Shown one piece after another: positions 1 through 64,000 of a DNA stretch of 64,000 nucleotides. The notes beneath the pieces were generated by a model that had not been told where the DNA came from, did not search any database, and saw only the letters and a list, made by a program, of their open reading frames with translations. Location of the stretch: positions 1-64,000 of the forward strand of contig CALUWN010000001.1 of NCBI GenBank assembly GCA_944324495.1. Reading direction: 5' to 3'. Position 1 is the first letter of the stretch, and each line of letters opens with the position of its first letter. A program made the position numbers and the translations under genes. Source of the stretch: an uncultured Mucispirillum sp. (lineage in GTDB: Bacteria; Chrysiogenota; Deferribacteres; Deferribacterales; Mucispirillaceae).

Positions 1-70
1 TCAATATTACACAGTAGTAATATCAATAATCTATTAATAATATCACAACCCTATACAATTAAAAAGGTTA

Positions 71-195
71 AAAGAAACTGCTTCAGCCCCATTCTATCGT
101 AGGCTCTGAATGACAGTTATTACAATTGTTTCTATTTTTACATATATTATAAAGTAGTTATAGTATTTTTTAATAAAAAATGGGGTGAAGCAGAA
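71..195. repeat. Imperfect inverted-repeat element upstream of rimP
   Basis: Outer arms CTGCTTCAGCCCCATT (about 79-94) and AATGGGGTGAAGCAG (about 179-193) pair with one bulged base across about 85 nt. The left half contains GGCTCTGAATGACA, the reverse complement of the TGTCATTCAGAG core of the element at 43688-43777. No coding sequence is seen in 1-422. The element could be a terminator of an upstream gene outside the window or a decayed dispersed repeat. Confidence 0.5.
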
Positions 196-206
196 TAAAA
201 AAAACT

Positions 207-215
207 TGCTATAAT
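207..215 (+). promoter_or_regulatory. Extended -10 promoter for the rimP operon
   Basis: TGCTATAAT is a perfect extended -10 (TGnTATAAT) with no convincing -35, typical of the extended class. Transcription would start near 222 and give a leader of about 200 nt before rimP. Confidence 0.55.
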
Positions 216-284
216 AATAAAAGTATGATAAAAGGAAGCTGAACTTTAATTTTAAGGTTTATAAGGTGCATCCTTATTCCGCTC

Positions 285-397
285 ATAAGTGGTGTTTTTT
301 ATGCTTATGTGCTTGCAATATCTTTTATAAGATATTTCTTGTTGTAATTATTCTTTTAATTTTATTAAAAGATGTAGTTAGGCGGGTTATTCCCGCC
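285..397 (+). promoter_or_regulatory. Structured leader of rimP-nusA-infB operon
   Basis: Four consecutive hairpins can be drawn: CATAAG/CTTATG (about 285-309), AATATCTT/AAGATATT (318-337), TCTTTTAAT/ATTAAAAGA (352-372) and GGCGGG/CCCGCC (381-397). The last is followed by TATTTTT, so it resembles an intrinsic terminator placed just before the rimP ribosome site. The nusA operon leader of E. coli also contains terminators and is feedback-controlled by NusA, so attenuation is plausible here. That role is inferred, not shown. Confidence 0.45.
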
Positions 398-422
398 TAT
401 TTTTATGTTTAAGGAGAGTATT

Positions 423-893
423 TTGGGCTTATTTATACCAAAAGATTTTATAGAGTTTGCTGAAAAGGTGGCAGGTAAATATAACTGCCAAGTGCAGGAT
501 ATATCTTTTAAAACAGAGCACAAATCTAATATTTTAAGGGTTACAATTGACGGAGAAGATACTTCTTTAGATGTATGCTCAAAAGTAAGCAGGGATTTAT
601 CTAAATGGCTTGATGCTCATGAAGATGAAATAAAATGTAAATCTTACAATTTTGAAGTTTCAAGCCCGGGGCCTGAAAAGAAACTTAAAACCGAAGAAGA
701 TTTTAAAAAATGTATTAATAAACTTTTATATTTTGAAACAAAAACAAAGGCATCAGATGGGCGTAAACGTTATAAAGGCAAGGTAATGTCTTGTGAAAAC
801 GGTATTGTCCATATATATACAAAAGAAGAAAGTGCAGAATTTGATATTGTTATTTCAGATATTGCAAAAGCTAGAATTGAATATGAATTTTAG
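423..893 (+). CDS. rimP: Ribosome maturation factor RimP
   Basis: RimP binds the free 30S subunit and assists late assembly in the cytoplasm. The product has the two-part family layout: an N-terminal alpha/beta domain with the conserved stretch LRVTIDGE, then the segment VSSPGPEKKL near the domain junction, and a C-terminal Sm-like barrel (about residues 90-156). I choose the TTG at 423 because AAGGAG (411-416) lies six bases upstream. An in-frame ATG at 405 would put that ribosome site inside the gene and start in the shadow of the leader hairpin. It is the first gene of a tight operon, with nusA starting 5 bases after its stop. Confidence 0.9.
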   Translation: MGLFIPKDFIEFAEKVAGKYNCQVQDISFKTEHKSNILRVTIDGEDTSLDVCSKVSRDLSKWLDAHEDEIKCKSYNFEVSSPGPEKKLKTEEDFKKCINKLLYFETKTKASDGRKRYKGKVMSCENGIVHIYTKEESAEFDIVISDIAKARIEYEF

Positions 894-898
894 GAGGA

Positions 899-2212
899 AT
901 GATGATAAGTAGCAAAGAATTTATTAAAGCAGCTGAGGACTTAGGCAGAGAAAAAGGTATATCAAGGGATATATTAACTCAAGCCTTATATGAAGCGATT
1001 TTAGCAGCAACATATAAAAAAATAGGTAAATATTTAGAGCCTGAAGTATCTGTTGATATAGACAGAGGATTAATAAATATACTTATTCCAAAAGAAGTAT
1101 CAGAAACAAATGTTAGTAACTGGTATGAAATAACAATAGATGAAGCAAAAGAATATAAAGAAAACCCACAGTATGGCGATATATTAATGGTGCCAACTAC
1201 TTTAGAAGCTTTAGGCAGGCAGTCTGCTCTTGTTGCTAAGCAAAAATTAATTGAAAAATTAAAAGATGCTGAAAAACAAGTTATTTTAGATGATTTCCAA
1301 AATAAAAAAGGTGAAATAGTTAATGGTACTATTTTAAAAACTGATAAAGACGGTAACTTTACTATAAATATTGGTAAAACAGAAGCAGTGCTTCCTAGAA
1401 AAGAAACTATTCCGGGTGAATTTTTTAATCGTAATGATTATGTGCGTGCTTTACTTTTAGATATTAAAATAGTAAAAGGCTGGCCACAGCTTGTGCTTTC
1501 AAGAACTCACCCTAATTTCTTGAAAAAATTATTTGAAGCAGAAATTCCTGAAGTATTTGAAGGTATTATAGAAGTTAAAGGGGCAGCTAGAGAGCCGGGG
1601 GATAGAGCTAAGGTGGCAGTATATTCTACCAACTCTAATATTGACCCAGTAGGTGCATGTATTGGTGTAAAAGGTGCAAGAATATCTACAATATCTGATG
1701 AGCTTAAAAAAGAAAAAATAGATGTTATTGAATGGTCCGCTGACCCTGTAAAATATGTATGCAACGCTATCAGCCCTGCAAATGTTTCTCTTACAAATAT
1801 TATTGAAGATGATAAAACAATTGAGATTGTTGTGCCTGATGACCAGCTTTCTTTAGCAATTGGTAAGAAAGGGCAAAATGTACGCCTTGCAGCTATGCTT
1901 ACAGAATGGCGTTTAGATGTTTTAAAAGAAAGCGAATATGCTGAAATTAGAACAAGCCGTTTAGAAGAGCAGGAGCAGGAGTTAAAAGAGTTTTACGAAC
2001 TTTATAACTTAGAAAACTTAGATGCTTTAGACCATAATATGATTGCAAAACTTATTGAACGCGGTATTGATGATTTAGAAAAATTATCAAGTGCCAGTGT
2101 TGATGAAATTGTTTCAGCACTTGAAATTGATGAAGATGCAGCAGTTGGCGTAATAAATGCAGCTATTGATTATTTAACTGCAAAACTTGAAGAATTAGAT
2201 GATGAAGAATAA
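899..2212 (+). CDS. nusA: Transcription termination/antitermination factor NusA
   Basis: NusA binds RNA polymerase and nascent RNA and modulates pausing, termination and antitermination. Domains in order: N-terminal RNAP-binding domain (1 to about 125), S1 domain (about 130-200, with KTDKDGNFTINIGKTEAVLP), two KH domains (first with GACIGVKGARI, second with AIGKKGQNVRLA) and a C-terminal helix-hairpin-helix-type region (about 370-430). At 437 residues it is shorter than E. coli NusA, consistent with one C-terminal domain instead of two acidic repeats. AGGAGG at 892-897 precedes two adjacent ATGs (899 and 902); 902 has the better spacing, so the true start may be one codon later. Confidence 0.95.
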   Translation: MMISSKEFIKAAEDLGREKGISRDILTQALYEAILAATYKKIGKYLEPEVSVDIDRGLINILIPKEVSETNVSNWYEITIDEAKEYKENPQYGDILMVPTTLEALGRQSALVAKQKLIEKLKDAEKQVILDDFQNKKGEIVNGTILKTDKDGNFTINIGKTEAVLPRKETIPGEFFNRNDYVRALLLDIKIVKGWPQLVLSRTHPNFLKKLFEAEIPEVFEGIIEVKGAAREPGDRAKVAVYSTNSNIDPVGACIGVKGARISTISDELKKEKIDVIEWSADPVKYVCNAISPANVSLTNIIEDDKTIEIVVPDDQLSLAIGKKGQNVRLAAMLTEWRLDVLKESEYAEIRTSRLEEQEQELKEFYELYNLENLDALDHNMIAKLIERGIDDLEKLSSASVDEIVSALEIDEDAAVGVINAAIDYLTAKLEELDDEE

Positions 2213-2231
2213 TTAATGCAAGGGAGCTTAA

Positions 2232-2726
2232 TTGTCTAAACCAAAGGCTATACGCAGCTGCGCTTTTTGTGGCTTAAAAACTGAAAAATCAAAGCTTTTA
2301 AGGATTAATCTTCCTGACTTAAGTTTTGATTTTTTTCAGAATAAAAATTACCGCAGTTTTTATGTGTGTCAAAATGCTAAATGTATTCATAAGGTTTTAA
2401 AAAAATATGCAGTAGCAAAACATTTAAAAACTGATGTTAAAGATACAGGAAATATTTTATTAGCAAATATTGAGAAAGAACTGTCATTTATTATTACAAA
2501 TTTATTTAATAAAGGCAGTTTAGAAGTTAATAATATAAAAGATTATACAAATCTTATATTATGTAAAAAAAGTACTTGTTTATCAGGTGAAAATGTACTG
2601 TCTATTGGTGAAAAGCTATACAGGGGCAGTACTGATGTTTGTGTTGTAAGCTCTAAAGCTTATTCAAAATTATTAATGAATTATAGAGATATAATTACAT
2701 ATATAGACGGTTTAATGGAGAATTAG
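2232..2726 (+). CDS. ylxR: YlxR/RnpM-family RNA-binding protein with C-terminal extension
   Basis: The gene lies between nusA and infB, where YlxR is almost always found. The N-terminal domain has the YlxR hallmarks: RSCAFCG with C10 and C13, then a second cysteine pair in YVCQNAKCIHKVLKK. In Firmicutes YlxR (RnpM) binds RNase P RNA. Residues about 75-164 form a second region; in several Gram-negative homologues the partner domain is L7Ae-like, and the glycine and valine pattern (STDVCVVSSKA) is compatible with that, but I cannot confirm it. It starts with TTG at 2232, preceded by AGGGAG at five bases, and its stop abuts the infB start. Confidence 0.8.
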   Translation: MSKPKAIRSCAFCGLKTEKSKLLRINLPDLSFDFFQNKNYRSFYVCQNAKCIHKVLKKYAVAKHLKTDVKDTGNILLANIEKELSFIITNLFNKGSLEVNNIKDYTNLILCKKSTCLSGENVLSIGEKLYRGSTDVCVVSSKAYSKLLMNYRDIITYIDGLMEN

Positions 2727-5615
2727 ATGGCAGTAAAAAAAGTTAGTGATGTGGCAAAAAATGCAGGTATTAGTATTGATGATGCTTTAAAAGCGTTTGC
2801 AGCTTCTGGCGTACAGGTTTCAAGCGGTAATGATACTGTTACAGATGATGATATTTTATCAGCAGGGCTTGATAAAAGAGGTCAGCTTGATAAACGTCAA
2901 GAAATGCTTCAAAAAGCAAGAGAACGTTTTAAAAAAGGCGTAAAAAGTAAAGAGGTTATTGTTAATAATAAAAGTGGTGCAGGCCAAGGTGGCCCAAGCA
3001 TTAAAATTAGCAAAGAAGAACTTAAAAAACGCAAAAAACTTTTAGACCAGCAGGTTAATAAAGTTGATAAAGAAAGGGAAGAGTATAATAAAGAACGTGC
3101 TGAAATGGCATCTCAAAATGAAAAAACAGCCAGTGAGAAACCACAAAATCAAAATGCAGAACAACATACTAATACCGTAAAAGAACAGCCACATGTTCAA
3201 AATACTGCCAAACCAAAAGAAAATGTGCAGCAAAAGCAGGAAAATAAACCTGTACAAAAAAATAATGACCGTCCTAAAGACCAAAAACACGATGACCGCA
3301 GGGATAACAAGCCTTTTAATAAAGACAAAAACAAACAACAGGACAAAGGCAAGTTTAATAAAGATAAAAACGATAAAGGCGATAAACAGGGTTTTAAAGA
3401 TAAAGATAAACGCTTTAATCAAGATAAAGATTCTTCATCTGATAAATTCCGTGATAATAAAGGCGGTAAGTCCTCTAATAATCAGTCAAGATTAAGCAAT
3501 GATAATGTGTTTATGACTGGTGATGAAGAAAGAAAACGCATAGTTAAAAAGAAAGAGGATGATAATAAGGATAAGGAAAAAGAAAATAAAAAGCCTAAAA
3601 ATAAAAAGGACGCAAAACGTTCTAAAAGCTGGATGAAAACTATTAATGAGGGTATGGATGAACTTAGCATTGAAAGTGAAGTTGAAAATACCCCAACTAT
3701 TTCACCTAATATAGATATATCTGATTTACTTGATGTAGACCCAGACAGACAGGTGAAAAATAATAACTACAATAAAAATAAAATGAATAAAAAAGCCCAT
3801 AAAAAACAGGATAAAACTCAAGTGAAAGCTTTTGTACGCCCTGAAAAAGTGGAAATTGGTGAATACATTGTTATTTCTGAATTTGGTGCTTTAATAGGTG
3901 TTAAAACTACTGAGCTTATTAAAAAACTCTTTTCTATGGGTATTATGGCAAATGTAAACCAGTCTATTGATGCAGAAAGTGCCCAACTTTTAGGCTTAGA
4001 ATACGGCGTTGATGTTTCTGTTAAAACTATTACAGAAGATGACCTTTTACCAGTATATGAAGATAAAGAGGAAGATTTAGAAAAACGCCCACCAATTGTT
4101 ACAGTTATGGGGCATGTAGACCATGGTAAAACATCTTTATTAGATGCAATCCGTTCTACAAGTGTTGTATCAGGTGAAGCAGGTGGTATTACTCAGCATA
4201 TTGGTGCTTATGAAGTTGAATGCAGTAATGGTACTGTTACATTTTTGGATACTCCGGGTCATGAAGCGTTTACTACACTTCGTGCACGTGGTGCATTACT
4301 TACAGATATTGTAATATTAGTTGTTGCAGCAGATGACGGTGTGAAACCGCAGACAAAAGAAGCTATTGACCATGCAAAAGCAGCAGGTGTTAGAATAGTT
4401 GTTGCAATAAATAAAATAGATAAAGACGGTGCAAATCCTGACAGGGTAAAACAGCAGTTAGCAGAATATGGTATTATACCAGAAGAATGGGGTGGCGAAT
4501 ATCAATTCCAAGAAATATCTGCTAAAAAACGCTTACATATTGATGATTTACTTGACAGGGTGCTTTTAGAAGCTGAAATGCTTGATTTAAAAGGCAACCC
4601 ACACAGACCAGCAGAAGGCGTTGTTATTGAAAGCCGTCTTGATAAACAAAAAGGTCCTGTTGCCACTGTTTTAGTGAAAAATGGTACACTTAGAAAAGGT
4701 GATACTTTTATCTCTGGTTCTCAGTTTGGTAAAGTAAGGGCTATGTTTAACTATAAAGGTCTATCTATAAAAGAGGCAGGGCTTTCCATACCTGCTGAAG
4801 TTATGGGCTTTAGTGAACTTCCTGAAGCTGGTGAAAAATTTATTGTAACAGATGAAAAAACAGCAAAACAAGTTACAGAATTAAGGGCAAAAATTGCTAA
4901 GGAACAGCAAATGGCAGATAGAGGCAAATTATCATTAGCTGATTTCTTTAGTAAAGTACAGGAAGGGGAATTAAAAGAATTAAATATTGTATTAAAAGCA
5001 GATGCACAAGGTTCATTAGAAGCCTTATCATCATCTCTTTTAAAACTTTCTAATAAAGAAGTAAAAGTTAGCATAATACATGACGGTATTGGTGCTATTA
5101 ATGAATCTGACGTATCATTAGCTGTGGCATCTAATGCTATTATTATAGGCTTTAATGTACGCCCTGACGCAAAAGCAAAACAGGCAGCAGAAAGAGAAAA
5201 AGTAGATATTGAGCTTTACTCTGTAATCTATAAAGCTATAGATGATGTGAAACTTGCATTAGAAGGTTTATTATCACCTGAAATGAAAGAAAATATTATA
5301 GGTCATGTAGAAATTCGTCAAATATTCTCTGCTCCTAAAATAGGTAAAATTGCAGGATGTTTTGTTGTTGACGGTAAAGTTACTAGAAACTCAAGCGTTA
5401 GAGTTATTAGAGATTCTATAGTTATATTTGACGGAAAATTAAGTTCTTTAAAACGCTTTACAGATGATGCAAGGGAAGTTGTTGCAGGCTATGAGTGCGG
5501 CTTAACTATTGAAAAATACCAAGATATTAAAGAAAATGATGTTTTAGAAGTATATGAAGTAGTTGAGGAAAAAAGAACATTAGAAGATGTAGAAAGGGAA
5601 GAAAAAGAGAAATAA
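2727..5615 (+). CDS. infB: Translation initiation factor IF-2
   Basis: IF-2 is the GTPase that places initiator tRNA on the 30S subunit and promotes subunit joining. The 962-residue product has an IF2_N domain (1 to about 50), a very long charged linker (about 70-370) rich in Lys, Asn, Asp and Gln, a second IF2_N-like module (about 375-430), the GTPase domain with G1 GHVDHGKT at 462-469, G3 DTPGHE, G4 NKID and G5 SAK, and then the domain II, III and IV modules. The linker carries short repeats of the DK/NKDK type and is the least constrained part. ATG follows the ylxR stop directly. rbfA starts one base after its stop. Confidence 0.97.
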   Translation: MAVKKVSDVAKNAGISIDDALKAFAASGVQVSSGNDTVTDDDILSAGLDKRGQLDKRQEMLQKARERFKKGVKSKEVIVNNKSGAGQGGPSIKISKEELKKRKKLLDQQVNKVDKEREEYNKERAEMASQNEKTASEKPQNQNAEQHTNTVKEQPHVQNTAKPKENVQQKQENKPVQKNNDRPKDQKHDDRRDNKPFNKDKNKQQDKGKFNKDKNDKGDKQGFKDKDKRFNQDKDSSSDKFRDNKGGKSSNNQSRLSNDNVFMTGDEERKRIVKKKEDDNKDKEKENKKPKNKKDAKRSKSWMKTINEGMDELSIESEVENTPTISPNIDISDLLDVDPDRQVKNNNYNKNKMNKKAHKKQDKTQVKAFVRPEKVEIGEYIVISEFGALIGVKTTELIKKLFSMGIMANVNQSIDAESAQLLGLEYGVDVSVKTITEDDLLPVYEDKEEDLEKRPPIVTVMGHVDHGKTSLLDAIRSTSVVSGEAGGITQHIGAYEVECSNGTVTFLDTPGHEAFTTLRARGALLTDIVILVVAADDGVKPQTKEAIDHAKAAGVRIVVAINKIDKDGANPDRVKQQLAEYGIIPEEWGGEYQFQEISAKKRLHIDDLLDRVLLEAEMLDLKGNPHRPAEGVVIESRLDKQKGPVATVLVKNGTLRKGDTFISGSQFGKVRAMFNYKGLSIKEAGLSIPAEVMGFSELPEAGEKFIVTDEKTAKQVTELRAKIAKEQQMADRGKLSLADFFSKVQEGELKELNIVLKADAQGSLEALSSSLLKLSNKEVKVSIIHDGIGAINESDVSLAVASNAIIIGFNVRPDAKAKQAAEREKVDIELYSVIYKAIDDVKLALEGLLSPEMKENIIGHVEIRQIFSAPKIGKIAGCFVVDGKVTRNSSVRVIRDSIVIFDGKLSSLKRFTDDAREVVAGYECGLTIEKYQDIKENDVLEVYEVVEEKRTLEDVEREEKEK

Positions 5616-5616
5616 T

Positions 5617-5970
5617 ATGCAGGAGACTTTACGTACAAAACGTGTTGCAGAATTAATGCGACAGGAAGTGGCTCGTGTAATTCGTGATTATGTACACGAC
5701 CCAAAAGTTAAAGATGTGGTTATAACTTCTGTAAAAGTTAGTGTTGATTTAGATATAGCAAGAATATACTGGACTACATACAATACTGATGCTGTAAAAG
5801 GGATACAGTCAGGTTTAGAGCGTTCTGCTGGTTTTATTCGTAAAGAAATATTAAAATCAGTACGTATGAAAAAAGTTCCAAAGCTTGAATTTTGTATAGA
5901 TGATTCAAGGGCTGAGGCAGATAAAATAGACAGCCTTTTATCATTAATAGAAAAGGAAAACCATGAATGA
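5617..5970 (+). CDS. rbfA: 30S ribosome-binding factor RbfA
   Basis: RbfA is a single KH-domain protein that helps process and mature 16S rRNA at the 5' helix region. The 117 residues match the usual family length, and the sequence shows the family pattern RVAELMRQEVARVIRDYVHDPKV near the start and VPKLEFCIDDS near the end, where the KH fold ends. It begins with ATG one base after infB and ends in an ATGA overlap with truB, so translation of the three is probably coupled. Confidence 0.93.
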   Translation: MQETLRTKRVAELMRQEVARVIRDYVHDPKVKDVVITSVKVSVDLDIARIYWTTYNTDAVKGIQSGLERSAGFIRKEILKSVRMKKVPKLEFCIDDSRAEADKIDSLLSLIEKENHE

Positions 5971-6863
5971 ATGGTGTAATAAACGTTTATAAAGAAACTG
6001 GTGTTACATCATTTGGTGTGGTGGCAAAAATCCGTAAATTATTAAATGTTTCAAAATGCGGCCACCTTGGCACATTAGACCCTATGGCTGAAGGTGTGCT
6101 GCCTGTATGTATTGGCTATGCTACAAGGTTTTCAGATTATCTTTCTAGTGTAGATAAAGAGTATGTTGCTGAATTTATGCTTGGCTTTAAAAGTGCAAGT
6201 TATGACAATACATCAGAACTTGAAAACGTATCAGATAAAGTAGTTGATAAAAGTGAAATAGAAAATGTACTTTCTTCTTTAACTGGTACAATCTCACTGG
6301 TAGTACCTGCTTTTTCTGCTAAAAAAATAAACGGCGTAAGAGCATATAAATTAGCACGAAAAGGTGAAATAGAAGATGCTGGCAGCAGAGAAATGGTTAT
6401 TTATTCAAATACTCTTATAAACTATGAATATCCTTATGGTGTAATAAGAGTATCCTGCGGTAAAGGCACATATATAAGAAGTATAATTAACACTATGGGC
6501 GAGCGTCTAGGTTGTGGAGCTGTTATGAGCGGGCTTATTCGTTCAGCTAATGGTATATTTTCATCTCAAAAATCATTTAAACTATCTCAACTTGAAAGTA
6601 TGGTGAAGGATGGCAGTATTGAAACGGCTATAACTCCAGTTTATGAACTTTTAGACTGGGGCAGGGCTGTAATAAAAGACAGTGCTATAAGGCAGATAAA
6701 AAATGGTATATCTCCAGACCATTCAGCATATATTAACCTGCCAATAGAACATACAGGAGATAATTTCTTTATAATGGATAATAAAAGTAACTTAATTGCT
6801 GTGGCTGAGCGAATAGAAAATTCTTCATTTCCTTTAAAATTAAAAATGGTACTAAATATCTAA
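5967..6863 (+). CDS. truB: tRNA pseudouridine(55) synthase TruB
   Basis: TruB isomerises U55 of the T-loop in tRNAs. The catalytic motif GHLGTLDPMAEGVLP is present, with the nucleophile at D38. KINGVRAYKLARKGE and GTYIRSI are the other family signatures. The C-terminal part (about 230-298) is PUA-like. The start ATG at 5967 overlaps the rbfA stop by four bases (ATGA), with AAGGAAAA upstream. It is the last gene of the rimP operon: ribF, which often follows truB, is absent, and a new promoter and gene follow after 118 bases. Confidence 0.95.
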   Translation: MNGVINVYKETGVTSFGVVAKIRKLLNVSKCGHLGTLDPMAEGVLPVCIGYATRFSDYLSSVDKEYVAEFMLGFKSASYDNTSELENVSDKVVDKSEIENVLSSLTGTISLVVPAFSAKKINGVRAYKLARKGEIEDAGSREMVIYSNTLINYEYPYGVIRVSCGKGTYIRSIINTMGERLGCGAVMSGLIRSANGIFSSQKSFKLSQLESMVKDGSIETAITPVYELLDWGRAVIKDSAIRQIKNGISPDHSAYINLPIEHTGDNFFIMDNKSNLIAVAERIENSSFPLKLKMVLNI

Positions 6864-6922
6864 TTAATAATAGTAATAATTACTAAGATTGTGAAGAAAA
6901 TATGATTATTATTTAATCAAAT

Positions 6923-6951
6923 TTGACAATAAATTTCTGTTGTGGTAGTAA
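6923..6951 (+). promoter_or_regulatory. Sigma-70 type promoter for the DUF302 gene
   Basis: TTGACA at 6923-6928 is followed by a 17-base spacer and TAGTAA at 6946-6951. The downstream gene starts 30 bases later behind AAGGAG. Confidence 0.6.
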
Positions 6952-6981
6952 ATATAAAAAATATAAAAAGGAGAAAAAAGT

Positions 6982-7437
6982 ATGAAATTATTCAAATATT
7001 TATCCATTGCTGTTTTTGTATTTGGTTTTGCTGTTCTTTCATTTGCAGCAGACCATGTTATTGTTACTGAAAGTAAATATGATTTTAAAACAACAGTAGC
7101 AAAAGTTAAAACCTGCATAAAAAACAACAAGCAGGCTACATTATTTAATGAAATTGACCATCAGGCAAATGCTAAAAAAGCAGGTGCTGAAATGGGTAAA
7201 GCAACATTATTTATTTTTGGTAACCCTGCTGCTGGTTCTAAATTTATGGCAGCTTATCCACAAGCAGCTATTGACCTTCCTTTAAAAGTTTTAGTTTTTG
7301 AAGATAAAGGTAAAGTTTACATTTCTTATGTAAACCCTGCTGATATTGCAAGCAACTATAAAGGTGCTAAAGACCACCCATTTATTAAAGGTGTTACTGG
7401 CATGCTTGCAAAAATGGTTGAAAACGTAAATAAATAA
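6982..7437 (+). CDS. Secreted DUF302-family protein
   Basis: The product has a Sec signal peptide (hydrophobic residues 5-20, cleavage probably after LSFAA) and a DUF302 fold domain, recognised by FNEIDHQANAKKAG, then KATLFIFGNPAAGSKFM, LPLKVLVFED and VYISYVNP. The biochemical role of DUF302 is unknown; it often occurs in periplasmic proteins of anaerobes and sulfur oxidisers. It is monocistronic: its own TTGACA promoter lies upstream and a strong terminator follows 24 bases after the stop. At about 130 mature residues it is a single-domain version. Confidence 0.85.
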   Translation: MKLFKYLSIAVFVFGFAVLSFAADHVIVTESKYDFKTTVAKVKTCIKNNKQATLFNEIDHQANAKKAGAEMGKATLFIFGNPAAGSKFMAAYPQAAIDLPLKVLVFEDKGKVYISYVNPADIASNYKGAKDHPFIKGVTGMLAKMVENVNK

Positions 7438-7460
7438 GCTAATAATTTGCTTAATATCTT

Positions 7461-7490
7461 AAAGGCTCATATTTTATATGAGCCTTTTTT
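7461..7490 (+). terminator. Intrinsic terminator after DUF302 gene
   Basis: AAAGGCTCATAT (7461-7472), loop TTT, and ATATGAGCCTTT (7476-7487), followed by more T residues. This is a 12-bp perfect stem. Confidence 0.9.
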
Positions 7491-7492
7491 TG

Positions 7493-7521
7493 TTGATAAA
7501 ATACAGTAATCTCGTTATACT
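7493..7521 (+). promoter_or_regulatory. Sigma-70 type promoter for three-gene secreted protein cluster
   Basis: TTGATA (7493-7498), a 17-base spacer and TATACT (7516-7521) lie 39 bases before the first gene of the 7561-9856 cluster. The -35 overlaps the tail of the preceding terminator. Confidence 0.65.
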
Positions 7522-7560
7522 AATATAAATATTTCATATATTACTGGAGAGATAAAGGAT

Positions 7561-8676
7561 ATGAAAAAATTTTTAGTATTATTTATAGTATTAATACCAT
7601 TTTTTTCTTTTGCAAAAGATGAGCAGTTAGATAAATTTGCAAATAAAGTAATAAAAGAATTATATAAGAAATATGAGCCCAACTGTAAAAGTACTACTTG
7701 TGATGTTACTAATGTAATTATATCAAACTTAAAAAATGCTTATGAATTTAGCCAAAATAATGATGATAATTTAAGACAGAAAGCAATAAATGAAATATTA
7801 GAAATCAATAATGAGGAAGAAACACTTGGAGATAGGCTTCCTATGGGTGAAGCTGTCTATTATTATATGTATTTAAATACTACATATATGCTGTTAAATG
7901 ATACAAATTATATGAGAAGTATTGATAAAACAAGTATAAATATATTTTATACTGATGATGACAATGCTAATTATTTTGAAGATGATATTGATATGTTGAA
8001 TACTCATTTATCGGCCTATGTATTAAAAGCTTATGCAGCTTATAAGTATAATATATCTTATTATTTTAAGGTAACATCTAAAACATTTCCTGCTGCACTA
8101 AAAAATTATGAAAAATATTTAAGTAAGGAAGATTATAATAATTACTTATCACTTTATAATAAATATAAAAACAAACATAATATAGTAAATACGTTTTTTG
8201 TAAGCAATTATCTAAAATCAAACTATAAGACTTATGAAAGTTTAAATACAATAGAAAAAATCAAACGTAATCTTTATGATGCATTATTTTTTGAAGAAAA
8301 TATAAGTAAAATAAAAGAAAGAGTAAATACTATTAATTTAGCTGATTTAAAAAACTTAAAAGCAGATGAAAAAGTATATTATAATAACTTAATATTAATA
8401 ACAAAAACAGCATTAGGAGATAAGCAGAATATTAATAATGCCATAAGTGATACAAAAGATTTATATTTAAAATTAAGAATGAATGCTCTTTATTTAAGTA
8501 GTTTATCAGCCAGTAATACAGCAAAAAATGATATAATAGATGAATACAATAAATTATCAAAACTATTAGAAGCTAATAAAAATACATTAATAAGTGATTA
8601 TAAAAATAAAAAAGTAAGTTTTGATTATTATAAAATATATAGAGAATATATTGATAATATGAAGGGTGATTTATGA
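7561..8676 (+). CDS. Secreted protein of unknown function (first of three)
   Basis: I do not recognise a family. The product has a Sec signal peptide (MKKFLVLFIVLIPFFSFA, cleavage after A18) and a mature part of about 350 residues rich in Lys, Asn, Tyr and Leu, predicted mostly helical. Two cysteines (NCKSTTCD, near residues 39-44) could form a disulfide. The spacing of hydrophobic residues suggests a helical-repeat scaffold, but no TPR consensus can be read reliably. AAGGAT lies just before the ATG. Its stop overlaps the next start (ATGA), so the two are translationally coupled. Confidence 0.75.
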   Translation: MKKFLVLFIVLIPFFSFAKDEQLDKFANKVIKELYKKYEPNCKSTTCDVTNVIISNLKNAYEFSQNNDDNLRQKAINEILEINNEEETLGDRLPMGEAVYYYMYLNTTYMLLNDTNYMRSIDKTSINIFYTDDDNANYFEDDIDMLNTHLSAYVLKAYAAYKYNISYYFKVTSKTFPAALKNYEKYLSKEDYNNYLSLYNKYKNKHNIVNTFFVSNYLKSNYKTYESLNTIEKIKRNLYDALFFEENISKIKERVNTINLADLKNLKADEKVYYNNLILITKTALGDKQNINNAISDTKDLYLKLRMNALYLSSLSASNTAKNDIIDEYNKLSKLLEANKNTLISDYKNKKVSFDYYKIYREYIDNMKGDL

Positions 8677-9380
8677 AAAAATTTTTAGTATTAGCTATAG
8701 TATTATTTAGCTTATCATCATATGCACAAGAATATTCTGATGAAGAAATAGAAAAGTTTGAAAAAATGTGTATAGAACAGAATAAGCAGGAAAAGACAGC
8801 ATATGATACGAACCATAAAAATGATTACAAGGTTAAAGATAAATATAAATTTTTTTGTGAAGATGATGCCGTCTATCAAATAAAGCCATTTGGTAAAAAT
8901 AAAGAGTATTTATTAGTATTATGTCAAGAAATAGGTGGGCTTCATTACAGCTTTTATGAGGGAGCAGATATTAGTGATGATGGAATACCCAACTGTGATA
9001 AATATGCTAATATGAGAGCATCTTTAGCAGTATGGAAAAAGAATAGTCAAGGCATATTTGAAGATATATTATACAGACCAGCATTAGGCAGTGCAAATGG
9101 ATATGAAAGAGCATCTATGTATTCTAATATTACTGTAAAGGATAATTATTTTACAGTAGAATATTATCAAGAACCATCATATGTAGATGACTATTATACT
9201 TTCAGAGAAAAAGACGGAGAAATTTATCTTCATAGAATATCATCTACAGAATATACAGAAGGAGATACTGGAGTAAAAAGTGAAGTTATAGTAGATTATC
9301 AGTATAAAAAAGGTGATAAACTTATAAATATAAAAGATTTTAAAGGTTATAATTCCAATGATGGAATAATATATAAATAA
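8673..9380 (+). CDS. Secreted protein of unknown function (second of three)
   Basis: The family is not recognised. The signal peptide MKKFLVLAIVLFSLSSYA is nearly identical in protein and DNA to those of its two neighbours. The mature part (about 217 residues) has several cysteines (MCIEQ, FFCEDD, LCQEIGG, NCDK) that suggest two disulfides and a periplasmic or surface location. The second half is rich in Tyr and alternates hydrophobic residues, compatible with beta structure. The start overlaps the preceding stop by four bases. Confidence 0.75.
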   Translation: MKKFLVLAIVLFSLSSYAQEYSDEEIEKFEKMCIEQNKQEKTAYDTNHKNDYKVKDKYKFFCEDDAVYQIKPFGKNKEYLLVLCQEIGGLHYSFYEGADISDDGIPNCDKYANMRASLAVWKKNSQGIFEDILYRPALGSANGYERASMYSNITVKDNYFTVEYYQEPSYVDDYYTFREKDGEIYLHRISSTEYTEGDTGVKSEVIVDYQYKKGDKLINIKDFKGYNSNDGIIYK

Positions 9381-9406
9381 ATGATTTACTATATAAGAGG
9401 TGATTG

Positions 9407-9856
9407 ATGAAAAAATTTTTAGTGTTATTTATATTATTACTGCCAGTATATGTGTTTGCTTCTTCAAATAATGCAGGGGCAGAATGTAATAAGTTTTATA
9501 GTATTACAAAGCAGAGTAATAACTATATTAGGTATGTAGCAAAAATTCCTGATTATCCAGATGAAGATGTTTTTGAAACAATGTGGAATATAGACTGCAA
9601 AAATAATAAAGTATTTTTTACAGGTGGAATATTTGAAAGGGAATATACATTAGATAAGCATACTTATGATAAAAAAAGTAAAGAATATATAATAAGTATA
9701 TCTGGTGAAGAAGAAGGGACATTATCTAACTACATATTAAAGATAAAGTATATTGATGATGATAAAGCATACGTTTATGGATATTACCAAGATAAAGCAG
9801 ATGATACTAATATATATACCATTATGCCAAATAAATATAAATTAGTAAAAGAGTAA
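9407..9856 (+). CDS. Small secreted protein of unknown function (third of three)
   Basis: A 149-residue product with signal peptide MKKFLVLFILLLPVYVFA and a mature domain of about 130 residues that looks beta-rich (alternating polar and hydrophobic residues). Two cysteines (ECNKF and DCKNN) may pair. I choose ATG 9407 over the TTG at 9404 because GAGGTG (9397-9402) is better spaced. It follows the second gene by 26 bases and probably ends the transcript. No known family could be assigned. Confidence 0.72.
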   Translation: MKKFLVLFILLLPVYVFASSNNAGAECNKFYSITKQSNNYIRYVAKIPDYPDEDVFETMWNIDCKNNKVFFTGGIFEREYTLDKHTYDKKSKEYIISISGEEEGTLSNYILKIKYIDDDKAYVYGYYQDKADDTNIYTIMPNKYKLVKE

Positions 9857-9909
9857 GTAAAATAGTTTTTTATATATTCTAAAAAAATATATATTTTTTA
9901 TAAAAATGC

Positions 9910-9940
9910 TTGTAATATAAATATATATGTGATATATACT
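9910..9940 (+). promoter_or_regulatory. Probable promoter for rpsO-pnp
   Basis: TTGTAA (9910-9915) with TATATA at 17 bases or TATACT (9935-9940) at 19 bases. The region is AT-rich, so the exact -10 is uncertain. Confidence 0.4.
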
Positions 9941-9959
9941 TAACTTTTGGAGGTGCCTG

Positions 9960-10229
9960 ATGGCAATAGATAAAGATAAGAAACAGTCAGTTATTGACAG
10001 TTACAAACAACATGATGGAGATACTGGTTCTCCAGAAGTGCAGGTTGCATTACTTACTGCACGTATTGAGTATTTAAATGAACACTTTAAATCTCACCCA
10101 AAAGACCACCACTCTCGCCGTGGTTTATTAATGCTTGTTGGTAAAAGACGTAAACTTTTAGATTATCTTAAAAAGAAAAGTTTCCCACGTTATCGCTCAT
10201 TAATTGAGTCTTTAGGCATAAGGAAGTAG
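9960..10229 (+). CDS. rpsO: 30S ribosomal protein S15
   Basis: S15 is a primary binder of the 16S rRNA central domain. The 89-residue product has the full family signature: [37 protein letters not shown], here split as [14 protein letters not shown], then [11 protein letters not shown], then [10 protein letters not shown] strong GGAGGTG ribosome site precedes the ATG. The rpsO-pnp pairing, with four bases between the genes, is the order conserved across most bacteria. Confidence 0.97.
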
Positions 10230-10233
10230 TTAA

Positions 10234-12375
10234 ATGGAAAAAAATATTCATTCCTATGAAATAAGCTTACCGGGTTGTGCTGAGCCTATTATTTTTGAAA
10301 CAGGCTGGAAAGCAAAACAAGCTAACGGAAGTATATGGATAAAACAAGGTGGCACAGTAGTTTTAGTTACTGCTGTTGCAGGTAAAGCACCTGAAGCTTA
10401 TCAAGATTTTTTCCCACTTACTGTTAACTATGCTGAGAAAATGTATTCTGTGGGTAAAATCCCGGGTGGATATGTTAAAAGAGAAACTAAACCAAGCGAC
10501 AGGGAAACTTTAATCTCTCGCTTAATTGACCGTCCTTTACGTCCTTTATTTGATGACGGTTACCGTAATGAGACTCAGGTGGTGGCTACAGTTTTGTCGG
10601 CTGATGGCAATGGTCTGCCTGATATTCTGGCGTTAAATGCGGCTAGTGCTGCGTTGATGATTTCCGACATACCTTTTAGTATGGCAGTTGGCGGAGTTCG
10701 TATTGGTAAACTTAATGGGGAGTTGCTTGTAAACCCACCTGTTGAATTACATGAAAAACTTGATATGAATATAGTTGTAGCAGGTACGAAAGACGCTATT
10801 GCAATGGTAGAAGCCGGTATGAACGGCGTAACTGAAGAAGAAGTTATTGAAGCTCTTGAGTATGGTCATGAGCAGATAAAAAAACTTGTTGAAGTTCAGG
10901 AAAGAATGGCATCAGAAATAGGCAAGCCGCAAATGGAATATACTGATTTCTCATTACCAAAAGATTTAGTTCAACAGGCATATGATAAATTTGGTGCAGC
11001 TTTTAAAGATGCTTTTGCAGTAAAAGGCAAGCTTGAATCCTATGAAGCTATCGACAAGGTTAAAGAAGATTATTTGGCCTATGTTGTGGAAACTTATGGC
11101 GAAGATGAGTTTGAAGCAAACAAAGGAATTTATAAAGATATTGCAAAAGAAGTAGAAAAAATCGTTTTTAGAAACTCACTTGTTAAAACTCATAAACGGG
11201 CAGACGGCAGGGCATTAGATGAAATACGCCCTATTGATATTGAAGTAGGTGTACTGCCTATGGCTCACGGTTCTGCTCTTTTTACAAGAGGTGAAACTCA
11301 AGCTTTAGTTGTAGCTACTCTTGGCTCTAAAAGCGACAGCCAAACTTTAGAAAGCATTGAGGGTGTATCATCTAAATCATTTATGCTTCAGTATAACTTT
11401 CCACCATTTTCTGTTGGTGAAGTTGGCAGAATTGGTGCTCCGGGCAGACGTGAAATCGGTCATGGTGCATTAGCAGAGCGTGCATTATCTGCAGTTGTAC
11501 CAAATGACAGCAATTTTCCATATACTGTAAGAGTGGTATCTGAAATATTAGAATCTAACGGTTCATCATCTATGGCTACTGTTTGCGGTGGTGCATTATC
11601 TATGATGGATGCAGGCCTTCAAATAACTGCTCCTGTGGCAGGTGTTGCTATGGGTCTTGTTATGGAAGATGATGGTGATTACGTTGTATTAACAGATATT
11701 ATGGGTCTTGAAGACCATTTAGGTGATATGGACTTTAAAGTGGCAGGTACTGAAACTGGTATTACTGCACTTCAAATGGATATTAAAATCAAAGGCTTAT
11801 CTAAAGAGATATTAACAAAAGCATTATCTCAGGCAAAAGAGGGCAGGCTCTTTATTTTAAATAAATATAAAGAAGTTCTTGCTGAGCCTAGAAAAGAGTT
11901 AAACCCAAATGCTCCTAGAGTTTTTGTTATGAATATAAACCCTGATAAAACTGGTGCATTAATTGGGCCACAGGGTAAAAATATTAAAGCAATTGTAGAA
12001 GCAACCGGGGCAAGTATTGATATACTTGACGGTGGCGTTGTTAATATTTTTGGTAAAAACCAGCAGGTAATAGAAAATGCTGTTAATATGATAGAAGCAA
12101 CAATTGCAGAAGCAGTAGTTGGCAAAACATATACAGCAACTGTTAAAAAAGTAATGGAATACGGTGCATTTGTGGAAATACTCCCGGGTCTTGAAGGTTT
12201 ATTACACGTTTCTCAATATGCTCATGAAAGAATACCATCTATTGCAGACTACTTAAAAGTAGGTGATAAAGTAGATGTTATGTATATGGGTAAAGATAGA
12301 AACGGTAGAATGGAGCTTTCAAGAAAAGCACTTTTACCAAAACCAGAAAAATCAGAAAAAACTGAAGAAAATTAA
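10234..12375 (+). CDS. pnp: Polyribonucleotide nucleotidyltransferase (PNPase)
   Basis: PNPase degrades RNA 3' to 5' by phosphorolysis and can add tails. The 713-residue product shows two RNase PH cores (about 12-145 and 320-535) separated by a helical linker, then a KH domain (about 555-615, with IGPQGKNIKAIVEATGA) and an S1 domain (about 620-690, with KVMEYGAFVEILPGLEGLLHVS). GETQALVVATLGS and the second-core SMATVCGG segment mark the active half. Length and order are standard. The ATG lies behind AAGGAAG, four bases after rpsO, and a strong terminator follows. Confidence 0.97.
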   Translation: MEKNIHSYEISLPGCAEPIIFETGWKAKQANGSIWIKQGGTVVLVTAVAGKAPEAYQDFFPLTVNYAEKMYSVGKIPGGYVKRETKPSDRETLISRLIDRPLRPLFDDGYRNETQVVATVLSADGNGLPDILALNAASAALMISDIPFSMAVGGVRIGKLNGELLVNPPVELHEKLDMNIVVAGTKDAIAMVEAGMNGVTEEEVIEALEYGHEQIKKLVEVQERMASEIGKPQMEYTDFSLPKDLVQQAYDKFGAAFKDAFAVKGKLESYEAIDKVKEDYLAYVVETYGEDEFEANKGIYKDIAKEVEKIVFRNSLVKTHKRADGRALDEIRPIDIEVGVLPMAHGSALFTRGETQALVVATLGSKSDSQTLESIEGVSSKSFMLQYNFPPFSVGEVGRIGAPGRREIGHGALAERALSAVVPNDSNFPYTVRVVSEILESNGSSSMATVCGGALSMMDAGLQITAPVAGVAMGLVMEDDGDYVVLTDIMGLEDHLGDMDFKVAGTETGITALQMDIKIKGLSKEILTKALSQAKEGRLFILNKYKEVLAEPRKELNPNAPRVFVMNINPDKTGALIGPQGKNIKAIVEATGASIDILDGGVVNIFGKNQQVIENAVNMIEATIAEAVVGKTYTATVKKVMEYGAFVEILPGLEGLLHVSQYAHERIPSIADYLKVGDKVDVMYMGKDRNGRMELSRKALLPKPEKSEKTEEN

Positions 12376-12383
12376 AATAAATA

Positions 12384-12412
12384 AACCCCATTTATTTAAT
12401 AAATGGGGTTTT
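12384..12412. terminator. Bidirectional terminator between pnp and the convergent Tat protein gene
   Basis: AAACCCCATTTATT pairs with AATAAATGGGGTTT; T runs follow on both strands. The 13-bp core AACCCCATTTATT also forms the stem of the hairpin at 49899-49941. Confidence 0.85.
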
Positions 12413-12434
12413 GCTATATCTTTTTTATATTTTT

Positions 12435-12935
12435 TTACAGCACTACTTCTTTTCTTGAACCGTCTTTATTAGTAATAAAAACGATACCAGTTTTATAATT
12501 ATATTGAGCCATATTTTCTACTTTTATTTTATTACCATTTTTACTGATTAATGCATAATCTTTTTCATAGCTAATATTAATATCTCCAATTTTAATATTA
12601 AGGCTGTCCATTTTACTTTGTGATGGGCTGATTTGTATATAATCATAAGATTTTGCAGCAAGTACATCTTTACCATTATTTAAGATAAAGTTATCATCAG
12701 CATTTACAGATATATCTTTATTATTGTATTTAATAATAGATATATCTTGTGATATTGTCTTTTTAGTTTTATCATGGCTTTGAATAGCAAGGTTTAATGT
12801 AGCATTATTACCATGCAGTGCTACTTTTTTGCTTTCATTTGCATAGCTGTCATTAATACTTACAGATAATAATGCAGCCAATGAAAATGCTGATATAGTA
12901 ACAGCTTTCATAAAATTTCTTCTAATTATATTCAT
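12435..12935 (-). CDS. Small Tat-exported protein of unknown function
   Basis: The N-terminus IIRRNFMKAVTISAFSLAALL has a twin-arginine motif (RRNFMK) followed by a hydrophobic segment and a probable cleavage near DSYANE. The mature part (about 130 residues) is polar and beta-like with no cysteine, and I recognise no family. Tat export of such a small protein, with no visible cofactor ligands, is unusual. It may be folded before export or travel with a partner. It runs convergently into pnp, sharing the terminator between them. Confidence 0.7.
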   Translation of the reverse strand: MNIIRRNFMKAVTISAFSLAALLSVSINDSYANESKKVALHGNNATLNLAIQSHDKTKKTISQDISIIKYNNKDISVNADDNFILNNGKDVLAAKSYDYIQISPSQSKMDSLNIKIGDINISYEKDYALISKNGNKIKVENMAQYNYKTGIVFITNKDGSRKEVVL

Positions 12936-13060
12936 ATTATCCCCCTATGGTGTTTTATAGGGCTAATATAGAGTAAATGATAATTAATATCAATATTGAT
13001 ATGTAATATAAAATATAAATTATTGTTATTACTAGATAATTTATTTAGTAAACACTAAAA

Positions 13061-13435
13061 CTATTTTTCAATAAATTTCATATTACCAATTCTTAATTCT
13101 TTGCCTTTTAAATTTATTTTATTTGATGCTTCTAAACTTTTTATATAGTCTTCTTCCATTTTCATAATTTTTTCAGGACCAGCCATTTTAGTTCTGCCAA
13201 TATTTGATATTTTAATGGTGTTGCCAATTACTTCAATAGTGCCAAAATATCTATTTACTCCAGCAAAACCGTTTATTTTGCCGCTGTCAATTGTAAGTGT
13301 TATTTGGCTGTCTTTATATGGGGCAACCATGCTGTATGTTTTACCACTGGCATTTTTTATGGTGGTATTCACATCAAAACTGCTTTGGCAGGCAAATAAG
13401 AAAAGAGAAAGTGTAACTATTATTAATTTATTCAT
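13061..13435 (-). CDS. META/HslJ-like lipoprotein
   Basis: A 124-residue product with a lipoprotein signal (LSLFLFACQSS, acylated C16). The mature domain resembles META/HslJ: GFAGVNRYFGTIEV corresponds to the family GxxGCNxYxG block, here with Val in place of Cys, and IGRTKMAGPEKIMKMEEDYIKSLE to the TxMAC-like helix, with Gly in place of Cys. HslJ-family proteins sit in the outer membrane and are linked to stress resistance; the function here is unknown. GAGGG lies just before the ATG. It is separated by 125 bases from the next minus-strand gene. Confidence 0.75.
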   Translation of the reverse strand: MNKLIIVTLSLFLFACQSSFDVNTTIKNASGKTYSMVAPYKDSQITLTIDSGKINGFAGVNRYFGTIEVIGNTIKISNIGRTKMAGPEKIMKMEEDYIKSLEASNKINLKGKELRIGNMKFIEK

Positions 13436-13531
13436 AAACCCTCACAAATATAGTATTTATATTAATATACATTAATAATATATTTTTTAAAATACATATT
13501 TTAAAAATTTATATTCAATTAATGAAATAGC

Positions 13532-13560
13532 TTGATTTTTTTCAAATTATGCTAGATAAT
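13532..13560 (+). promoter_or_regulatory. Probable promoter for dut
   Basis: TTGATT (13532-13537), 17 bases, GATAAT (13555-13560). The sequence TGCTAGATA here also occurs at the alaS promoter (45225-45252). Confidence 0.5.
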
Positions 13561-13596
13561 ACCTTTTGTATTCTTTAAAAAACGAAGTGGAATATT

Positions 13597-14031
13597 ATGG
13601 ATAAGATAAATATAAATATTAAAGTTGAAGATGAAAGCCTTATGCCAAGTTATGAAACATTAGGCTCTGCAGGTGCTGATTTAAAAGCAAATGAAGAAGG
13701 CGTATTAATGCCGGGGCAGCGTAAGCTTATTAAAACAGGAATAAGCATAGAACTTCCAGCAGGTTATGAAGCTCAAGTTAGGCCAAGGAGCGGGCTTGCT
13801 TTAAAACACGGTATATCAATGGTTAATACCCCGGGTACTATTGACAGTGATTACAGGGGTGAAATAGGTGTTATATTAATTAATCATGGGGATGCACCCT
13901 TTGAATATAAAAAAGGTGATAGAATAGCTCAGCTTGTAATAGCAAGGTATTCTAGAGCTGAATTTCAAATCTGCAGCTCACTTTCTGAAACAGAAAGGGG
14001 CAGTGGCGGGTTTGGTCATACTGGTAAATAA
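13597..14031 (+). CDS. dut: Deoxyuridine 5'-triphosphate nucleotidohydrolase (dUTPase)
   Basis: Trimeric dUTPase hydrolyses dUTP to dUMP and pyrophosphate, keeping uracil out of DNA and feeding thymidylate synthesis. The five motifs are readable: AGADLKA (1), [11 protein letters not shown] (2), [13 protein letters not shown] (3), GDRIAQLVI (4) and [11 protein letters not shown] (5). The length of 144 is typical. It supplies dUMP for the ThyX encoded at 51173. The gene begins 36 bases after its -10 box and lies 39 bases upstream of glgP. Confidence 0.95.
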
Positions 14032-14070
14032 AATTAAATTAAATATAATATCTTTGAATATGGAGGAAGA

Positions 14071-16608
14071 ATGAATATTCGTGAGTATGAGGTAAAAGTT
14101 AAGCTGCCTAAAGAGCTTAAGCCATTAGAAACAATGGCATACAATTTGTGGTTTGCATGGAACTCTCCTGCCACAGCATTATATAAAAATATTAATGAAA
14201 AATTATGGGAAGAATCTGAACACAATCCACTTGCTATAATTTCTGCATTAACTCAAGAAGATTGTAAAAAATTAATTGATGATGATGTATTTATGGCAAA
14301 CTTAAATGATGTTTACCAAGATTTTGAACAATATATGACTTTACCTAAATGGTTTAAAAAAGCTCATAAAAATGCATCTGATATGCTTGTTGCATATTTT
14401 TCAGCAGAATATGGTATTCATGAATCAGTTCAGTTATATTCTGGCGGTTTAGGTATTTTATCTGGTGACCACTGTAAGTCCACTTCAGATATGGGTATAC
14501 CATTAGTTGCTGTTGGTTTATTATATAGAAATGGTTATTTCCACCAATACATGAGCTCTGACGGCTGGCAGCAGGAACGCTATCCTTACAACGAATTTTA
14601 CCTTATGCCTTTAACTAGAGCTACTGATAAAAACGGTAAAGAAGTCCTTTTAGAAATGAAAATCGGCGAACGCAATGTTAAAATCAGAGTTTGGAAATTA
14701 AAAGTTGGTTTAATGGAAATCATTCTTTTAGATACTGATGTGCCAGAAAACCACCCAGATGATAGAATTATTACTGGTAAATTATACGACGGTGACAGCA
14801 ATATGCGTATCCGTCAAGAAATTGTTTTAGGTGTTGCAGGTGTTAGAGCCTTAGCTGCTATCGGCTTAAATCCTACAGTTTATCACTTAAACGAAGGCCA
14901 CCCTGCATTTGTTTCTATTGAACGTTTAAAACAATTAATAGAAAACGGTATGGATTTCCGCCTTGCAACTGAAGTAGTTCGTAAAAGTACACTTTTTACA
15001 ACTCACACTCCAGTTCCTGCTGGTTTTGACGTATTTAGTATTGATCAAATTAAACAATATTTAAGCGGTATATATGAACCTGTAGGCATTAACTTAAATA
15101 TGCTTATGAGCTTTGGTAGAAAAGATAGAAGCAATACTAACGAACCATTTAATATGGCAGTTTGCGGTATTAACCTTTCTACTTACAGAAATGGTGTAAG
15201 TAAACTTCATGGCGAAGTAAGCAGGGAAATGTTCCATTCTATGTGGTCTCAGGCTATTTTATCACAAGTACCAATAGGCCATGTAACAAACGGTGTGCAT
15301 TTACCAACATTTATGTCAAGCGATATGAAAAATATGTTATCAAGATATGTTTCTGAAGACTGGGCATCAAAACCATATGATTTTGATATTTGGGAAAAAG
15401 TATCTAATATTCCTGATAACGTGCTTTTTGATATGAAACGTAACCAAAGGGAAAGTCTTGTATCTTTTATCCGCAGGACTATGAAAGAAACTATTAGAAA
15501 AAATGGCGGCAGTGCAAGCGAGCTTTTAGCTGCTGATGATATATTAAACCCTAATGCATTAACAATAGGTTTTGCAAGACGTTTTGCTACATACAAACGT
15601 GGCTATCTCTTATTTATGGATGAAGAAAGGTTAAAAAGACTTTTCAGCAACCCTGATAGACCTATCCAGTTTATTATTGCAGGTAAAGCTCACCCTAAAG
15701 ATAATGAAGGTAAAGAAATTATCAAAAAAATCATACATATTGCTAAAAAACCAGAATTCCGCAAACATATTGTGTTTATAGAAGACTACGATATAGAAGT
15801 AGCACGCTATATGACAAGAGGTGTGGATATTTGGTTAAATAACCCTAGAAGACCAATGGAAGCATCAGGTACATCTGGTATGAAAGCAAGTGCCAATGGT
15901 GCATTAAACTTATCTATCTTAGATGGCTGGTGGGATGAAGGCTTTAACTCTAAAAACGGTTGGGCAATCGGTGCTGGTGAAGAGTATCCAGACAGCGGCT
16001 ACCAAGACTATGTGGAAAGTATGGAAATATATAACACATTAGAAAAAGATATTATCCCATTATTCTATGCAACAGATAAATCTGGTATGCCTAGAGAATG
16101 GTTGAAAATGGTAAAAGAAAATTTAAGAACTGTACCAAGCTACTTTAACACTTCAAGAATGTTAATGGATTATGCAAACCAGTACTATGTACCACTTCAT
16201 GAACTGCAAAAAGAATTTAATGCAAATAACCATGAAGAAGCAAAACATTATTTAGACTGGTATAACCAAATATTAGACAGGTGGGATGGTATATCATTCA
16301 TCAGCTCTGATATTGATGCACCAAAAGGCTTTGTACCGGGTGAAACAGTTAAATTTACTGCAAAAGTAAATACAAATGGCACAGCAGCTGAGCATTTAGG
16401 TGTGTTTGCTGTTGTGGAATATGACGGAGAAAGTGGCAGCTTAAAAGACCCTGAATTTATCCGTTTAAATAACGAAAAAGGCAGCGATACTTTTTCAGCG
16501 TCATATTCGCTTACTCGCTCTGGTAAATTAAAAGTTGGGTTTTTAGTGACACCGTTCCATAGATTTCTTAAAAACCCATTTGAATTAAATAAAGCTAGAT
16601 GGGCGTAA
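14071..16608 (+). CDS. glgP: Alpha-glucan phosphorylase (GT35, DUF3417 type)
   Basis: This enzyme phosphorolyses alpha-1,4-glucan to glucose 1-phosphate using pyridoxal phosphate. The 845-residue product starts with the DUF3417 module (about 10-95, ETMAYNLWFAWNSPATALY) that marks the bacterial and archaeal short phosphorylase class. It then has the catalytic core with HLNEGHPAFV, HTPVPAGFD, FARRFATYKRG and the PLP site GTSGMKASANGALN, where the Schiff-base lysine is K605. The C-terminal 90 residues form a beta module typical of this class. GGAGGAAG precedes the ATG. The thioesterase gene at 16610 begins at its stop. Confidence 0.93.
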   Translation: MNIREYEVKVKLPKELKPLETMAYNLWFAWNSPATALYKNINEKLWEESEHNPLAIISALTQEDCKKLIDDDVFMANLNDVYQDFEQYMTLPKWFKKAHKNASDMLVAYFSAEYGIHESVQLYSGGLGILSGDHCKSTSDMGIPLVAVGLLYRNGYFHQYMSSDGWQQERYPYNEFYLMPLTRATDKNGKEVLLEMKIGERNVKIRVWKLKVGLMEIILLDTDVPENHPDDRIITGKLYDGDSNMRIRQEIVLGVAGVRALAAIGLNPTVYHLNEGHPAFVSIERLKQLIENGMDFRLATEVVRKSTLFTTHTPVPAGFDVFSIDQIKQYLSGIYEPVGINLNMLMSFGRKDRSNTNEPFNMAVCGINLSTYRNGVSKLHGEVSREMFHSMWSQAILSQVPIGHVTNGVHLPTFMSSDMKNMLSRYVSEDWASKPYDFDIWEKVSNIPDNVLFDMKRNQRESLVSFIRRTMKETIRKNGGSASELLAADDILNPNALTIGFARRFATYKRGYLLFMDEERLKRLFSNPDRPIQFIIAGKAHPKDNEGKEIIKKIIHIAKKPEFRKHIVFIEDYDIEVARYMTRGVDIWLNNPRRPMEASGTSGMKASANGALNLSILDGWWDEGFNSKNGWAIGAGEEYPDSGYQDYVESMEIYNTLEKDIIPLFYATDKSGMPREWLKMVKENLRTVPSYFNTSRMLMDYANQYYVPLHELQKEFNANNHEEAKHYLDWYNQILDRWDGISFISSDIDAPKGFVPGETVKFTAKVNTNGTAAEHLGVFAVVEYDGESGSLKDPEFIRLNNEKGSDTFSASYSLTRSGKLKVGFLVTPFHRFLKNPFELNKARWA

Positions 16609-16609
16609 T

Positions 16610-17113
16610 ATGAGCGAAAAACTGTATTTACCATATTCAGACGGCTGTTTTGTATGCGGCCATAGTAATGTTCATGGACTTCAAGTGCAGTTTTATGTTG
16701 AAGATAACAGTGTTCGGGTGGATTTAAACTTCGCCCGACACTTTAATAGTTTTCCAAATATAACTCACGGTGGTATTTTATCATCAATACTTGATGAGGC
16801 TATGGGCTGGTCTGCTTTTATTTTTTCAGATATCGAAACGTTCCTTTTTACAAGGGAACTTACAGTTACATATAAACGTAATGCACCAATAGGCGAGCCT
16901 TTACTGCTGATAGCAGAGTTTGTTGGTGCAGAGCGTGGCGGTATGTTTTCCACAAAAGGAAAGATTGTGGATATGGATGGCAAGATAATAACAGCATCAA
17001 AAGGGTTGTTTTTCCCAACATCTAAGGAAAAAATGATGGAAACGGTGGCACATCTTTCATTTTTAGATGAGCTAACCTATCATCCTAAAGCTATTAAATA
17101 TTGTAAATTATAA
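16610..17113 (+). CDS. PaaI-type hotdog thioesterase
   Basis: The 167-residue protein has the hotdog thioesterase pattern: CFVCGHSNVHGLQV at the N-terminus, then NITHGGILSSILDEAMGW, where HGG and D/E carry the catalytic residues, and RELTVTYKRNAPIGEPL in the last strand. It probably hydrolyses an acyl-CoA; the substrate is unknown. The gene begins immediately after glgP with no proper gap, so it is probably cotranscribed with it. A terminator follows within ten bases of the stop. Confidence 0.85.
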   Translation: MSEKLYLPYSDGCFVCGHSNVHGLQVQFYVEDNSVRVDLNFARHFNSFPNITHGGILSSILDEAMGWSAFIFSDIETFLFTRELTVTYKRNAPIGEPLLLIAEFVGAERGGMFSTKGKIVDMDGKIITASKGLFFPTSKEKMMETVAHLSFLDELTYHPKAIKYCKL

Positions 17114-17117
17114 TATA

Positions 17118-17145
17118 AACCCGTTTTTTAAAACGGGTTTTTTTT
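17118..17145 (+). terminator. Intrinsic terminator after the thioesterase gene
   Basis: AAACCCGTTTT pairs with AAAACGGGTTT, followed by eight T residues. Its tail directly precedes the ribosome site of the next gene. Confidence 0.85.
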
Positions 17146-17155
17146 GGGAGATTAT

Positions 17156-18058
17156 ATGATTTATTATGCAGAAATCTTAAACAGGTTTGATTTTGCAGAA
17201 GCTGATATGGAATATATAATATCCATTAAAGATAAAATGGAATCACTGGAGCAATCATTTATAAGTGATGTTATAAAATATTTGCAGAAAGATAAACTTT
17301 TTATATCAGAATACGGCAGTATTCTTGATAAATTAAATATGGAAAAGCTAAAACTTTGGTATCAAGGTGTAATCAGTGGCAAATTAAATGGATATTTCAG
17401 TGAATTTGTAAGCGATTTTAATTTACACCAAGTGCCACGCGGTGGGTTTTCTGGGGAAAGAATATCAGAATTATTTAACTATATACGCATATGGTTTCAA
17501 AATAAATTAATAGAAATCTCAGAATGTGAGTGGGAGTATAAAGGTATCTTACAGGCATATACTAAAGTGATAAATGCAGCAGTTTATGTAACAATGAATA
17601 CGTATGTACCACGAGATAAATCTACCAGCCATACTTCAAAAATGAAAAATAAAATATTAAAATGGGCAGAAAAAGCATCTTTAATAACACATTCTATGCT
17701 TTTAGTTTTCTTAATCATAATGACAGTTGCAGGCGTTGGGTTTTTTATATGGAGCTTGTGGGATTTAAAAGGTGTAGCACCAGATAAATTATTTGTTACA
17801 GCCTTAGGCTCATTACTTGTATTATGGGTATTAATTGAGCTTATTAATTCAGAAATACAGATGTTAAAAGGTGATAAGTTTAAAATCAGTATATTTGTAG
17901 GGGTTGTATTAATTGCATTTATTCGTGAAGTATTGATTATGACATTGAAACATGATGCAGGTAATATGAAAACTATGATAATGATGCTAGGCGGTATATT
18001 AGTTTTAGGTGTTACCTACTGGCTGCTTGCAAAATCTGAAGAAAAAAACAAACATTAA
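17156..18058 (+). CDS. Globin-like sensor domain fused to PsiE-family membrane domain
   Basis: The N-terminal 160 residues look like the helical protoglobin or globin-coupled-sensor domain: RFDFAEADMEYI, then KLWYQGVISGKL, then the F-helix region DFNLHQVPRGGFSGERI, where the His could be the proximal haem ligand. The C-terminal part (about 175-295) has four membrane helices matching PsiE (phosphate-starvation-inducible) proteins, especially LLVLWVLIELIN followed by FKISIFVGVVLIAFIREVLI. I choose ATG 17156, five bases after GGGAG, over an in-frame TTG at 17144 that would overlap the ribosome site. A role as a membrane-bound gas or redox sensor is an inference. Confidence 0.65.
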   Translation: MIYYAEILNRFDFAEADMEYIISIKDKMESLEQSFISDVIKYLQKDKLFISEYGSILDKLNMEKLKLWYQGVISGKLNGYFSEFVSDFNLHQVPRGGFSGERISELFNYIRIWFQNKLIEISECEWEYKGILQAYTKVINAAVYVTMNTYVPRDKSTSHTSKMKNKILKWAEKASLITHSMLLVFLIIMTVAGVGFFIWSLWDLKGVAPDKLFVTALGSLLVLWVLIELINSEIQMLKGDKFKISIFVGVVLIAFIREVLIMTLKHDAGNMKTMIMMLGGILVLGVTYWLLAKSEEKNKH

Positions 18059-18071
18059 TAGTATAAATGAA

Positions 18072-18098
18072 AAAAGCAGGGTATAAACCCTGCTTTTA
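18072..18098. terminator. Bidirectional terminator
   Basis: AAAAGCAGGGT pairs with ACCCTGCTTTT, lying between the convergent globin-PsiE gene and the GNAT gene. T-rich flanks occur on both strands. Confidence 0.85.
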
Positions 18099-18108
18099 TT
18101 TTATATGG

Positions 18109-18612
18109 TTATTTTAAGCATTTTGCAAAGTTTGTAAGTGTATCACCTGACAGCCTGTGGGTTGTCCATTCTGTCATTTTAACAGCCCCAATGCTTTCAT
18201 AAAAATCAAGAGATGGTTTATTCCAGTTTAAGCAGGTCCATTCCATTCTGCCACAGTTTCTTTCTTTTGCAGTGTGTGCTGCAAATGCAAGTAGAAGTTT
18301 ACCATAGCCTTTGCCACGTTTTTCAGGTATTACAAATAAATCTTCCACATATATACCTGCCCTGCCAACAAAAGTAGAGTAGTTATGAAAAAACATTATA
18401 AACCCAACAGGTTTGCCGTTTTCTTCACCAATATATGTTTCAGCTGTCTTTTTCTCAAAAAGCCATTCTTTTATCATTTCAGGGGTATTTACTACTTCAT
18501 CAAGCATTTTTTCATATTCTGCAATACCTCGTATAAGCTCATATATTGTAACAGCATCATCAATTTCTGCTTTTTTAATTCTAAAATCACCTTTTTCAAA
18601 CATTATTTCCAT
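18109..18612 (-). CDS. GNAT N-acetyltransferase, diamine/spermidine acetyltransferase-like
   Basis: The 167-residue protein has the GNAT fold with the acetyl-CoA motif VIPEKRGKGYGKLLL and the block DLFVIPEK before it. The end EWTCLNWNKPSLDFYESIGA is the pattern of spermidine/spermine N1-acetyltransferase relatives. The substrate is probably an amine or a small amino compound, but that is inference. Its ATG lies three bases after the upstream stop, behind AGGTAAT, so it is the last gene of a three-gene minus-strand operon. Confidence 0.85.
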   Translation of the reverse strand: MEIMFEKGDFRIKKAEIDDAVTIYELIRGIAEYEKMLDEVVNTPEMIKEWLFEKKTAETYIGEENGKPVGFIMFFHNYSTFVGRAGIYVEDLFVIPEKRGKGYGKLLLAFAAHTAKERNCGRMEWTCLNWNKPSLDFYESIGAVKMTEWTTHRLSGDTLTNFAKCLK

Positions 18613-18615
18613 AAA

Positions 18616-20385
18616 TTACCTGCCTAATAATTCTAATGCACGTATCATTGTAGGATGTCCTGTAGGAAAACGTGCTGTTCTATCTAATGCAAGCTCAATA
18701 AAACTTTCATCAACTGTTTTTTCAAGTTCATATGAATGTTTTACTATAAGATAAAGATATAAACCTATTGGGTTTGGTTTATCATCATCAAAAGTATCTC
18801 TAACTCTTTTTAAAGAATCAAGGTAAAGGATACCCTCTTGCATAAATTCGTTTTCTATTTCTTTTATTACTGCTTTTGCTGTTAATAAAAATTCATCTTC
18901 TTGAGTAAGTTCATAAAATTTTAATAAAGTTTCAAGAAAATAAACATGGTCAGAAAGTACTCTGTGGTTAATAATAAACTTATCCATAAAATTATTATCT
19001 TCACTTCCTGCATTTGCTTTAATGCTTTTATTTATTTCTTCTTCTAAAACATAAAGCCCTCTATAAACTCTGCCTTTATATGTAAGCAGGTGGGAAAGCT
19101 TGTGAAATAAAGCAAGAGCCTGCTCAAAATAATACTGCTCGTTTGTTGCAGAATATAAGTTTAAAAGGGCAGTGCAGAATAAGAAGTTATGGCCACTAAT
19201 TACTTTATTATCAGCCTGTGGAGCAGTTTTTACACTGTTTATTCTATCAGCTATTTTTCTAATGGAAACATCTAATGCTGCAGCTTTTATATATTCATTA
19301 TGTTTTAAGTAGATTACTCCGTTATGAACTCCAGCTTCTGTTGGAAAGTTTTTTAATTCTTTTTCATTAAGTACAGTAAAATCTCTATCTGTTACTTTAT
19401 AGTAATAGCCTTCTTCATAATCGCCGTTACTATTTTGAGAATCGGCATCTAGACTGTCTAAAAAGCCAAAATCAGTTCGCATTGAATTATAAAGTATAAA
19501 ATCAATTGCCTTTTGTGCTGTATATAAATAAAACCTGTTATGAGTATTTTCATAAAGGTTCAGCAGAAAACTAGATATTAATGAATTATCTGAAAGCATT
19601 TTTTCAAAATGGGGCATTTGCCACATTCTATCAACAGTATATCTAAAAAAGCCACCAAAAATATGGTCGCATATACCCATAGTACACATTTTATCTGCTG
19701 TATTAATTATAAAATTTGCATAATCATCATCACTAAAATTATCTAATAAATAATTCATAGAAGTAATATAAGGAAATTTTGCACCTTCTCTAAAGCCAAA
19801 AAACAGTGGGTCAAAAATTTTTGTAAATTCGTTTTTTCTGTAGGCTGTTTTTTTATCTTCAGGTAAAATGGCAGGTGATATATTATAAAATGATGAAATA
19901 AAATCATTTCTTGTTTTTACTACTTTTTCAACTTTTTCATATTTATTATTATATATTTCACTAATATTATTTAGCACATCTTTAAAAGCAGGGCGTCCTT
20001 TTCCTTTTTCTTTAGGAAAATATGTGCCTGCATAAAAGGGTTCTTTTTTAGGCGTTAAAAAGACAGATAATGGCCAGCCACCGTCTTCCCCTGTGGATTG
20101 AATATAAAACTGGTATTCTTTATCCACATCTGGAAACTCATCTTTATCCATTTTTACAGGTATAAATTTTTCATTTAATATATCAGAAGTAGCTTTATCT
20201 TCAAAGGATTCTTTTTCCATTACCCTGCACCAGTGGCATGAAGAGTAGCCTATACTTAAAAAAATAGACTTGTTTTCTTTTACTGCTAAATCAAATGTAT
20301 CTTGATTCCATGCCTGCCAGCATACAGGGTTTTCTGCATGCCTAAGCAGATATAGAGATTTTTCATATTTTAACTTATTTTCCAT
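18616..20385 (-). CDS. SPATA20/YyaL-like thioredoxin-fold protein (DUF255)
   Basis: The N-terminal domain (about 1-165) is thioredoxin-like with the family stretch LLRHAENPVCWQAWN and the CxxC motif in SSCHWCRVMEKESF. Relatives normally have CHWCHVM, so His is replaced by Arg here. The rest (about 190-589) is the alpha/alpha toroid domain (six-hairpin glycosidase-like), with FPTEAGVHNGVIYL and related helices. The function of the family is not established; some are called thymidylate kinase-like or N-acylglucosamine 2-epimerase-like by fold only. It lies between nhaC and the GNAT gene, 17 bases after nhaC. Confidence 0.85.
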   Translation of the reverse strand: MENKLKYEKSLYLLRHAENPVCWQAWNQDTFDLAVKENKSIFLSIGYSSCHWCRVMEKESFEDKATSDILNEKFIPVKMDKDEFPDVDKEYQFYIQSTGEDGGWPLSVFLTPKKEPFYAGTYFPKEKGKGRPAFKDVLNNISEIYNNKYEKVEKVVKTRNDFISSFYNISPAILPEDKKTAYRKNEFTKIFDPLFFGFREGAKFPYITSMNYLLDNFSDDDYANFIINTADKMCTMGICDHIFGGFFRYTVDRMWQMPHFEKMLSDNSLISSFLLNLYENTHNRFYLYTAQKAIDFILYNSMRTDFGFLDSLDADSQNSNGDYEEGYYYKVTDRDFTVLNEKELKNFPTEAGVHNGVIYLKHNEYIKAAALDVSIRKIADRINSVKTAPQADNKVISGHNFLFCTALLNLYSATNEQYYFEQALALFHKLSHLLTYKGRVYRGLYVLEEEINKSIKANAGSEDNNFMDKFIINHRVLSDHVYFLETLLKFYELTQEDEFLLTAKAVIKEIENEFMQEGILYLDSLKRVRDTFDDDKPNPIGLYLYLIVKHSYELEKTVDESFIELALDRTARFPTGHPTMIRALELLGR

Positions 20386-20402
20386 ATTTTATAACCTAAT
20401 AA

Positions 20403-21962
20403 TTAATCATCACCATAAAGCATAGTATTACGTTTATGGAGTATAACAAGAAATACCACTAACAGCACTATTGAAATACCAAATGATAAAATCCAGCTTT
20501 CTGTAAGACCTGCAACAATAAATCCAATAAACGAAGTAACTGCCACAAGAACTGCGTATGGAATTTGCGTTGATACGTGGTCTATATGGATACAGCCTGC
20601 CCCTGTTGATGAAAGTATGGTGGTATCAGAAATAGGTGAGCAGTGGTCACCAAAAACAGAACCAGCAAGAGTTGCTGCAATATTTATAACTAAAAGTTCA
20701 GGAGCTGCATGATTTGAAACTTCTATCATAATAGGTATTAATATACCAAAAGTACCCCAAGATGTACCAATAGAAAATGATAAAAGAGAAGCAATTATAA
20801 AAACAATTGCAGGAATAAGCATAACAGGCATATTAGAATCTTTTACAAGAGAGCTTACATACTGCCCTGTTGCTAAAACTTCACATACGCCTTTAATAGT
20901 CCAAGCAAAAGTTAATATAACACAGGCTAAAGCCATAGCTTTTACACCTAAAATTGTGCCATCCATAAATGATTTTAATGAAAGTACTTGCCTTGGAATA
21001 AATAAGAAAAATGCAACTAATATTGCACCAAACCCACCCAATACAAGTGATTTTGTAGCTATAGTATCACCAAATGCTTGAAATAATGATTTGCCGCCTT
21101 GGAAATAACCACCAGTGTAAAGCATAGCAAGTACAGAAAAGATGATTAAAGCTATAATAGGTATAAGCAGGTCATAAACTTTTCCTTTTTCAGAAACTGG
21201 TTTATTAGAAAAATCTTCTGTGTGAGAATTATCCACAACAGCATCAGTAGTTAATTGATTATGCCTTGCTTTTCTTTCAAATTTAGCCATTGGTCCAAAA
21301 TCTAAATTCCAAATTGAAAGAATAAGTACCATTAATATTGTAAGAAGTGCATAAAAGTTAAAAGGAATTGTATCAATAAAAAGCCCCATTCTATCAATAT
21401 CTTCTGGGAAATATGTTAAAATAGAAGCAGCCCAGCTGGAAACTGGAGCAATAATACACACAGGGGCAGCCATAGCATCTATTAAATAAGCAAGTTTTTC
21501 TCTGGAGATTTTATATTTATCAGTAATAGGACGCATAACAGTACCAACTGTCAAGCAGTTAAAATAATCATCTATAAAAATAACTGCTCCTAAAACAGAT
21601 GTGGCAAGTTTTGCACCTATTGGTGATTTCACTTTTTTTGCTGCCCATTCACCATATGCTCTTGCACCACCTGCAATAGTGATAACTGCCACTAAAGCAC
21701 CTAATACACTCATAAATATAATCATCATTATATCAAAATGTTCTTCCATAATCACAAATATGTATTCAATAGAAAGCACAATTTTATGTAAAAAAGAAAA
21801 TGATGCGGCTTCTGTACCAGCAGGCATATTAAATGCATATATTAATGTACCTGAAAATACACCTAGTATAAGTGAAAATACCACCTGTCTTGTAATAAGT
21901 GCCAGTGCAATTGCAAAAACTGGCGGTATTATAGATAAAAGTCCAACATTTATTGCTTCCAC
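20403..21962 (-). CDS. nhaC: NhaC-family Na+/H+ antiporter
   Basis: A 519-residue polytopic membrane protein with about 11-12 hydrophobic segments. The family motifs are IDDYFNCLTVGTVMRP (with Asp residues likely to take part in ion binding), APVSSWAASI and GTSWGTFGILIPI, followed by FGDHCSPISDTTILSS. NhaC exchanges cytoplasmic Na+ for external H+. The start is GTG at 21962 with TAGGAG seven bases upstream. A cytoplasmic loop of charged residues lies around 225-260. It is the first gene of the three-gene minus-strand operon. Confidence 0.92.
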   Translation of the reverse strand: MEAINVGLLSIIPPVFAIALALITRQVVFSLILGVFSGTLIYAFNMPAGTEAASFSFLHKIVLSIEYIFVIMEEHFDIMMIIFMSVLGALVAVITIAGGARAYGEWAAKKVKSPIGAKLATSVLGAVIFIDDYFNCLTVGTVMRPITDKYKISREKLAYLIDAMAAPVCIIAPVSSWAASILTYFPEDIDRMGLFIDTIPFNFYALLTILMVLILSIWNLDFGPMAKFERKARHNQLTTDAVVDNSHTEDFSNKPVSEKGKVYDLLIPIIALIIFSVLAMLYTGGYFQGGKSLFQAFGDTIATKSLVLGGFGAILVAFFLFIPRQVLSLKSFMDGTILGVKAMALACVILTFAWTIKGVCEVLATGQYVSSLVKDSNMPVMLIPAIVFIIASLLSFSIGTSWGTFGILIPIMIEVSNHAAPELLVINIAATLAGSVFGDHCSPISDTTILSSTGAGCIHIDHVSTQIPYAVLVAVTSFIGFIVAGLTESWILSFGISIVLLVVFLVILHKRNTMLYGDD

Positions 21963-22077
21963 TAATCAACTCCTAAATATTAGAATAACATCAAATACTA
22001 TTATAATATAATAAATATAGCAACTATTATTTAATTATTGCCATAACTTTTGTTTAAAAAAATAAATAATTTAAAAT

Positions 22078-22104
22078 TAAAGATAAAAAAATATGAGCCG
22101 ATAT
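22078..22104 (+). promoter_or_regulatory. Sigma-28 (FliA) promoter for motAB-fli operon
   Basis: TAAAGATA (22078-22085), exactly 11 bases, then GCCGATAT (22097-22104). The consensus is TAAAGTTT-N11-GCCGATAA, so six of eight bases match at -35 and seven of eight at -10, with correct spacing. It lies 94 bases upstream of the motA ATG. No other such site was seen in the window. Confidence 0.8.
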
Positions 22105-22198
22105 TCAAATTATTATAGACAAATATTATTTTTAATAGTAGAAATATAGTATTATGTATTTCTTTTGGTACATATAAATTTTTTTTGGGTTGAGTGGT

Positions 22199-22963
22199 AT
22201 GGATTTAGGAACTATTGTAGGGTTAGTAATTGCATGGGTACTAGTAATATGGTCATTGGTGATTGGGGCTGGTATTGCTCCTTATATTGATTTTCCATCC
22301 TTTCTTATTACTGTGGGTGGTTCTATTGGTGTTGTTATATCGGCATTTCCAGTTGATAAGCTTATAACTGGTTTAAAGGCAGCTTCAAAAGCGTTTATAT
22401 ATATACCACAATCAGAGCAGAGTCTTATTTCTCAGCTTGTAGATTTTGCTGTTAAAGCTCGCCGTGATGGTATATTATCTCTTGAATCTGAAGAAGAAAA
22501 TATGAAAGATGAATTTCTAAAAAAAGGTATTCGCTTGGCAGTTGACGGTACTGAGCCAGAAGTTATTAGAACAGTACTTGAGATGGATTTTGAAAATATG
22601 GTTCAAAGGCACGAAGCAAATATAAGTGTTATTTCATATTTTACAGATATTGGTCCTGCAATGGGTATGATTGGTACACTTATTGGGCTTGTTGCCATGC
22701 TTTTAAACATGAGTGACCCTTCAGCTATTGGACCTGCTATGGCGGTTGCCTTAATTACTACATTTTACGGTTCTTTGATTGCCAATATGATTTCTACTCC
22801 AATAGCTACAAAGATGAAGATACGTTCTATGGAAGAACAACATTTGCGTGAGATAATGCTTGCTGGTATTATGGCTATTCAGTCTGGTGATAACCCTAGG
22901 ATTGTTGAACAAAAATTAAACGCATATTTACCACCTTCTCAGCGTAAATCTCAATTTGATTAG
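22199..22963 (+). CDS. motA: Flagellar motor stator protein MotA
   Basis: MotA forms the inner-membrane ring around MotB and couples ion flow to rotation. The 254-residue product has four membrane helices (1-20, 30-50, about 145-165 and 175-195). Its cytoplasmic loop carries the Arg and Glu residues that contact FliG (KARRDGILSLESEEENM, then GIRLAVDGTEPE). It ends with the helix-3/4 signature DIGPAMGMIGTLIGLVAML. I choose ATG 22199 (MDLGTIVGL is the usual start) over a TTG at 22190. It is the first gene of a seven-gene flagellar operon behind the sigma-28 promoter. Confidence 0.95.
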   Translation: MDLGTIVGLVIAWVLVIWSLVIGAGIAPYIDFPSFLITVGGSIGVVISAFPVDKLITGLKAASKAFIYIPQSEQSLISQLVDFAVKARRDGILSLESEEENMKDEFLKKGIRLAVDGTEPEVIRTVLEMDFENMVQRHEANISVISYFTDIGPAMGMIGTLIGLVAMLLNMSDPSAIGPAMAVALITTFYGSLIANMISTPIATKMKIRSMEEQHLREIMLAGIMAIQSGDNPRIVEQKLNAYLPPSQRKSQFD

Positions 22964-22978
22964 TTTTAGAGGTGTGTT

Positions 22979-23692
22979 GTGGCTAAAAAAAAATGCCCAG
23001 AATGTCCAAAAGGGGCACCAATGTGGATGACAACATTTTCTGATATGACAACACTGCTTTTAACATTTTTCGTTCTGCTATTGTCTATGGCAAACTTTGA
23101 TAAAGTAAAAATGGAGCAGTCATTCGGTATATTAAAGGGTTCTTCTGGTATTATGACAAATCCTAGTGTTACACCTTTAAGTCAAATGAATATTGTAGCT
23201 AAGCGTTCTTTAAAAGATACTGTTACAAGAACAGAAGAGCAGGTGGAAAGCCAAATTAAATCAATGATGCAGGCACAGAATATGGATAATATGGTTTCTG
23301 TTGTAAAAACAGATAAGGGTTTAAGTGTGCGTATTTTAGATTCTGCTTTGTTTAGGCCGGGTAGTGCTGAGCTTCTCCCTGAAGCTGGTCCTATTTTAGA
23401 TAAAATTATTAACATAGTGAAAGATTCTTCGTATTATATAAATATAGAAGGACATACAGATGATACAGGGGATTCTGATTTTAACTGGAAACTTTCAACA
23501 GACAGGTCTTTATCTGTTGTTAGGTATTTTGTAAATGCTGATTTTAACCCTGTGCGTCTTTCTGCTTCAGGTTACGGAGAATATCACCCTATACTTCCAA
23601 ACTATACAGACCAAAATAGAAGTATGAATAGAAGGGTTGAAATAAATATGGTTACTCCTGAATTTTCAGAAACAGGTAAAAGTACATTTTAA
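22979..23692 (+). CDS. motB: Flagellar motor stator protein MotB
   Basis: MotB anchors the stator to peptidoglycan and carries the ion-binding Asp. The single membrane helix MTTFSDMTTLLLTFFVLLLSM contains D22, the conserved stator aspartate. The C-terminal OmpA domain has the peptidoglycan-binding motif NIEGHTDDTGDSDFNWKLS with the TDRSLSVVRYF helix. The start is GTG at 22979 behind AGAGGTG. Four Cys-rich residues (KKCPEC) precede the helix. It lies 15 bases after motA. Confidence 0.95.
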   Translation: MAKKKCPECPKGAPMWMTTFSDMTTLLLTFFVLLLSMANFDKVKMEQSFGILKGSSGIMTNPSVTPLSQMNIVAKRSLKDTVTRTEEQVESQIKSMMQAQNMDNMVSVVKTDKGLSVRILDSALFRPGSAELLPEAGPILDKIINIVKDSSYYINIEGHTDDTGDSDFNWKLSTDRSLSVVRYFVNADFNPVRLSASGYGEYHPILPNYTDQNRSMNRRVEINMVTPEFSETGKSTF

Positions 23693-23720
23693 TATATTAT
23701 TTGGTTTTAGGAGGTATATA

Positions 23721-24317
23721 ATGCCAGAAGATAATGAAAATAATGAACAACAGCAGACAGCAAAAAAATCATCTAAATTAAAGTTGATTATTATTGGTGT
23801 TATTGCTTTAGTATTAATAATATTAATTTTAGTTGTTGTGTATTCTTTAGTACTTGCACCAAAAGATAATGAAGCTGCAGCTACTCAGGAACAAGCTCCT
23901 GCTGCTCAGGTGGCTGCACCTGCCCCTATGCCTCAGGTTCCTGCTGTACAACAGCCACAATTAGCACCAATGCCTTCAATGGATATGGGGATGAGTAGTA
24001 CGGAAATAGGGCAGATATATCCTATACCTACAATGAATGTAAACTTGGCAGACCCTACAGGGATTACTTATTTAGCTATTACTCTAGCTTTAGAGTTTGA
24101 CCCTAAAAATGCTGACCTTTTAGCAGAGATTGAAGCTAAAATGCCTAGAATATTAGATATGATAATTACAGTGCTATCATCAAAAGCATATGAAGAAATC
24201 TCAACTGCTCAAGGTAAAATAAACCTTCGTAATGAATTTTTACGCAGAATTAACTCAATGATGGCAAAAGGTAAATTATATAATGTATATATTACTGGGT
24301 TTACAGTACAAAGATAG
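23721..24317 (+). CDS. fliL: Flagellar basal body-associated protein FliL
   Basis: FliL surrounds the stator and supports torque. The product has a short charged N-terminus, a membrane helix (about 22-48, IIIGVIALVLIILILVVVYSLVL), a Pro/Ala-rich periplasmic linker (about 50-90), and the FliL domain (about 100-198) with YPIPTMNVNLADPTGITYL and LALEFDPKNADLL. The linker is longer than in E. coli FliL. AGGAGG precedes the ATG. Confidence 0.9.
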   Translation: MPEDNENNEQQQTAKKSSKLKLIIIGVIALVLIILILVVVYSLVLAPKDNEAAATQEQAPAAQVAAPAPMPQVPAVQQPQLAPMPSMDMGMSSTEIGQIYPIPTMNVNLADPTGITYLAITLALEFDPKNADLLAEIEAKMPRILDMIITVLSSKAYEEISTAQGKINLRNEFLRRINSMMAKGKLYNVYITGFTVQR

Positions 24318-24334
24318 TACTATTTAGGTGATTT

Positions 24335-24619
24335 ATGACCAGGGAAGAAATAAAAGAGATTTTTGGTGAAGTTCTTTTTGGTGTAAGTGTTGAGCTTGGC
24401 AGAAAGAAAGTTACAATAGGTGAGATGCTTAGATGGGAAAGCGGTACAATTATCCGTATGAATAAAACATCAGGTGAACCTGTTGATTTTCTTGTTAATG
24501 AAAAACCATTAGCTTATGGTGAGGTTATGGTGCTGGATGAGAAATTTGGCATACGTATAAGCGAAATATTAACAAAAGAACAGCTTGTAGAAAAATTTAA
24601 AGATGGGCTTTATGGCTAA
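24335..24619 (+). CDS. fliN: Flagellar switch protein FliN (SPOA domain)
   Basis: The 94-residue product consists of one SPOA domain: GVSVELGRKKVTIGEMLRW, then GEPVDFLVNEKPLAYGEVMVLDEKFGIRI. FliN multimers form the lower C-ring and bind FliM and the export apparatus. The N-terminal extension found in many FliN proteins is missing. It could be an export-linked FliN-type paralogue. AGGTGA lies before the ATG, and the end overlaps the fliO start. Confidence 0.9.
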   Translation: MTREEIKEIFGEVLFGVSVELGRKKVTIGEMLRWESGTIIRMNKTSGEPVDFLVNEKPLAYGEVMVLDEKFGIRISEILTKEQLVEKFKDGLYG

Positions 24620-25475
24620 GAAAATTCTTTTTCTAAGTATATTCTTAGTATATGCTTTTACTTCCTATGCAGCAGAATTAAAATCTACTGTTGAAGATAA
24701 TAAAGTAAGCTTTAAATTCACATTTCAAAAAGGGTATTCTGCTTTTGAGCAGCTTGCAGATGAAACAAGCAATACTCTTATATTCTCTTTTGATACATCA
24801 GAAAATTTGGTTTTTGAACGTGAAAATTACTTTGATATTCCAATAAAAAGTGCATATTTGACTACAAAAGACAGGAAACGTTTTTTTGTAGAGTTTAAGG
24901 ATACTCCAATTGAGCCAATAATTAATAAAACAGGAAAAGAAATATCTATTGTTTTTCCTATACCTGTAAATGCAACGCAGGATAATAATACAACTCTTGC
25001 TGTTCGTGCAGCTACACCTGTTCCTGCTGCTGGTAATAATAATGCTGGTGAAATAGGAGCAGGCAGCTATGCACGTATGCTTTTAGGTCTTACTTTTGTA
25101 TTAATTATTATTATGGTACTTTTTTGGATTTTAAAAGTATTTTATAAAAAACAGGTATATTCAGATATACCGGGTAGCGGCAGGCTTTTAGGAAAGGTTG
25201 ATTTAGAATTAAGAAAATCACTTTATTTCTATGAGATTGGTGATATTATATATATTATTGGCGTAACAGATAACAGTATGAATGTAATAGATAAAGTATT
25301 AGATGATGCAGAAGCTGCTAAAATTCGTGCAGGTTTTATTAAAAAGCATGATTTTAAAGGTTATATGAATTTCTTTAAAAGGAAAGAGCTTTTGGATGAT
25401 GATCTTTCATCTAGTAACGCTATGGTTGAAGAAAAGCTTAATAATATGCGTAAAAGAAGCAATAAGGTGGATTGA
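24612..25475 (+). CDS. fliO: Flagellar biosynthesis protein FliO with periplasmic N-terminal domain
   Basis: The product has a Sec signal peptide (to about residue 20, TSYAA), a beta-rich periplasmic domain (about 22-120) that resembles AMIN-type domains (SFKFTFQKGYSAFEQLADET, FSFDTSE), a membrane helix (about 155-180) and the cytoplasmic FliO domain (about 185-255) with SDIPGSGRLLGKVDLELRKSLYFYEIGD. FliO assists assembly of the FliP/Q/R export gate. The N-terminal domain makes it longer than the usual 110-140 residues. I choose ATG 24612 over the in-frame ATG at 24603, which lies further inside fliN. The two genes overlap by eight bases. Confidence 0.82.
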   Translation: MAKKILFLSIFLVYAFTSYAAELKSTVEDNKVSFKFTFQKGYSAFEQLADETSNTLIFSFDTSENLVFERENYFDIPIKSAYLTTKDRKRFFVEFKDTPIEPIINKTGKEISIVFPIPVNATQDNNTTLAVRAATPVPAAGNNNAGEIGAGSYARMLLGLTFVLIIIMVLFWILKVFYKKQVYSDIPGSGRLLGKVDLELRKSLYFYEIGDIIYIIGVTDNSMNVIDKVLDDAEAAKIRAGFIKKHDFKGYMNFFKRKELLDDDLSSSNAMVEEKLNNMRKRSNKVD

Positions 25476-25481
25476 TTTTAA

Positions 25482-26279
25482 GTGGCTGAATTTATTAAGA
25501 AACGGACATTAAAAAAAGCTTTACTTTTTGGTATAACCCTTGGTGTTGTATTTTTAGGTTTTGCAGGTGTAACCTATGCTCAGAACCAGACAATACCGAT
25601 ACCAACATTTAGGTTTGGAGTGGAAGGGGCAGAAACTCCGCAGGATGTTGCTTTTTCATTACAAGTTGTATTTATATTTACTATTTTAGCTCTTGCACCA
25701 TCTATTATTATGGTAATGACAAGTTTTACTAGAATTATCATAGTTTTTTCTTTTTTACGTACAGCTATGGGTACAAATACAATGCCACCAAACCAAATTT
25801 TAACAGGTATGGCATTACTTATTACATTTTATATAATGACACCTGTTTTATCAGAAATTAATAAAAATGCTTTTGCTCCATATGTTAACGAGGAGATTAC
25901 TTTTAAGCAGGCTGTAGAAGAAGCAAGAAAGCCAATGCGTGAGTTTTTACTTTATAATACAAGAGAGCAGGATTTAAGATTATTTATAGACCTTTCAAGA
26001 ACAGAACGCCCTAAAACAGTTGATGAAATACCCGATTTAGTACTAGTTGCAGCATTTGTTATGAGTGAAGTTCAGGTCGCTTTTCAAATAGGCTTTTTGC
26101 TGTTTTTGCCATTTTTAATAATTGATTTTGTAGTATCCAGCGTACTTCTTTCTATGGGTATGATGATGCTGCCACCTGTTATGATTTCAGTACCTTTTAA
26201 AATCTTGTTGTTTGTTTTAGTTGATGGTTGGTCGTTATTAATAACAGGGCTTGTTAATAGTTATAAAATAGCGGGGTAG
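25482..26279 (+). CDS. fliP: Flagellar type III export protein FliP
   Basis: FliP is the core of the export gate. The 265-residue product has a signal peptide (to about residue 33), three or four membrane helices and the family signature FVMSEVQVAFQIGFLLFLPFLIIDFVVSSVLLSMGM, readable in segments, plus SFTRIIIVFSFLRTAMGT. The start is GTG at 25482 with GGTGGA about ten bases upstream, a slightly long spacing. It follows fliO directly and precedes fliQ by three bases. Confidence 0.95.
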   Translation: MAEFIKKRTLKKALLFGITLGVVFLGFAGVTYAQNQTIPIPTFRFGVEGAETPQDVAFSLQVVFIFTILALAPSIIMVMTSFTRIIIVFSFLRTAMGTNTMPPNQILTGMALLITFYIMTPVLSEINKNAFAPYVNEEITFKQAVEEARKPMREFLLYNTREQDLRLFIDLSRTERPKTVDEIPDLVLVAAFVMSEVQVAFQIGFLLFLPFLIIDFVVSSVLLSMGMMMLPPVMISVPFKILLFVLVDGWSLLITGLVNSYKIAG

Positions 26280-26282
26280 CTT

Positions 26283-26555
26283 ATGAATGCTGATATTGTA
26301 GTTTCTTTAGTTGCAAAAGGGCTTGAATTAGCATTAATTATTTCTGCTCCTACACTAATAGCAGGGCTTGTTGTTGGTCTTTTAGTCAGCATATTTCAAG
26401 CCGTTACTCAAATACAAGAGATGACATTATCCTTTATTCCAAAAATTATTGTAATGGTAGTAATTATTGGTGTTACATTTCCTTGGATGCTTTCAACTTT
26501 AATAGAATATACTATGGCATTACTTCAAAATATGAATGCATATGTTGGTAAATAA
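26283..26555 (+). CDS. fliQ: Flagellar type III export protein FliQ
   Basis: FliQ is a small two-helix component of the export gate. The 90-residue product has helices at about 14-38 and 52-78 with the conserved GLVVGLLVSIFQAVTQIQEMTLSFIPKI. Length is standard. It is the last gene of this operon; fliR and flhB, which usually come next, are absent here and must be elsewhere in the genome if the system is complete. Confidence 0.95.
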   Translation: MNADIVVSLVAKGLELALIISAPTLIAGLVVGLLVSIFQAVTQIQEMTLSFIPKIIVMVVIIGVTFPWMLSTLIEYTMALLQNMNAYVGK

Positions 26556-26925
26556 AATAACTTTTTAACTTATATCTATCTTTCATAAACTTTTGTATCT
26601 AAAACTATTTTCTTAAAATAATTTCTGTTTGATTTGTTTCTTATTTTGTGCATAAGAGTTATCTGTAAATAAAAAAGTACAGAAAATATTACCAATGGTA
26701 CTTTTGCAGTACATTACTTATAAATTCATAAATTAAATATTTTATAATTTTGGAATATATTATTAATATCAGAAAATATTATATTTGAAATTATATTTTG
26801 ATATTTATAGTTATATATAGAAACAAATATTAAAAAAATACTAATTTAAATTATATACAGTCATACTATACTAATAAATATTAATGTATCTATAATTATA
26901 GTAGACTGTATAAGCTATAATGAAT
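26556..26925. other. AT-rich non-coding region between fliQ and a convergent gene
   Basis: No ORF with gene-like properties. A weak hairpin AAAAGTAC/GTACTTTT (26673-26705) may terminate the flagellar operon. An imperfect inverted repeat, TATACAGTCATACTATA (26854-26870) against TATAGTAGACTGTATA (26897-26912), has one bulged base and lies just before the stop of the minus-strand phosphoesterase gene. Confidence 0.5.
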
Positions 26926-28038
26926 TTATTTTCCAGAAACATTTATAATAACTATTTCAGATTTAGTTCCAACTCTCATAGGCGGCCCCCATAATCCTAG
27001 CCCACTTGATACTATATAATAAAAGCCATTATCATTAATAATACCATGAGAAAGTACATTTAAATGCCTAACAATAAGATTAACAGGGAAAAACTGCCCG
27101 TCATGGGTATGTCCTGAAATTTGGATATCAGCATTAATTTTTTTACCATCTGTAAGACCTTTTGGCACATGGTCTAATATAATTAATGGTTTTGATTTAT
27201 CTTCTATTAAAGCAGAAAATTCTTCTATTTGTTTTCTTTCGCTGCCATTGGAATTTGTATGTCTTAAACTATCTCTTCCTAAGATGTAAAAGTTATAATC
27301 ATTAATATATGTTACATTATCTACAAGTGTATTAAACCCTGCTTTAGTAAATAATGAAAATACTTCATCAAAGCTGCCACTATAGTATTCGTGGTTACCA
27401 TAAACAGCATAAACTCCAAGGGGTGCTTTTAAGTTATTAAAAGCTTTTATATGTTCCTCTGTAAAATCATTTACATTATTATCTATCATATCACCTGCTA
27501 AAAGAATAATATCTGGATTTTGGTTATTTATTATTTCAACTTCTTTTAAAAGCCTTTTTGGGCTCATATCAGCCCCAATATGAATATCAGATACTGCTGC
27601 TATTCTAAATGGTTTTGTAACTTCCTTATTTAGTACTACATTATATTCTGTAATATTAGTGTAGTGGCTGTTAATATAGCCGTAAATAAAAATAAGTAGA
27701 GATAAGGAAATAACAATAAGACCCTGCAACTTAAAAGATATAAAAGGTTTTTTAATTATATTAGCAATAATACGTAATACATCGGTAATAAGAAACAACA
27801 ATAATACATATACACTTATACCAAAAATAATATGAGCACAGAAAATAATCCAGTCAGGTGCAGTAATACCTGCATATTTATTTAATACTCTTGTAATAAG
27901 AAATATATTGTTTATTACAAGAATTATACCCATAATAAGAATAACATTATATTTTTTAAAAAAAGAAACGTATATTCTATATGCAATATAAAGACCAAAA
28001 ACTAAGTTTTGTACTAAAAGTAATATGATAATTCCCAT
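26926..28038 (-). CDS. Membrane-anchored metallophosphoesterase
   Basis: The N-terminal 120 residues hold four hydrophobic helices, and the catalytic domain starts near 145. All calcineurin-like motifs are present: DIHIG (151-155), GDMID (182-186), GNHEY (214-218), a later DH pair (about 289-290) and GHTHDGQ (309-315). Relatives include YaeI/LpxG-type proteins; LpxG can hydrolyse UDP-2,3-diacylglucosamine, so a role in lipid A precursor hydrolysis is possible (see the LpxI entry at 63123) but unproven. GGAGAG precedes the ATG. It is transcribed alone. Confidence 0.88.
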   Translation of the reverse strand: MGIIILLLVQNLVFGLYIAYRIYVSFFKKYNVILIMGIILVINNIFLITRVLNKYAGITAPDWIIFCAHIIFGISVYVLLLFLITDVLRIIANIIKKPFISFKLQGLIVISLSLLIFIYGYINSHYTNITEYNVVLNKEVTKPFRIAAVSDIHIGADMSPKRLLKEVEIINNQNPDIILLAGDMIDNNVNDFTEEHIKAFNNLKAPLGVYAVYGNHEYYSGSFDEVFSLFTKAGFNTLVDNVTYINDYNFYILGRDSLRHTNSNGSERKQIEEFSALIEDKSKPLIILDHVPKGLTDGKKINADIQISGHTHDGQFFPVNLIVRHLNVLSHGIINDNGFYYIVSSGLGLWGPPMRVGTKSEIVIINVSGK

Positions 28039-28100
28039 TAGTCTCTCCAGAAATTTTTATCAGGGCTCATATTATATGAATAAAATGATTATATCAAGAA

Positions 28101-28215
28101 AAAAAGTGGTTTCTATAAAAGAAACCACTTATCCAAATATAAAACAGGGGAAGTTGCCTATATTTGAACTATATATGGGAAAGTGGATAAAAAAGATATT
28201 GTTTATCCTAATTAT
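28101..28215 (-). ncRNA. Candidate small RNA or leader RNA ending in an intrinsic terminator
   Basis: On the minus strand a perfect 10-bp hairpin AAGTGGTTTC/GAAACCACTT (28130-28104) is followed by TTTTTTTC, a strong terminator. About 100 bases upstream lie TTGCAA and TATATT about 16 bases apart, and TATAAT nearby. No gene lies between. The 5' part also contains CCACTT, which can pair with the terminator's left arm. It is either a short independent RNA or an attenuated leader of the phosphoesterase gene at 28038. Confidence 0.4.
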
Positions 28216-28282
28216 AAATATATAACTTTTTTTTATTTTTGCAAGTATAAAATTTAAAATCTCTGATAAAAGTAAAGAAAAA

Positions 28283-28327
28283 AATACTGCCAAAATATTT
28301 AGAATTATCAATAAATTGGCAGTATTT
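28283..28327 (-). terminator. Intrinsic terminator after the ABC binding protein genes
   Basis: On the minus strand AAATACTGCCAA pairs with TTGGCAGTATTT across a 22-base loop, followed by TTTTTTCTTT. It lies 18 bases after the stop of the gene at 28345. Confidence 0.75.
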
Positions 28328-28344
28328 AACTAATATGAATTGTG

Positions 28345-29340
28345 TTATTTTTGTATTAATTGTCTATTTTTTATAAGATACGTAGCTTTTTTTTGCATTT
28401 CATCACTTACTGTAATACCAAGATTAGCAGCAGCATCTAAATCAAAAAGTTTATTGTAATATTTCTCATCTTTTAATGATAATATAGGTAATTCTTCTGC
28501 TTTTTTACCATTTAATATTTCAATAATCTGTTTGCCTGTCATTCTTCCCATTTCATAGTAGCTGTAACCTAAAGCATAAACTACACCACCATTTAATGTT
28601 GGTGTTATATCACCACCAAAAACAGGTATTTTCTTTTGCATAGCCGTTTCCGTTAAAGCAGACATTGCAGTAGCTATAGAATTATCTGTAAAGCAGTAAA
28701 ATGCATCAACTCTATCAACCATACTTTCTGCTGCCTGTTTTAAATCAGCAGGAGTTGTGATACTTTGAAGTACAAGTTCAATACCAAGTTCATCGCAGGC
28801 TTTTTTTGTTGTTTCAATCATACTTATAGAGTTTGCTTCAGATGATGTATATATTACACCAATACGTTTAAAGTTATAAAATTTTCTAAATTCTTCTAAT
28901 TGCTCTTTTATTGGTATAGCATCAATAACGCCTGTAATATTTTTTTTGCCTTGAGTTATAGATGTAGCAAAACCACCCATAACTGGGTCAGTAACAGCTG
29001 TAAATACAATAGGAGTGTTATCAAGTACATTATAAAGTGTTGCAGTCATTGGAGTAGCAATACCAACAGCAACTTTAACTTTATCAGTTTTGAATTTATT
29101 TGCAATTGCAGTAGCATTTCCTAAATCACCATTAGCATCAAGCTGCTGAATATTAACTTTAACACCTTGAGCATTAAGTTCATCAATAATGCCACGTTCT
29201 GCATCATTTAATGAGTTATGGTTAATAAGCTTTGCAATCCCAATAGTAGGAAGGTCTGGGTTGTAATTAGCATTTTTTTTACATCCATTAACTGCAAACA
29301 ATGCTAATATGAGTGATGATATAATAAATATCTTTTTCAT
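28345..29340 (-). CDS. ABC transporter substrate-binding lipoprotein (TrpX/pfam04392 type)
   Basis: The 331-residue lipoprotein (signal ending in NGCKK, acylated Cys20) has a periplasmic binding fold of the ABC_sub_bind family: PTIGIAKLINHNSLNDAERGI at the start, then VAVGIATPMTATLYN, PIVFTAVTDPVMGG and YALGYSYYEMGRMTGKQIIEILNG. Relatives bind tryptophan, tyrosine or other small molecules. It is a paralogue of the next gene upstream (29350), with conserved segment order. No permease or ATPase gene is adjacent, so the partner genes lie elsewhere or the protein works alone. Confidence 0.88.
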   Translation of the reverse strand: MKKIFIISSLILALFAVNGCKKNANYNPDLPTIGIAKLINHNSLNDAERGIIDELNAQGVKVNIQQLDANGDLGNATAIANKFKTDKVKVAVGIATPMTATLYNVLDNTPIVFTAVTDPVMGGFATSITQGKKNITGVIDAIPIKEQLEEFRKFYNFKRIGVIYTSSEANSISMIETTKKACDELGIELVLQSITTPADLKQAAESMVDRVDAFYCFTDNSIATAMSALTETAMQKKIPVFGGDITPTLNGGVVYALGYSYYEMGRMTGKQIIEILNGKKAEELPILSLKDEKYYNKLFDLDAAANLGITVSDEMQKKATYLIKNRQLIQK

Positions 29341-29349
29341 AAACCACCC

Positions 29350-30330
29350 CTATTTATTTAAAATAACTGCATTTGCAGGAATAAGTTCTTCTGGAATTTT
29401 CACTCCTAATGCTTTTACAACGTTATTATCAATAATAATTTTAGTTTCTTCAACACCGCGAACATATCTTGTAGGCATATCTTCTGTTTTTTTACCGTTT
29501 AAAATTTCAATAATTTGTTTACCTGTGAGCCTGCCAAGAGTATAGTAATCAGCACCTGAAGTATATAATACTCCGCCAAACTGCATACTCGAAGCTGGGT
29601 CTGCTGAAAATACAGGAATATTTTTAGCTGCTGCTGTATCAGTTAAAGCACCTAAAGACGAGCATACATTATTATCTGTAACAACATAAAAAGCATCAAC
29701 TCTATCAACAAGGCTTTGGGCTGCCTGTTTTATTTCGCCAATACTTGTAATAGCCTGACTAACAAGCTCAATACCAAGTTTTTCGCACACTTCTTTTGTG
29801 GCATTATACATAGCAATAGAGTTATCCTCAGAGTTAGTATAAATTAAGCCTAACTTTTTAAAAGGTACTATTTTTCTGAAATTATTAAGCTGTTCTTCCA
29901 CATCAACTGCATCAGAAACACCAGTAATATTTTTACCACCTTTATCTTTAGAAGGCATTAATTTGGCAGAAACTGGGTCAGTAATTGCAGAAAATACAAT
30001 AGGTCTGTTTTGGATTGTGTTATATAAAGCTAAAGCCATAGGAGTACCAATACCAACAGCAATATCAACATTATCAGTTTTAAATTTTGTAGCAATAGAG
30101 TTTATAAAACTAACTTCTGCATTAGCATTTTGTAAATCATAGTTTACTTTTATATTTTGTTCTTTTAGTTCATCTTGAATACCTTGCTCCACAGCATTTA
30201 AAGCAGGGTGGGGTAAAAGTTTTGCAATACCAATAGTTGGCAAATTATCTTGTGATTTATTTTCTGTCTTTTTACATCCAGAAATTACTACAAGCATTGA
30301 TAATAATGTTAGAAAAAGGATTTTTTTCAT
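29350..30330 (-). CDS. ABC transporter substrate-binding lipoprotein, tandem paralogue
   Basis: The same family as its neighbour at 28345, with lipobox VISGCKK and identical ordering of motifs: GIAKLLPHPALNAVEQGIQDEL, then AVGIGTPMALALYN, IVFSAITDPVSAKL, and YTLGRLTGKQIIEILNGKK. I choose the ATG at 30330 (MKKILFLTLL) because TGGAG lies just upstream; an in-frame ATG at 30348 would place the ribosome site inside the gene. The two share transcription and arose by tandem duplication, then diverged in the ligand-binding half. Confidence 0.88.
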   Translation of the reverse strand: MKKILFLTLLSMLVVISGCKKTENKSQDNLPTIGIAKLLPHPALNAVEQGIQDELKEQNIKVNYDLQNANAEVSFINSIATKFKTDNVDIAVGIGTPMALALYNTIQNRPIVFSAITDPVSAKLMPSKDKGGKNITGVSDAVDVEEQLNNFRKIVPFKKLGLIYTNSEDNSIAMYNATKEVCEKLGIELVSQAITSIGEIKQAAQSLVDRVDAFYVVTDNNVCSSLGALTDTAAAKNIPVFSADPASSMQFGGVLYTSGADYYTLGRLTGKQIIEILNGKKTEDMPTRYVRGVEETKIIIDNNVVKALGVKIPEELIPANAVILNK

Positions 30331-30459
30331 AAAATTCTCCATATTCACATAATAAATTTATAACAGACTACCATAAATTGAAAACTTTTTAAAGTGAAAT
30401 TTAAATAAAATTTATTTTAATATATAAATGGAAATAGTTTAAATATATAAATAAAATAC

Positions 30460-30488
30460 TTGCAAAATTTATTATATTCTTTTAATAT
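30460..30488 (+). promoter_or_regulatory. Sigma-70 type promoter for LprI-like protein gene
   Basis: TTGCAA (30460-30465), 17 bases, TAATAT (30483-30488); the gene starts 28 bases downstream behind TTTTGGGAG. Confidence 0.55.
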
Positions 30489-30515
30489 CTATGCAGTATA
30501 TTTTGGGAGTTTTTT

Positions 30516-31565
30516 ATGAAATATTTATCATTATTTTTATTATTATTTTTTATACCGGTTTATAGTTTTGCAGTAGAGCTTGTTGGTGAATGTTTTGCAA
30601 CAGATGATGCTTATTATAAATTAGTATATACAAAATCCAGCAAAGAAAAAAACGGCATAGACCATAAGCTTTTTGTAAGTAATAAAAATAATAATGATAA
30701 ATTTACATTATATAATGATAAGATAGAATTAAATGATGATAATTCCATAAAAGTGGTGGAGTTTAGAAGTTACAGTAATCAAAAAGATAAAATCGTCATT
30801 AACAGCTTAAAACCTAAAGCTATTACTGTTAACGGGGCAGTAAAACCAGTTAAACAAATAGATTGTTTCACCTTCTTATCCACATATGATAGATTTATTG
30901 ATGAAAATGGTCAGTCATATTCCATATATACAAAAGGCAAAAATTTTATGGAAGAAAAGTTTAAGGATTCATCATTTAGTCCTTCATTTGACTGTAAAAA
31001 TGCAGAATCAAATATGGAAAAGGCAATATGTAATAACAACGAAGTATCATATTTAGATAATCTTTTTCATTCAATGAATAAATGTTATGAAAAAAATGTA
31101 TTAAAACATGTAAAAAATCAAGATGTTTATAAAGCCTATTTGGATGGTATGGCAAATGATTTTTTATCCTATAGAAATAAATCATACAAATCAAATGGTG
31201 AAACATTTAGTGCAAAAGAATTAGAGCAGGTAAAAAAAGCCTATATGCTGGGAATTATATTTACACCTATGACAATTAGTGCATATAACGGCGATTTATA
31301 TATTTTAGGGCAAAAATTATTTATGTCATATTATATGCTTACAACCCAAGGTATCACATATAAAGACAGCTTTATACAAAAAGGGCTTGGATTTGATTAT
31401 GCACTTTTACATATATATTTGGGATATTATGATGAAATAATGTATTATTATGCAGGAGTGTATGATAATATGAATAAGCGTCTGCCACATCTTTTTTACT
31501 ATACAGTATATTTGCAGGAAAAATATGGCTTAATAGACAGCGAAGGTAATTTTAAATGTAAATGA
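30516..31565 (+). CDS. Secreted protein with LprI/DUF1311-like motif
   Basis: A 349-residue protein with a signal peptide (to about VYSFA, residue 18). Residues about 155-190 carry the LprI-type pattern SFDCKNAESNMEKAICNNNEVSYLDNLF, with the two cysteines that form the conserved disulfide. In Mycobacterium LprI inhibits lysozyme, but many DUF1311 proteins have other or unknown roles. The remaining N-terminal (25-140) and C-terminal (200-349) parts are not recognised. The same motif occurs in the protein at 43876. It is monocistronic, with its own promoter and terminator. Confidence 0.72.
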   Translation: MKYLSLFLLLFFIPVYSFAVELVGECFATDDAYYKLVYTKSSKEKNGIDHKLFVSNKNNNDKFTLYNDKIELNDDNSIKVVEFRSYSNQKDKIVINSLKPKAITVNGAVKPVKQIDCFTFLSTYDRFIDENGQSYSIYTKGKNFMEEKFKDSSFSPSFDCKNAESNMEKAICNNNEVSYLDNLFHSMNKCYEKNVLKHVKNQDVYKAYLDGMANDFLSYRNKSYKSNGETFSAKELEQVKKAYMLGIIFTPMTISAYNGDLYILGQKLFMSYYMLTTQGITYKDSFIQKGLGFDYALLHIYLGYYDEIMYYYAGVYDNMNKRLPHLFYYTVYLQEKYGLIDSEGNFKCK

Positions 31566-31595
31566 AGGCTGTACTAATAAAGTACAGCCTTTTTT
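31566..31595 (+). terminator. Intrinsic terminator
   Basis: AGGCTGTACT (31566-31575), loop AATAA, AGTACAGCCT (31581-31590) followed by TTTTT. Confidence 0.9.
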
Positions 31596-31647
31596 AAATA
31601 GGAGGTGAGTGAAATAAACGTATCTAATTATCTATTTTGTAAGTGAT

Positions 31648-32076
31648 TTATTTAATATCAATCACTTTTTTAGGTTCTTCCTGTGGTTCTTTTTTAGGTA
31701 TATGCACATTTAACATACCATTTTCAAATGAAGCTTGGATATCTTCTTCTGAAATATTTTCACCAACGTAAAAACTTCTTGAGCAGTTACTGGAATACCT
31801 TTCTCTTAAAATATATTTTGTATTTGCAGTATCTGAAGTATTTTCAATATTTTTGCTGGTGCTTACATTTAAGTAACCATCTTTTAATTCCGCATTAATT
31901 TCTTCTTTTTTAAACCCCGGCATGTCAATATGGATATCAAACCCTTTTTCAGTTTCTTTAATATCTGTTCTCATAAGGTCACATTCAGTTGTTCTAAACA
32001 CTTTCTCCATATCTTTTGTAAAGTCATTGTTTAATAAATCTCTGAAAAGCTGGTTGTTAAAAATTACTGGTAACAT
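31648..32076 (-). CDS. Small heat-shock protein, Hsp20/alpha-crystallin family
   Basis: The 142-residue chaperone has a short N-terminus, the alpha-crystallin domain (about 38-130, with GFDIHIDMPGFKKEEINAELKDGYLNVS) and a C-terminal extension with the VHIPKKE region where I-x-I/V docking motifs usually sit. Small Hsps hold unfolding proteins in a refoldable state. AAGGAG precedes the ATG. The gene is under a CIRCE operator at 32150-32176, so it is probably repressed by HrcA. Confidence 0.93.
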   Translation of the reverse strand: MLPVIFNNQLFRDLLNNDFTKDMEKVFRTTECDLMRTDIKETEKGFDIHIDMPGFKKEEINAELKDGYLNVSTSKNIENTSDTANTKYILRERYSSNCSRSFYVGENISEEDIQASFENGMLNVHIPKKEPQEEPKKVIDIK

Positions 32077-32141
32077 AATTATTTTCTCCTTTATATATGT
32101 ATGTTTTCTTATTTGCTTTCGCCTTATGATTATAAATATAT

Positions 32142-32162
32142 AAAAATTATTAGCACTGTCAA
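32142..32162 (-). promoter_or_regulatory. Promoter of hsp20 overlapping CIRCE
   Basis: On the minus strand TTGACA (32162-32157) is followed by 16 bases and TATATT, then TATAAT slightly further on. The -35 lies inside the CIRCE spacer and second arm. Confidence 0.6.
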
Positions 32163-32176
32163 GTGGTGAGTGCTAA
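32150..32176 (-). promoter_or_regulatory. CIRCE operator (HrcA binding site)
   Basis: TTAGCACTG-N9-GAGTGCTAA matches the consensus TTAGCACTC-N9-GAGTGCTAA at 17 of 18 arm positions with exact nine-base spacing. It lies 74 bases upstream of the hsp20 ATG and overlaps its -35 box, so HrcA binding would block RNA polymerase. Confidence 0.92.
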
Positions 32177-32510
32177 AAAATTTTAATTTATATAACTTAT
32201 TTATAAATAAAGATAAATTGCTAATCTTAAGTATTTTTATGAACAAATATACTTAATATGTTCAGAAATTATATATTAAATAATATGGTGTTGATAACAA
32301 AAAATATTAAATCATAAGTATTCCTATTGTATTTGTATGATTTAAAAATAAAAATATAGTATAATTATTAAAAATTTTATTTCTTATATGCTTATAAAAT
32401 TTATTTTTATATTTCCTAAAAATATTGACAAAAGTGTATTTTATAATGTAATATAAGGAATATTAAAAATATAAATATATTATATTATTTATCATTTTTA
32501 GGGAGGCAAT
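32177..32510. other. AT-rich intergenic region with promoter for the Dcu transporter gene
   Basis: No gene seen. TTGACA at 32425-32430 is followed by TGTAAT (16 bases) or TAATAT (18 bases), ending about 58 bases before the transporter start. A perfect TATAAT at 32442-32447 is too close to be its partner. The rest is plain AT-rich sequence. Confidence 0.55.
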
Positions 32511-33872
32511 ATGGATGTTATAATAGTTATACTTCAAGTAATAGTATTGCTTGGTGCAATCTATTTGGGTGTAAAAATAGGTGGTATAGCAATAGGTTAT
32601 GCTGGTGGACTTGGTGTGGTTGTTCTTTCACTTGCGTTAGGTATGACACCAGGTAAAATACCATGGGATGTTATTTTAATTATTATGTCAGTAATTGCTG
32701 CTATTACTGCCATGCAGGTTGCAGGTGGGCTTGATTATTTAGTACAGCTTGCTGAGCGTATACTTCGTAAAAATCCGAAGCAGATTAACTATCTAGCACC
32801 TACTGTAACATATCTTTTAACGCTTTTTGCAGGTACGGGGCATACTGCTTTTTCTATGATACCAGTTATAGTGGAAGTTGCAAAAGAGCAAAATATTAAG
32901 CCTTCAGCACCACTTGCATTAGCTGTTGTTTCATCTCAAATTGCCATAACTGCTTCCCCTGTTAGTGCTGCTGTTATCTTTTTAAGTGGTCTTATAGAGC
33001 CATTTGGTGTAAGCTATCCATTATTACTTGGGATTTGTATCCCAACAACATACTTAGGTTGTATGATTGCAGCATTTTTAGTTAATAAATTTAGTAACTT
33101 AAAACTTTCTGATGACCCTATTTATCAAGAAAGGCTTAAAGCAGGGCTTGTTAAACAACCTACTACTTCTGTACAGGAAAAAGTGCTTCCTAAAGGAGCT
33201 AAACTTTCAGTGCTGATATTTTTAATAGGTGTAATTGTTGTAGTTCTTTATGCAAGTGCAATAAGTGATAGTTTAAAATGGATTGACCCAGTTATAATGA
33301 AAAGAGATGAAGCGATTATTAGTTTTATGCTTGCAATTGCAACAGCTATAACTATAATTTGTAAATTAGATGTATCAAAACTTGTAGATACAAATACATT
33401 TCGTTCTGGTATGACAGCAGCTATATGCGTTTTAGGTGTTGCATGGCTTGGTGATACATTTGTAAGAGGGTATGAATCAAATATTAAAAGTTTTGCAGAA
33501 GCAGTTGTTAAAGATTTTCCGTTTATATTAGCAATAGTTTTAGCTCTTGCAGCTATGCTTTTATATTCTCAGGCAGCAACAGCAAAAGCGATTATGCCAA
33601 CTGTTATTGTAGCATTAGGGATAACTCAGGAAAATCCGGGAGATATATATATGATTGTAGCTTCTTTTGCAGCAGTTTCAGCATTATTTATTTTACCAAC
33701 TTATCCTACACTTTTAGGTGCTGTGCAAATGGATGACACTGGAACAACAAGAATTGGTAAGTACATTTTTAACCATTCATTTTTTGTTATTGGGTTATTA
33801 ATGATATTCTTCTCAGTACTTTTAGGCTTTATTGTAGCACCAGTTGCCATTAATATTTTTGGCACAGTGTAA
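32511..33872 (+). CDS. Anaerobic C4-dicarboxylate transporter (DcuA/DcuB family)
   Basis: The 453-residue polytopic protein has the family hallmarks AAITAMQVAGGLDYLVQLAERILRKNP, then LTLFAGTGHTAFSMIPVIVEVAKEQNIKP and VVSSQIAITASPVSAAVIF. Dcu carriers exchange fumarate, malate, aspartate and succinate during anaerobic growth. Whether it is closer to DcuA or DcuB cannot be decided by eye. It fits with PEP carboxykinase (41309) in a C4-acid fermentation or fumarate respiration lifestyle. GGGAGG precedes the ATG. It is transcribed alone and ends at a terminator. Confidence 0.9.
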   Translation: MDVIIVILQVIVLLGAIYLGVKIGGIAIGYAGGLGVVVLSLALGMTPGKIPWDVILIIMSVIAAITAMQVAGGLDYLVQLAERILRKNPKQINYLAPTVTYLLTLFAGTGHTAFSMIPVIVEVAKEQNIKPSAPLALAVVSSQIAITASPVSAAVIFLSGLIEPFGVSYPLLLGICIPTTYLGCMIAAFLVNKFSNLKLSDDPIYQERLKAGLVKQPTTSVQEKVLPKGAKLSVLIFLIGVIVVVLYASAISDSLKWIDPVIMKRDEAIISFMLAIATAITIICKLDVSKLVDTNTFRSGMTAAICVLGVAWLGDTFVRGYESNIKSFAEAVVKDFPFILAIVLALAAMLLYSQAATAKAIMPTVIVALGITQENPGDIYMIVASFAAVSALFILPTYPTLLGAVQMDDTGTTRIGKYIFNHSFFVIGLLMIFFSVLLGFIVAPVAINIFGTV

Positions 33873-33901
33873 TATGTTGCATCATAATATTTACAGGTAC
33901 A

Positions 33902-33934
33902 AACAACTCCTGCTTTTTTGCAGGAGTTGTTTTT
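33902..33934. terminator. Bidirectional terminator between Dcu transporter and DUF362 gene
   Basis: AACAACTCCTGC (33902-33913) pairs with GCAGGAGTTGTT (33920-33931), followed by T residues on the plus strand. The minus gene's stop codon lies directly next to the stem. Confidence 0.85.
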
Positions 33935-34877
33935 ATATTTCAACTATCTTATAATTATCATTACCCATTTTCATTTCTTTCATATATGTAAGCTGCCGCA
34001 GCCCACTGCGAGATTCTATGCGTTCTACTAAATCTTTTCCCTGTCCATTTTTTTGGCTGTATATAATATCAACACAGGCTTTATCTATTGCTAGAATATC
34101 AGTAGAAGCAAGTATGCCGTAATCAGGTACAGTAGGTTTTGCAGCAGAAGTTCCTGCACAGTCGCAGTCTACACTCATATTTCTCATAACATTAATATAT
34201 ACTATTTTTTTTCCAAAATGGTCTGTAACAGCTTTGCCACCCTCTACCATATTTTCCATAAATTTTTCGCCCGTTGCATTCCACATCCCTTCATGAAGCT
34301 GGTTTTTACCAGTTTTACCAGAAGCTAAGCCTATGGATATATTTTTTAAAGAGCCACCAAAACCACCCATAGCATGCCCTTTAAAATGGGTTAGTACTAC
34401 CATAGAATCATAGTTTAATATATTTTTACCAAAAGCAATTTGTTTAAAATGTTTACCACCATTTACAGGCAGATTAATTTCACCGTCTTCATCCATAATA
34501 TCAACTGGAGCAAAAGTCCACCCGTTTGTTTTTAAGGTTTCTCTGTGAGTAGCAGTATTTTGCCTTGGGCTAGGGTATAACACATTACATTCTACAATTG
34601 TAGAATTAGGTACAACAGTTAAAAACTCTTTAACCCATGCTGGAGGAATAATATTTGGACCATGAGGCTCTCCTGTATGGAGTTTTACAGCCACTTTACC
34701 TGAAATGTTTTTATTAATGTATGAATATATCTTTTTAAGACCATTTGGGCTTAAATCTTTTGTCATATATACCGTAGATGATTCAGCCGCATTAGCACTA
34801 TCTAAATCAACACAAGATATAACAGCAGGAGCAATCATACCTGCCTTTAAAAGGTTTCTGCGAGTAATTTCTGCCAT
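33933..34877 (-). CDS. Tat-exported DUF362-domain protein
   Basis: The N-terminus has a twin-arginine signal (TRRNLLKAGMIAPAV, with cleavage near NAAES). The DUF362 domain follows (about 55-310): SGKVAVKLHTGEPHGPNIIPP, MVVLTHFKGHAMGGFGGSLKNISIGLAS and GKNQLHEG are family blocks. DUF362 proteins are often ferredoxin-linked; no CxxCxxC iron-sulfur motif is present here, although CDCAGTS contains two cysteines. The reaction is unknown. It is divergent from the AraC regulator at 35029 and probably its target. GGGAGG precedes the ATG. Confidence 0.85.
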   Translation of the reverse strand: MAEITRRNLLKAGMIAPAVISCVDLDSANAAESSTVYMTKDLSPNGLKKIYSYINKNISGKVAVKLHTGEPHGPNIIPPAWVKEFLTVVPNSTIVECNVLYPSPRQNTATHRETLKTNGWTFAPVDIMDEDGEINLPVNGGKHFKQIAFGKNILNYDSMVVLTHFKGHAMGGFGGSLKNISIGLASGKTGKNQLHEGMWNATGEKFMENMVEGGKAVTDHFGKKIVYINVMRNMSVDCDCAGTSAAKPTVPDYGILASTDILAIDKACVDIIYSQKNGQGKDLVERIESRSGLRQLTYMKEMKMGNDNYKIVEI

Positions 34878-34944
34878 ATTTGCCTCCCAAAATAATAATT
34901 ATTATATAATGTAATATAAAAATTACAAATTAAATATACATAAA

Positions 34945-34991
34945 ACTATTATTTTTTTGCACAAAGCTGTTGTATAAATAAAAATAATAGT
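34945..34991. promoter_or_regulatory. Inverted repeat between DUF362 and araC-type genes, operator candidate
   Basis: ACTATTATTTTT (34945-34956) and AAAAATAATAGT (34980-34991) are perfect 12-bp inverted arms separated by 23 bases, in the divergent promoter region. The right arm lies over the possible -35/-10 spacer of the AraC-type gene (TTGTAT at 34970-34975, TTTAAT at 34993-34998). It could be the binding site of the regulator. Confidence 0.5.
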
Positions 34992-35028
34992 ATTTAATAT
35001 ATATAATATGCAGTGGAAAGGGTAGTGT

Positions 35029-35916
35029 ATGGATAACTATTTTGAAGAAAATAAGAAATTATTAATAGATGCGTTACTTCCTTTAATGCCTGAATCAAAA
35101 TCATACGATACTTTAGTGGATGGTTTATTAATTGTAAAACGCGACCAACCTATAGAATCTGAAGTATGCCTGCAGCAGCCTATATTTATATTTTCTGTGC
35201 AGGGTGAAAAACGTTATGCAGCAGGCAGGAAAGTAATAGATTACAGGCAGGGGCAGATAGTTTTTCAAGGAGCACCTATGCCATGCTCCAGCTATGTATT
35301 AAAGGCTTCAGAATCTGAGCCATATATAGCAATGGTTCTAGCAATAAATATGCAGATTTTAACAGAATTAATTTATTCAAGTGAGGAGATTGATTCATCC
35401 TGTATAAACCAGTCTTGCTCAAGCCTTGGAGTGATAGATGTAACAGATGATTTAGTTGACAGTTTTTTAAGGCTTGCAAAGCTGTTAAATAAAAGCAGTG
35501 ATGATATAAAAATAATAGCACCACTTATTATTAAAGAAATATATTATTATCTTTTAAAAACACCTTTACGTGAAAAGCTTATATCATTTGCTATAGCATA
35601 TAGCCAAAATAATAAAATATTAAAAGCTGTAACATATTTAAAAGAAAATTACATTAAGAAACTAAGTATCAATGATTTAGCAGATGCTGTTAATATGTCA
35701 CCTGCAACATTTCACAGGCATTTTAAAATGGTTACAACATTAAGCCCTATACAATACCAAAAGTCATTAAGGCTTTTAGAGGCTGCACGAATACTCCAGT
35801 ATGAAAATACAAGCGTATCAGAAACAGCATACAGGGTAGGGTATGAAAGTTTAAGCCAGTTTACAAGGGAATATAAAAGGTATTTTAAAACTACGCCAAA
35901 AAATAAACAACCGTAG
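35029..35916 (+). CDS. AraC-family transcriptional regulator
   Basis: The 295-residue regulator has an AraC_N effector domain (about 20-170, with PIFIFSVQGEKRYAAGRKV and YRQGQIVFQGAPMPCSSYV) and two helix-turn-helix motifs at the C-terminus (LSINDLADAVNMSPATFHRHFK and SVSETAYRVGYESLSQFTREYKRYF). This subclass is often divergent from oxidoreductases it controls; here the neighbour is the DUF362 gene. The effector is unknown. GGAAAGGGTAG lies before the ATG. It ends with a strong terminator. Confidence 0.9.
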   Translation: MDNYFEENKKLLIDALLPLMPESKSYDTLVDGLLIVKRDQPIESEVCLQQPIFIFSVQGEKRYAAGRKVIDYRQGQIVFQGAPMPCSSYVLKASESEPYIAMVLAINMQILTELIYSSEEIDSSCINQSCSSLGVIDVTDDLVDSFLRLAKLLNKSSDDIKIIAPLIIKEIYYYLLKTPLREKLISFAIAYSQNNKILKAVTYLKENYIKKLSINDLADAVNMSPATFHRHFKMVTTLSPIQYQKSLRLLEAARILQYENTSVSETAYRVGYESLSQFTREYKRYFKTTPKNKQP

Positions 35917-35932
35917 TTTATAAGAAATAATA

Positions 35933-35965
35933 AAAAAGGCGGAAAATATATTTTTCCGCCTTTTT
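35933..35965. terminator. Bidirectional terminator
   Basis: AAAAAGGCGGAAAA pairs with TTTTCCGCCTTTTT (35952-35965), a 14-bp stem between the araC-type gene and the convergent superoxide reductase gene. Confidence 0.92.
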
Positions 35966-36010
35966 CATGCGTGTTAAAAAAACACTATTATTTTATAAGC
36001 TTCACTTTAA

Positions 36011-36382
36011 TTAGATAGCTAATTCAGATTCCCATAAACCATGGATATTGCAGTAGCTTACAGCATGTAATACACCCGATTTAGTGATTTTGCATCTGAA
36101 AACTGCCACAGGGTCAGTATGAGCTGCACCTTGGTTAGCACCTTGAGCAGATTCACCATGAGATAAAAATTCTGCTTTACCAATATGCTGAATAGCAGCT
36201 TCACCTTTATAGTATAAGTCAATATAAGCAATAAAGTGTTCTGTAGTATTTGGGTGAGCAATTTCTGCACCAACAGAAACTTCAACAACTAAGTTATCAC
36301 CTTCTTTAGATAAAACTTTTATTACTGGCACGTGTTTTTCAGCTTTAAAATCAGCTGTTTTTATTGAATTTGAAATAGGCAT
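36011..36382 (-). CDS. Class II superoxide reductase (neelaredoxin type)
   Basis: Superoxide reductase reduces superoxide to hydrogen peroxide without making oxygen and is typical of anaerobes. The iron site ligands are readable: H17 in EKHVP (with K16, the catalytic lysine), H42 and H48 in HPNTTEH, and C111 and H114 in YCNIHG. The N-terminal desulforedoxin domain of class I is absent, so this is class II. The 123-residue length fits. The ATG lies behind GGGAGGATAAT. It is transcribed alone. Confidence 0.95.
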   Translation of the reverse strand: MPISNSIKTADFKAEKHVPVIKVLSKEGDNLVVEVSVGAEIAHPNTTEHFIAYIDLYYKGEAAIQHIGKAEFLSHGESAQGANQGAAHTDPVAVFRCKITKSGVLHAVSYCNIHGLWESELAI

Positions 36383-36478
36383 ATTATCCTCCCTAATCTA
36401 TATTTATATATAATTATACCAATTTTATCTTATTTACGCAAGTATTTTAAAAGAGAAATATTGTTTTTTTGTGTGGAT

Positions 36479-36994
36479 TTATCTTATTTTCTCACATTTT
36501 TCCATATCTTTCATAAATAACTTGCTGGTATCTGCACGCATTTTTTCTTTAAATTTATCAAGCTGCTTGATTGTTTGTTTTTCCTGCTCAGATTTAATAA
36601 ATGTTTCCATATATTCATATGATGCATAAATTGCTTTATGGGTACAGTCTACATATTTTATATACTGCTGATAATCATCATCACTACTTCTTTTTCTATA
36701 CCTTTCAATTACTTCAAATGATTTATTTAATTTTTCTTTGATGTAACCAACATACCTAAGCATACGTTTATATGAAAGAGCATTTGTAATTTCAATTTCA
36801 TCTTTCATAATATCCATACTGATTAAATATAAGTTATCTTCAAGATAGTGTTTATATTTTTCTGCATTATTATCTACTTTTTTACTATTTACTTTCGCAG
36901 TTTTACTGCTGCTTTCATTTTGTATATTGAAAGCTGTATGTTTTGCACAACTTACAGTAAAAAAAATAGTTAATATTATTGCAAAAGTTCTCAT
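36479..36994 (-). CDS. Small lipoprotein, last gene of paralogous helical-protein array
   Basis: I recognise no named family. The signal ends in FFTVSCAKH, so Cys16 is probably acylated. The mature part (about 155 residues) is highly helical, with many Lys and Glu, and includes the segment YQQYIKYVDCTHKAIYASYEYMETF. That segment lines up with the YHEITIEYIKV region of the neighbour at 38685, though the G-x-(I/L)-T turn is lost. The start overlaps the preceding stop (ATGA). It is the most diverged member with Cys residues outside the lipobox. Confidence 0.75.
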   Translation of the reverse strand: MRTFAIILTIFFTVSCAKHTAFNIQNESSSKTAKVNSKKVDNNAEKYKHYLEDNLYLISMDIMKDEIEITNALSYKRMLRYVGYIKEKLNKSFEVIERYRKRSSDDDYQQYIKYVDCTHKAIYASYEYMETFIKSEQEKQTIKQLDKFKEKMRADTSKLFMKDMEKCEKIR

Positions 36995-37494
36995 TTAGCA
37001 GTATTACCTTGGTTAACTCTGTTTTCAAATTCTTTTGATAAGCTATCTAGTTTATCAAAAAGTTTTTCTAATTCATCCCATGTTGGTGAATTTAGTGACG
37101 AGAGAAAATTATTAGGGTCATTATTGTCTATTACTCTTATTACATATTCTTTGTTTAATTCAAATTCTTTTTTAGTGATTTCTTTTATTAAATTAACTAA
37201 TTCTTTACCTATTTTAGATTTAATATCATCAAAGTCTTTATCTATTAATTTAATTTGCTCTTTTGTCATATTTTCTATTTCTTTATTAAGTTCTTTTACT
37301 GCTTCTTCTTTATCCATATTTTCATATTTTTCTATCATTCCAAATAGATTATCCAGCTTTGAATTTTCGTAATAGTTTTCTAATTTACTTTCAAATATTT
37401 TTGCATCATTTTTTTCTTTTTCTGCTTCGCTTGCGCATCCTGCAAGCATTACTATAACAGTAAATGTTACAAGTAATTTTTTTACTAAATTCAC
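36991..37494 (-). CDS. Small lipoprotein in paralogous array
   Basis: The start is GTG at 37494 (AAGGAG seven bases upstream), sharing one base with the preceding stop. The signal ends in VMLAGCASE, so acylation is at Cys20. The mature 147 residues are an almost uninterrupted charged helix pattern (EKEKND, DKEEAVKELNKEIENM) with one break at LNSPTWDELEKL. It has least similarity to the shared core of the array. Membership rests mainly on position, size and lipoprotein signal. Function is unknown. Confidence 0.75.
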   Translation of the reverse strand: MNLVKKLLVTFTVIVMLAGCASEAEKEKNDAKIFESKLENYYENSKLDNLFGMIEKYENMDKEEAVKELNKEIENMTKEQIKLIDKDFDDIKSKIGKELVNLIKEITKKEFELNKEYVIRVIDNNDPNNFLSSLNSPTWDELEKLFDKLDSLSKEFENRVNQGNTAK

Positions 37495-37991
37495 TATTTC
37501 ATCTCCTTGACAATATTTTTTAATAATTTAGTTTGTTTTTTTTGTATATCTCTTATTTTCCTGCCATATATAACTTGTGTAAGTTTTGCATTGTTAGTAT
37601 TATCATGCTCGCCCATATTTTTAAACTGCCTAATCGTCTCTCTCACATATTCAGACTGTATTTCTAAGGACTGAATAGTATAATCGTGATATTTTTGCAT
37701 TTCTTTAGTAGCAATATAAACTTTAATTTCTTTCGTTAATAAAAGCAGATTTTTAAGCTTATTTTCTATATCTAAATTATCCTTTTCAAACTTAGCAGCA
37801 TCATTTGTTTGTTTAAAATCACTTATAGATTTTACCATTTGTTCATTAATAAGTTTGATTTTAACATTTAATTCCTGTTCAATGGCAGAATATCTATCAA
37901 TATCTTTTTTTAATATGCTTACATCAGTTTTAGCACAAGATATTACAAGTAACACAGAAAGTATTGCGGTAATTTTAATTATTTTCTTCAA
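37494..37991 (-). CDS. Small lipoprotein in paralogous array
   Basis: A 165-residue product with lipobox LLVISCAK (Cys19). The mature part is helical. The segment TKEMQKYHDYTIQSLEIQSE aligns with KTQEVKDYHEITIEYIKVRH of the protein at 38685, including the Y-H-x-x-T-I core. The downstream turn is altered (NMGEHDNTNNAKLTQV), keeping the LT. It overlaps the preceding gene (37975) by 17 bases, so expression is coupled. No biochemical function is known. Confidence 0.78.
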   Translation of the reverse strand: MKKIIKITAILSVLLVISCAKTDVSILKKDIDRYSAIEQELNVKIKLINEQMVKSISDFKQTNDAAKFEKDNLDIENKLKNLLLLTKEIKVYIATKEMQKYHDYTIQSLEIQSEYVRETIRQFKNMGEHDNTNNAKLTQVIYGRKIRDIQKKQTKLLKNIVKEMK

Positions 37992-38577
37992 GTAACTTAT
38001 CCACAGCTGAAAGGAAGTTTATGGCGTTTGTTTCCTCAATGGTTAAAGTGTTATGAGTATCATGAAGCATTTCATAGTATGTATCATATGTAAGGCTTCC
38101 TTCTTTTTTATAAACATCCCTAAGCTTATATATAGTTTCATTTTGTAGTTGAATGTATTTTTTTAAAGCAGTGTATGATATTTTGTACTGCTTACTTTTT
38201 GCATTATTATATGCATTATCTAATATTTCAAATAATTTTTTTTCATCTGTTTTAATATTTTCTTCTAATTTATCTATATCTATATCTGCATTATCAAGCA
38301 TAGCATCTAAAAGATTATTTGTATTATCATTTAATTTATCAAATACATTTCTTAATTCTAGTATGTACTGGTTTTGATAAGCATAAGTATCATTTTTTAA
38401 ATCATCTGATGAGTTTATAAATAACGCTAATTCCTGCATTGTTTCATTATTAGCTTTATTTGTAAAATTATCTAATGTGTTTAAGTCCTTACTACTATCC
38501 TTTAAAAAGATAACAATTGCACCTATAATAATCACAGCAATCAGCAGACCAGCAATCATTATATACTTTTTTTTCAT
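37975..38577 (-). CDS. Membrane-anchored small helical protein in paralogous array
   Basis: I choose the ATG at 38577 (MKKKYIMIAGLLIAV), behind AAAGG, rather than an ATG 63 bases further upstream. The 200-residue product has one hydrophobic segment (residues 6-25) with no obvious cleavage site or lipobox, so it is probably a signal-anchored membrane protein. The periplasmic part is helical and ends in the array's core: KQYKISYTALKKYIQLQNET, then VYKKEGSLTYDTYYEML, with the G-S-L-T turn. Function is unknown. Confidence 0.78.
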   Translation of the reverse strand: MKKKYIMIAGLLIAVIIIGAIVIFLKDSSKDLNTLDNFTNKANNETMQELALFINSSDDLKNDTYAYQNQYILELRNVFDKLNDNTNNLLDAMLDNADIDIDKLEENIKTDEKKLFEILDNAYNNAKSKQYKISYTALKKYIQLQNETIYKLRDVYKKEGSLTYDTYYEMLHDTHNTLTIEETNAINFLSAVDKLLEENN

Positions 38578-38684
38578 TTTACAGCCTTTATCATATAATT
38601 TATGATTATAATGATAGAATATTTTTATATACTGCAGCACTATTATTAAGTATTGCAGTATATTTTATTAAAATCAATTATTTT

Positions 38685-39200
38685 TTATTGTTTTGTAGTG
38701 CTTTGGTCTGGGTGAATAACCACGGTTAATTTTTTTAATATTTCAGCATTCTTTTTATCTAATTCAGTAAATGTCTTTGCATATTTGTTTGTTATTCTTT
38801 CTTTTTCAGTATCAGTAATTTTACCATTTTTTAAGTATGACGAAGTAGCATCTTTTAAAAATGCATGGCGAACTTTAATATATTCTATAGTAATTTCGTG
38901 ATAATCTTTTACTTCCTGAGTTTTAATTTTAGATGTGTATTGCTGCATACTATCAACAATATATTTTACTTGGTTATCAATAATTTTCATGCTGGCATTA
39001 ACATCATTTTTTGCACCTTTTTCAATAACATTATCAATAACAACAGTTTCTTGTTCAATTTTACCAAGAGCATCAACAATTTTTGTATTAATATCTCTAT
39101 TATACATTTCTAAATCTTTCATAATTTCTTCTTTAGTAGAAGCAAAAGAAATGCTTGTTACAGCAAATAATAAAAATAATAAAGTAAATAGTTTTTTCAT
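38685..39200 (-). CDS. Secreted small helical protein in paralogous array
   Basis: A Sec signal peptide (MKKLFTLLFLLFAVTSISFA) precedes 150 helical residues. The shared core is clearest here: KIKTQEVKDYHEITIEYIKV, then SYLKNGKITDTEKERITNKY. It matches the neighbour at 39223 (KFKTKNMKDALTYPFIEL, then FYENKGSITKKEIKEIEKKY). AGGAG precedes the ATG. About 108 bases of non-coding sequence separate it from the next gene, a possible internal promoter. Function is unknown. Confidence 0.8.
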   Translation of the reverse strand: MKKLFTLLFLLFAVTSISFASTKEEIMKDLEMYNRDINTKIVDALGKIEQETVVIDNVIEKGAKNDVNASMKIIDNQVKYIVDSMQQYTSKIKTQEVKDYHEITIEYIKVRHAFLKDATSSYLKNGKITDTEKERITNKYAKTFTELDKKNAEILKKLTVVIHPDQSTTKQ

Positions 39201-39222
39201 TTAATTCTCCTAAATCTATTAA

Positions 39223-39714
39223 TTAAAAAGCAGCGGATAAAAACGCAGACCTAATATCTGCTGCTAATTTTTTAATTGCTTTTTCTTCTTCTTTATATTT
39301 TTTTTCAATTTCTTTTATTTCTTTTTTAGTAATAGAACCTTTATTTTCATAAAAAGCCACTATTTCTTTAATAACCTTTTCATGGAAAGAAAGCTCAATA
39401 AAAGGGTAGGTAAGAGCATCTTTCATATTTTTTGTCTTAAATTTATTACTATTTTGCTTAATATAGTTATCAAGATACAAAATATCTGCATGTATTTGGT
39501 TGAGCTCATTTTTTACAAGCTTTGCATTATTTTTTATAAGTTGCTTTTTTATATTATTAATATTACCACAAACCTTCTTTTTTGTATTATTAATAACTTT
39601 TTCAATATCATGGGAATATATTTTATAATCATCAAATAAATCATCCCGCAGTGAAGCAAAAGCACTGCTTACAAACAAACAGTTAATGAGTAAAAGTGAT
39701 AAAATTTTATACAT
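39223..39714 (-). CDS. Secreted small helical protein in paralogous array
   Basis: The signal peptide (MYKILSLLLINCLFVSSAFA) contains a Cys at position 12 but no lipobox at the cleavage site. The mature part has the core KTKNMKD, then FYENKGSITKKEIKEIEKKY, and an extra mature Cys (KKVCGNINNI). AAGGTGC precedes the ATG. It lies 22 bases after the upstream gene at 38685's start side and 14 bases from the 39729 gene, so it is operonic. No known domain is seen. Confidence 0.8.
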   Translation of the reverse strand: MYKILSLLLINCLFVSSAFASLRDDLFDDYKIYSHDIEKVINNTKKKVCGNINNIKKQLIKNNAKLVKNELNQIHADILYLDNYIKQNSNKFKTKNMKDALTYPFIELSFHEKVIKEIVAFYENKGSITKKEIKEIEKKYKEEEKAIKKLAADIRSAFLSAAF

Positions 39715-39728
39715 AAAGCACCTTGAAA

Positions 39729-40325
39729 TTAAACTTTCATTTCACCAGCTAATGCAATAACAAGCATTGTAGTTTTTATAAACTGTTTACCTATTGTTTG
39801 CTCTTTATCATCATACTTATTCAGCAGCATTCTATATTCTTCTTTACTAAGTTGATTATAAAGGCAGTCCATAATCTCTTCACCAAGTTTTTCATCAATT
39901 TTTTCATATTTTGTAACGATGCCTTTATACTCACTAAAAGTGAGAGATTCATTTTCTGCAAATCGTTTAATTATTTCATAACCTTTTGCTATTTTAAAAC
40001 GGCACTGTTTATCAAGCAGGTTTGTGAAAACTCTCATTTTATATGTTTTAAAACCATGGAAGTTAGATTTTAAAATAGTCAAATTATGTTCTAAGTTTTT
40101 TAAAGTATTTCTTATTCTAAAAACATCATTCCTAGTAAGCTGAAATTTTGTAACATCAAGCATATTTACTGATTTATCTACCTGATTAACAATATCTTCA
40201 AATCTGGCTTCTAATCCGTTACTTAAAAGGTCTAAATCATCAGCAAAGTTTTTTATTTCACCAGTTGCATTTCTTGCACCAGTTTCAGCAATAAGTTTTG
40301 ATAGGTTAAATTCCTGTTCGTTCAT
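39729..40325 (-). CDS. Helical protein without signal peptide in paralogous array
   Basis: The 198-residue product is the only array member with no N-terminal signal: it starts MNEQEFNLSKLIAETGARNATGE. The core is present (GFKTYKMRVFTNLLDKQ, then RFAENESLTFSEYKGIVTKYEK), with E-S-L-T at the turn. The last 20 residues (TMLVIALAGEMKV) are hydrophobic, so it might be tail-associated with the membrane. The start is uncertain: a GTG at 40334 overlaps the upstream stop, and ATG 40325 is used here. It could be a cytoplasmic partner of the exported members. Confidence 0.75.
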   Translation of the reverse strand: MNEQEFNLSKLIAETGARNATGEIKNFADDLDLLSNGLEARFEDIVNQVDKSVNMLDVTKFQLTRNDVFRIRNTLKNLEHNLTILKSNFHGFKTYKMRVFTNLLDKQCRFKIAKGYEIIKRFAENESLTFSEYKGIVTKYEKIDEKLGEEIMDCLYNQLSKEEYRMLLNKYDDKEQTIGKQFIKTTMLVIALAGEMKV

Positions 40326-40330
40326 AATAA

Positions 40331-40780
40331 TCACATATTTTTATAGCGTTCTAAAGATTTTTGAAGTCGTTTAGCATCTTTTTCATATTTAGAAACAACA
40401 TTGTTATAATCTTTTTGCGTTATAGCACCAGTGTTTTCATAAACTTCCAAAAGTTCTTTTGTTACATTTATTGTTAAAAGTTGAATGGAAGCCATATCCT
40501 GCACTATTGAGTTAAGGTCTTTATTTTTAATAACTTCATCTGCCCTTGTTTTTATATCTGCAATAGTTTTTTCGCTTTCTTCAATTTTCTTTTTCATAGA
40601 AGGCAGTTGTTTATATATGTAGAGCCTTGTATTAGGACGCAGAGTATCAGTAATATTTTTTATTTCTCCGCCTGTTTCTAAAATAGTGCGTATCATGTCT
40701 TGAAATTCTGTCTGCTCATCAGCAAAGGCAAAACAGGGGATAGTAAAAGTTATAAGTAGTGCTGTTAAAAATTTCTTCAT
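40331..40780 (-). CDS. Secreted small helical protein, first gene of paralogous array
   Basis: The signal peptide MKKFLTALLITFTIPCFAFA is followed by 129 mature helical residues. The core turn is VYENTGAITQKDYNNVVSKYEKD, the best match to the 39729 and 39223 members. The N-terminal helix pair (LPSMKKKIEESEKTIADIKT) suggests a coiled coil. It is the promoter-proximal gene of the array, and its last codons run into the next start. An AT-rich gap of 77 bases separates it from the HNH gene. Confidence 0.8.
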   Translation of the reverse strand: MKKFLTALLITFTIPCFAFADEQTEFQDMIRTILETGGEIKNITDTLRPNTRLYIYKQLPSMKKKIEESEKTIADIKTRADEVIKNKDLNSIVQDMASIQLLTINVTKELLEVYENTGAITQKDYNNVVSKYEKDAKRLQKSLERYKNM

Positions 40781-40857
40781 ATTTATACTCTCATAATATA
40801 TAGTTATGTTATGGTATCAGTATTAATGCCCTTTTACAAGAAAAATATTACAAAAAT

Positions 40858-41157
40858 CTACTGTTTTTTAATATTTTCTAAATATTCGGCCCATTCAATT
40901 GGCAGTTTATGTTTTTTTGTATTATTACAATCTTTACAAGCTGGCACAATATTATTTTTTGTAGATTTGCCGCCGCGTATTAATGGGACAATATGGTCCA
41001 TAGTAAGTTCTTTTGGTGGAAAAGTTTTACCACAGTAGTAACATTCACCTTTAGAAATTTTTTCATTCCACCAGTTTGTTTTTCTAAGGCTTCTAGCTTT
41101 TTCTCTTTCTTTAGCAATATCTTTGCTGTCTGCTTGAGGTATAAAAAAATCATTCAT
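40858..41157 (-). CDS. Small HNH endonuclease-domain protein
   Basis: The 99-residue protein is almost entirely an HNH domain: GECYYCGKTF with the first zinc cysteine pair, DHIVPLIRGGKSTKNNIVPAC with the catalytic DH and the following N, and CKDCNNTKK with the second pair. Both structural zinc pairs and the catalytic His are intact, so it may be active. The N-terminus (residues 1-35) is charged. Such single-domain HNH proteins are common and their targets are unknown. No methylase or toxin partner is adjacent. It is upstream of the helical-protein array on the same strand. Confidence 0.85.
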   Translation of the reverse strand: MNDFFIPQADSKDIAKEREKARSLRKTNWWNEKISKGECYYCGKTFPPKELTMDHIVPLIRGGKSTKNNIVPACKDCNNTKKHKLPIEWAEYLENIKKQ

Positions 41158-41213
41158 AAATAAACTCTCATAAATTTTATGTAAAATTTTTAAAGATTTT
41201 TTACTTAATATTA

Positions 41214-41242
41214 TTGACCTAATAAAAATAATGTATTATGCT
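41214..41242 (+). promoter_or_regulatory. Probable promoter for pckA
   Basis: TTGACC (41214-41219), 17 bases, TATGCT (41237-41242). A short inverted repeat AGACTG.../CAGTCT lies between it and the ribosome site. Confidence 0.5.
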
Positions 41243-41308
41243 ACTATTTATAATTTAATTGAGACTGTTTGTAAATAGAAAACAGCAGTCTAAACGGAGG
41301 AAGAAAAT

Positions 41309-42913
41309 ATGAGCGCTTATAATGCTTCTACAGATTACTTAAAGTCATACGGTATTAATAACCCAAAGGCAATTTATTTAAATATGCCAACAGAAGCTCT
41401 TTATGAAGAAGCTATAAAACGTGGTGAAGGTCATGTGGTTAAAGGCGGTGCAATGGTATTTGAAACAGGTACACACACTGGCCGTTCTGCTCAAGATAAA
41501 TATGTAGTTAGAGAATCAACTTCAGAAAAAGATGTAAATTGGGATTCATCAGCTGCTAAAGAAGCAAGTGAAGCTCAGTTTGAAACATTATATAAAGATA
41601 TGATGGCTCATTGTGACGGTAAAGAATTATTCGTACAAGAATTATATGCTGGTGCAGATGAATCTTGCCGTTTAAAAGTTCGCGTTATTGGTGAATTTGC
41701 ATGGCATAACATGTTTGCACGCAATATGTTTATCTGCGAAAAAGATTTATCTAAATTAAAAGGTTTCCAAGCTGATTTTACTGTTATCTACCTCCCAAAT
41801 TTCCAAGCAGATACAGCAAAACATGGCACTCGTTCAAGCACAGTAATTATGCTTAATTTTGCTAAAAAAGTTGTATTAATCGGTGGTACTCAGTACGCTG
41901 GTGAACTTAAAAAATCTGTATTTACAGTAATGAACTACTATCTCCCAAAACAAGGAATTATGAGTATGCACTGCTCTGCTAATATTGGCGAAAAAGGTGA
42001 TACTGCTATTTTCTTTGGTTTATCTGGTACTGGTAAAACTACACTTTCTTCTGACCCTAAACGCGTATTAATCGGTGATGACGAACACGGTTGGAACGAT
42101 AAAGGCGTATTTAACATAGAAGGTGGCTGCTATGCGAAAGTTATTAAACTTTCTAAAGAAATGGAGCCAGATATTTATAAAACAACTCATTCTTATGGCA
42201 CAATCTTAGAAAACGTTGTTTATGACCCTGTTACAAGAGAAATTGATTTAGACAGCGATAAATTAACAGAAAACACTCGTTCTTCTTATCCGCTTACTCA
42301 AATGCCAAGAATTTCTCCAGATAATAAAGGCGGTCAGCCAAAAAATATTATCTTCTTAACTTATGATGCATTTGGTGTATTACCACCTGTTGCAAAACTT
42401 GACTTAAACCAAGCTATGTACCACTTTGTTTCTGGTTACACTGCTAAAGTTGCTGGTACTGAAAAAGGCGTTAAAGAGCCATCAGCTACTTTCTCAACTT
42501 GTTTTGGTGAACCATTTATGGTATTCCACCCATTCTTCTATGCTAAAATTTTAGCAGAAAAAATGAAAGCAAATGGCGTTAACGCTTACCTTGTTAACAC
42601 TGGTCTTTTTGGTGGTAAATATGGTGTTGGTCAACGTTTCTCTATTAAAGATACAAGGGCAATTGTTAATGCTATCTTAGACGGCGAAGTTGACAAAGGT
42701 GGCTTCCATGAATGCCCAGTATTTGGTTTTGGTATTCCTAACGCTATCCCTGGTGTTAACCCAGAAATTTTAGACCCTTCTAAAGGCTGGAAAGACCAAG
42801 CTGAATACAATGCTGCACTTAAAGATTTAGCATCTAAATTCGTTGAAAACTTCAAAAAATATCCTGAAAATGATATGACTAGCGAAGTTTTAAAAGGTGC
42901 TCCAAAAGCATAA
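41309..42913 (+). CDS. pckA: Phosphoenolpyruvate carboxykinase (ATP)
   Basis: The enzyme interconverts oxaloacetate plus ATP with PEP, CO2 and ADP. The 534-residue product has the P-loop GLSGTGKT at 237-244, GDDEHGWND (metal and kinase 1b region), the substrate Arg/Lys segments (ETGTHTGRSAQDKYVV) and RISPDNKGGQPKNIIFLTYDAFG. The ATP-type identity is clear from length and motifs. In anaerobes that make succinate it often runs toward oxaloacetate; this fits with the Dcu transporter. GGAGGAAG precedes the ATG. The last codons and terminator are duplicated at 43544-43684. Confidence 0.96.
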   Translation: MSAYNASTDYLKSYGINNPKAIYLNMPTEALYEEAIKRGEGHVVKGGAMVFETGTHTGRSAQDKYVVRESTSEKDVNWDSSAAKEASEAQFETLYKDMMAHCDGKELFVQELYAGADESCRLKVRVIGEFAWHNMFARNMFICEKDLSKLKGFQADFTVIYLPNFQADTAKHGTRSSTVIMLNFAKKVVLIGGTQYAGELKKSVFTVMNYYLPKQGIMSMHCSANIGEKGDTAIFFGLSGTGKTTLSSDPKRVLIGDDEHGWNDKGVFNIEGGCYAKVIKLSKEMEPDIYKTTHSYGTILENVVYDPVTREIDLDSDKLTENTRSSYPLTQMPRISPDNKGGQPKNIIFLTYDAFGVLPPVAKLDLNQAMYHFVSGYTAKVAGTEKGVKEPSATFSTCFGEPFMVFHPFFYAKILAEKMKANGVNAYLVNTGLFGGKYGVGQRFSIKDTRAIVNAILDGEVDKGGFHECPVFGFGIPNAIPGVNPEILDPSKGWKDQAEYNAALKDLASKFVENFKKYPENDMTSEVLKGAPKA

Positions 42914-42945
42914 GATTATAAAATTGTAAAATTTTATATAATATT

Positions 42946-42978
42946 TAAGGCGTGCATATTGCACGCCTTATTTATTTT
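42946..42978 (+). terminator. Intrinsic terminator of pckA
   Basis: TAAGGCGTGC (42946-42955), GCACGCCTTA (42961-42970) with T-rich tail. The stop of the minus-strand Xre gene (42968) lies inside it. Confidence 0.88.
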
Positions 42979-43351
42979 TTAAAATATACATACCTATTGA
43001 AGTCAGCCCTATTGCAAGCATTAGTATGGCATCTTTAATATCTACTTTATTTATTAAAAGTAATACAATACAGGCAACACCCATAGCAACAGCAACTGAG
43101 CTTAATATCTGATTAATAATTGAATGGGTTTTTATAGATTTAGTATTCACTTTTGTATTTAAGAGTATATTTATATCTACATTAAATATTTCTGCAAGTT
43201 TGTTAATAGTTTTAATATCAGGGCATGAAATATCTCTTTCCCATTTTGAAACGGCTTTATCTGTTACACACATTTTTTCAGCTAAATCCATTTGTGTCAT
43301 ATTATTTTCTTTTCGTAGTTCTGCAATTACTTTTCCAAGGCTTTTTTCCAT
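42968..43351 (-). CDS. Xre-type HTH regulator with C-terminal membrane helices, Firmicutes-like
   Basis: The N-terminal 70 residues are an Xre helix-turn-helix: LGKVIAELRKENNMTQMDLAEKMCVTDKAVSKWERDISCPDI, readable in segments and closely resembling clostridial regulators of the form KVIAELRKE...TDKAVSKWER. Residues about 80-125 form two hydrophobic helices with a short loop. The target and the sensed signal are unknown. AGGTGG precedes the ATG. The gene is flanked by the pckA 3' end and its decayed copy, which suggests transfer into this site. Confidence 0.82.
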   Translation of the reverse strand: MEKSLGKVIAELRKENNMTQMDLAEKMCVTDKAVSKWERDISCPDIKTINKLAEIFNVDINILLNTKVNTKSIKTHSIINQILSSVAVAMGVACIVLLLINKVDIKDAILMLAIGLTSIGMYILKNK

Positions 43352-43543
43352 ATCTTTACCACCTAATTATGATTATTGCATTATTTTTATATAAAATATT
43401 TTAATATTGCAACCGACAAGTAGTAGAATTTATATAAACTAATAGTTTAGGAAGTGTGTAGTATATAAACTACTTTTGATGTCTTATAAATAAGGTGATT
43501 ATTTATAGAAAGATTAGACTAATAATACAGTAGTTAAAATTTA
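43352..43543. other. AT-rich non-coding DNA between the Xre gene and the pckA remnant
   Basis: No gene or clear promoter pair seen. With the next two entries it forms a 524-base stretch with no intact gene. A short segment around 43440-43460 (AGTGTGTAGTATATAAACTACTT) has a small self-complementary core, otherwise nothing is notable. Confidence 0.4.
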
Positions 43544-43684
43544 GTATCTAAATTATTGGATACTTCAAAAATATCCTGAAAAATGATATGATAAGCAGAG
43601 TTTTAAAAAGTGCTGCAAAAACATAAGTATAAAATTACATAATTTTATATACATATATAAGGCGTGCAGAAATGTACGCCTTTT
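43544..43684 (+). pseudogene. Decayed duplicate of the pckA 3' end with terminator
   Basis: The sequence repeats 42834-42973 (last 25-26 codons of pckA plus downstream terminator) with scattered changes. Matching stretches include ATATCCTGAAAA, TGATATGA, AGTTTTAAAA, GCATAAG versus ACATAAG, and AAGGCGTGCA. One-base indels break the reading frame (TGAAAAATGAT for TGAAAATGAT). The terminator copy (43659-43684, GGCGT/ACGCC with TTTT) has lost several pairs. No other part of pckA is duplicated. Confidence 0.85.
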
Positions 43685-43687
43685 GAC

Positions 43688-43777
43688 TGTTGAACAGGCT
43701 CTCTGAGTAACAAATATTTTTTGTTATACTATTGTCATTCAGAGCGAAGCGAAGAATCTTATTAAGTTTCGTTCAAC
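43688..43777. repeat. Palindromic dispersed repeat with TGTCATTCAGAGCGAAGCGAAG core
   Basis: Outer arms GTTGAAC (about 43689) and GTTCAAC (about 43769) enclose CTCTGAGTAACAA pairing imperfectly with TTGTCATTCAGAG. The right part continues GCGAAGCGAAGAATCT, a string I know as recurrent in intergenic hairpins of unrelated bacterial genomes. A degenerate relative is at 71-195. It lies directly after the pckA remnant. Confidence 0.6.
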
Positions 43778-43840
43778 AAATTGATTTTTAATATAGACTA
43801 GTAGTAATTATTTTAATTAAAAAAACTTTTTTAATAGTCT

Positions 43841-43875
43841 GAGCTTACTCAAAAATATGAGTAAGCTCTAATTTT
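43841..43875. terminator. Hairpin beside the stop of the LprI-like gene
   Basis: GAGCTTACTC (43841-43850), loop of 8, GAGTAAGCTC (43859-43868) and TTTTTT on the plus strand. On the minus strand, where the gene ends at 43876, the T run is weak. It may serve either direction. Confidence 0.6.
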
Positions 43876-45108
43876 TTATGGTATATCATATTCTTTTATG
43901 ATAATTTCTGACATACCGTTTTTTGGATAAATACTAAATATAGTTCCACCGTATTCATATTCAAGAGAAAATTGTAAAGCATCATTTTTCCAAGCATAAT
44001 TTACGCGATAAATACCACCTTCTGTTGGAGAATCAACCTCATTACTTATATTTTTTTTCTGTTTTATTTGCTCTATACTTGAAAAATATTTACTAAAATT
44101 ATTATATTTTTTTATTATTGCTTCATAACTTTGTATAACATCACCTTTAAATTTACATATTTTATAAGTGCTGAATTCAGTATCCTGCAATGTGCCATCA
44201 TAGTGAGTTCTATGTAAATAAGTGCAGTCATTTAAACCATAAGTTGTAGAATAAATTTCTTTAAGCTGGTTAGCTAACTCATTATATCGTGCTTTATAAG
44301 ACTGTTTTATACAATTAATATCGCTTTTACACTGGTTGCGTTTTTTTATCCATGCAATTTGTGCTGATTTAAGATTGTTTGTATTAGTATCATCTGCATA
44401 ATTAAGTAATTCTCTAAATAATCCTTTATACATATAATTTAGTTTTGCATCTTCATTAAAATTACCTTTTTCTGAAGCAGAACATATTGCTTTTTCAATT
44501 GCATTTCCTGCCTTTTTACAGTCAAAGCTTACAGGTAATGCTTTAGAAGTCATTGTAAGATAAGTTCCTTTTGTATCCTGCTTAAATTCTAATATTAATT
44601 CATTTGCCAGTGGATGATAATAATAACCTGAACCGTAAGCATGATATTTAACAGTAATCTGCTTTGGATTTTTATATTCATATTCTAATGTATTATCAAG
44701 CCATTGTTCATTTTTTTTCACACCATCACAAGCAAGGTCATTATCATAGTGCCATTCAAATTTTTTATTTGCTTTTGGAAGTCGTGTTGGCCACATGGTA
44801 AGTTTACATCTCTCTGCTATACTGTTGTGATTTTCAAAGTGTTTACCATCAGAAGTTTTTATATAACTTTCATAAGCTTGATTAATATCCATATTTTCAT
44901 AAAATGTGGTTATTCTTTCACGCTGAATATTATATTCATCAATAATATAGTCGATTTTTTGGTAAGAATTATATCCACCTTTATCTGAACTTGCCCGTAT
45001 ATCATACATATTTGCAATATCATGTGCAGATAATTCATCAAAATCTTGGGCAAATATTGTGCTTGGAAGTAGTATTAAAAATACTATAAATAAATATAAA
45101 TGTTTCAT
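43876..45108 (-). CDS. Secreted protein with LprI/DUF1311-like domain
   Basis: A 410-residue protein with a signal peptide (to about IFAQD). The N-terminal half (about 30-185) is not recognised. Residues about 190-280 carry the DUF1311/LprI pattern SFDCKKAGNAIEKAICSASE, then WIKKRNQCKSDINCIKQSYKARYNEL with a second Cys pair, which is the complete family form. LprI inhibits lysozyme in mycobacteria; here an anti-lysozyme role in a host is only possible. The promoter contains a palindromic operator (45143-45170). GAGGGAAGC precedes the ATG. Confidence 0.8.
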   Translation of the reverse strand: MKHLYLFIVFLILLPSTIFAQDFDELSAHDIANMYDIRASSDKGGYNSYQKIDYIIDEYNIQRERITTFYENMDINQAYESYIKTSDGKHFENHNSIAERCKLTMWPTRLPKANKKFEWHYDNDLACDGVKKNEQWLDNTLEYEYKNPKQITVKYHAYGSGYYYHPLANELILEFKQDTKGTYLTMTSKALPVSFDCKKAGNAIEKAICSASEKGNFNEDAKLNYMYKGLFRELLNYADDTNTNNLKSAQIAWIKKRNQCKSDINCIKQSYKARYNELANQLKEIYSTTYGLNDCTYLHRTHYDGTLQDTEFSTYKICKFKGDVIQSYEAIIKKYNNFSKYFSSIEQIKQKKNISNEVDSPTEGGIYRVNYAWKNDALQFSLEYEYGGTIFSIYPKNGMSEIIIKEYDIP

Positions 45109-45142
45109 AAAGCTTCCCTCAAATTAAATATATTACTATTTA

Positions 45143-45170
45143 TTTATACATATACATATGTATATGTCAA
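45143..45170 (-). promoter_or_regulatory. Promoter with perfect palindromic operator for the LprI-like gene
   Basis: On the minus strand TTGACA (45170-45165), 16 bases, TATAAA (45148-45143). The perfect 20-bp palindrome ACATATACATATGTATATGT (45148-45167) fills the spacer between the boxes. A bound repressor would block polymerase. Confidence 0.72.
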
Positions 45171-45224
45171 GTTTTATGATTTGTTCAAATTTTTATGCAG
45201 GTAAATATATCATGTTTATTTTTC

Positions 45225-45252
45225 TTGCAATTTTTATAAATTGTGCTAGATA
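45225..45252 (+). promoter_or_regulatory. Probable promoter for alaS
   Basis: TTGCAA (45225-45230), 16 bases, TAGATA (45247-45252) with an upstream TGC. Confidence 0.4.
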
Positions 45253-45323
45253 TTTATATTGAAATGTAATAAAGTAGTAAGGATTATTATTTTAGTTGTG
45301 TAAAGATAAATGGAGATATATAT

Positions 45324-47957
45324 ATGAAAAAGATGACAGGCAGTCAAATAAGGGCTGCATTTTTAAAGTTTTTTGCAGATAACAACCATACAGTTGTTTC
45401 TTCATCAAGCCTTGTGCCACATGATGACCCTACATTATTATTTGCAAATGCTGGTATGAACCAGTTTAAAGATATTTTTCTTGGTAAAGAAACAAGAGCA
45501 TATAAAAGAGCCACTTCATGCCAAAAAGTTGTTCGTGCAGGTGGTAAGCATAATGACTTAGAAAATGTGGGCAGGACTGCCCGTCACCATACATTTTTTG
45601 AAATGCTTGGTAACTTTTCTTTTGGTGATTATTTTAAAAGAGATGCTATTAATTTTGCATGGACATTTTTAACTAAAGAGCTTGAACTGCCAGTAGAAAA
45701 GCTTTTTGTAACAGTTTATGAAGATGATGATGAAGCATTTAATTTATGGCAGGAAGTAGCAGGAGTGCCAAAAGAAAAAATATATAGAAAGGGTGCAAAA
45801 GATAACTTTTGGCAAATGGGTGATACAGGACCATGTGGCCCTTGTTCTGAAATATTTATAGACCAAGGCCCAGAAGTAGGGTGTCAAAAACCAGACTGTA
45901 ACCCAGACTGCGACTGCGACAGACACTTAGAGTTATGGAACTTAGTGTTTATGCAGTATAATAGAGATGAAAAAGGCAACCTTTCACCACTTCCAAAACC
46001 TTCCATTGATACTGGTATGGGCTTAGAAAGAATTGCAGCTATCATGCAGGGTAAACAAAGTAACTACGAAACAGATTTAATTATGCCTATTATAGAATAC
46101 ACCGCTCGTCTTGCAGGTGTGGAATATGGTAAAGATGAGCAGACAGATATTTCTTTAAGGGTTATTGCAGACCATTCTAGAAGTACTACATTTTTAATTG
46201 GTGATGGCGTACTTCCTTCTAATGAAAAACGTGGCTACACTTTAAGAAAAATTATGAGAAGGGCTATGCGTCATGGTAAAATGCTTGGTTTTGAAGATGA
46301 ATTTTTCTATAAAGTATGTGCTTTTGTAGTAGATTTTATGAAAGACCATTATGTTGAACTCTCAGATAAATTAGCTTTTATTACAAAAGCAGTAGAAACA
46401 GAAGAAAAAGGCTTTGGTAAAACACTTGCCACAGGTATGAAAATTATTGAAGATGAGCTTTTAGAAAAATATAAATCTAACAAAATCATTGCAGGGGATG
46501 ATATATTTAAGCTTTATGATACATATGGCTTCCCAGTGGATTTATTAGAAGATATAGCATTAGATGCTGGTTATTCTTTAGATATGGCATCTTTTGATAA
46601 AATGATGGAGCAGCAGCAGGCTAGAGCAAAAGCTTCATCATTAGGTATAACTTCCAGTGGTATTTCTGATGCTTTAAAAGAGTTAAGCGGTCAGCTTGTT
46701 ACAGAATTTGGTGGCTATATTGGGCTTAAAGCATCCAGTAAAATTATGGCACTGGTATCTGGTGATAAAAGAACTAAAGAAATTAAAAAAGGCGATAGTG
46801 CAGATATAATTTTAGATGTAACAACAAGTTATGCAGAAGGTGGCGGTCAAGCAGGTGACAGGGGTATTATTAAATTTGGAGATGATAATATTTTCCAAAT
46901 AGAAAATACCATTAAATTAAATGATATGTTTATCCATAGAGGCACTGTTTTAGAAGGTGTTTTTCATGAAGAGGATAAAGTAACTGTTGAAGTAGATGAA
47001 GCAAAACGCAGATATACTGAATATAACCATACAGCAACTCACCTTTTACATAAAGCACTGCAAAAAATAGTAGGCGAGCATGCAAGGCAGGCTGGTTCAT
47101 TGGTTAATGAGGAAAGATTAAGGTTTGATTTTACCCATTCATCAGCACTTACTCAAGAAGAAATAAAAAGTATTGAAGAAGAAGTAAACAGGGCAATAGT
47201 TGCAAACTACCCAGTGTATAAAAGAATAGAATCATTAGAAGATGCTATGCAGGAAGGGGCGACAGCACTTTTTGGTGAAAAATATGGCGAAGAAGTGCGT
47301 GTGGTACAGATTGCAGACTATTCAAAAGAGCTTTGCGGTGGCTGTCACGTTGATAGAACTGGTGTAATAGGTTTATTTAAAATACTTTCAGAAACAAGTG
47401 TAGCCTCAGGTGTAAGGCGTATTGAAGCTGTTACAAGCGAAAAAGCATTCAAATATTTATCTGATATGGATAATAATATGAAAAAAGTATTATCTATATT
47501 AAAATGTCAGCCAGATGAAGCAGCTACTCGTGTGGCAGATATATTAAAAAACCATAAAGCATTAGAAAAGAAAATAAAAGCAGCAGGGGAAATAATTGTT
47601 CCTAAAGTTGCAGATACATTGTTTGAAAACGTTAAAGAGATAAATGGCGTTAAAGTTGCAAAAGTTTTCTTTGAAAAATCAAATATTAATGTTATGAGAG
47701 AAGTAATTGATACTCTCAGAAATAAACTTGGCAGCTGTATAATCGTTGTTGGTGCTGTTACAGCTGACGATAAAGCTACTATAGTGTGCGGTGTATCAAA
47801 AGATTTAACATCAAAATATAAAGCGGGAGCTTTAATTAAAGAGATTGCAGCAGCAGCTGGTGGCTCTGGCGGTGGTAAAGATGATATGGCTCAGGCTGGT
47901 ACAAAAGAGATAGCTAAACTGCCTGCGGCACTTGAAAAAATATACGAATTAGTATAA
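45324..47957 (+). CDS. alaS: Alanyl-tRNA synthetase
   Basis: The 877-residue class II synthetase charges tRNA(Ala). It has the aminoacylation domain (about 1-245, LFANAGMNQFKDIFLG, ARHHTFFEMLGNFSFGDYF), the tRNA-recognition helices (about 250-455), the editing domain (about 550-710) with the zinc ligands HTATH and CGGCH (in ELCGGCHVDRTG), and the C-Ala domain with GGSGGGKDDMAQAG near the end. Four extra cysteines in the catalytic half (CQKPDCNPDCDCD) may bind a metal and are found in some other species. TGGAGA precedes the ATG. It is monocistronic. Confidence 0.97.
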   Translation: MKKMTGSQIRAAFLKFFADNNHTVVSSSSLVPHDDPTLLFANAGMNQFKDIFLGKETRAYKRATSCQKVVRAGGKHNDLENVGRTARHHTFFEMLGNFSFGDYFKRDAINFAWTFLTKELELPVEKLFVTVYEDDDEAFNLWQEVAGVPKEKIYRKGAKDNFWQMGDTGPCGPCSEIFIDQGPEVGCQKPDCNPDCDCDRHLELWNLVFMQYNRDEKGNLSPLPKPSIDTGMGLERIAAIMQGKQSNYETDLIMPIIEYTARLAGVEYGKDEQTDISLRVIADHSRSTTFLIGDGVLPSNEKRGYTLRKIMRRAMRHGKMLGFEDEFFYKVCAFVVDFMKDHYVELSDKLAFITKAVETEEKGFGKTLATGMKIIEDELLEKYKSNKIIAGDDIFKLYDTYGFPVDLLEDIALDAGYSLDMASFDKMMEQQQARAKASSLGITSSGISDALKELSGQLVTEFGGYIGLKASSKIMALVSGDKRTKEIKKGDSADIILDVTTSYAEGGGQAGDRGIIKFGDDNIFQIENTIKLNDMFIHRGTVLEGVFHEEDKVTVEVDEAKRRYTEYNHTATHLLHKALQKIVGEHARQAGSLVNEERLRFDFTHSSALTQEEIKSIEEEVNRAIVANYPVYKRIESLEDAMQEGATALFGEKYGEEVRVVQIADYSKELCGGCHVDRTGVIGLFKILSETSVASGVRRIEAVTSEKAFKYLSDMDNNMKKVLSILKCQPDEAATRVADILKNHKALEKKIKAAGEIIVPKVADTLFENVKEINGVKVAKVFFEKSNINVMREVIDTLRNKLGSCIIVVGAVTADDKATIVCGVSKDLTSKYKAGALIKEIAAAAGGSGGGKDDMAQAGTKEIAKLPAALEKIYELV

Positions 47958-47991
47958 ATATAAAAAAATTTCAAATTTATTTGTTTTTTTG

Positions 47992-48020
47992 TAGACATAT
48001 TGATGGATATGCTATATAAT
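47992..48020 (+). promoter_or_regulatory. Sigma-70 type promoter for cheX
   Basis: TAGACA (47992-47997), 17 bases, TATAAT (48015-48020). The start codon is 38 bases downstream. No sigma-28 motif is seen here. Confidence 0.65.
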
Positions 48021-48057
48021 CAAATATTAATTGAATGATTGATGCAGGAGATATTTA

Positions 48058-48534
48058 ATGAAAGCTGAGATGATTAACCCTTTCATTACCGCAACATTGA
48101 ATGTTCTTTCAACAATGGCAGGTATTGAAGCAAAAAAAGGCGAAGTGTATATTAAACAGGACGATAGAATGTCTTATGATATTTCTGGTGTTATTGGTAT
48201 AGCCGGTAAAATGTCTGGGTTCGTAGTGGTGAGCTTTCCTGAAAAACTGGCTTTAGATATTGTTTCTGGTTTCTTAGGTGAGCCAAAGAAAAATATGAGT
48301 AAAGATGTTGTTGATGCCATTGGTGAATTCGTTAATATGATTGCTGGTGGTTCTAAACGTGTTTTTGCTGAACAGGGTTATAAGTATAATATCGGTATTC
48401 CAAACGTTATTACAGGTAAGAATCACACTATTAATAGACCAAGTAACGTTGTTTGTATCGGTGTTAAGTTTAAAGTTGGCGACCAAGAATTTGTTATTGA
48501 AGTGGCATTAAAACCGCGTCCTGAAGCAGACTAA
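48058..48534 (+). CDS. cheX: Chemotaxis phosphatase CheX-like protein
   Basis: The 158-residue protein belongs to the CheC/CheX/FliY phosphatase family that dephosphorylates CheY-P. The active-site helix DAIGEFVNMIAGGSKRVF has the catalytic pair E90 and N93 in the E-x-x-N arrangement. GGxxxxF follows as in CheX, which carries only one such helix, and a single copy is visible here. A single-helix CheX is the simplest reading. The partner CheY is outside the window. The gene has its own promoter and precedes the M16 peptidase by 17 bases. Confidence 0.88.
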   Translation: MKAEMINPFITATLNVLSTMAGIEAKKGEVYIKQDDRMSYDISGVIGIAGKMSGFVVVSFPEKLALDIVSGFLGEPKKNMSKDVVDAIGEFVNMIAGGSKRVFAEQGYKYNIGIPNVITGKNHTINRPSNVVCIGVKFKVGDQEFVIEVALKPRPEAD

Positions 48535-48551
48535 TTTTAAATTGAGTTATT

Positions 48552-49862
48552 ATGAAAAAATTTAATATATTGAGAGCGGTTTTAATGACCGCTCTTTTTT
48601 TAATTTTATTTGGAAATACGGAGAAAGTAATGAGTGCTCCAGTGGAACACAAGCTGCCTAATGGTGTTACAGTATTATATGAAAAAGTGCCGGGTGTTAA
48701 AGTTGTTTCTGTACAGTGCTGGATAAAAACTGGTTCTGTTAATGAAAATGATAAGTTATCTGGTATATCTCACTTTTTAGAGCATATGCTCTTTAATGGT
48801 ACAAAAAAATTTAAACCGGGCGAAATAGATGAATATCTTGATGCTAAGGGTGGCTATAATAATGCTTTTACAAGCCTTGATGTTACAAACTATTATGTAA
48901 CAATCCCAACAGATGAAGCAGAAGCTGCTTATGAAGTAGTAAGTGATATGGTATTTAATGCCTTATTATTACAAACTGAGATAGACAGGGAAAAGCCTGT
49001 AGTATTACAGGAAATCAATAGAAAGTATGATGACCCATCATATAAAATGTGGCAAGATTTACAGGCTACATTATTTGAAGGTACGCCTTATTCAAGACAG
49101 GTAATTGGTTCATCAAAAACAGTAAGCGAATTTACTAGGGATGAAATAGTTGATTATTATAATAGATTTTATCATCCTGAAAATATGACTTTAGTGGTAG
49201 TTGGTGATATTGAGCAGGATAAGGCAGTAGAATTAGCAGGGAAATATTTTAACCAAACAAGAAATGTGCCTGCTGGTTTAGGTTATACTGGTGAAAATGA
49301 TGTAACATTTAAAACACCAGTAAATAAGCATTTTACAGCAGATGTTAATGTTGATTATGCAGTTTTTGCTTACCCAACTGGAATGCAGGATATAAAAACA
49401 GTTTATGCTGAAGAAGTTTTTGGTGAGATACTTTCAGGTGGTGAATATTCTTTACTTAATGAAATTATAAAAAACCAAAACAATACTGCCATTTATGTAA
49501 CAGATATAGGTTTATTTAACCATTATAATGGTCTTTTTGGTGCTATGGCTGTTGTGCCAAAAGGTAATGGTGAAAAATTTAGAGATGAGGCTGTTGCTAT
49601 AATTAATGATATAGCTAAAGGTAAGCTTGATGAAAAACGCCTTGAAAAAGCAAAAAACAGACTTAAAAGTAAAAACATTTTTGAAGAAGAAAATGTTTCA
49701 TCTTTAGCTCAAAACATTGGCTATGCTTATGTGCTTGATTTTAAAGACTACCATTTAAACTACGAAAAAGGTATTGACGCTGTAACACTTTCAGATGTAT
49801 CAGAAGCTGCTAAGAGAATGACATCTGGACCTATGTATTTTGGTATAACATCTAATAATTAA
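48552..49862 (+). CDS. M16 family zinc metallopeptidase (processing-peptidase type)
   Basis: The 436-residue protein has a signal peptide (ending about VMSAP) and one full M16 repeat pair. The N-terminal half carries the inverted zinc motif HFLEH (H and H with catalytic E) followed by the downstream metal-binding Glu region (EKPVVLQEINRKYDDP). The C-terminal half (about 210-430) is the inactive second module with the R/Y-type segment. Relatives are the PqqL/YmxG-like proteases of the periplasm. It could process peptides in the envelope; the substrate is unknown. It lies 17 bases after cheX. Confidence 0.9.
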   Translation: MKKFNILRAVLMTALFLILFGNTEKVMSAPVEHKLPNGVTVLYEKVPGVKVVSVQCWIKTGSVNENDKLSGISHFLEHMLFNGTKKFKPGEIDEYLDAKGGYNNAFTSLDVTNYYVTIPTDEAEAAYEVVSDMVFNALLLQTEIDREKPVVLQEINRKYDDPSYKMWQDLQATLFEGTPYSRQVIGSSKTVSEFTRDEIVDYYNRFYHPENMTLVVVGDIEQDKAVELAGKYFNQTRNVPAGLGYTGENDVTFKTPVNKHFTADVNVDYAVFAYPTGMQDIKTVYAEEVFGEILSGGEYSLLNEIIKNQNNTAIYVTDIGLFNHYNGLFGAMAVVPKGNGEKFRDEAVAIINDIAKGKLDEKRLEKAKNRLKSKNIFEEENVSSLAQNIGYAYVLDFKDYHLNYEKGIDAVTLSDVSEAAKRMTSGPMYFGITSNN

Positions 49863-49888
49863 GTAAATATTATATTAGATACATTAAG

Positions 49889-49955
49889 CAGGGTAATTGA
49901 GTCGAACCCCATTTATTGGATAAATAAATGGGGTTCGGCTCATTTTGCCACCCTG
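49889..49955. terminator. Long imperfect palindrome / bidirectional terminator
   Basis: Inner stem of 19 pairs, GAGTCGAACCCCATTTATT (49899-49917) with AATAAATGGGGTTCGGCTC (49923-49941), one G-T pair. Outer arms CAGGGT (49889-49894) and ACCCTG (49950-49955) extend it. It separates the convergent M16 and lipoprotein genes. The inner core is shared with the pnp terminator. Confidence 0.78.
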
Positions 49956-49978
49956 TAAATTTTTGTTTATTTCGTATA

Positions 49979-50494
49979 TTATTTTGTAATAGCGTATTGT
50001 GTGCCTGTTACATTCCAGTCATAACAAATACCGCCCACATTAACATACCATTTATTTGGGTCAGTTTCATCTACATTAACTGATTGGATTTCTAAACCAA
50101 TCTCACTTCTGTGAGTGTTAGCAAAGAAATCATATACATAATAATCTTCACAACTTTCAAACCTGTCGTCTTTATATGCTTCTTGTGGAAATAATGTGTG
50201 AATAGTTTCTTGTAGGTTAAATACATACCCAGCACTACATTGGATAGTAAAACCTTGATTAATGTTTCCATATTTATTAGGGTTCGTTAAATTAACTGTA
50301 CAACCATTATAGTTTGTAGTCTGACTGCATTTTTGAACATCCTGAGCATTGCTTATTTTTATTTGTGAGCGAGCTGCAAAGTCAGTTTGTTTAATACCCA
50401 CATAATCGTAGTCACTTTCGTTTTCGCAGTCGGCACATCCTGCAAATATGATAATAAATAAAGACATTGAGCTTAAAAGTAATAATTTTTTCAT
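49979..50494 (-). CDS. Cysteine-rich small lipoprotein of unknown function
   Basis: The ATG at 50494 (MKKLLLLSSMSLFIIIFAGC) follows GGAGGA and is preferred over an in-frame ATG at 50506. The lipobox is IFAGC, acylated at Cys20. The mature part (about 150 residues) has seven further cysteines, in ADCENE, VQKCSQ, NGCTV, IQCSAG, ESCEDY and GICYDW, which suggest three disulfides. No family was recognised. It is monocistronic and convergent with the M16 gene. Confidence 0.7.
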   Translation of the reverse strand: MKKLLLLSSMSLFIIIFAGCADCENESDYDYVGIKQTDFAARSQIKISNAQDVQKCSQTTNYNGCTVNLTNPNKYGNINQGFTIQCSAGYVFNLQETIHTLFPQEAYKDDRFESCEDYYVYDFFANTHRSEIGLEIQSVNVDETDPNKWYVNVGGICYDWNVTGTQYAITK

Positions 50495-50791
50495 ACATTC
50501 CTCCATATAATCCTATTACTTTATAGACGCAATTATATATTAAAAGTTTCAAAAGTAATATATAATATGCAACATTTTTAACATAATATGTCAAATTGTG
50601 TAAGTTATCTTAATAAAATTACAATTAATATATTTATTAATTATAATATAATGCTGTATAAATATAATGTGAAATAAAATTACCTAATATTTACAGTCTA
50701 ATATTTTTAGTACTGTATAATCTTTCATGGGGGAGTCAAGTAAAATCAGCCATAATATTTTAAAAAATATCAAATTTTTATTGTTTAAAAA
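50495..50791. other. AT-rich non-coding DNA upstream of rpmE leader
   Basis: No gene seen. TACAGT/ACTGTA inverted arms around 50693-50716 enclose a T-rich loop, and TATAAT (50716-50721) is a possible -10 box of uncertain use. Otherwise nothing notable. Confidence 0.4.
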
Positions 50792-50891
50792 AATAACTTG
50801 TAATTTATTTTTTAATATGTTACAAGTTATTTCTAATTTATTAAGGACTATGACGGTCAGAACCCGTCAAATATATTAAGGAGCCCTAAAA
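50792..50891 (+). promoter_or_regulatory. Structured leader of rpmE (L31)
   Basis: A perfect 12-bp inverted repeat AATAACTTGTAA (50792-50803) / TTACAAGTTATT (50820-50831) is followed by a short hairpin TGACGG/CCGTCA (about 50851-50868) and the AAGGAG ribosome site. L31 genes of several phyla have autoregulatory leaders; a shared origin here cannot be judged by eye. A 9-codon ORF (ATG at 50850, stop near 50879) behind AAGGAC overlaps the second hairpin. Confidence 0.45.
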
Positions 50892-51125
50892 ATGAAAGAA
50901 GGAATTCACCCAGATTATCATGAAGTAGTATTTAAATGTGCTTGTGGTGCAGAGCATAAAACTCGTTCTACTACTACTAAAACATCTATTGCTATTTGCT
51001 CAAACTGTCACCCATTCTACACAGGTAAACAAAAATTTGTTGATACTGCTGGTAGAGTTGAAAAATTTATGCGTAAATATGCTCAAGCAGAGCAAAAACA
51101 AACAGAAAAAAAAGGTAAAAAATAA
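50892..51125 (+). CDS. rpmE: 50S ribosomal protein L31, zinc type
   Basis: L31 bridges the ribosomal subunits. The 77-residue product keeps the zinc ligands C16-A-C18-G and the C36-x-x-C39 pair in [11 protein letters not shown], so it is the zinc-dependent (C+) form. The C-terminal tail ([14 protein letters not shown]) is slightly longer than usual. AAGGAG precedes the ATG. It begins the run rpmE-thyX-DUF1385-prfA-prmC-murA-hisG-bamA, a common order in several phyla. Confidence 0.95.
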
Positions 51126-51135
51126 TAATATAAAT

Positions 51136-51160
51136 ACAGCCTGTTTTATCAGGCTGTTTT
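51136..51160 (+). terminator. Intrinsic terminator after rpmE
   Basis: ACAGCCTG (51136-51143), loop TTTTAT, CAGGCTGT (51150-51157) and T residues. It lies only 13 bases before the thyX start, so it may partly attenuate expression downstream. Confidence 0.75.
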
Positions 51161-51172
51161 ATAGGAATGTAA

Positions 51173-51886
51173 ATGCAAAACACAGAATTAAGAGTAGAAT
51201 TATTGCAGCATAATGCTGAACCTGAAAAGATAGCAGCTCTAGCTGCTAAGCTTTGTTATTCAGGTGCTGATTTAGCAGACTTGCAGGAAAAGGTTACAAA
51301 CGATGAGCAGACTGATTTCATTAAGAAGCTTATTGGTATGGGTCATTTTTCTGTGTTTGAGCATGTAAGTTTTACTTTTGGTGTAGAGGGTGTATCTCGT
51401 GCACTTACTCACCAGCTTGTTCGCCACAGGCTTGCAAGTTATTCTCAAAAATCTCAAAGGTATGTTAAAGCAGGGGAAAAGTTTCCTTTTATAATGCCAC
51501 ATACTGTTGCAGAAAACAGTGAAGCTCAAGAAATCTTTAATGAAACAATTAATCAAATTTCAAAAGCATATAATAAGCTACTAGATTTAGGTATGCCTGC
51601 AGAAGATGCACGCTATCTTCTGCCTAATGCCTGCGAAACAAAAATAATTGTTACTATGAATGCTCGTGAACTGCTTCATTTTTTTGCTCTTAGGTCATGC
51701 AACCGTGCTCAGTGGGAAATAAGGGAATTATCAGATAAAATGCTTGCTTTATGCTACAGTGTTGCTCCTGCTATATTTGAAAATGCAGGTCCCGGATGTG
51801 TTAATAAGGGCTGTACTGAAGGTAAATTTACTTGCGGGCAGGCAGCTCAAGTTCGTAAACGTATTGCCTCTTTAAAAAAACATTAG
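51173..51886 (+). CDS. thyX: FAD-dependent thymidylate synthase ThyX
   Basis: ThyX makes dTMP from dUMP using FAD, NADPH and methylene-tetrahydrofolate and replaces ThyA in many anaerobes. The 237-residue product has the family motif RHRLASYSQKSQRY, matching RHRxxSxxxxSxR, plus LTHQLVRHRLAS and MNARELLHFFALRSCNRAQWEIRE near the flavin site. It works with the dut product. AGGAATG precedes the ATG. It is 47 bases after rpmE and 103 bases before the DUF1385 gene. Confidence 0.96.
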   Translation: MQNTELRVELLQHNAEPEKIAALAAKLCYSGADLADLQEKVTNDEQTDFIKKLIGMGHFSVFEHVSFTFGVEGVSRALTHQLVRHRLASYSQKSQRYVKAGEKFPFIMPHTVAENSEAQEIFNETINQISKAYNKLLDLGMPAEDARYLLPNACETKIIVTMNARELLHFFALRSCNRAQWEIRELSDKMLALCYSVAPAIFENAGPGCVNKGCTEGKFTCGQAAQVRKRIASLKKH

Positions 51887-51989
51887 CTTCTTTTAATCTA
51901 TTTCTTGAAGAAAAAGTGTCTTTTTCTAAAATTTTTTATTTATTATTATTTCCAATTGGTTATTATAAGAAAAAACAAAGGTGATATTT

Positions 51990-52922
51990 ATGAGTGAAGA
52001 AAAGAAAAATATAGGAGGTCAGGCTGTAATAGAAGGTGTGATGATGCGTGCACCTAATAAATTCGTTATAGCTGTTCGTCAGCCTGATGGCACAATCGCT
52101 GTTAAGAGAGATGATATAAAGTTAGATTCTAATAAAATATTAAAAAAACCTATTATACGCGGTCTTATAGGGCTTTATGATGCTTTAGTTTTAGGTATAA
52201 AAGCTCTTAATTTTTCTGCTGAAAAAGCTATGCCTGAAGAATTTGAAAAAAATGGTAAAGCCTCAAAAATGGAAACTTTTTTTTCTATATTTTTAGGTAT
52301 TGCTTTAGGTATTCTTCTTTTTCTTTATCTACCGTTACAGATTACAGAGCTTTCTAAAAAACTTTTTCCAATAGTGGAACATTCTTTTTTAGTATTTAAC
52401 TTGGTAGATGGTGTATTGAGAATAATATTTTTTGTAATATATCTTTTAATCATTTCGCAGATGAAAGATATTAAGCGTGTTTTTTCATACCACGGTGCAG
52501 AGCATAAGTGTATATATGCCTATGAAGCAGGTAAAGAATTAACTGTTGAAAACGCAAGATGTATGAGCAGGTTTCACCCACGCTGTGGTACAAGTTTCTT
52601 ACTTATTGTATTAATTGTATCTATTTTTGTATTTTCATTAATACCAAAAGATTCTCATTTTTTAATTAAATTTGGTTCGCGTATAATTTTTATGCCTTTA
52701 ATTGCTGGTATCAGCTATGAAATACTTAAATTAAGTGGCAAACACGCAGGTAATGTTATAGTGAAAATTTTAATAGCACCGGGGCTTTGGCTTCAAAAAA
52801 TAACAACTAGAGAGCCAGATGATGCTATGCTTGAAGTTGCTATGGTATCTATTAAAGAAGCATTAAGAAAAGATGACGATGAAACATATGTAAAACCAGA
52901 AAACGTGGAATATTGTAATTAG
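51990..52922 (+). CDS. DUF1385 (YqhQ-type) membrane protein
   Basis: The 310-residue protein begins with the DUF1385 signature [21 protein letters not shown], has four or five membrane helices (about 95-115, 130-155, 200-220, 230-250) and a conserved loop [25 protein letters not shown] with HGAEHK. DUF1385 proteins sit beside rpmE and prfA in many genomes; their role is unknown, perhaps in transport or folding. I choose the ATG at 51990 behind AAAGGTGA over a GTG at 51981. It lies 14 bases upstream of prfA. Confidence 0.9.
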
Positions 52923-52936
52923 GAGAGATATATAAA

Positions 52937-54004
52937 ATGTATGATAAGCTTGAAGAAGTAGTCAAAAGATATGATGAACTTACAAATTTACTTTCAAATG
53001 CAGATGTTTTAAAAGACCAGTCTCAGTTTGCAAAGTATTCTAAAGAACATGCTGAAAAGCGACCAATTGTTGAAACTTTTTTAAAGCTTAAAGAAGTTAA
53101 AAAATCTCTTGATGATGCTCATGAAATATTAAAAGGCGATGATAAAGATTTAAAAGAACTTGCTGAAATGGAAATAGAGGAAACAAAAGAAACTATACCT
53201 GCTTTAGAGCATGAATTAAAACTTTTACTACTTCCTAAAGACCCATATGCTGATAAAAACATATACTTAGAAATAAGGGCAGGCACAGGTGGTGATGAAG
53301 CATCATTATTTGCTGCTAACCTTTTTAGAATGTACACTCGTTATGCTGAGCTTCACAGGTGGAAATTTGAAATTGTTGAAATGAATGAAACAGGTGTAGG
53401 TGGCTATAAAGAGGTGATTGTTGCTATCCGTGGTAAATCAGTTTACAGCAGACTAAAATATGAAAGTGGCGGCCACAGAGTTCAGCGTATTCCAGATACT
53501 GAATCTTCAGGTAGAATACACACTTCAGCCTGTACTGTTGCAGTGCTTCCAGAAGCAGACGATGTGGAAGTGCAAATTGAAGCAAAAGATTTACGAATAG
53601 ATGTTTACAGGTCTGGTGGTGCTGGTGGACAGCATGTAAACACTACAGATTCTGCAGTTCGTATTACCCACCTGCCTACAAATATTGTGGTAACATGTCA
53701 GGATGAACGTTCGCAGATAAAAAATAAAGAAAAAGCTATGAAATTATTAAAATCAAGGCTTTTAGAAGAAGAAATTAGAAGAGCAGAAAGTGAACGTTCT
53801 GAAGAAAGAAGGTTGCAGGTTGGTTCTGGGGACAGGTCTGAAAGGATAAGAACATATAACTTTCCACAAAACAGGCTTACAGACCACAGAATTAACTTAA
53901 CAGTTTACAGTCTTGATAAAGTAATGGAAGGGGATTTAGATGAAATATTAGATGCCCTTTCAGCTTATGACCAGGCAGAAAGATTAAAAAGTGCAGGCTT
54001 ATAA
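52937..54004 (+). CDS. prfA: Peptide chain release factor 1
   Basis: RF1 reads UAG and UAA and releases the finished peptide. The 355-residue product has the conserved GGQ at 230-232 ([20 protein letters not shown]), methylated by PrmC, and the codon-recognition PxT-type region earlier in the sequence (near residues 185-195, [18 protein letters not shown]). Domain 1 is the N-terminal coiled coil. GGAGAG precedes the ATG. The gene is followed after 18 bases by prmC, its own methyltransferase. Confidence 0.97.
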
Positions 54005-54022
54005 TTTTAGTGGAGCATATAT

Positions 54023-54832
54023 TTGCTGCTTTATGATTTTTTAAAAAAGGTGGAAGAATTTAATCTTCCTGTATCTTTTGGGCTTGATTTAGCATCTTAC
54101 ATACTAAATGTATCATATGAAGATGTTAAATCACTTTATTATACAGATATTGATGATAATAAGGTAGAGCAGGTATTCTCTCAGCTTAAAGACCATATAC
54201 CAGTAGCTTACATTACAGGTAGGAAGGAATTTTATGGCAGAGAGTTTTTAGTTGATGAAAATGTTTTAATTCCAAGAGTTGAAACAGAAATTTTAGTTGA
54301 AGAAGTTTTAAAGAGATATAAAAATCACGGTAATTTAGATATTATAGATATCTGCTCTGGCAGTGGTGCAATAGGGCTGACTATTATGCAGGAAATTGCA
54401 AACTGTCATATGACTTTACTTGATATCAGCCCAAAAGCAATAGATATTAGTAAAAAAAATGCAGAAAAATTTAATATCAAAAATAATATAGAATATATAT
54501 GTGATGATATATTACTATATACTAGTGATAAAAAATATGATATAGTCCTTTGTAATCCACCATATATTTCTTTTGAAGAATATGCGTGGCTTGAAGAAGA
54601 AGTAAAAAAAGAACCAGTGATTGCTTTAACAGCAGGTGATAATGGGCTTCTTTTTTACAAAAATATATTGAGTAAATTTCCAATATTGTGTAAAAATAGT
54701 GGAATTATGTTTTTTGAAATTGGTGCTGCTCAGGCAGATGATGTTAAAAAAATTGCAGAAAATAATAATTTATATGCTGAATGTATAAAGGATTATTCTT
54801 TAAATGATAGAGTTATTATAGTACACAGTTAA
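54023..54832 (+). CDS. prmC: Release factor glutamine methyltransferase PrmC
   Basis: PrmC N5-methylates the GGQ glutamine of release factors. The 269-residue product has an N-terminal helical domain and an SAM-binding domain with DICSGSGAIGL (motif I) and the NPPY motif at 178-181, which binds the target glutamine. The start is TTG at 54023 with GGAG at seven bases. PrmC next to prfA is a conserved pairing. The C-terminal end runs 17 bases before murA. Confidence 0.95.
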   Translation: MLLYDFLKKVEEFNLPVSFGLDLASYILNVSYEDVKSLYYTDIDDNKVEQVFSQLKDHIPVAYITGRKEFYGREFLVDENVLIPRVETEILVEEVLKRYKNHGNLDIIDICSGSGAIGLTIMQEIANCHMTLLDISPKAIDISKKNAEKFNIKNNIEYICDDILLYTSDKKYDIVLCNPPYISFEEYAWLEEEVKKEPVIALTAGDNGLLFYKNILSKFPILCKNSGIMFFEIGAAQADDVKKIAENNNLYAECIKDYSLNDRVIIVHS

Positions 54833-54848
54833 GTAAATTGAGGTTTAA

Positions 54849-56111
54849 ATGGAGAAATTAATAATCAAAGGTGCATCTAAATTAAATGGTGAAGTAGTTA
54901 TTAGTGGTGCAAAAAATTCATCACTTCCTATCCTTGCTGCTACAATATTGGCAGAAGGCACTTATCATATTGGTAATATACCAGCTTTAAGAGATATAAA
55001 TACTATGTTTAAATTACTTGAAAATGTTGGTGTATCTTCCGAATTTAAAAATAACAGTGCAGTTATAAATAATAAAAATACTGACTCTTTTGAAGCACCA
55101 TATGAGCTTGTAAAAACCATGCGTGCATCAATTGTTATGCTTGGGCCGTTAGTTGCAAAAAAAGGCAAAGCAAAAGTTTCTCTTCCCGGTGGATGTGCAA
55201 TAGGGGAAAGACCAGTTGACTTACATATTGCAGCATTAGAAAAAATGGGTGCAAAAATAGAAGTAAAAGATGGATATATTTTTGCAGAGTGTGAAAAGCT
55301 TCAAGGCACAGAAATAGTATTTGATAAAGTTACTGTTACAGGTACAGAAAATATTATGATGGCAGCCAGCTTATCCAGTGGCACTACCATATTAAAAAAT
55401 GCAGCACAAGAGCCAGAAGTGCAGGATTTAGCTGCGTTTTTACGTAAAATGGGTGCAGATATTGAAGGTGATGGCACTAATACTATTATAATTAAAGGAA
55501 AAGAAAAACTTCACAGTGCAGACCATTCTATTATGCCAGATAGAATTGAAGCAGGTACTTTTTTATGTGCTGTTGCAGGGGTTGGTGGCGATATTATATT
55601 AAAAAAATGTCCTGTTAAATCAATGGATGCAATTATTGAAAAACTTCGCCTTGCAGGGCTTCAAGTTAATATTATAGATGATGAAACAATTCATGCTAAG
55701 ATGGATGGTGAAATAAAAGCAGTGGATGTGAAAACTGCACCATATCCAGCTTTCCCTACAGATATGCAGGCTCAGTTTATGGCAGTGATGCTTAAAAGTA
55801 ATGGTGTATCTGTTATTAATGAATCTATTTTTGAAAACAGGTTTATGCATGTTCCAGAATTAAAAAGAATGGGTGCAGATATTACATTAAATGATTCTAA
55901 TGCGGTAGTAAAAGGCGTACACTCTTTTAGTGGAGCTCATGTTATGGCTTCAGATTTAAGAGCAAGCGCAGGGCTTGTTATTGCTGCGTTAATGGCTGAT
56001 AATGAAAGCACAGTACATAGAATTTATCATTTAGATAGAGGCTATGAAGGTTTTGAAGTCAAACTTAATAAACTTGGTGCAAATATCGTTCGGGCTAGTG
56101 ATAATGAATAA
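54849..56111 (+). CDS. murA: UDP-N-acetylglucosamine 1-carboxyvinyltransferase MurA
   Basis: MurA transfers PEP to UDP-GlcNAc in the first committed step of peptidoglycan synthesis. The 420-residue product has the EPSP-type inside-out barrel, with the catalytic Cys at C116 (LPGGCAIGERPVDLH); a Cys here predicts fosfomycin sensitivity. Repeats of the LNGEVVISGAKNSSLPILAA type appear at the N-terminus. It overlaps hisG by 8 bases, so they are coupled. Confidence 0.97.
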   Translation: MEKLIIKGASKLNGEVVISGAKNSSLPILAATILAEGTYHIGNIPALRDINTMFKLLENVGVSSEFKNNSAVINNKNTDSFEAPYELVKTMRASIVMLGPLVAKKGKAKVSLPGGCAIGERPVDLHIAALEKMGAKIEVKDGYIFAECEKLQGTEIVFDKVTVTGTENIMMAASLSSGTTILKNAAQEPEVQDLAAFLRKMGADIEGDGTNTIIIKGKEKLHSADHSIMPDRIEAGTFLCAVAGVGGDIILKKCPVKSMDAIIEKLRLAGLQVNIIDDETIHAKMDGEIKAVDVKTAPYPAFPTDMQAQFMAVMLKSNGVSVINESIFENRFMHVPELKRMGADITLNDSNAVVKGVHSFSGAHVMASDLRASAGLVIAALMADNESTVHRIYHLDRGYEGFEVKLNKLGANIVRASDNE

Positions 56112-56733
56112 TAATAAAATATCTATTGCACTGCCAAAAGGGCGTTTGGCAGAAGAAACATTGGAATTATTTATAAAAAAAGGTATATGTGGCAGTGATG
56201 TTGTAGATTTTAATTCTAGAAAATTAATATTTACTGATGAAAAAAATAATATTAGTTTTTTACTTATTAGAAATACAGACATTCCTGCTTATGTTGAATA
56301 TGGTGCTGCTGATTTAGGCGTTGTGGGTAAAGATGTTTTGCTTGAAAGTAAAAGCCCGCTTTATGAGTTTATGGATTTAGGTTTTGGCTATTGCAGGCTT
56401 TGTTCTGCTGGTATTAAAGGCAGAGATAACTCTTACAGGCAGAATATGAAAATAGCTACAAAATACCCGCATATTACTAAAGAATATTTTGCTAAAAAAG
56501 GTATTATGGTAGATATTATAAAACTTTATGGTTCTATAGAGATTGCACCAATTGCAGGGCTTTCTGATTTAATTGTAGATTTAGTTTCTACTGGTGAAAC
56601 TATGCGTAAAAATGGGCTTTGTGAAGTGGAAACTATTATGGAATCAACTGCCAGACTTGTTGCTAATAAAAGTTTATCAAAAGCTAAACATATAAGAATA
56701 AAGGAAATATTAAATTTATTGGAGCTTTATTAA
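56104..56733 (+). CDS. hisG: ATP phosphoribosyltransferase, short form (HisG_S)
   Basis: HisG catalyses the first step of histidine synthesis. The 209-residue product (MNNNKISIALPKGRLAEETLELF) ends after the second catalytic domain, with GLSDLIVDLVSTGETMRKNGL, so it lacks the C-terminal regulatory domain of the long form. Short HisG needs the regulatory partner HisZ, which is not in this window. I choose ATG 56104; an in-frame ATG at 56044 would overlap murA by more. There is no strong ribosome site, suggesting coupling with murA. Confidence 0.93.
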   Translation: MNNNKISIALPKGRLAEETLELFIKKGICGSDVVDFNSRKLIFTDEKNNISFLLIRNTDIPAYVEYGAADLGVVGKDVLLESKSPLYEFMDLGFGYCRLCSAGIKGRDNSYRQNMKIATKYPHITKEYFAKKGIMVDIIKLYGSIEIAPIAGLSDLIVDLVSTGETMRKNGLCEVETIMESTARLVANKSLSKAKHIRIKEILNLLELY

Positions 56734-56735
56734 GT

Positions 56736-58997
56736 ATGTTAAAAAAAACATGGCTGTTAGTAATAACATTTATTTATATAGTTTTTAGTTTTAACAGCCT
56801 TTATGCTGCTGTTATAGATGAAGTAAGGTTTGAAGGTAATAAAAGGATACCAGAAACTCGTATTACACCTTATCTTATTAAAGCAGGTAAAGAATTAAAT
56901 ATTGAAGAAGTAAATGAAAGTATTAAGCGATTATATGGTACTGGTTTATTTCTAAGTGTGGATACTGATTTATCGGTGGATGGTGATAAATTTGTATTAA
57001 CATATAAACTAGAAGAAATGCCAATTATTGGAAGCATTATATATAAAGGCAATAAAGCTTTAAAAGCATCTAAATTAAAAGAAGACCTTCCGTTAAAAAC
57101 AGGCTCAGTTTTAAGTTTTTCTAATATTGAGCTTGCACTTAATAAAATCAAAAGTGTATATGAAGAAGAAAACAGGTTTGGAACAACTGTAAATTTTAGA
57201 ATAGAGCCTCGTACAGTTAATAGTGTAGATGTATATTTTGATATTAAAGAACAACCTAAAGCAAAAATCTATAATATTTATATTTATGGTAACGATAATG
57301 TTACAAGAGACCAGATTGTAGCAACAATCCCTACAAAAGAACGCGGTTTTTGGTCTTTTATTACAAGCAGTGGTAAAATATCACAGGAAATGATGGAAGC
57401 TGATAAAGAGTTGATCAGACTTTTATATTTAGAAAAAGGGTATGCAAAAGTATCTGTTGGAGAGCCTGAATTAAGATATGAAAAAAATGACCCATCAAAA
57501 GCAAGCCTGTATTTTAGGGTGCAGGAAAATGACCAGTATTTTGTTAGGTCTATTGATATTGCAGGTAATAAAAAACTTTCTAAAGATGAGCTTTTTAAAT
57601 TAGTGCAGCTTAAAAAGAAAGAAGTGTTTAATATTAAAAAATATCAAGAGGATATCCAAAGGCTTACAGAAGCATATACATCTATTGGTTATGCTTATGC
57701 CAACGTTGAGCCTGTTATATCTTTAGATGATGAAACAAAAGAAGTTGATATTACATATAAAGTGGAAGAAAGCTTTTTAGTACGTATTGGCAGGATTAAT
57801 ATTTCTGGTAATACTGTTACAAACGACAGGGTTATAAGACGCCAGATAGACCAAATGGAAGGTGCTTTATATAACAGTAAATTAATACGTGAAGCAAAAG
57901 CAAATACCATGGGAACAGGCTATTTTGAAAATGTGCAGATAGCTGAGAAAAATGTTGCTCCAGATGTGGTGGATTTAGATGTTACAGTTAAAGAAACATC
58001 TACGGGTACATTCAGCTTAGGTGCAGCTTATTCTACTATTGATGGTCTGCTTGGTATGGTTCAGCTTTCAAGAAACAACTTTATGGGCTGGGGACATTCT
58101 CTTTCTCTGCGTGCAGAAATATCTCAGGAAAGAATGGACTTCTTCTTTAGCTATACAGACCCATGGCTTTTTGACTGGCCAGTATCAGCAGGGCTTGATA
58201 TATTTTCCTTAGAGCGTGAATGGTATGAATATTCAAGATATTCTCTTGGTGGCTCTTTAAGGCTTGGCCATGCTATTATAAAAAGAAGGCTGTTTATGAA
58301 CTACAGGCTTTCTATGTATACTGTTGATATTTTTGATATTCAAAGTAATGCATCAAAATATGTTTGGGAACAGCAGGGTAGAACAGAAACTCACAGTTTT
58401 TCTCCTTCTATTACTTGGAACTCTCTTGATAACCCAATAGACCCAACAAGGGGTAATAAAAGCCAGCTTTATTTTGATTTTGCAGGCAGTTTCTTAGGTG
58501 GTGATGCTCAGTTCTTTAAAATAGGTGCAGAAACTACTCAATATTTCCCTGTTGCGTTAAACGGTGCATTAGGTTTTATGCTTCATGGTGAAGCAGGATA
58601 TATTACAACAACTAAAGAAGGGGTTAAAATACCTATTGATGAAAGGTTTAGGCTTGGTGGTATAAACAGTGTCCGCGGTTTTGATTATGGTGATATCAGT
58701 CCGCTTGATGAGGATGGATACCCATATGGTGGTACATCATATTACCAAGTGAATGCAGAATTTATATTCCCAATTAAGCAGGATATTAAACTTAAAGGTG
58801 TAGTATTTATTGATATGGGGCAGGCTTTAGCAGAAAACGAAAGCTGGTTTGCTGTTGAACCACGTTTTAGTGCTGGTGTTGGGCTTCGCTGGGTTACACC
58901 TATGGGGCCATTTAGAGTTGAGTGGGGTTATAAATTAAATCAAAAACCGGGAGAAACTCCTTATAAATTTGAGTTTTCTATTGGTGGTACGTTCTAA
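56736..58997 (+). CDS. bamA: Outer membrane protein assembly factor BamA
   Basis: BamA inserts beta-barrel proteins into the outer membrane. After a signal peptide (to about residue 22) come five POTRA domains (about 24-345), then the 16-strand barrel (about 380-753), which ends in FEFSIGGTF with the terminal aromatic that marks outer-membrane barrels. FRLGGINSVRGFDYGD is the L6 VRGF motif. The length of 753 is standard. It starts two bases after hisG and precedes skp, as in most Gram-negative genomes. Confidence 0.96.
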   Translation: MLKKTWLLVITFIYIVFSFNSLYAAVIDEVRFEGNKRIPETRITPYLIKAGKELNIEEVNESIKRLYGTGLFLSVDTDLSVDGDKFVLTYKLEEMPIIGSIIYKGNKALKASKLKEDLPLKTGSVLSFSNIELALNKIKSVYEEENRFGTTVNFRIEPRTVNSVDVYFDIKEQPKAKIYNIYIYGNDNVTRDQIVATIPTKERGFWSFITSSGKISQEMMEADKELIRLLYLEKGYAKVSVGEPELRYEKNDPSKASLYFRVQENDQYFVRSIDIAGNKKLSKDELFKLVQLKKKEVFNIKKYQEDIQRLTEAYTSIGYAYANVEPVISLDDETKEVDITYKVEESFLVRIGRINISGNTVTNDRVIRRQIDQMEGALYNSKLIREAKANTMGTGYFENVQIAEKNVAPDVVDLDVTVKETSTGTFSLGAAYSTIDGLLGMVQLSRNNFMGWGHSLSLRAEISQERMDFFFSYTDPWLFDWPVSAGLDIFSLEREWYEYSRYSLGGSLRLGHAIIKRRLFMNYRLSMYTVDIFDIQSNASKYVWEQQGRTETHSFSPSITWNSLDNPIDPTRGNKSQLYFDFAGSFLGGDAQFFKIGAETTQYFPVALNGALGFMLHGEAGYITTTKEGVKIPIDERFRLGGINSVRGFDYGDISPLDEDGYPYGGTSYYQVNAEFIFPIKQDIKLKGVVFIDMGQALAENESWFAVEPRFSAGVGLRWVTPMGPFRVEWGYKLNQKPGETPYKFEFSIGGTF

Positions 58998-59033
58998 AAT
59001 AGAGTTATTTTTTCATATTTTAGTGTTAAAAAC

Positions 59034-59063
59034 TTGCATTTAATATTAAAAATATGGTATAAG
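59034..59063 (+). promoter_or_regulatory. Probable promoter for skp-lpxD-fabZ-lpxA
   Basis: TTGCAT (59034-59039), 18 bases, TATAAG (59058-59063). AGGAG lies just before the skp ATG. Confidence 0.4.
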
Positions 59064-59115
59064 GTTATTTAAAATAAATTATAATTATATATGATTATAA
59101 ATTTAGGAGATTAAA

Positions 59116-59643
59116 ATGAAAAAAACTTTATTATTAACTATACTTTTTTGCTTTGCATTATCAAGCTTTGCATTTGCTCAAAACAAAATCGCTATTGTAG
59201 ATATTCAGCTTATTATGCAGCAGTCTAAAGCTGGTGTAAAAGCTGTTGGCGAACTTGAAACATTACAAAAAAATTCTATTAGTAAAGTTCAAGCTAAAAA
59301 ATCAGAAGTTGAAAAATTGGCTGCAGATATTAATAAACAAAAAGCATCTTTATCTCAAACTGCATTACAAAATAAAAATATTGAGTTAAACAAAAAAAGT
59401 GTTGAACTTGAACGTTTACAAAATGATTTAAATGCAGAATTTCAAAATACATACGCTATGAAACTTGAAGAAGTTGCAAGAGAATTAGAACCAGTACTTA
59501 ATGATTATGCTAAAGAAAAAGGCTTTGATATAGTTTTCATTAAACAACCTGGTGTTATGGCTTATGCCAGTGATACTGTTGATATTACTTCTGATGTTAT
59601 TTCTAGATTTGATATTAAATGGTCTAAGAAAGGTACAAAATAA
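59116..59643 (+). CDS. skp: Periplasmic chaperone OmpH/Skp
   Basis: Skp binds unfolded outer-membrane proteins in the periplasm and hands them to BamA. The 175-residue product has a signal peptide (to about AFAQ), the family start [20 protein letters not shown] and a long coiled-coil arm (about 45-115, with [23 protein letters not shown]). The C-terminal [22 protein letters not shown] completes the body domain. It lies between bamA and lpxD, the usual order. AGGAG precedes the ATG. Confidence 0.93.
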
Positions 59644-59657
59644 CAGGTAATCATATT

Positions 59658-60668
59658 ATGGCACTGCATGATATAAAAGTTAATCTTTCTAATATTGCTG
59701 CCCTTTTAGATGGTACATTAAAGGGGCAGGATATTGAAGTAACAGGTCTTTGTACTCCTGAAGACCAGTATGAGGGCTGTATATGTATTATTGCCCAAAA
59801 AAATTTAATTAAATTAGCTCATGATGGCTTAGCTTCAGCTTTTATTGTATCAGAAGGGTTAGAATTAGATACAGATAAACCACAAGTTATTATAAAAGAT
59901 GCTAGAAGTGCTTTAGTTAAAATATTAAATTTTATATACCCCGCTCAAGAAATCAAGCACTATATATCAAAAAATTCAGCTATAGATGAAAGTGTTGTAC
60001 TATCTGAACCATGTTATATTGATAATTTTGTTTCTATTGGTGCAAAATCATCTATTGGTAAAAATACTAAAATCTATCCGTCTGTTGTAATTGGTGAAAA
60101 TGTAACTATTGGTGAAAACTGCATAATTTATCCTAATGTCACAATTTATGATAATGTTAGGATAGGTAATAATGTAATAATACACGCTGGTGCAGTAATT
60201 GGAGCAGATGGTTTTGGGTTTATACCGGGAGCAAATCCTATAAAAATTCCTCAAAAAGGTACAGTTATTTTAGAAGATTTTGTAGAAATCGGTGCAAATA
60301 CTTGTATTGATAGAGCTACTATTGGTGCTACAATCATTGGGTTTGGTACAAAACTTGATGATTTAGTTATGGTGGGGCATAATACTCAGCTTGGAAAAGC
60401 CTGCTTAATTGCAAGTCAAGTTGGCTTTAGTGGCAGCATTAAAGTAGGTGATTATGTGGTAGCTGGTGGTCAGGCAGGTTTTAAAGACCATATAACTATA
60501 GCATCAGGCAGTATGTTTGGTGGTCAAACAGGTATTGCAAATAATATTACTAAAAAAGGTATGTATATGGGTTCTCCTTGTATGGAGTTTACGAAATTTG
60601 CAAAATCCCACGCTGTATTTCAAGATTTACCAGAATTAAAAAGGAGGGTTAAAGACCTTGGAAAATAG
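59658..60668 (+). CDS. lpxD: UDP-3-O-acylglucosamine N-acyltransferase LpxD
   Basis: LpxD adds the second hydroxy-acyl chain to the lipid A precursor. The product has an N-terminal uridine-binding domain (1 to about 100) and a left-handed beta-helix of hexapeptide repeats (about 105-310, with [20 protein letters not shown]-type units). The catalytic His is H241 in MVGHNTQLG. The C-terminal helix follows. The gene follows skp by 14 bases and overlaps fabZ by 11 bases. At 336 residues it is standard. Confidence 0.95.
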
Positions 60669-61104
60669 AGTAATTGAAATAGACGAAATAAAAACAATAT
60701 TACCGCACAGGTATCCATTTTTGCTTGTAGATAGAGTTACAGAAATAACCCCAGAATATATTAAAGGTTATAAAAATGTAACAGTAAATGAAGAATTTTT
60801 TAATGGTCATTTTCCTGATTTTCCTGTTATGCCGGGAGTATTAATTGTTGAAGCACTTGCTCAAATATCGGGTATTTTAGGTATTTTAAGAATGAAAGAT
60901 GATGGCACATATAAAGAAGGGCAAAAAACATTATTTACAGGTATAAACAACGTTAAATTTGCTACACCTGTAAGACCGGGGGACAGGCTTGAGCTTGAAG
61001 CTCAATATGTAAAAGATAAAATGGGTATTTGGTGGTTTAATGTTATTGCCAGAGTTGATGGCAAAACAGCAGTAAAAGCAGAGTTATCAGCAGCATTAAA
61101 ATAA
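60658..61104 (+). CDS. fabZ: 3-hydroxyacyl-ACP dehydratase FabZ
   Basis: FabZ dehydrates 3-hydroxyacyl-ACP in fatty acid elongation and competes with lipid A synthesis for the same substrates. The 148-residue hotdog protein has [13 protein letters not shown] and the catalytic pair H51 (GHFPDFP) and E65 ([12 protein letters not shown]). The start is TTG at 60658, with AGGAGGG about ten bases upstream, inside the lpxD end. The tight lpxD-fabZ-lpxA order is conserved in many Gram-negatives. Confidence 0.95.
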
Positions 61105-61122
61105 AGGATAAAGGGGGATTTT

Positions 61123-61902
61123 ATGGCTTTTATACACCCTACAGCAGAAGTAGATAAAACAGCACAAATTGCAGACAGTGCAGAAATAGGAAGGGGTGCT
61201 TATGTTGGCCCTAACTGTATTATAGGTGAAAATGTTAAGATAGGTATGAATGCCATAGTGGAGTGTCATACAGAAATAGGTGATGGCACTATCCTTGCTC
61301 CGAATGCTCACGTTGGTGGAGCACCTCAGGATTATTCTTTTAAAAATGAAGATACAAAACTTATCATTGGAAAAAACTGTGTAATTCGTGAGTTTGCTCC
61401 AATTCACAGAGCTACTACAAAAGAGGACTGGAAAACAGAAATTGGAGATAACTGTCTTATTATGGCACTTTCTCACATTGGCCATGACTGTAAGTTTGGA
61501 AATAATGTTACATTAGTTGCATCTATGATACCGGGCCATGTTCATGTAGATGATTATGCTTTAATTTCAGGTTATGCAGGTATACACCAAGGCGTTCATA
61601 TTGGAACAATGGCTATGGTTTCAGGTATGAGTAGAATTTCTCTAGATGTTCCACCATACTGTATAGCAGCAGACCCTGTAAAAGGTAGAATTGCAGGGCT
61701 TAATGTAGTAGGGCTTAGAAGACGTGGGGTAACAGCAGAAGCCAGAATGGAACTTTCCCGTGCTTTAAAAATATTTTTAAATAGAGATTATTCTTTAAAT
61801 GAAGCAAAGGAAAAACTAAAAGATTTAAACCAGTTTGATGAAGTTGTAAAATTTAGAGAATTTATTGAAGCATCTTCTCGCAGAGGTATAACAAGAATAT
61901 AG
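61123..61902 (+). CDS. lpxA: UDP-N-acetylglucosamine O-acyltransferase LpxA
   Basis: LpxA puts the first hydroxy-acyl chain on UDP-GlcNAc or, in some lineages, on its 3-amino analogue. It is a left-handed beta-helix of hexapeptide repeats (IHPTAEVDKTAQIADSAEIG) with the catalytic His at H121 in SHIGHDCKFG. The C-terminal helices (about 185-259) are present. The Gfo/Idh gene that follows raises the question of an amino-sugar acceptor (see findings). GGGGGA lies before the ATG, 18 bases after fabZ. Confidence 0.95.
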   Translation: MAFIHPTAEVDKTAQIADSAEIGRGAYVGPNCIIGENVKIGMNAIVECHTEIGDGTILAPNAHVGGAPQDYSFKNEDTKLIIGKNCVIREFAPIHRATTKEDWKTEIGDNCLIMALSHIGHDCKFGNNVTLVASMIPGHVHVDDYALISGYAGIHQGVHIGTMAMVSGMSRISLDVPPYCIAADPVKGRIAGLNVVGLRRRGVTAEARMELSRALKIFLNRDYSLNEAKEKLKDLNQFDEVVKFREFIEASSRRGITRI

Positions 61903-61911
61903 CTGTAAGGC

Positions 61912-61944
61912 AAATAAATTTTGGTACACGCACAAAATTTATTT
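61912..61944 (+). terminator. Inverted repeat after lpxA, probable terminator
   Basis: AAATAAATTTTG (61912-61923) and CAAAATTTATTT (61933-61944) form a perfect 12-bp stem, nine bases apart. The T run is within the stem, so it is a weak terminator or a structured spacer. Confidence 0.6.
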
Positions 61945-61962
61945 AACAGATATAAATGATAT

Positions 61963-62028
61963 AAACGAATTCATTTCGTTTGAAGCGTTAATTATAAAAA
62001 TACAGGACGTATTTTTATATAAAGAGGT
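61963..62028 (+). repeat. 66-bp direct repeat, copy 1
   Basis: Identical to 62066-62131 except one base (C versus T at 62008/62111). Each copy contains two hairpins: AAACGAA/TTCGTTT and AAAAATAC/GTATTTTT, followed by TATATAAAGAGGT. The 37 bases between the copies contain AGGAGGTGGTGA. The second copy supplies the leader of the next gene. Confidence 0.95.
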
Positions 62029-62065
62029 TAAGGGAGCCACAGGAGGTGGTGACTTTAGTAAGCGA

Positions 62066-62131
62066 AAACGAATTCATTTCGTTTGAAGCGTTAATTATAA
62101 AAATACAGGATGTATTTTTATATAAAGAGGT
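62066..62131 (+). repeat. 66-bp direct repeat, copy 2
   Basis: Copy 2 ends in AAAGAGGT, directly upstream of TATAATATG, so its AGAGG is the ribosome site of the Gfo/Idh gene. The unit carries two hairpins as in copy 1. The offset between copies is 103 bases. Confidence 0.95.
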
Positions 62132-62136
62132 ATAAT

Positions 62137-63108
62137 ATGTTGAATGTAGGCTTAATTGGTCTTGGTAAAATGGGTAAATATCACTTAAATTTATATGGTG
62201 ATATAAAAGATGTAAAATTAGTGGGAATTTGCGATGCAAATGCTGAAGTTGTAAATGAATTAGCAGAAAAAACAGGTGTTAAAGGCTACACTGATTATAA
62301 AGAAATGTTTCCATATGTGGATGCTATAACAATTGCCGCACCTACTCGTTTCCATTATGAAATTGCAAAAGAATGTTTACTTGCAGGTAAACATTTACTT
62401 GTGGAAAAACCTATTACTACAAATTACGACCAAGCAAAAGAGCTTTTTGACATAGCTATATCTAAAAACCTTGTACTACACATAGGGCATGTTGAAAGAT
62501 TTAATGGTGCAGTGCAGGAAATTAGAAAAATAACAGAAAACCCAAGGTTTGTAGAATCTAAAAGGGTGGCTCAGTTTAACCCGAATTTTAGAGCAGACAG
62601 CATTGTTCTTGATTTAATGATTCATGATATAGATATTATATTAAACCTTGTTGGAAGCCCTGTAAAATCTATTCAGGCTATGGGCTCAAAAGTATATACA
62701 GAGCTTGCTGATTTTGCTTCAGTAAATATAGCTTTTGAAAATGATACGGTTGCTAATCTTTTTGTCAGCCGTATGAGCCAGATAAAAGAAAGATACATGA
62801 CAGTATATGAAAAAGACGCCTTATATAAACTAGATTTCACTACTCAGGATATAAACATATACCGCCAAGGGCAGACTCAGCAAACAATTAGCGATAAAGA
62901 ATTAAGATATAAAAATGAGTTTATTCAAGAACGACTTTTTGTATACAAAGAAAATCCATTAAAAAGCGAAATAACTCACTTTATTAACTGCGTAACAGGA
63001 AAAACAAAAAGAACTGTTACTGTAGAGCATGATTTAGCATCATTAAATGTTGCTTTAAAAACAGATGAACTGTTACGAAAAGGCACTTTTGGCTATATTG
63101 ATTTATAA
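62137..63108 (+). CDS. Gfo/Idh/MocA-family oxidoreductase
   Basis: The 323-residue product has an N-terminal Rossmann domain (MLNVGLIGLGKMGKYHL) and a C-terminal alpha/beta dimer domain. The conserved catalytic block is EKPITTN (with Lys) and HIGHVERFN. In some bacteria, GnnA, a Gfo/Idh oxidase located next to lpxA, oxidises UDP-GlcNAc so that GnnB can aminate it. This gene sits exactly there, but no GnnB transaminase is visible, so the substrate is unproven. I choose ATG 62137 over an ATG 27 bases upstream, which would lie in the repeat. It is followed by an LpxI-like gene. Confidence 0.87.
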   Translation: MLNVGLIGLGKMGKYHLNLYGDIKDVKLVGICDANAEVVNELAEKTGVKGYTDYKEMFPYVDAITIAAPTRFHYEIAKECLLAGKHLLVEKPITTNYDQAKELFDIAISKNLVLHIGHVERFNGAVQEIRKITENPRFVESKRVAQFNPNFRADSIVLDLMIHDIDIILNLVGSPVKSIQAMGSKVYTELADFASVNIAFENDTVANLFVSRMSQIKERYMTVYEKDALYKLDFTTQDINIYRQGQTQQTISDKELRYKNEFIQERLFVYKENPLKSEITHFINCVTGKTKRTVTVEHDLASLNVALKTDELLRKGTFGYIDL

Positions 63109-63122
63109 TATTTAGGTGGTAG

Positions 63123-63581
63123 ATGCCAGAAGAGTATCTTTTTAAAATAGATAAAAATTTTCGTTCAGGTAAAAAAGCAGGTAAGAAAATCATTATTGAT
63201 ATTTCTTATGGAGCTCATATTTCTTATGCTTTAGAACGAAATGATGCAGGGCAGACTGTTGTTGTAAAAAATAAAACTATTATGGCTGTAGAATCTTTTG
63301 AAGGAAAGTATGAAACCATTAAAAGGGGCAGCAGCTTATCAAACGGTAAGTCATGCGTTGTTATAATGAATAAACTATCCGTAAGTGATAAAGATAGGGT
63401 TGTAGTTAATGCAGAACTATTAAATCTGCTTGCTGATAATAAAGTTGAAGCTCTTGCTTTGGAAGAAAATATTTTTATAGAAAACATAGAAGATTTTAAA
63501 AAGCAGGCAGCAAAACAGAAAATTATATTATTATCTTTTAGTAAAGATGATGTTTTAAATCTTATGGGTAAAGGAAATTGA
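63123..63581 (+). CDS. lpxI: LpxI C-terminal-domain protein (UDP-2,3-diacylglucosamine hydrolase family), short
   Basis: LpxI cleaves UDP-2,3-diacylglucosamine to lipid X and UMP. The usual protein is about 270 residues with two domains. This 152-residue product matches only the C-terminal DUF1009 part: LERNDAGQTVVVKNKTIMAV, then SFEGKYETIKRG and ILLSF near the end. The first 30 residues (MPEEYLFKIDKNFRSGKKAG) are unlike the family's N-terminal domain, so it is a shortened form that may not be fully active. The start follows AGGTGG. It overlaps the next gene by one base. Confidence 0.75.
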   Translation: MPEEYLFKIDKNFRSGKKAGKKIIIDISYGAHISYALERNDAGQTVVVKNKTIMAVESFEGKYETIKRGSSLSNGKSCVVIMNKLSVSDKDRVVVNAELLNLLADNKVEALALEENIFIENIEDFKKQAAKQKIILLSFSKDDVLNLMGKGN

Positions 63582-64000
63582 TGGATATAATTATCTTAAT
63601 ATTTATAGGTTTAATTGGGCTTTCTTTTGGCAGCTTTATGAATGTATTAATTGTACGTGTTCCAAAAGATTTAAGTATAGTTAAGCCTTCCTCATACTGC
63701 CCACAATGTATGGAAGATTTAACTTGGAAAGATAATATACCATTATTAAGTTATATTTTATTAAAGGGCAGGTGCAGATACTGTGGTAAAAGAATACCTT
63801 TAATGTATCCTGTTACAGAATTAATTACTGGTCTGCTTTTTATAATGGTTTATTTAAAGTTTGGTTTAGAGCTGGACTTTTTTAAATATATTATTTTTGT
63901 TTTTTTGGTACTTACTGTATCATTTACAGATATTTATACATCTACTGATGAGTTTGATACAGGTATGATACCAACAGTTTATATTGCTTTGGGAATACTT
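63581..64000 (+). CDS. pilD: Prepilin peptidase (A24 family), 3' end beyond window
   Basis: The ATG at 63581 overlaps the LpxI stop (TGATG), and the frame is open to the window end (140 codons). The N-terminus MDIIILIFIGLIGLSFGSFMNVLIVRVP is the family start, followed by the zinc cysteines CPQC and CRYC about 30 residues apart. The first catalytic Asp is in FTDIYT. Prepilin peptidase cleaves and methylates type IV pilins and pseudopilins. The second catalytic motif lies beyond the window. Confidence 0.88.
   Translation, partial: MDIIILIFIGLIGLSFGSFMNVLIVRVPKDLSIVKPSSYCPQCMEDLTWKDNIPLLSYILLKGRCRYCGKRIPLMYPVTELITGLLFIMVYLKFGLELDFFKYIIFVFLVLTVSFTDIYTSTDEFDTGMIPTVYIALGIL

What the first reader, a model, noticed from the sequence alone, without database searches (positions are those of the whole stretch)
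36479..40780. Eight-gene array of small helical envelope proteins sharing a C-terminal core
Eight consecutive minus-strand genes encode helical proteins of 149-201 residues: three Sec-secreted, three lipoproteins, one membrane-anchored and one without a signal. At least six share one core. It consists of a stretch like (F/I)KT-x-x-(V/M)-K-D or Y-H-x-x-T-I, then a turn (N/K)-x-G-(S/A/K)-(I/L)-T, followed by a charged helix ending K-Y. Examples are NGKITDTEKERITNKY (38685), NKGSITKKEIKEIEKKY (39223) and NTGAITQKDYNNVVSKY (40331). Genes overlap or nearly touch, so they are one unit. A tandem expansion that varies the export route while keeping one fold looks like a multi-component envelope complex or surface system that I cannot link to any known one.
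Basis: partly seen in the sequence, partly recalled or inferred. Interest (0 to 1): 0.78.

Follow-up and report, generated by a model that had tools for sequence, protein, structure and literature searches.

The report
Mucispirillum-only array of four-helix envelope proteins
A gut bacterium of mucus carries a row of eight genes, most of them old tandem copies of one small four-helix protein that have each been sent to a different layer of the cell (cytoplasm, inner membrane, periplasm, lipid-anchored); the set occurs in every sequenced species of the genus Mucispirillum and, as far as could be searched, nowhere else, and its function is unknown.

Summary
The array is real. Eight tightly packed minus-strand genes occur in the same order in all 9 other Mucispirillum genomes held (arrays cut by contig ends in two). 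They were not found in the other 41 genomes of the phylum, in phage records (g4), in plasmid records (g2), or, with a g2 pattern scan, in 84,980 species.

Profile-profile comparison with reversed controls shows homology over the whole mature domain of about 140 residues, not only a C-terminal core. It is strong for g3, g4, g5 and g6, moderate for g1, weaker for g2, reached only through intermediates for g7, and absent for g8. AlphaFold gives g4 as a confident four-helix bundle (pLDDT 92). g2, modelled from its own orthologs only (pLDDT 65), has the same helix layout.

Each slot's export class is conserved across species. A promoter conserved in 9 of 9 species precedes g1; desulfoferrodoxin downstream has its own. 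Sister genera show that the flanking genes are old neighbours, so the array arose or was inserted between them in the Mucispirillum ancestor.

Exported members evolve fast; cytoplasmic g2 is nearly frozen. One species has a broken g3, and slot 7 was recently exchanged between species.

The parts
40331..40780 (-). g1: Sec-secreted four-helix family member, 149 aa
   Evidence: ORF; orthologs in Mucispirillum genomes, 60-85% identical; HHalign 66 with g3, 54 with the core profile, reversed <1; hit by the core HMM at 8e-4
39729..40325 (-). g2: member without a signal, predicted cytoplasmic, 198 aa from the conserved ATG (a GTG start at 40334 is also open)
   Evidence: Start MNEQEF/MNEKEF shared by 10 species, mean pairwise identity 90%, dN/dS 0.02-0.06; helix layout H30-57/68-92/98-128/133-161; HHalign g1-g2 36, tree pairs g1+g2 94/83
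39223..39714 (-). g3: Sec-secreted member, 163 aa; broken in G006
   Evidence: HHalign g3-g4 94.8, g3-g5 88.6; pseudogene remnant with internal stop in L018
38685..39200 (-). g4: Sec-secreted member, 171 aa; four-helix bundle
   Evidence: AlphaFold pLDDT 92.0, pTM 0.83, helices 3-41, 47-69, 75-105, 110-142 of the mature chain
37975..38577 (-). g5: inner-membrane-anchored member (N-terminal hydrophobic segment), 200 aa
   Evidence: HHalign with g3 88.6 and g4 83.2; hydrophobic N-terminus in the orthologs
37494..37991 (-). g6: lipoprotein member, 165 aa, TTG start
   Evidence: HHalign with g4 93.1; lipobox ...SC-AKTD conserved
36991..37494 (-). g7: lipoprotein in the exchanged slot 7, 167 aa
   Evidence: 96-99% identical at DNA level to a G001 gene while flanks fall to 63-76%; linked to the family only by the chain type A - type B (76.9) - g7b (94.4) - core (92.7)
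36479..36994 (-). g8: lipoprotein, 171 aa, no detectable homology to g1-g7; two invariant Cys in the mature part
   Evidence: HHalign <1 with all groups; same slot in all arrays that reach it; invariant Cys
40811..40839 (-). predicted promoter of the array: TTGTAA - 17 nt - TACCAT with extended -10 (TGA)
   Evidence: TTGTAA-N17-TAnnAT, with TGn before it, at 29-34 nt before the g1 ATG in 9 of 9 species
36413..36441 (-). predicted separate promoter of desulfoferrodoxin: TTGCGT - 17 nt - TATAAT
   Evidence: same element between g8 and desulfoferrodoxin in 8 of 8 species; -10 is TATGCT in two
36011..36382 (-). neighbour, not part of the system: desulfoferrodoxin (superoxide reductase)
   Evidence: Pfam PF01880 1.7e-27; present across the order in array-free genomes
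40858..41157 (-). neighbour, not part of the system: 99-aa HNH endonuclease
   Evidence: PF14279 7e-17; one copy in 44 of 46 genomes of the order, next to alaS and pckA in the sister genera looked at
35930..35968 (-). terminator-like hairpin after desulfoferrodoxin
   Evidence: 17-pair stem with T tail

Best explanation
The array is a genus-specific operon made by old tandem duplication of one gene for a small four-helix-bundle protein. After duplication the copies acquired different targeting signals. The result is a set of related bundles on both sides of the inner membrane: g2 in the cytoplasm, g5 anchored in the inner membrane, g1, g3 and g4 (plus an extra g4-like copy in two species) free in the periplasm, and g6 and the slot-7 gene as lipoproteins; g8 is a lipoprotein of the unit without detectable kinship. 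Shown here: operon layout, homology, conserved slots, genus restriction, a conserved promoter-like element and evolutionary rates. Inferred: related bundles that are made together pair with each other, so the products most likely form a hetero-oligomeric helical assembly in the periplasm, tied to the inner membrane by g5 and to a lipid layer by g6-g8. The near-invariant g2 would be the partner that touches a conserved intracellular protein, or that holds the exported siblings before Sec export. The best guess for purpose is an envelope structure or sensor suited to life in gut mucus.
For: Same gene order in 10 species with overlapping genes. Homology by profile comparison with reversed controls. 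Adjacent genes group in the tree: g1+g2 94/83, g3+g4+g4x 71/99. Four-helix fold for g4 at pLDDT 92 and the same layout for g2. Export class fixed per slot. One conserved promoter-like element before g1 and another before desulfoferrodoxin. Purifying selection, dN/dS mostly 0.02-0.5.
Against: No direct evidence of interaction between the products. g3 is lost in one species, slot 7 is replaced and g4x comes and goes, so an obligate fixed-stoichiometry complex is unlikely. g8 shows no homology and the window's g7 only a chain of intermediates. The Foldseek matches are generic helix bundles with E above 0.1.
Confidence: 0.45

Rival explanations
1. Host-interaction (surface) array: a tandem family of helical lipoproteins and secreted proteins that bind host or mucus molecules, like the Borrelia PFam54 array, with copies gained, lost and exchanged as the host range changes.
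For: Mucispirillum is a gut-mucus inhabitant of animals (PMC5285517); fast divergence of exported members (mean identity 48-71% against 85-96% for flanking HNH, desulfoferrodoxin, DUF362 and pckA); recent inter-species exchange of slot 7; g3 loss and g4x copies.
Against: The most conserved member is predicted cytoplasmic and soluble periplasmic copies make up three of eight; no gene outside slot 7 shows dN/dS near 1; gene order is fixed across species.
Confidence: 0.25
2. Independent periplasmic ligand sensors or carriers: each bundle binds a small molecule or metal, like a free-standing chemoreceptor four-helix sensor domain, and there is no complex.
For: Among the best solved-structure neighbours of the g4 model are chemoreceptor ligand domains (Vc1313, PcaY_PP, Tsr; probability up to 0.98, TM about 0.5).
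Against: E-values are 0.16 or worse; no 4HB_MCP match in Pfam for any of 41 sequences; no signalling domain attached; no conserved ligand residues recognised.
Confidence: 0.15
3. Immunity or defence array (against type VI effectors or phage) with products placed where each toxin acts.
For: M. schaedleri has a type VI system (PMC5285517); periplasmic and lipoprotein immunity proteins exist (general knowledge); an HNH gene is adjacent.
Against: No credible PADLOC match for g1-g8; the set is the same in all species rather than variable; HNH is an order-wide gene unrelated to the array.
Confidence: 0.07
4. The resemblance is only helical, Lys/Glu-rich composition, and the genes are unrelated.
For: Low GC (24-30%) and Lys/Glu/Asn/Ile-rich sequence; g8 does fail all tests; spurious coiled-coil matches in Pfam.
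Against: Reversed profiles of the same composition score far lower; alignments are full-length and colinear; an HMM retrieves members left out of it.
Confidence: 0.03

Closest known systems
Borrelia PFam54_60 array (CspA, BBA64-BBA73, BBE31, Chi proteins)
   Same: Cluster of paralogous, mostly helical envelope proteins restricted to a host-associated group; divergence of members
   Different: PFam54_60 members are outer-surface lipoproteins with a larger CspA-like fold (Chi helical core alpha1-alpha8 plus S-domain, PMC13128870); here a four-helix bundle with cytoplasmic, membrane-anchored and soluble periplasmic copies, and no Pfam match
Four-helix-bundle ligand domains of chemoreceptors (4HB_MCP, PcaY_PP, Tsr)
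   Same: Four-helix bundle of about 140 residues on the periplasmic side; among the top Foldseek matches
   Different: No sequence match, no second membrane helix, no HAMP or signalling domain; stand-alone proteins
Staphylococcus aureus tandem lipoproteins (from memory, a lead only)
   Same: Tandem paralogous lipoprotein genes
   Different: All are lipoproteins of a different domain in a Gram-positive genomic island; not compared here

Membership tests
Borrelia PFam54_60 | sequence match to the family | tested here: not met
   No such Pfam match for g1-g8 or among families listed for 41 core sequences
Borrelia PFam54_60 | outer-surface lipoproteins throughout the array | tested here: not met
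   Only 3 of 8 carry a lipobox; surface exposure itself not testable here
Borrelia PFam54_60 | tandem paralogous array | tested here: met
Borrelia PFam54_60 | CspA-like fold | tested here: inconclusive
   g4 is a four-helix bundle; no PFam54_60 structure among the 50 g4 matches shown; BBE31 appears at rank 25, E 1.5, only for the low-confidence g2 model
4HB_MCP chemoreceptor domain | four-helix bundle fold | tested here: met
   TM about 0.5 to PcaY_PP and Vc1313
4HB_MCP chemoreceptor domain | Pfam sequence match and attached signalling module | tested here: not met
   ORFs end after the bundle
Type VI immunity or anti-phage defence system | match to known system proteins | tested here: not met
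   Only coiled-coil-level PADLOC scores for g1 and g7
Phage or plasmid cargo | relatives in phage or plasmid records | tested here: not met
   g4 against phages, g2 against plasmids and viral contigs: none
Hetero-oligomeric envelope complex | physical contact between products | not testable with these tools

The most novel reading that the evidence does not exclude
A genus-specific nanostructure crosses the envelope of Mucispirillum and is built from paralogous four-helix bundles distributed over cytoplasm, inner membrane, periplasm and a lipid layer: one fold duplicated and re-addressed to each compartment to make a new machine, with a frozen cytoplasmic base and fast-evolving outer parts.
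Probability: 0.2. Interest if true: 0.8.

Novelty: new variant of a known kind. Interest (0 to 1): 0.5.

Why it matters
Lineage-specific paralogue arrays are known, but one whose copies are addressed to four different places around the inner membrane, in fixed order in every species of a host-bound genus, is unusual. Sister genera show the neighbourhood without the array, so the birth of the operon is bracketed. If the products assemble, this would be a case of a multi-compartment complex made by duplicating and re-targeting one small domain. If they do not, it is a candidate set of mucus-adaptation factors in a bacterium linked to gut inflammation in mice.

Tried and rejected
Tie to the HNH nuclease: rejected; it is an order-wide single-copy gene beside alaS and pckA in the sister genera looked at. 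Tie to desulfoferrodoxin: rejected as a core part; it is order-wide and has its own conserved promoter-like element. Further paralogues elsewhere in the genome: hits in contigs 26, 7 and 4 are antisense or in unrelated genes. Origin from a chemoreceptor sensor domain: the 518-aa hit in contig 4 lies in a kinase-like gene, not a receptor; no Pfam 4HB match. Phage, plasmid or viral source: no match. Phasin, TrbJ/VirB5, EF-hand-like and LemA matches: all below curated cut-offs and of coiled-coil type. Horizontal-transfer signs from composition: GC lower than flanks but GC3 mostly similar, so not decisive. Known RNAs or tRNAs near the array: none. A viral scan with the core alignment could not be run because no stretch is conserved enough. 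The published in vivo transcriptome of M. schaedleri mentions five colon-induced genes of unknown function, three predicted exported (PMC5285517); whether they are these could not be checked, as the supplement is not readable here.
Full report
WHAT IS THERE. The window lies in a 2.43-Mb genome whose congeners are named Mucispirillum (phylum Deferribacterota; record titles). Eight minus-strand genes fill 36479-40780. In order of transcription they are g1 to g8: g1, g3 and g4 with a cleavable Sec signal, g2 without a signal, g5 with an N-terminal membrane anchor, and g6, g7 and g8 with a lipobox. Genes overlap or lie within about 22 nt except for a 107-nt gap before g5.

CONSERVATION. A search of 60 related genomes with g4 found clear relatives only in the nine other genomes of the genus. 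Reading the loci shows HNH - g1 - g2 - g3 - g4 - g5 - g6 - slot 7 - g8 - desulfoferrodoxin in the same order. Contig ends cut the array in two genomes, one at each end. Two species have an extra g4-like copy between g3 and g4 (g4x), and G001 and G006 hold two genes at slot 7. In G006 g3 is a remnant with a stop codon. The export class belongs to the slot: it is the same across species (simple hydrophobicity and lipobox rules, not SignalP; two rows were trimmed too far and their full ORFs do carry the signal; G006's second slot-7 ORF lacks a signal and may be truncated).

HOMOLOGY. Single-sequence comparisons already link g3-g4, g4-g6 and g1-g3. With ortholog profiles (signals removed) HHalign gives: g3-g4 94.8, g3-g5 88.6, g4-g5 83.2, g4-g6 93.1, g4-g4x 99.9, g1-g3 66, g1-g4 39, g1-g2 36. 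The same pairs with one profile reversed give 11 or less, and 5.4 or less apart from g4-g4x. Not every core pair is linked directly (g3-g6 and g5-g6 are below 1); they join through g4. The pooled core profile (A3) matches the common slot-7 gene g7b at 92.7 (reversed 0.8) and g1 at 53.7 (reversed 0.5), but g2 only at 1.3, the g7 group at 2.1 and g8 at 0.1. An HMM from A3, which contains no g1 or slot-7 sequence, finds g7b in G005 at 2.5e-8 and g1 in several genomes at 4e-4 to 8e-3, 8e-4 in this window. The g2 HMM finds g1 at 0.002 in G009. The window's g7 is a different lineage of slot 7: it matches the other slot-7 type of G001/G006 (76.9), which matches g7b (94.4), but it has no direct link to the core. 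g8 has no link at all. In the tree each slot is essentially one clade (apart from the mixed slot-7 set and g4, which is broken by g4x), so most duplications predate the radiation of the genus; neighbours g1+g2 and g3+g4 group together, as tandem duplication predicts, but deep supports are moderate and several long branches meet.

FOLD. The mature g4 with its 41-row alignment is predicted as a four-helix bundle, pLDDT 92, helices 3-41, 47-69, 75-105 and 110-142. g2, modelled only from its own orthologs, is less certain (pLDDT 65) but has the same order of helices at matching places. Foldseek finds only generic bundles, chemoreceptor ligand domains among the best, none with E below 0.1 in solved structures or in viral models. 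No Pfam, NCBIfam, PHROGs or PADLOC family claims any of the eight at a credible level.

TAXONOMIC RANGE. The core profile finds nothing outside the genus in 51 genomes of the phylum at E<=0.001; one further hit inside the window's own genome is an antisense chance match. g1 and g8 profiles are also confined to the genus apart from marginal hits, and g2 within the family. A pattern scan for g2 in 84,980 species returned only Mucispirillum, and phage, plasmid and viral collections gave nothing. Very distant relatives in other phyla cannot be excluded, as the wide scan used only two conserved g2 peptides.

CONTEXT AND BIRTH. The HNH gene and desulfoferrodoxin are present across the order. In the sister genera looked at, HNH stands divergent from pckA and is followed by alaS; in G011 of the same family the order is alaS< HNH< pckA> desulfoferrodoxin>. 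In Mucispirillum the pckA-HNH pair is flipped relative to alaS, which brings HNH to face desulfoferrodoxin, and the array lies exactly between them. Outside this block the flanks change in G007 (upstream) and G002 (downstream). So the neighbours are inherited geography, not functional partners. The gap before g1 holds TTGTAA-N17-TAnnAT, preceded by TGn, at 29-34 nt from the start codon in 9 of 9 species, and desulfoferrodoxin has its own element, TTGCnT-N17-TATAnT (TATGCT in two species), in 8 of 8. A terminator-like hairpin follows desulfoferrodoxin. The array is therefore most likely its own transcription unit, possibly read through into desulfoferrodoxin. These are sequence predictions, not mapped starts; the general promoter scan of this AT-rich region was no richer than its shuffles, so the weight rests on the conservation.

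RATES AND EXCHANGE. Mean pairwise identity is 90% for g2, 71% for g1, 61-63% for g3, g4, g6 and g8, and 48% for g5, against 86% for HNH, 85% for desulfoferrodoxin and 96% for pckA. dN/dS is 0.02-0.06 for g2 and mostly 0.1-0.5 elsewhere. Slot 7 is a mosaic: this window and G001 share it at 96-99% DNA identity while the flanking stretches fall to 63-76% upstream and 67-73% in g8, and dS there is 0.09 against 0.37-1.19 for the other genes of the pair. That is recent recombination between species over about one gene.

INTERPRETATION. Shown: an old, genus-bound operon of re-targeted four-helix paralogues. Inferred: that the siblings pair with one another and form an envelope assembly with g5 as inner-membrane anchor and lipoproteins as outer anchors. 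The frozen g2 argues that something conserved is touched in the cytoplasm; its tight coupling to g1 and grouping with g1 would also suit a role in holding exported siblings. Loss of g3 and turnover of slot 7 argue against a rigid machine in which every part is needed and leave room for a host- or mucus-facing set of proteins like the Borrelia PFam54 cluster (PMC13128870), though that set consists of surface lipoproteins of a larger fold. I put the assembly reading at 0.45, the host-interaction reading at 0.25 and free-standing sensors at 0.15.

LIMITS. Most of the genomes are metagenome-assembled. Export calls are rule-based. Statements about expression rest on no data from this locus.

Noticed in passing
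L018 6440-6780 (G006): g3 is a pseudogene remnant (matches g3 residues about 79-123 with an internal stop) while g1, g2 and g4-g6 stay intact; a natural single-gene loss.
   Followed up: yes
36991-37494 and L013:8152-8655: Slot-7 lipoprotein shared between two species at about 97% DNA identity inside much more diverged flanks: recent inter-species recombination of about one gene.
   Followed up: yes
40858-42913: The pckA-HNH divergent pair is inverted relative to alaS compared with sister genera; the array sits between HNH and desulfoferrodoxin at the breakpoint side.
   Followed up: partly
L019 10163-11553 (G007): Transposase-like genes lie just after desulfoferrodoxin in the single-contig genome G007, and ruvC/ruvA/ruvB-type genes replace pckA upstream: local rearrangement.
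   Followed up: no
43876-45108: 410-aa secreted protein with a Cys-rich stretch that looks like a lysozyme-inhibitor (LprI-type) domain by eye; no Pfam match at 1e-4.
   Followed up: partly
33933-34877: DUF362 protein with a Tat-like N-terminus (RRNLLKAG), conserved beside the array in several species.
   Followed up: no
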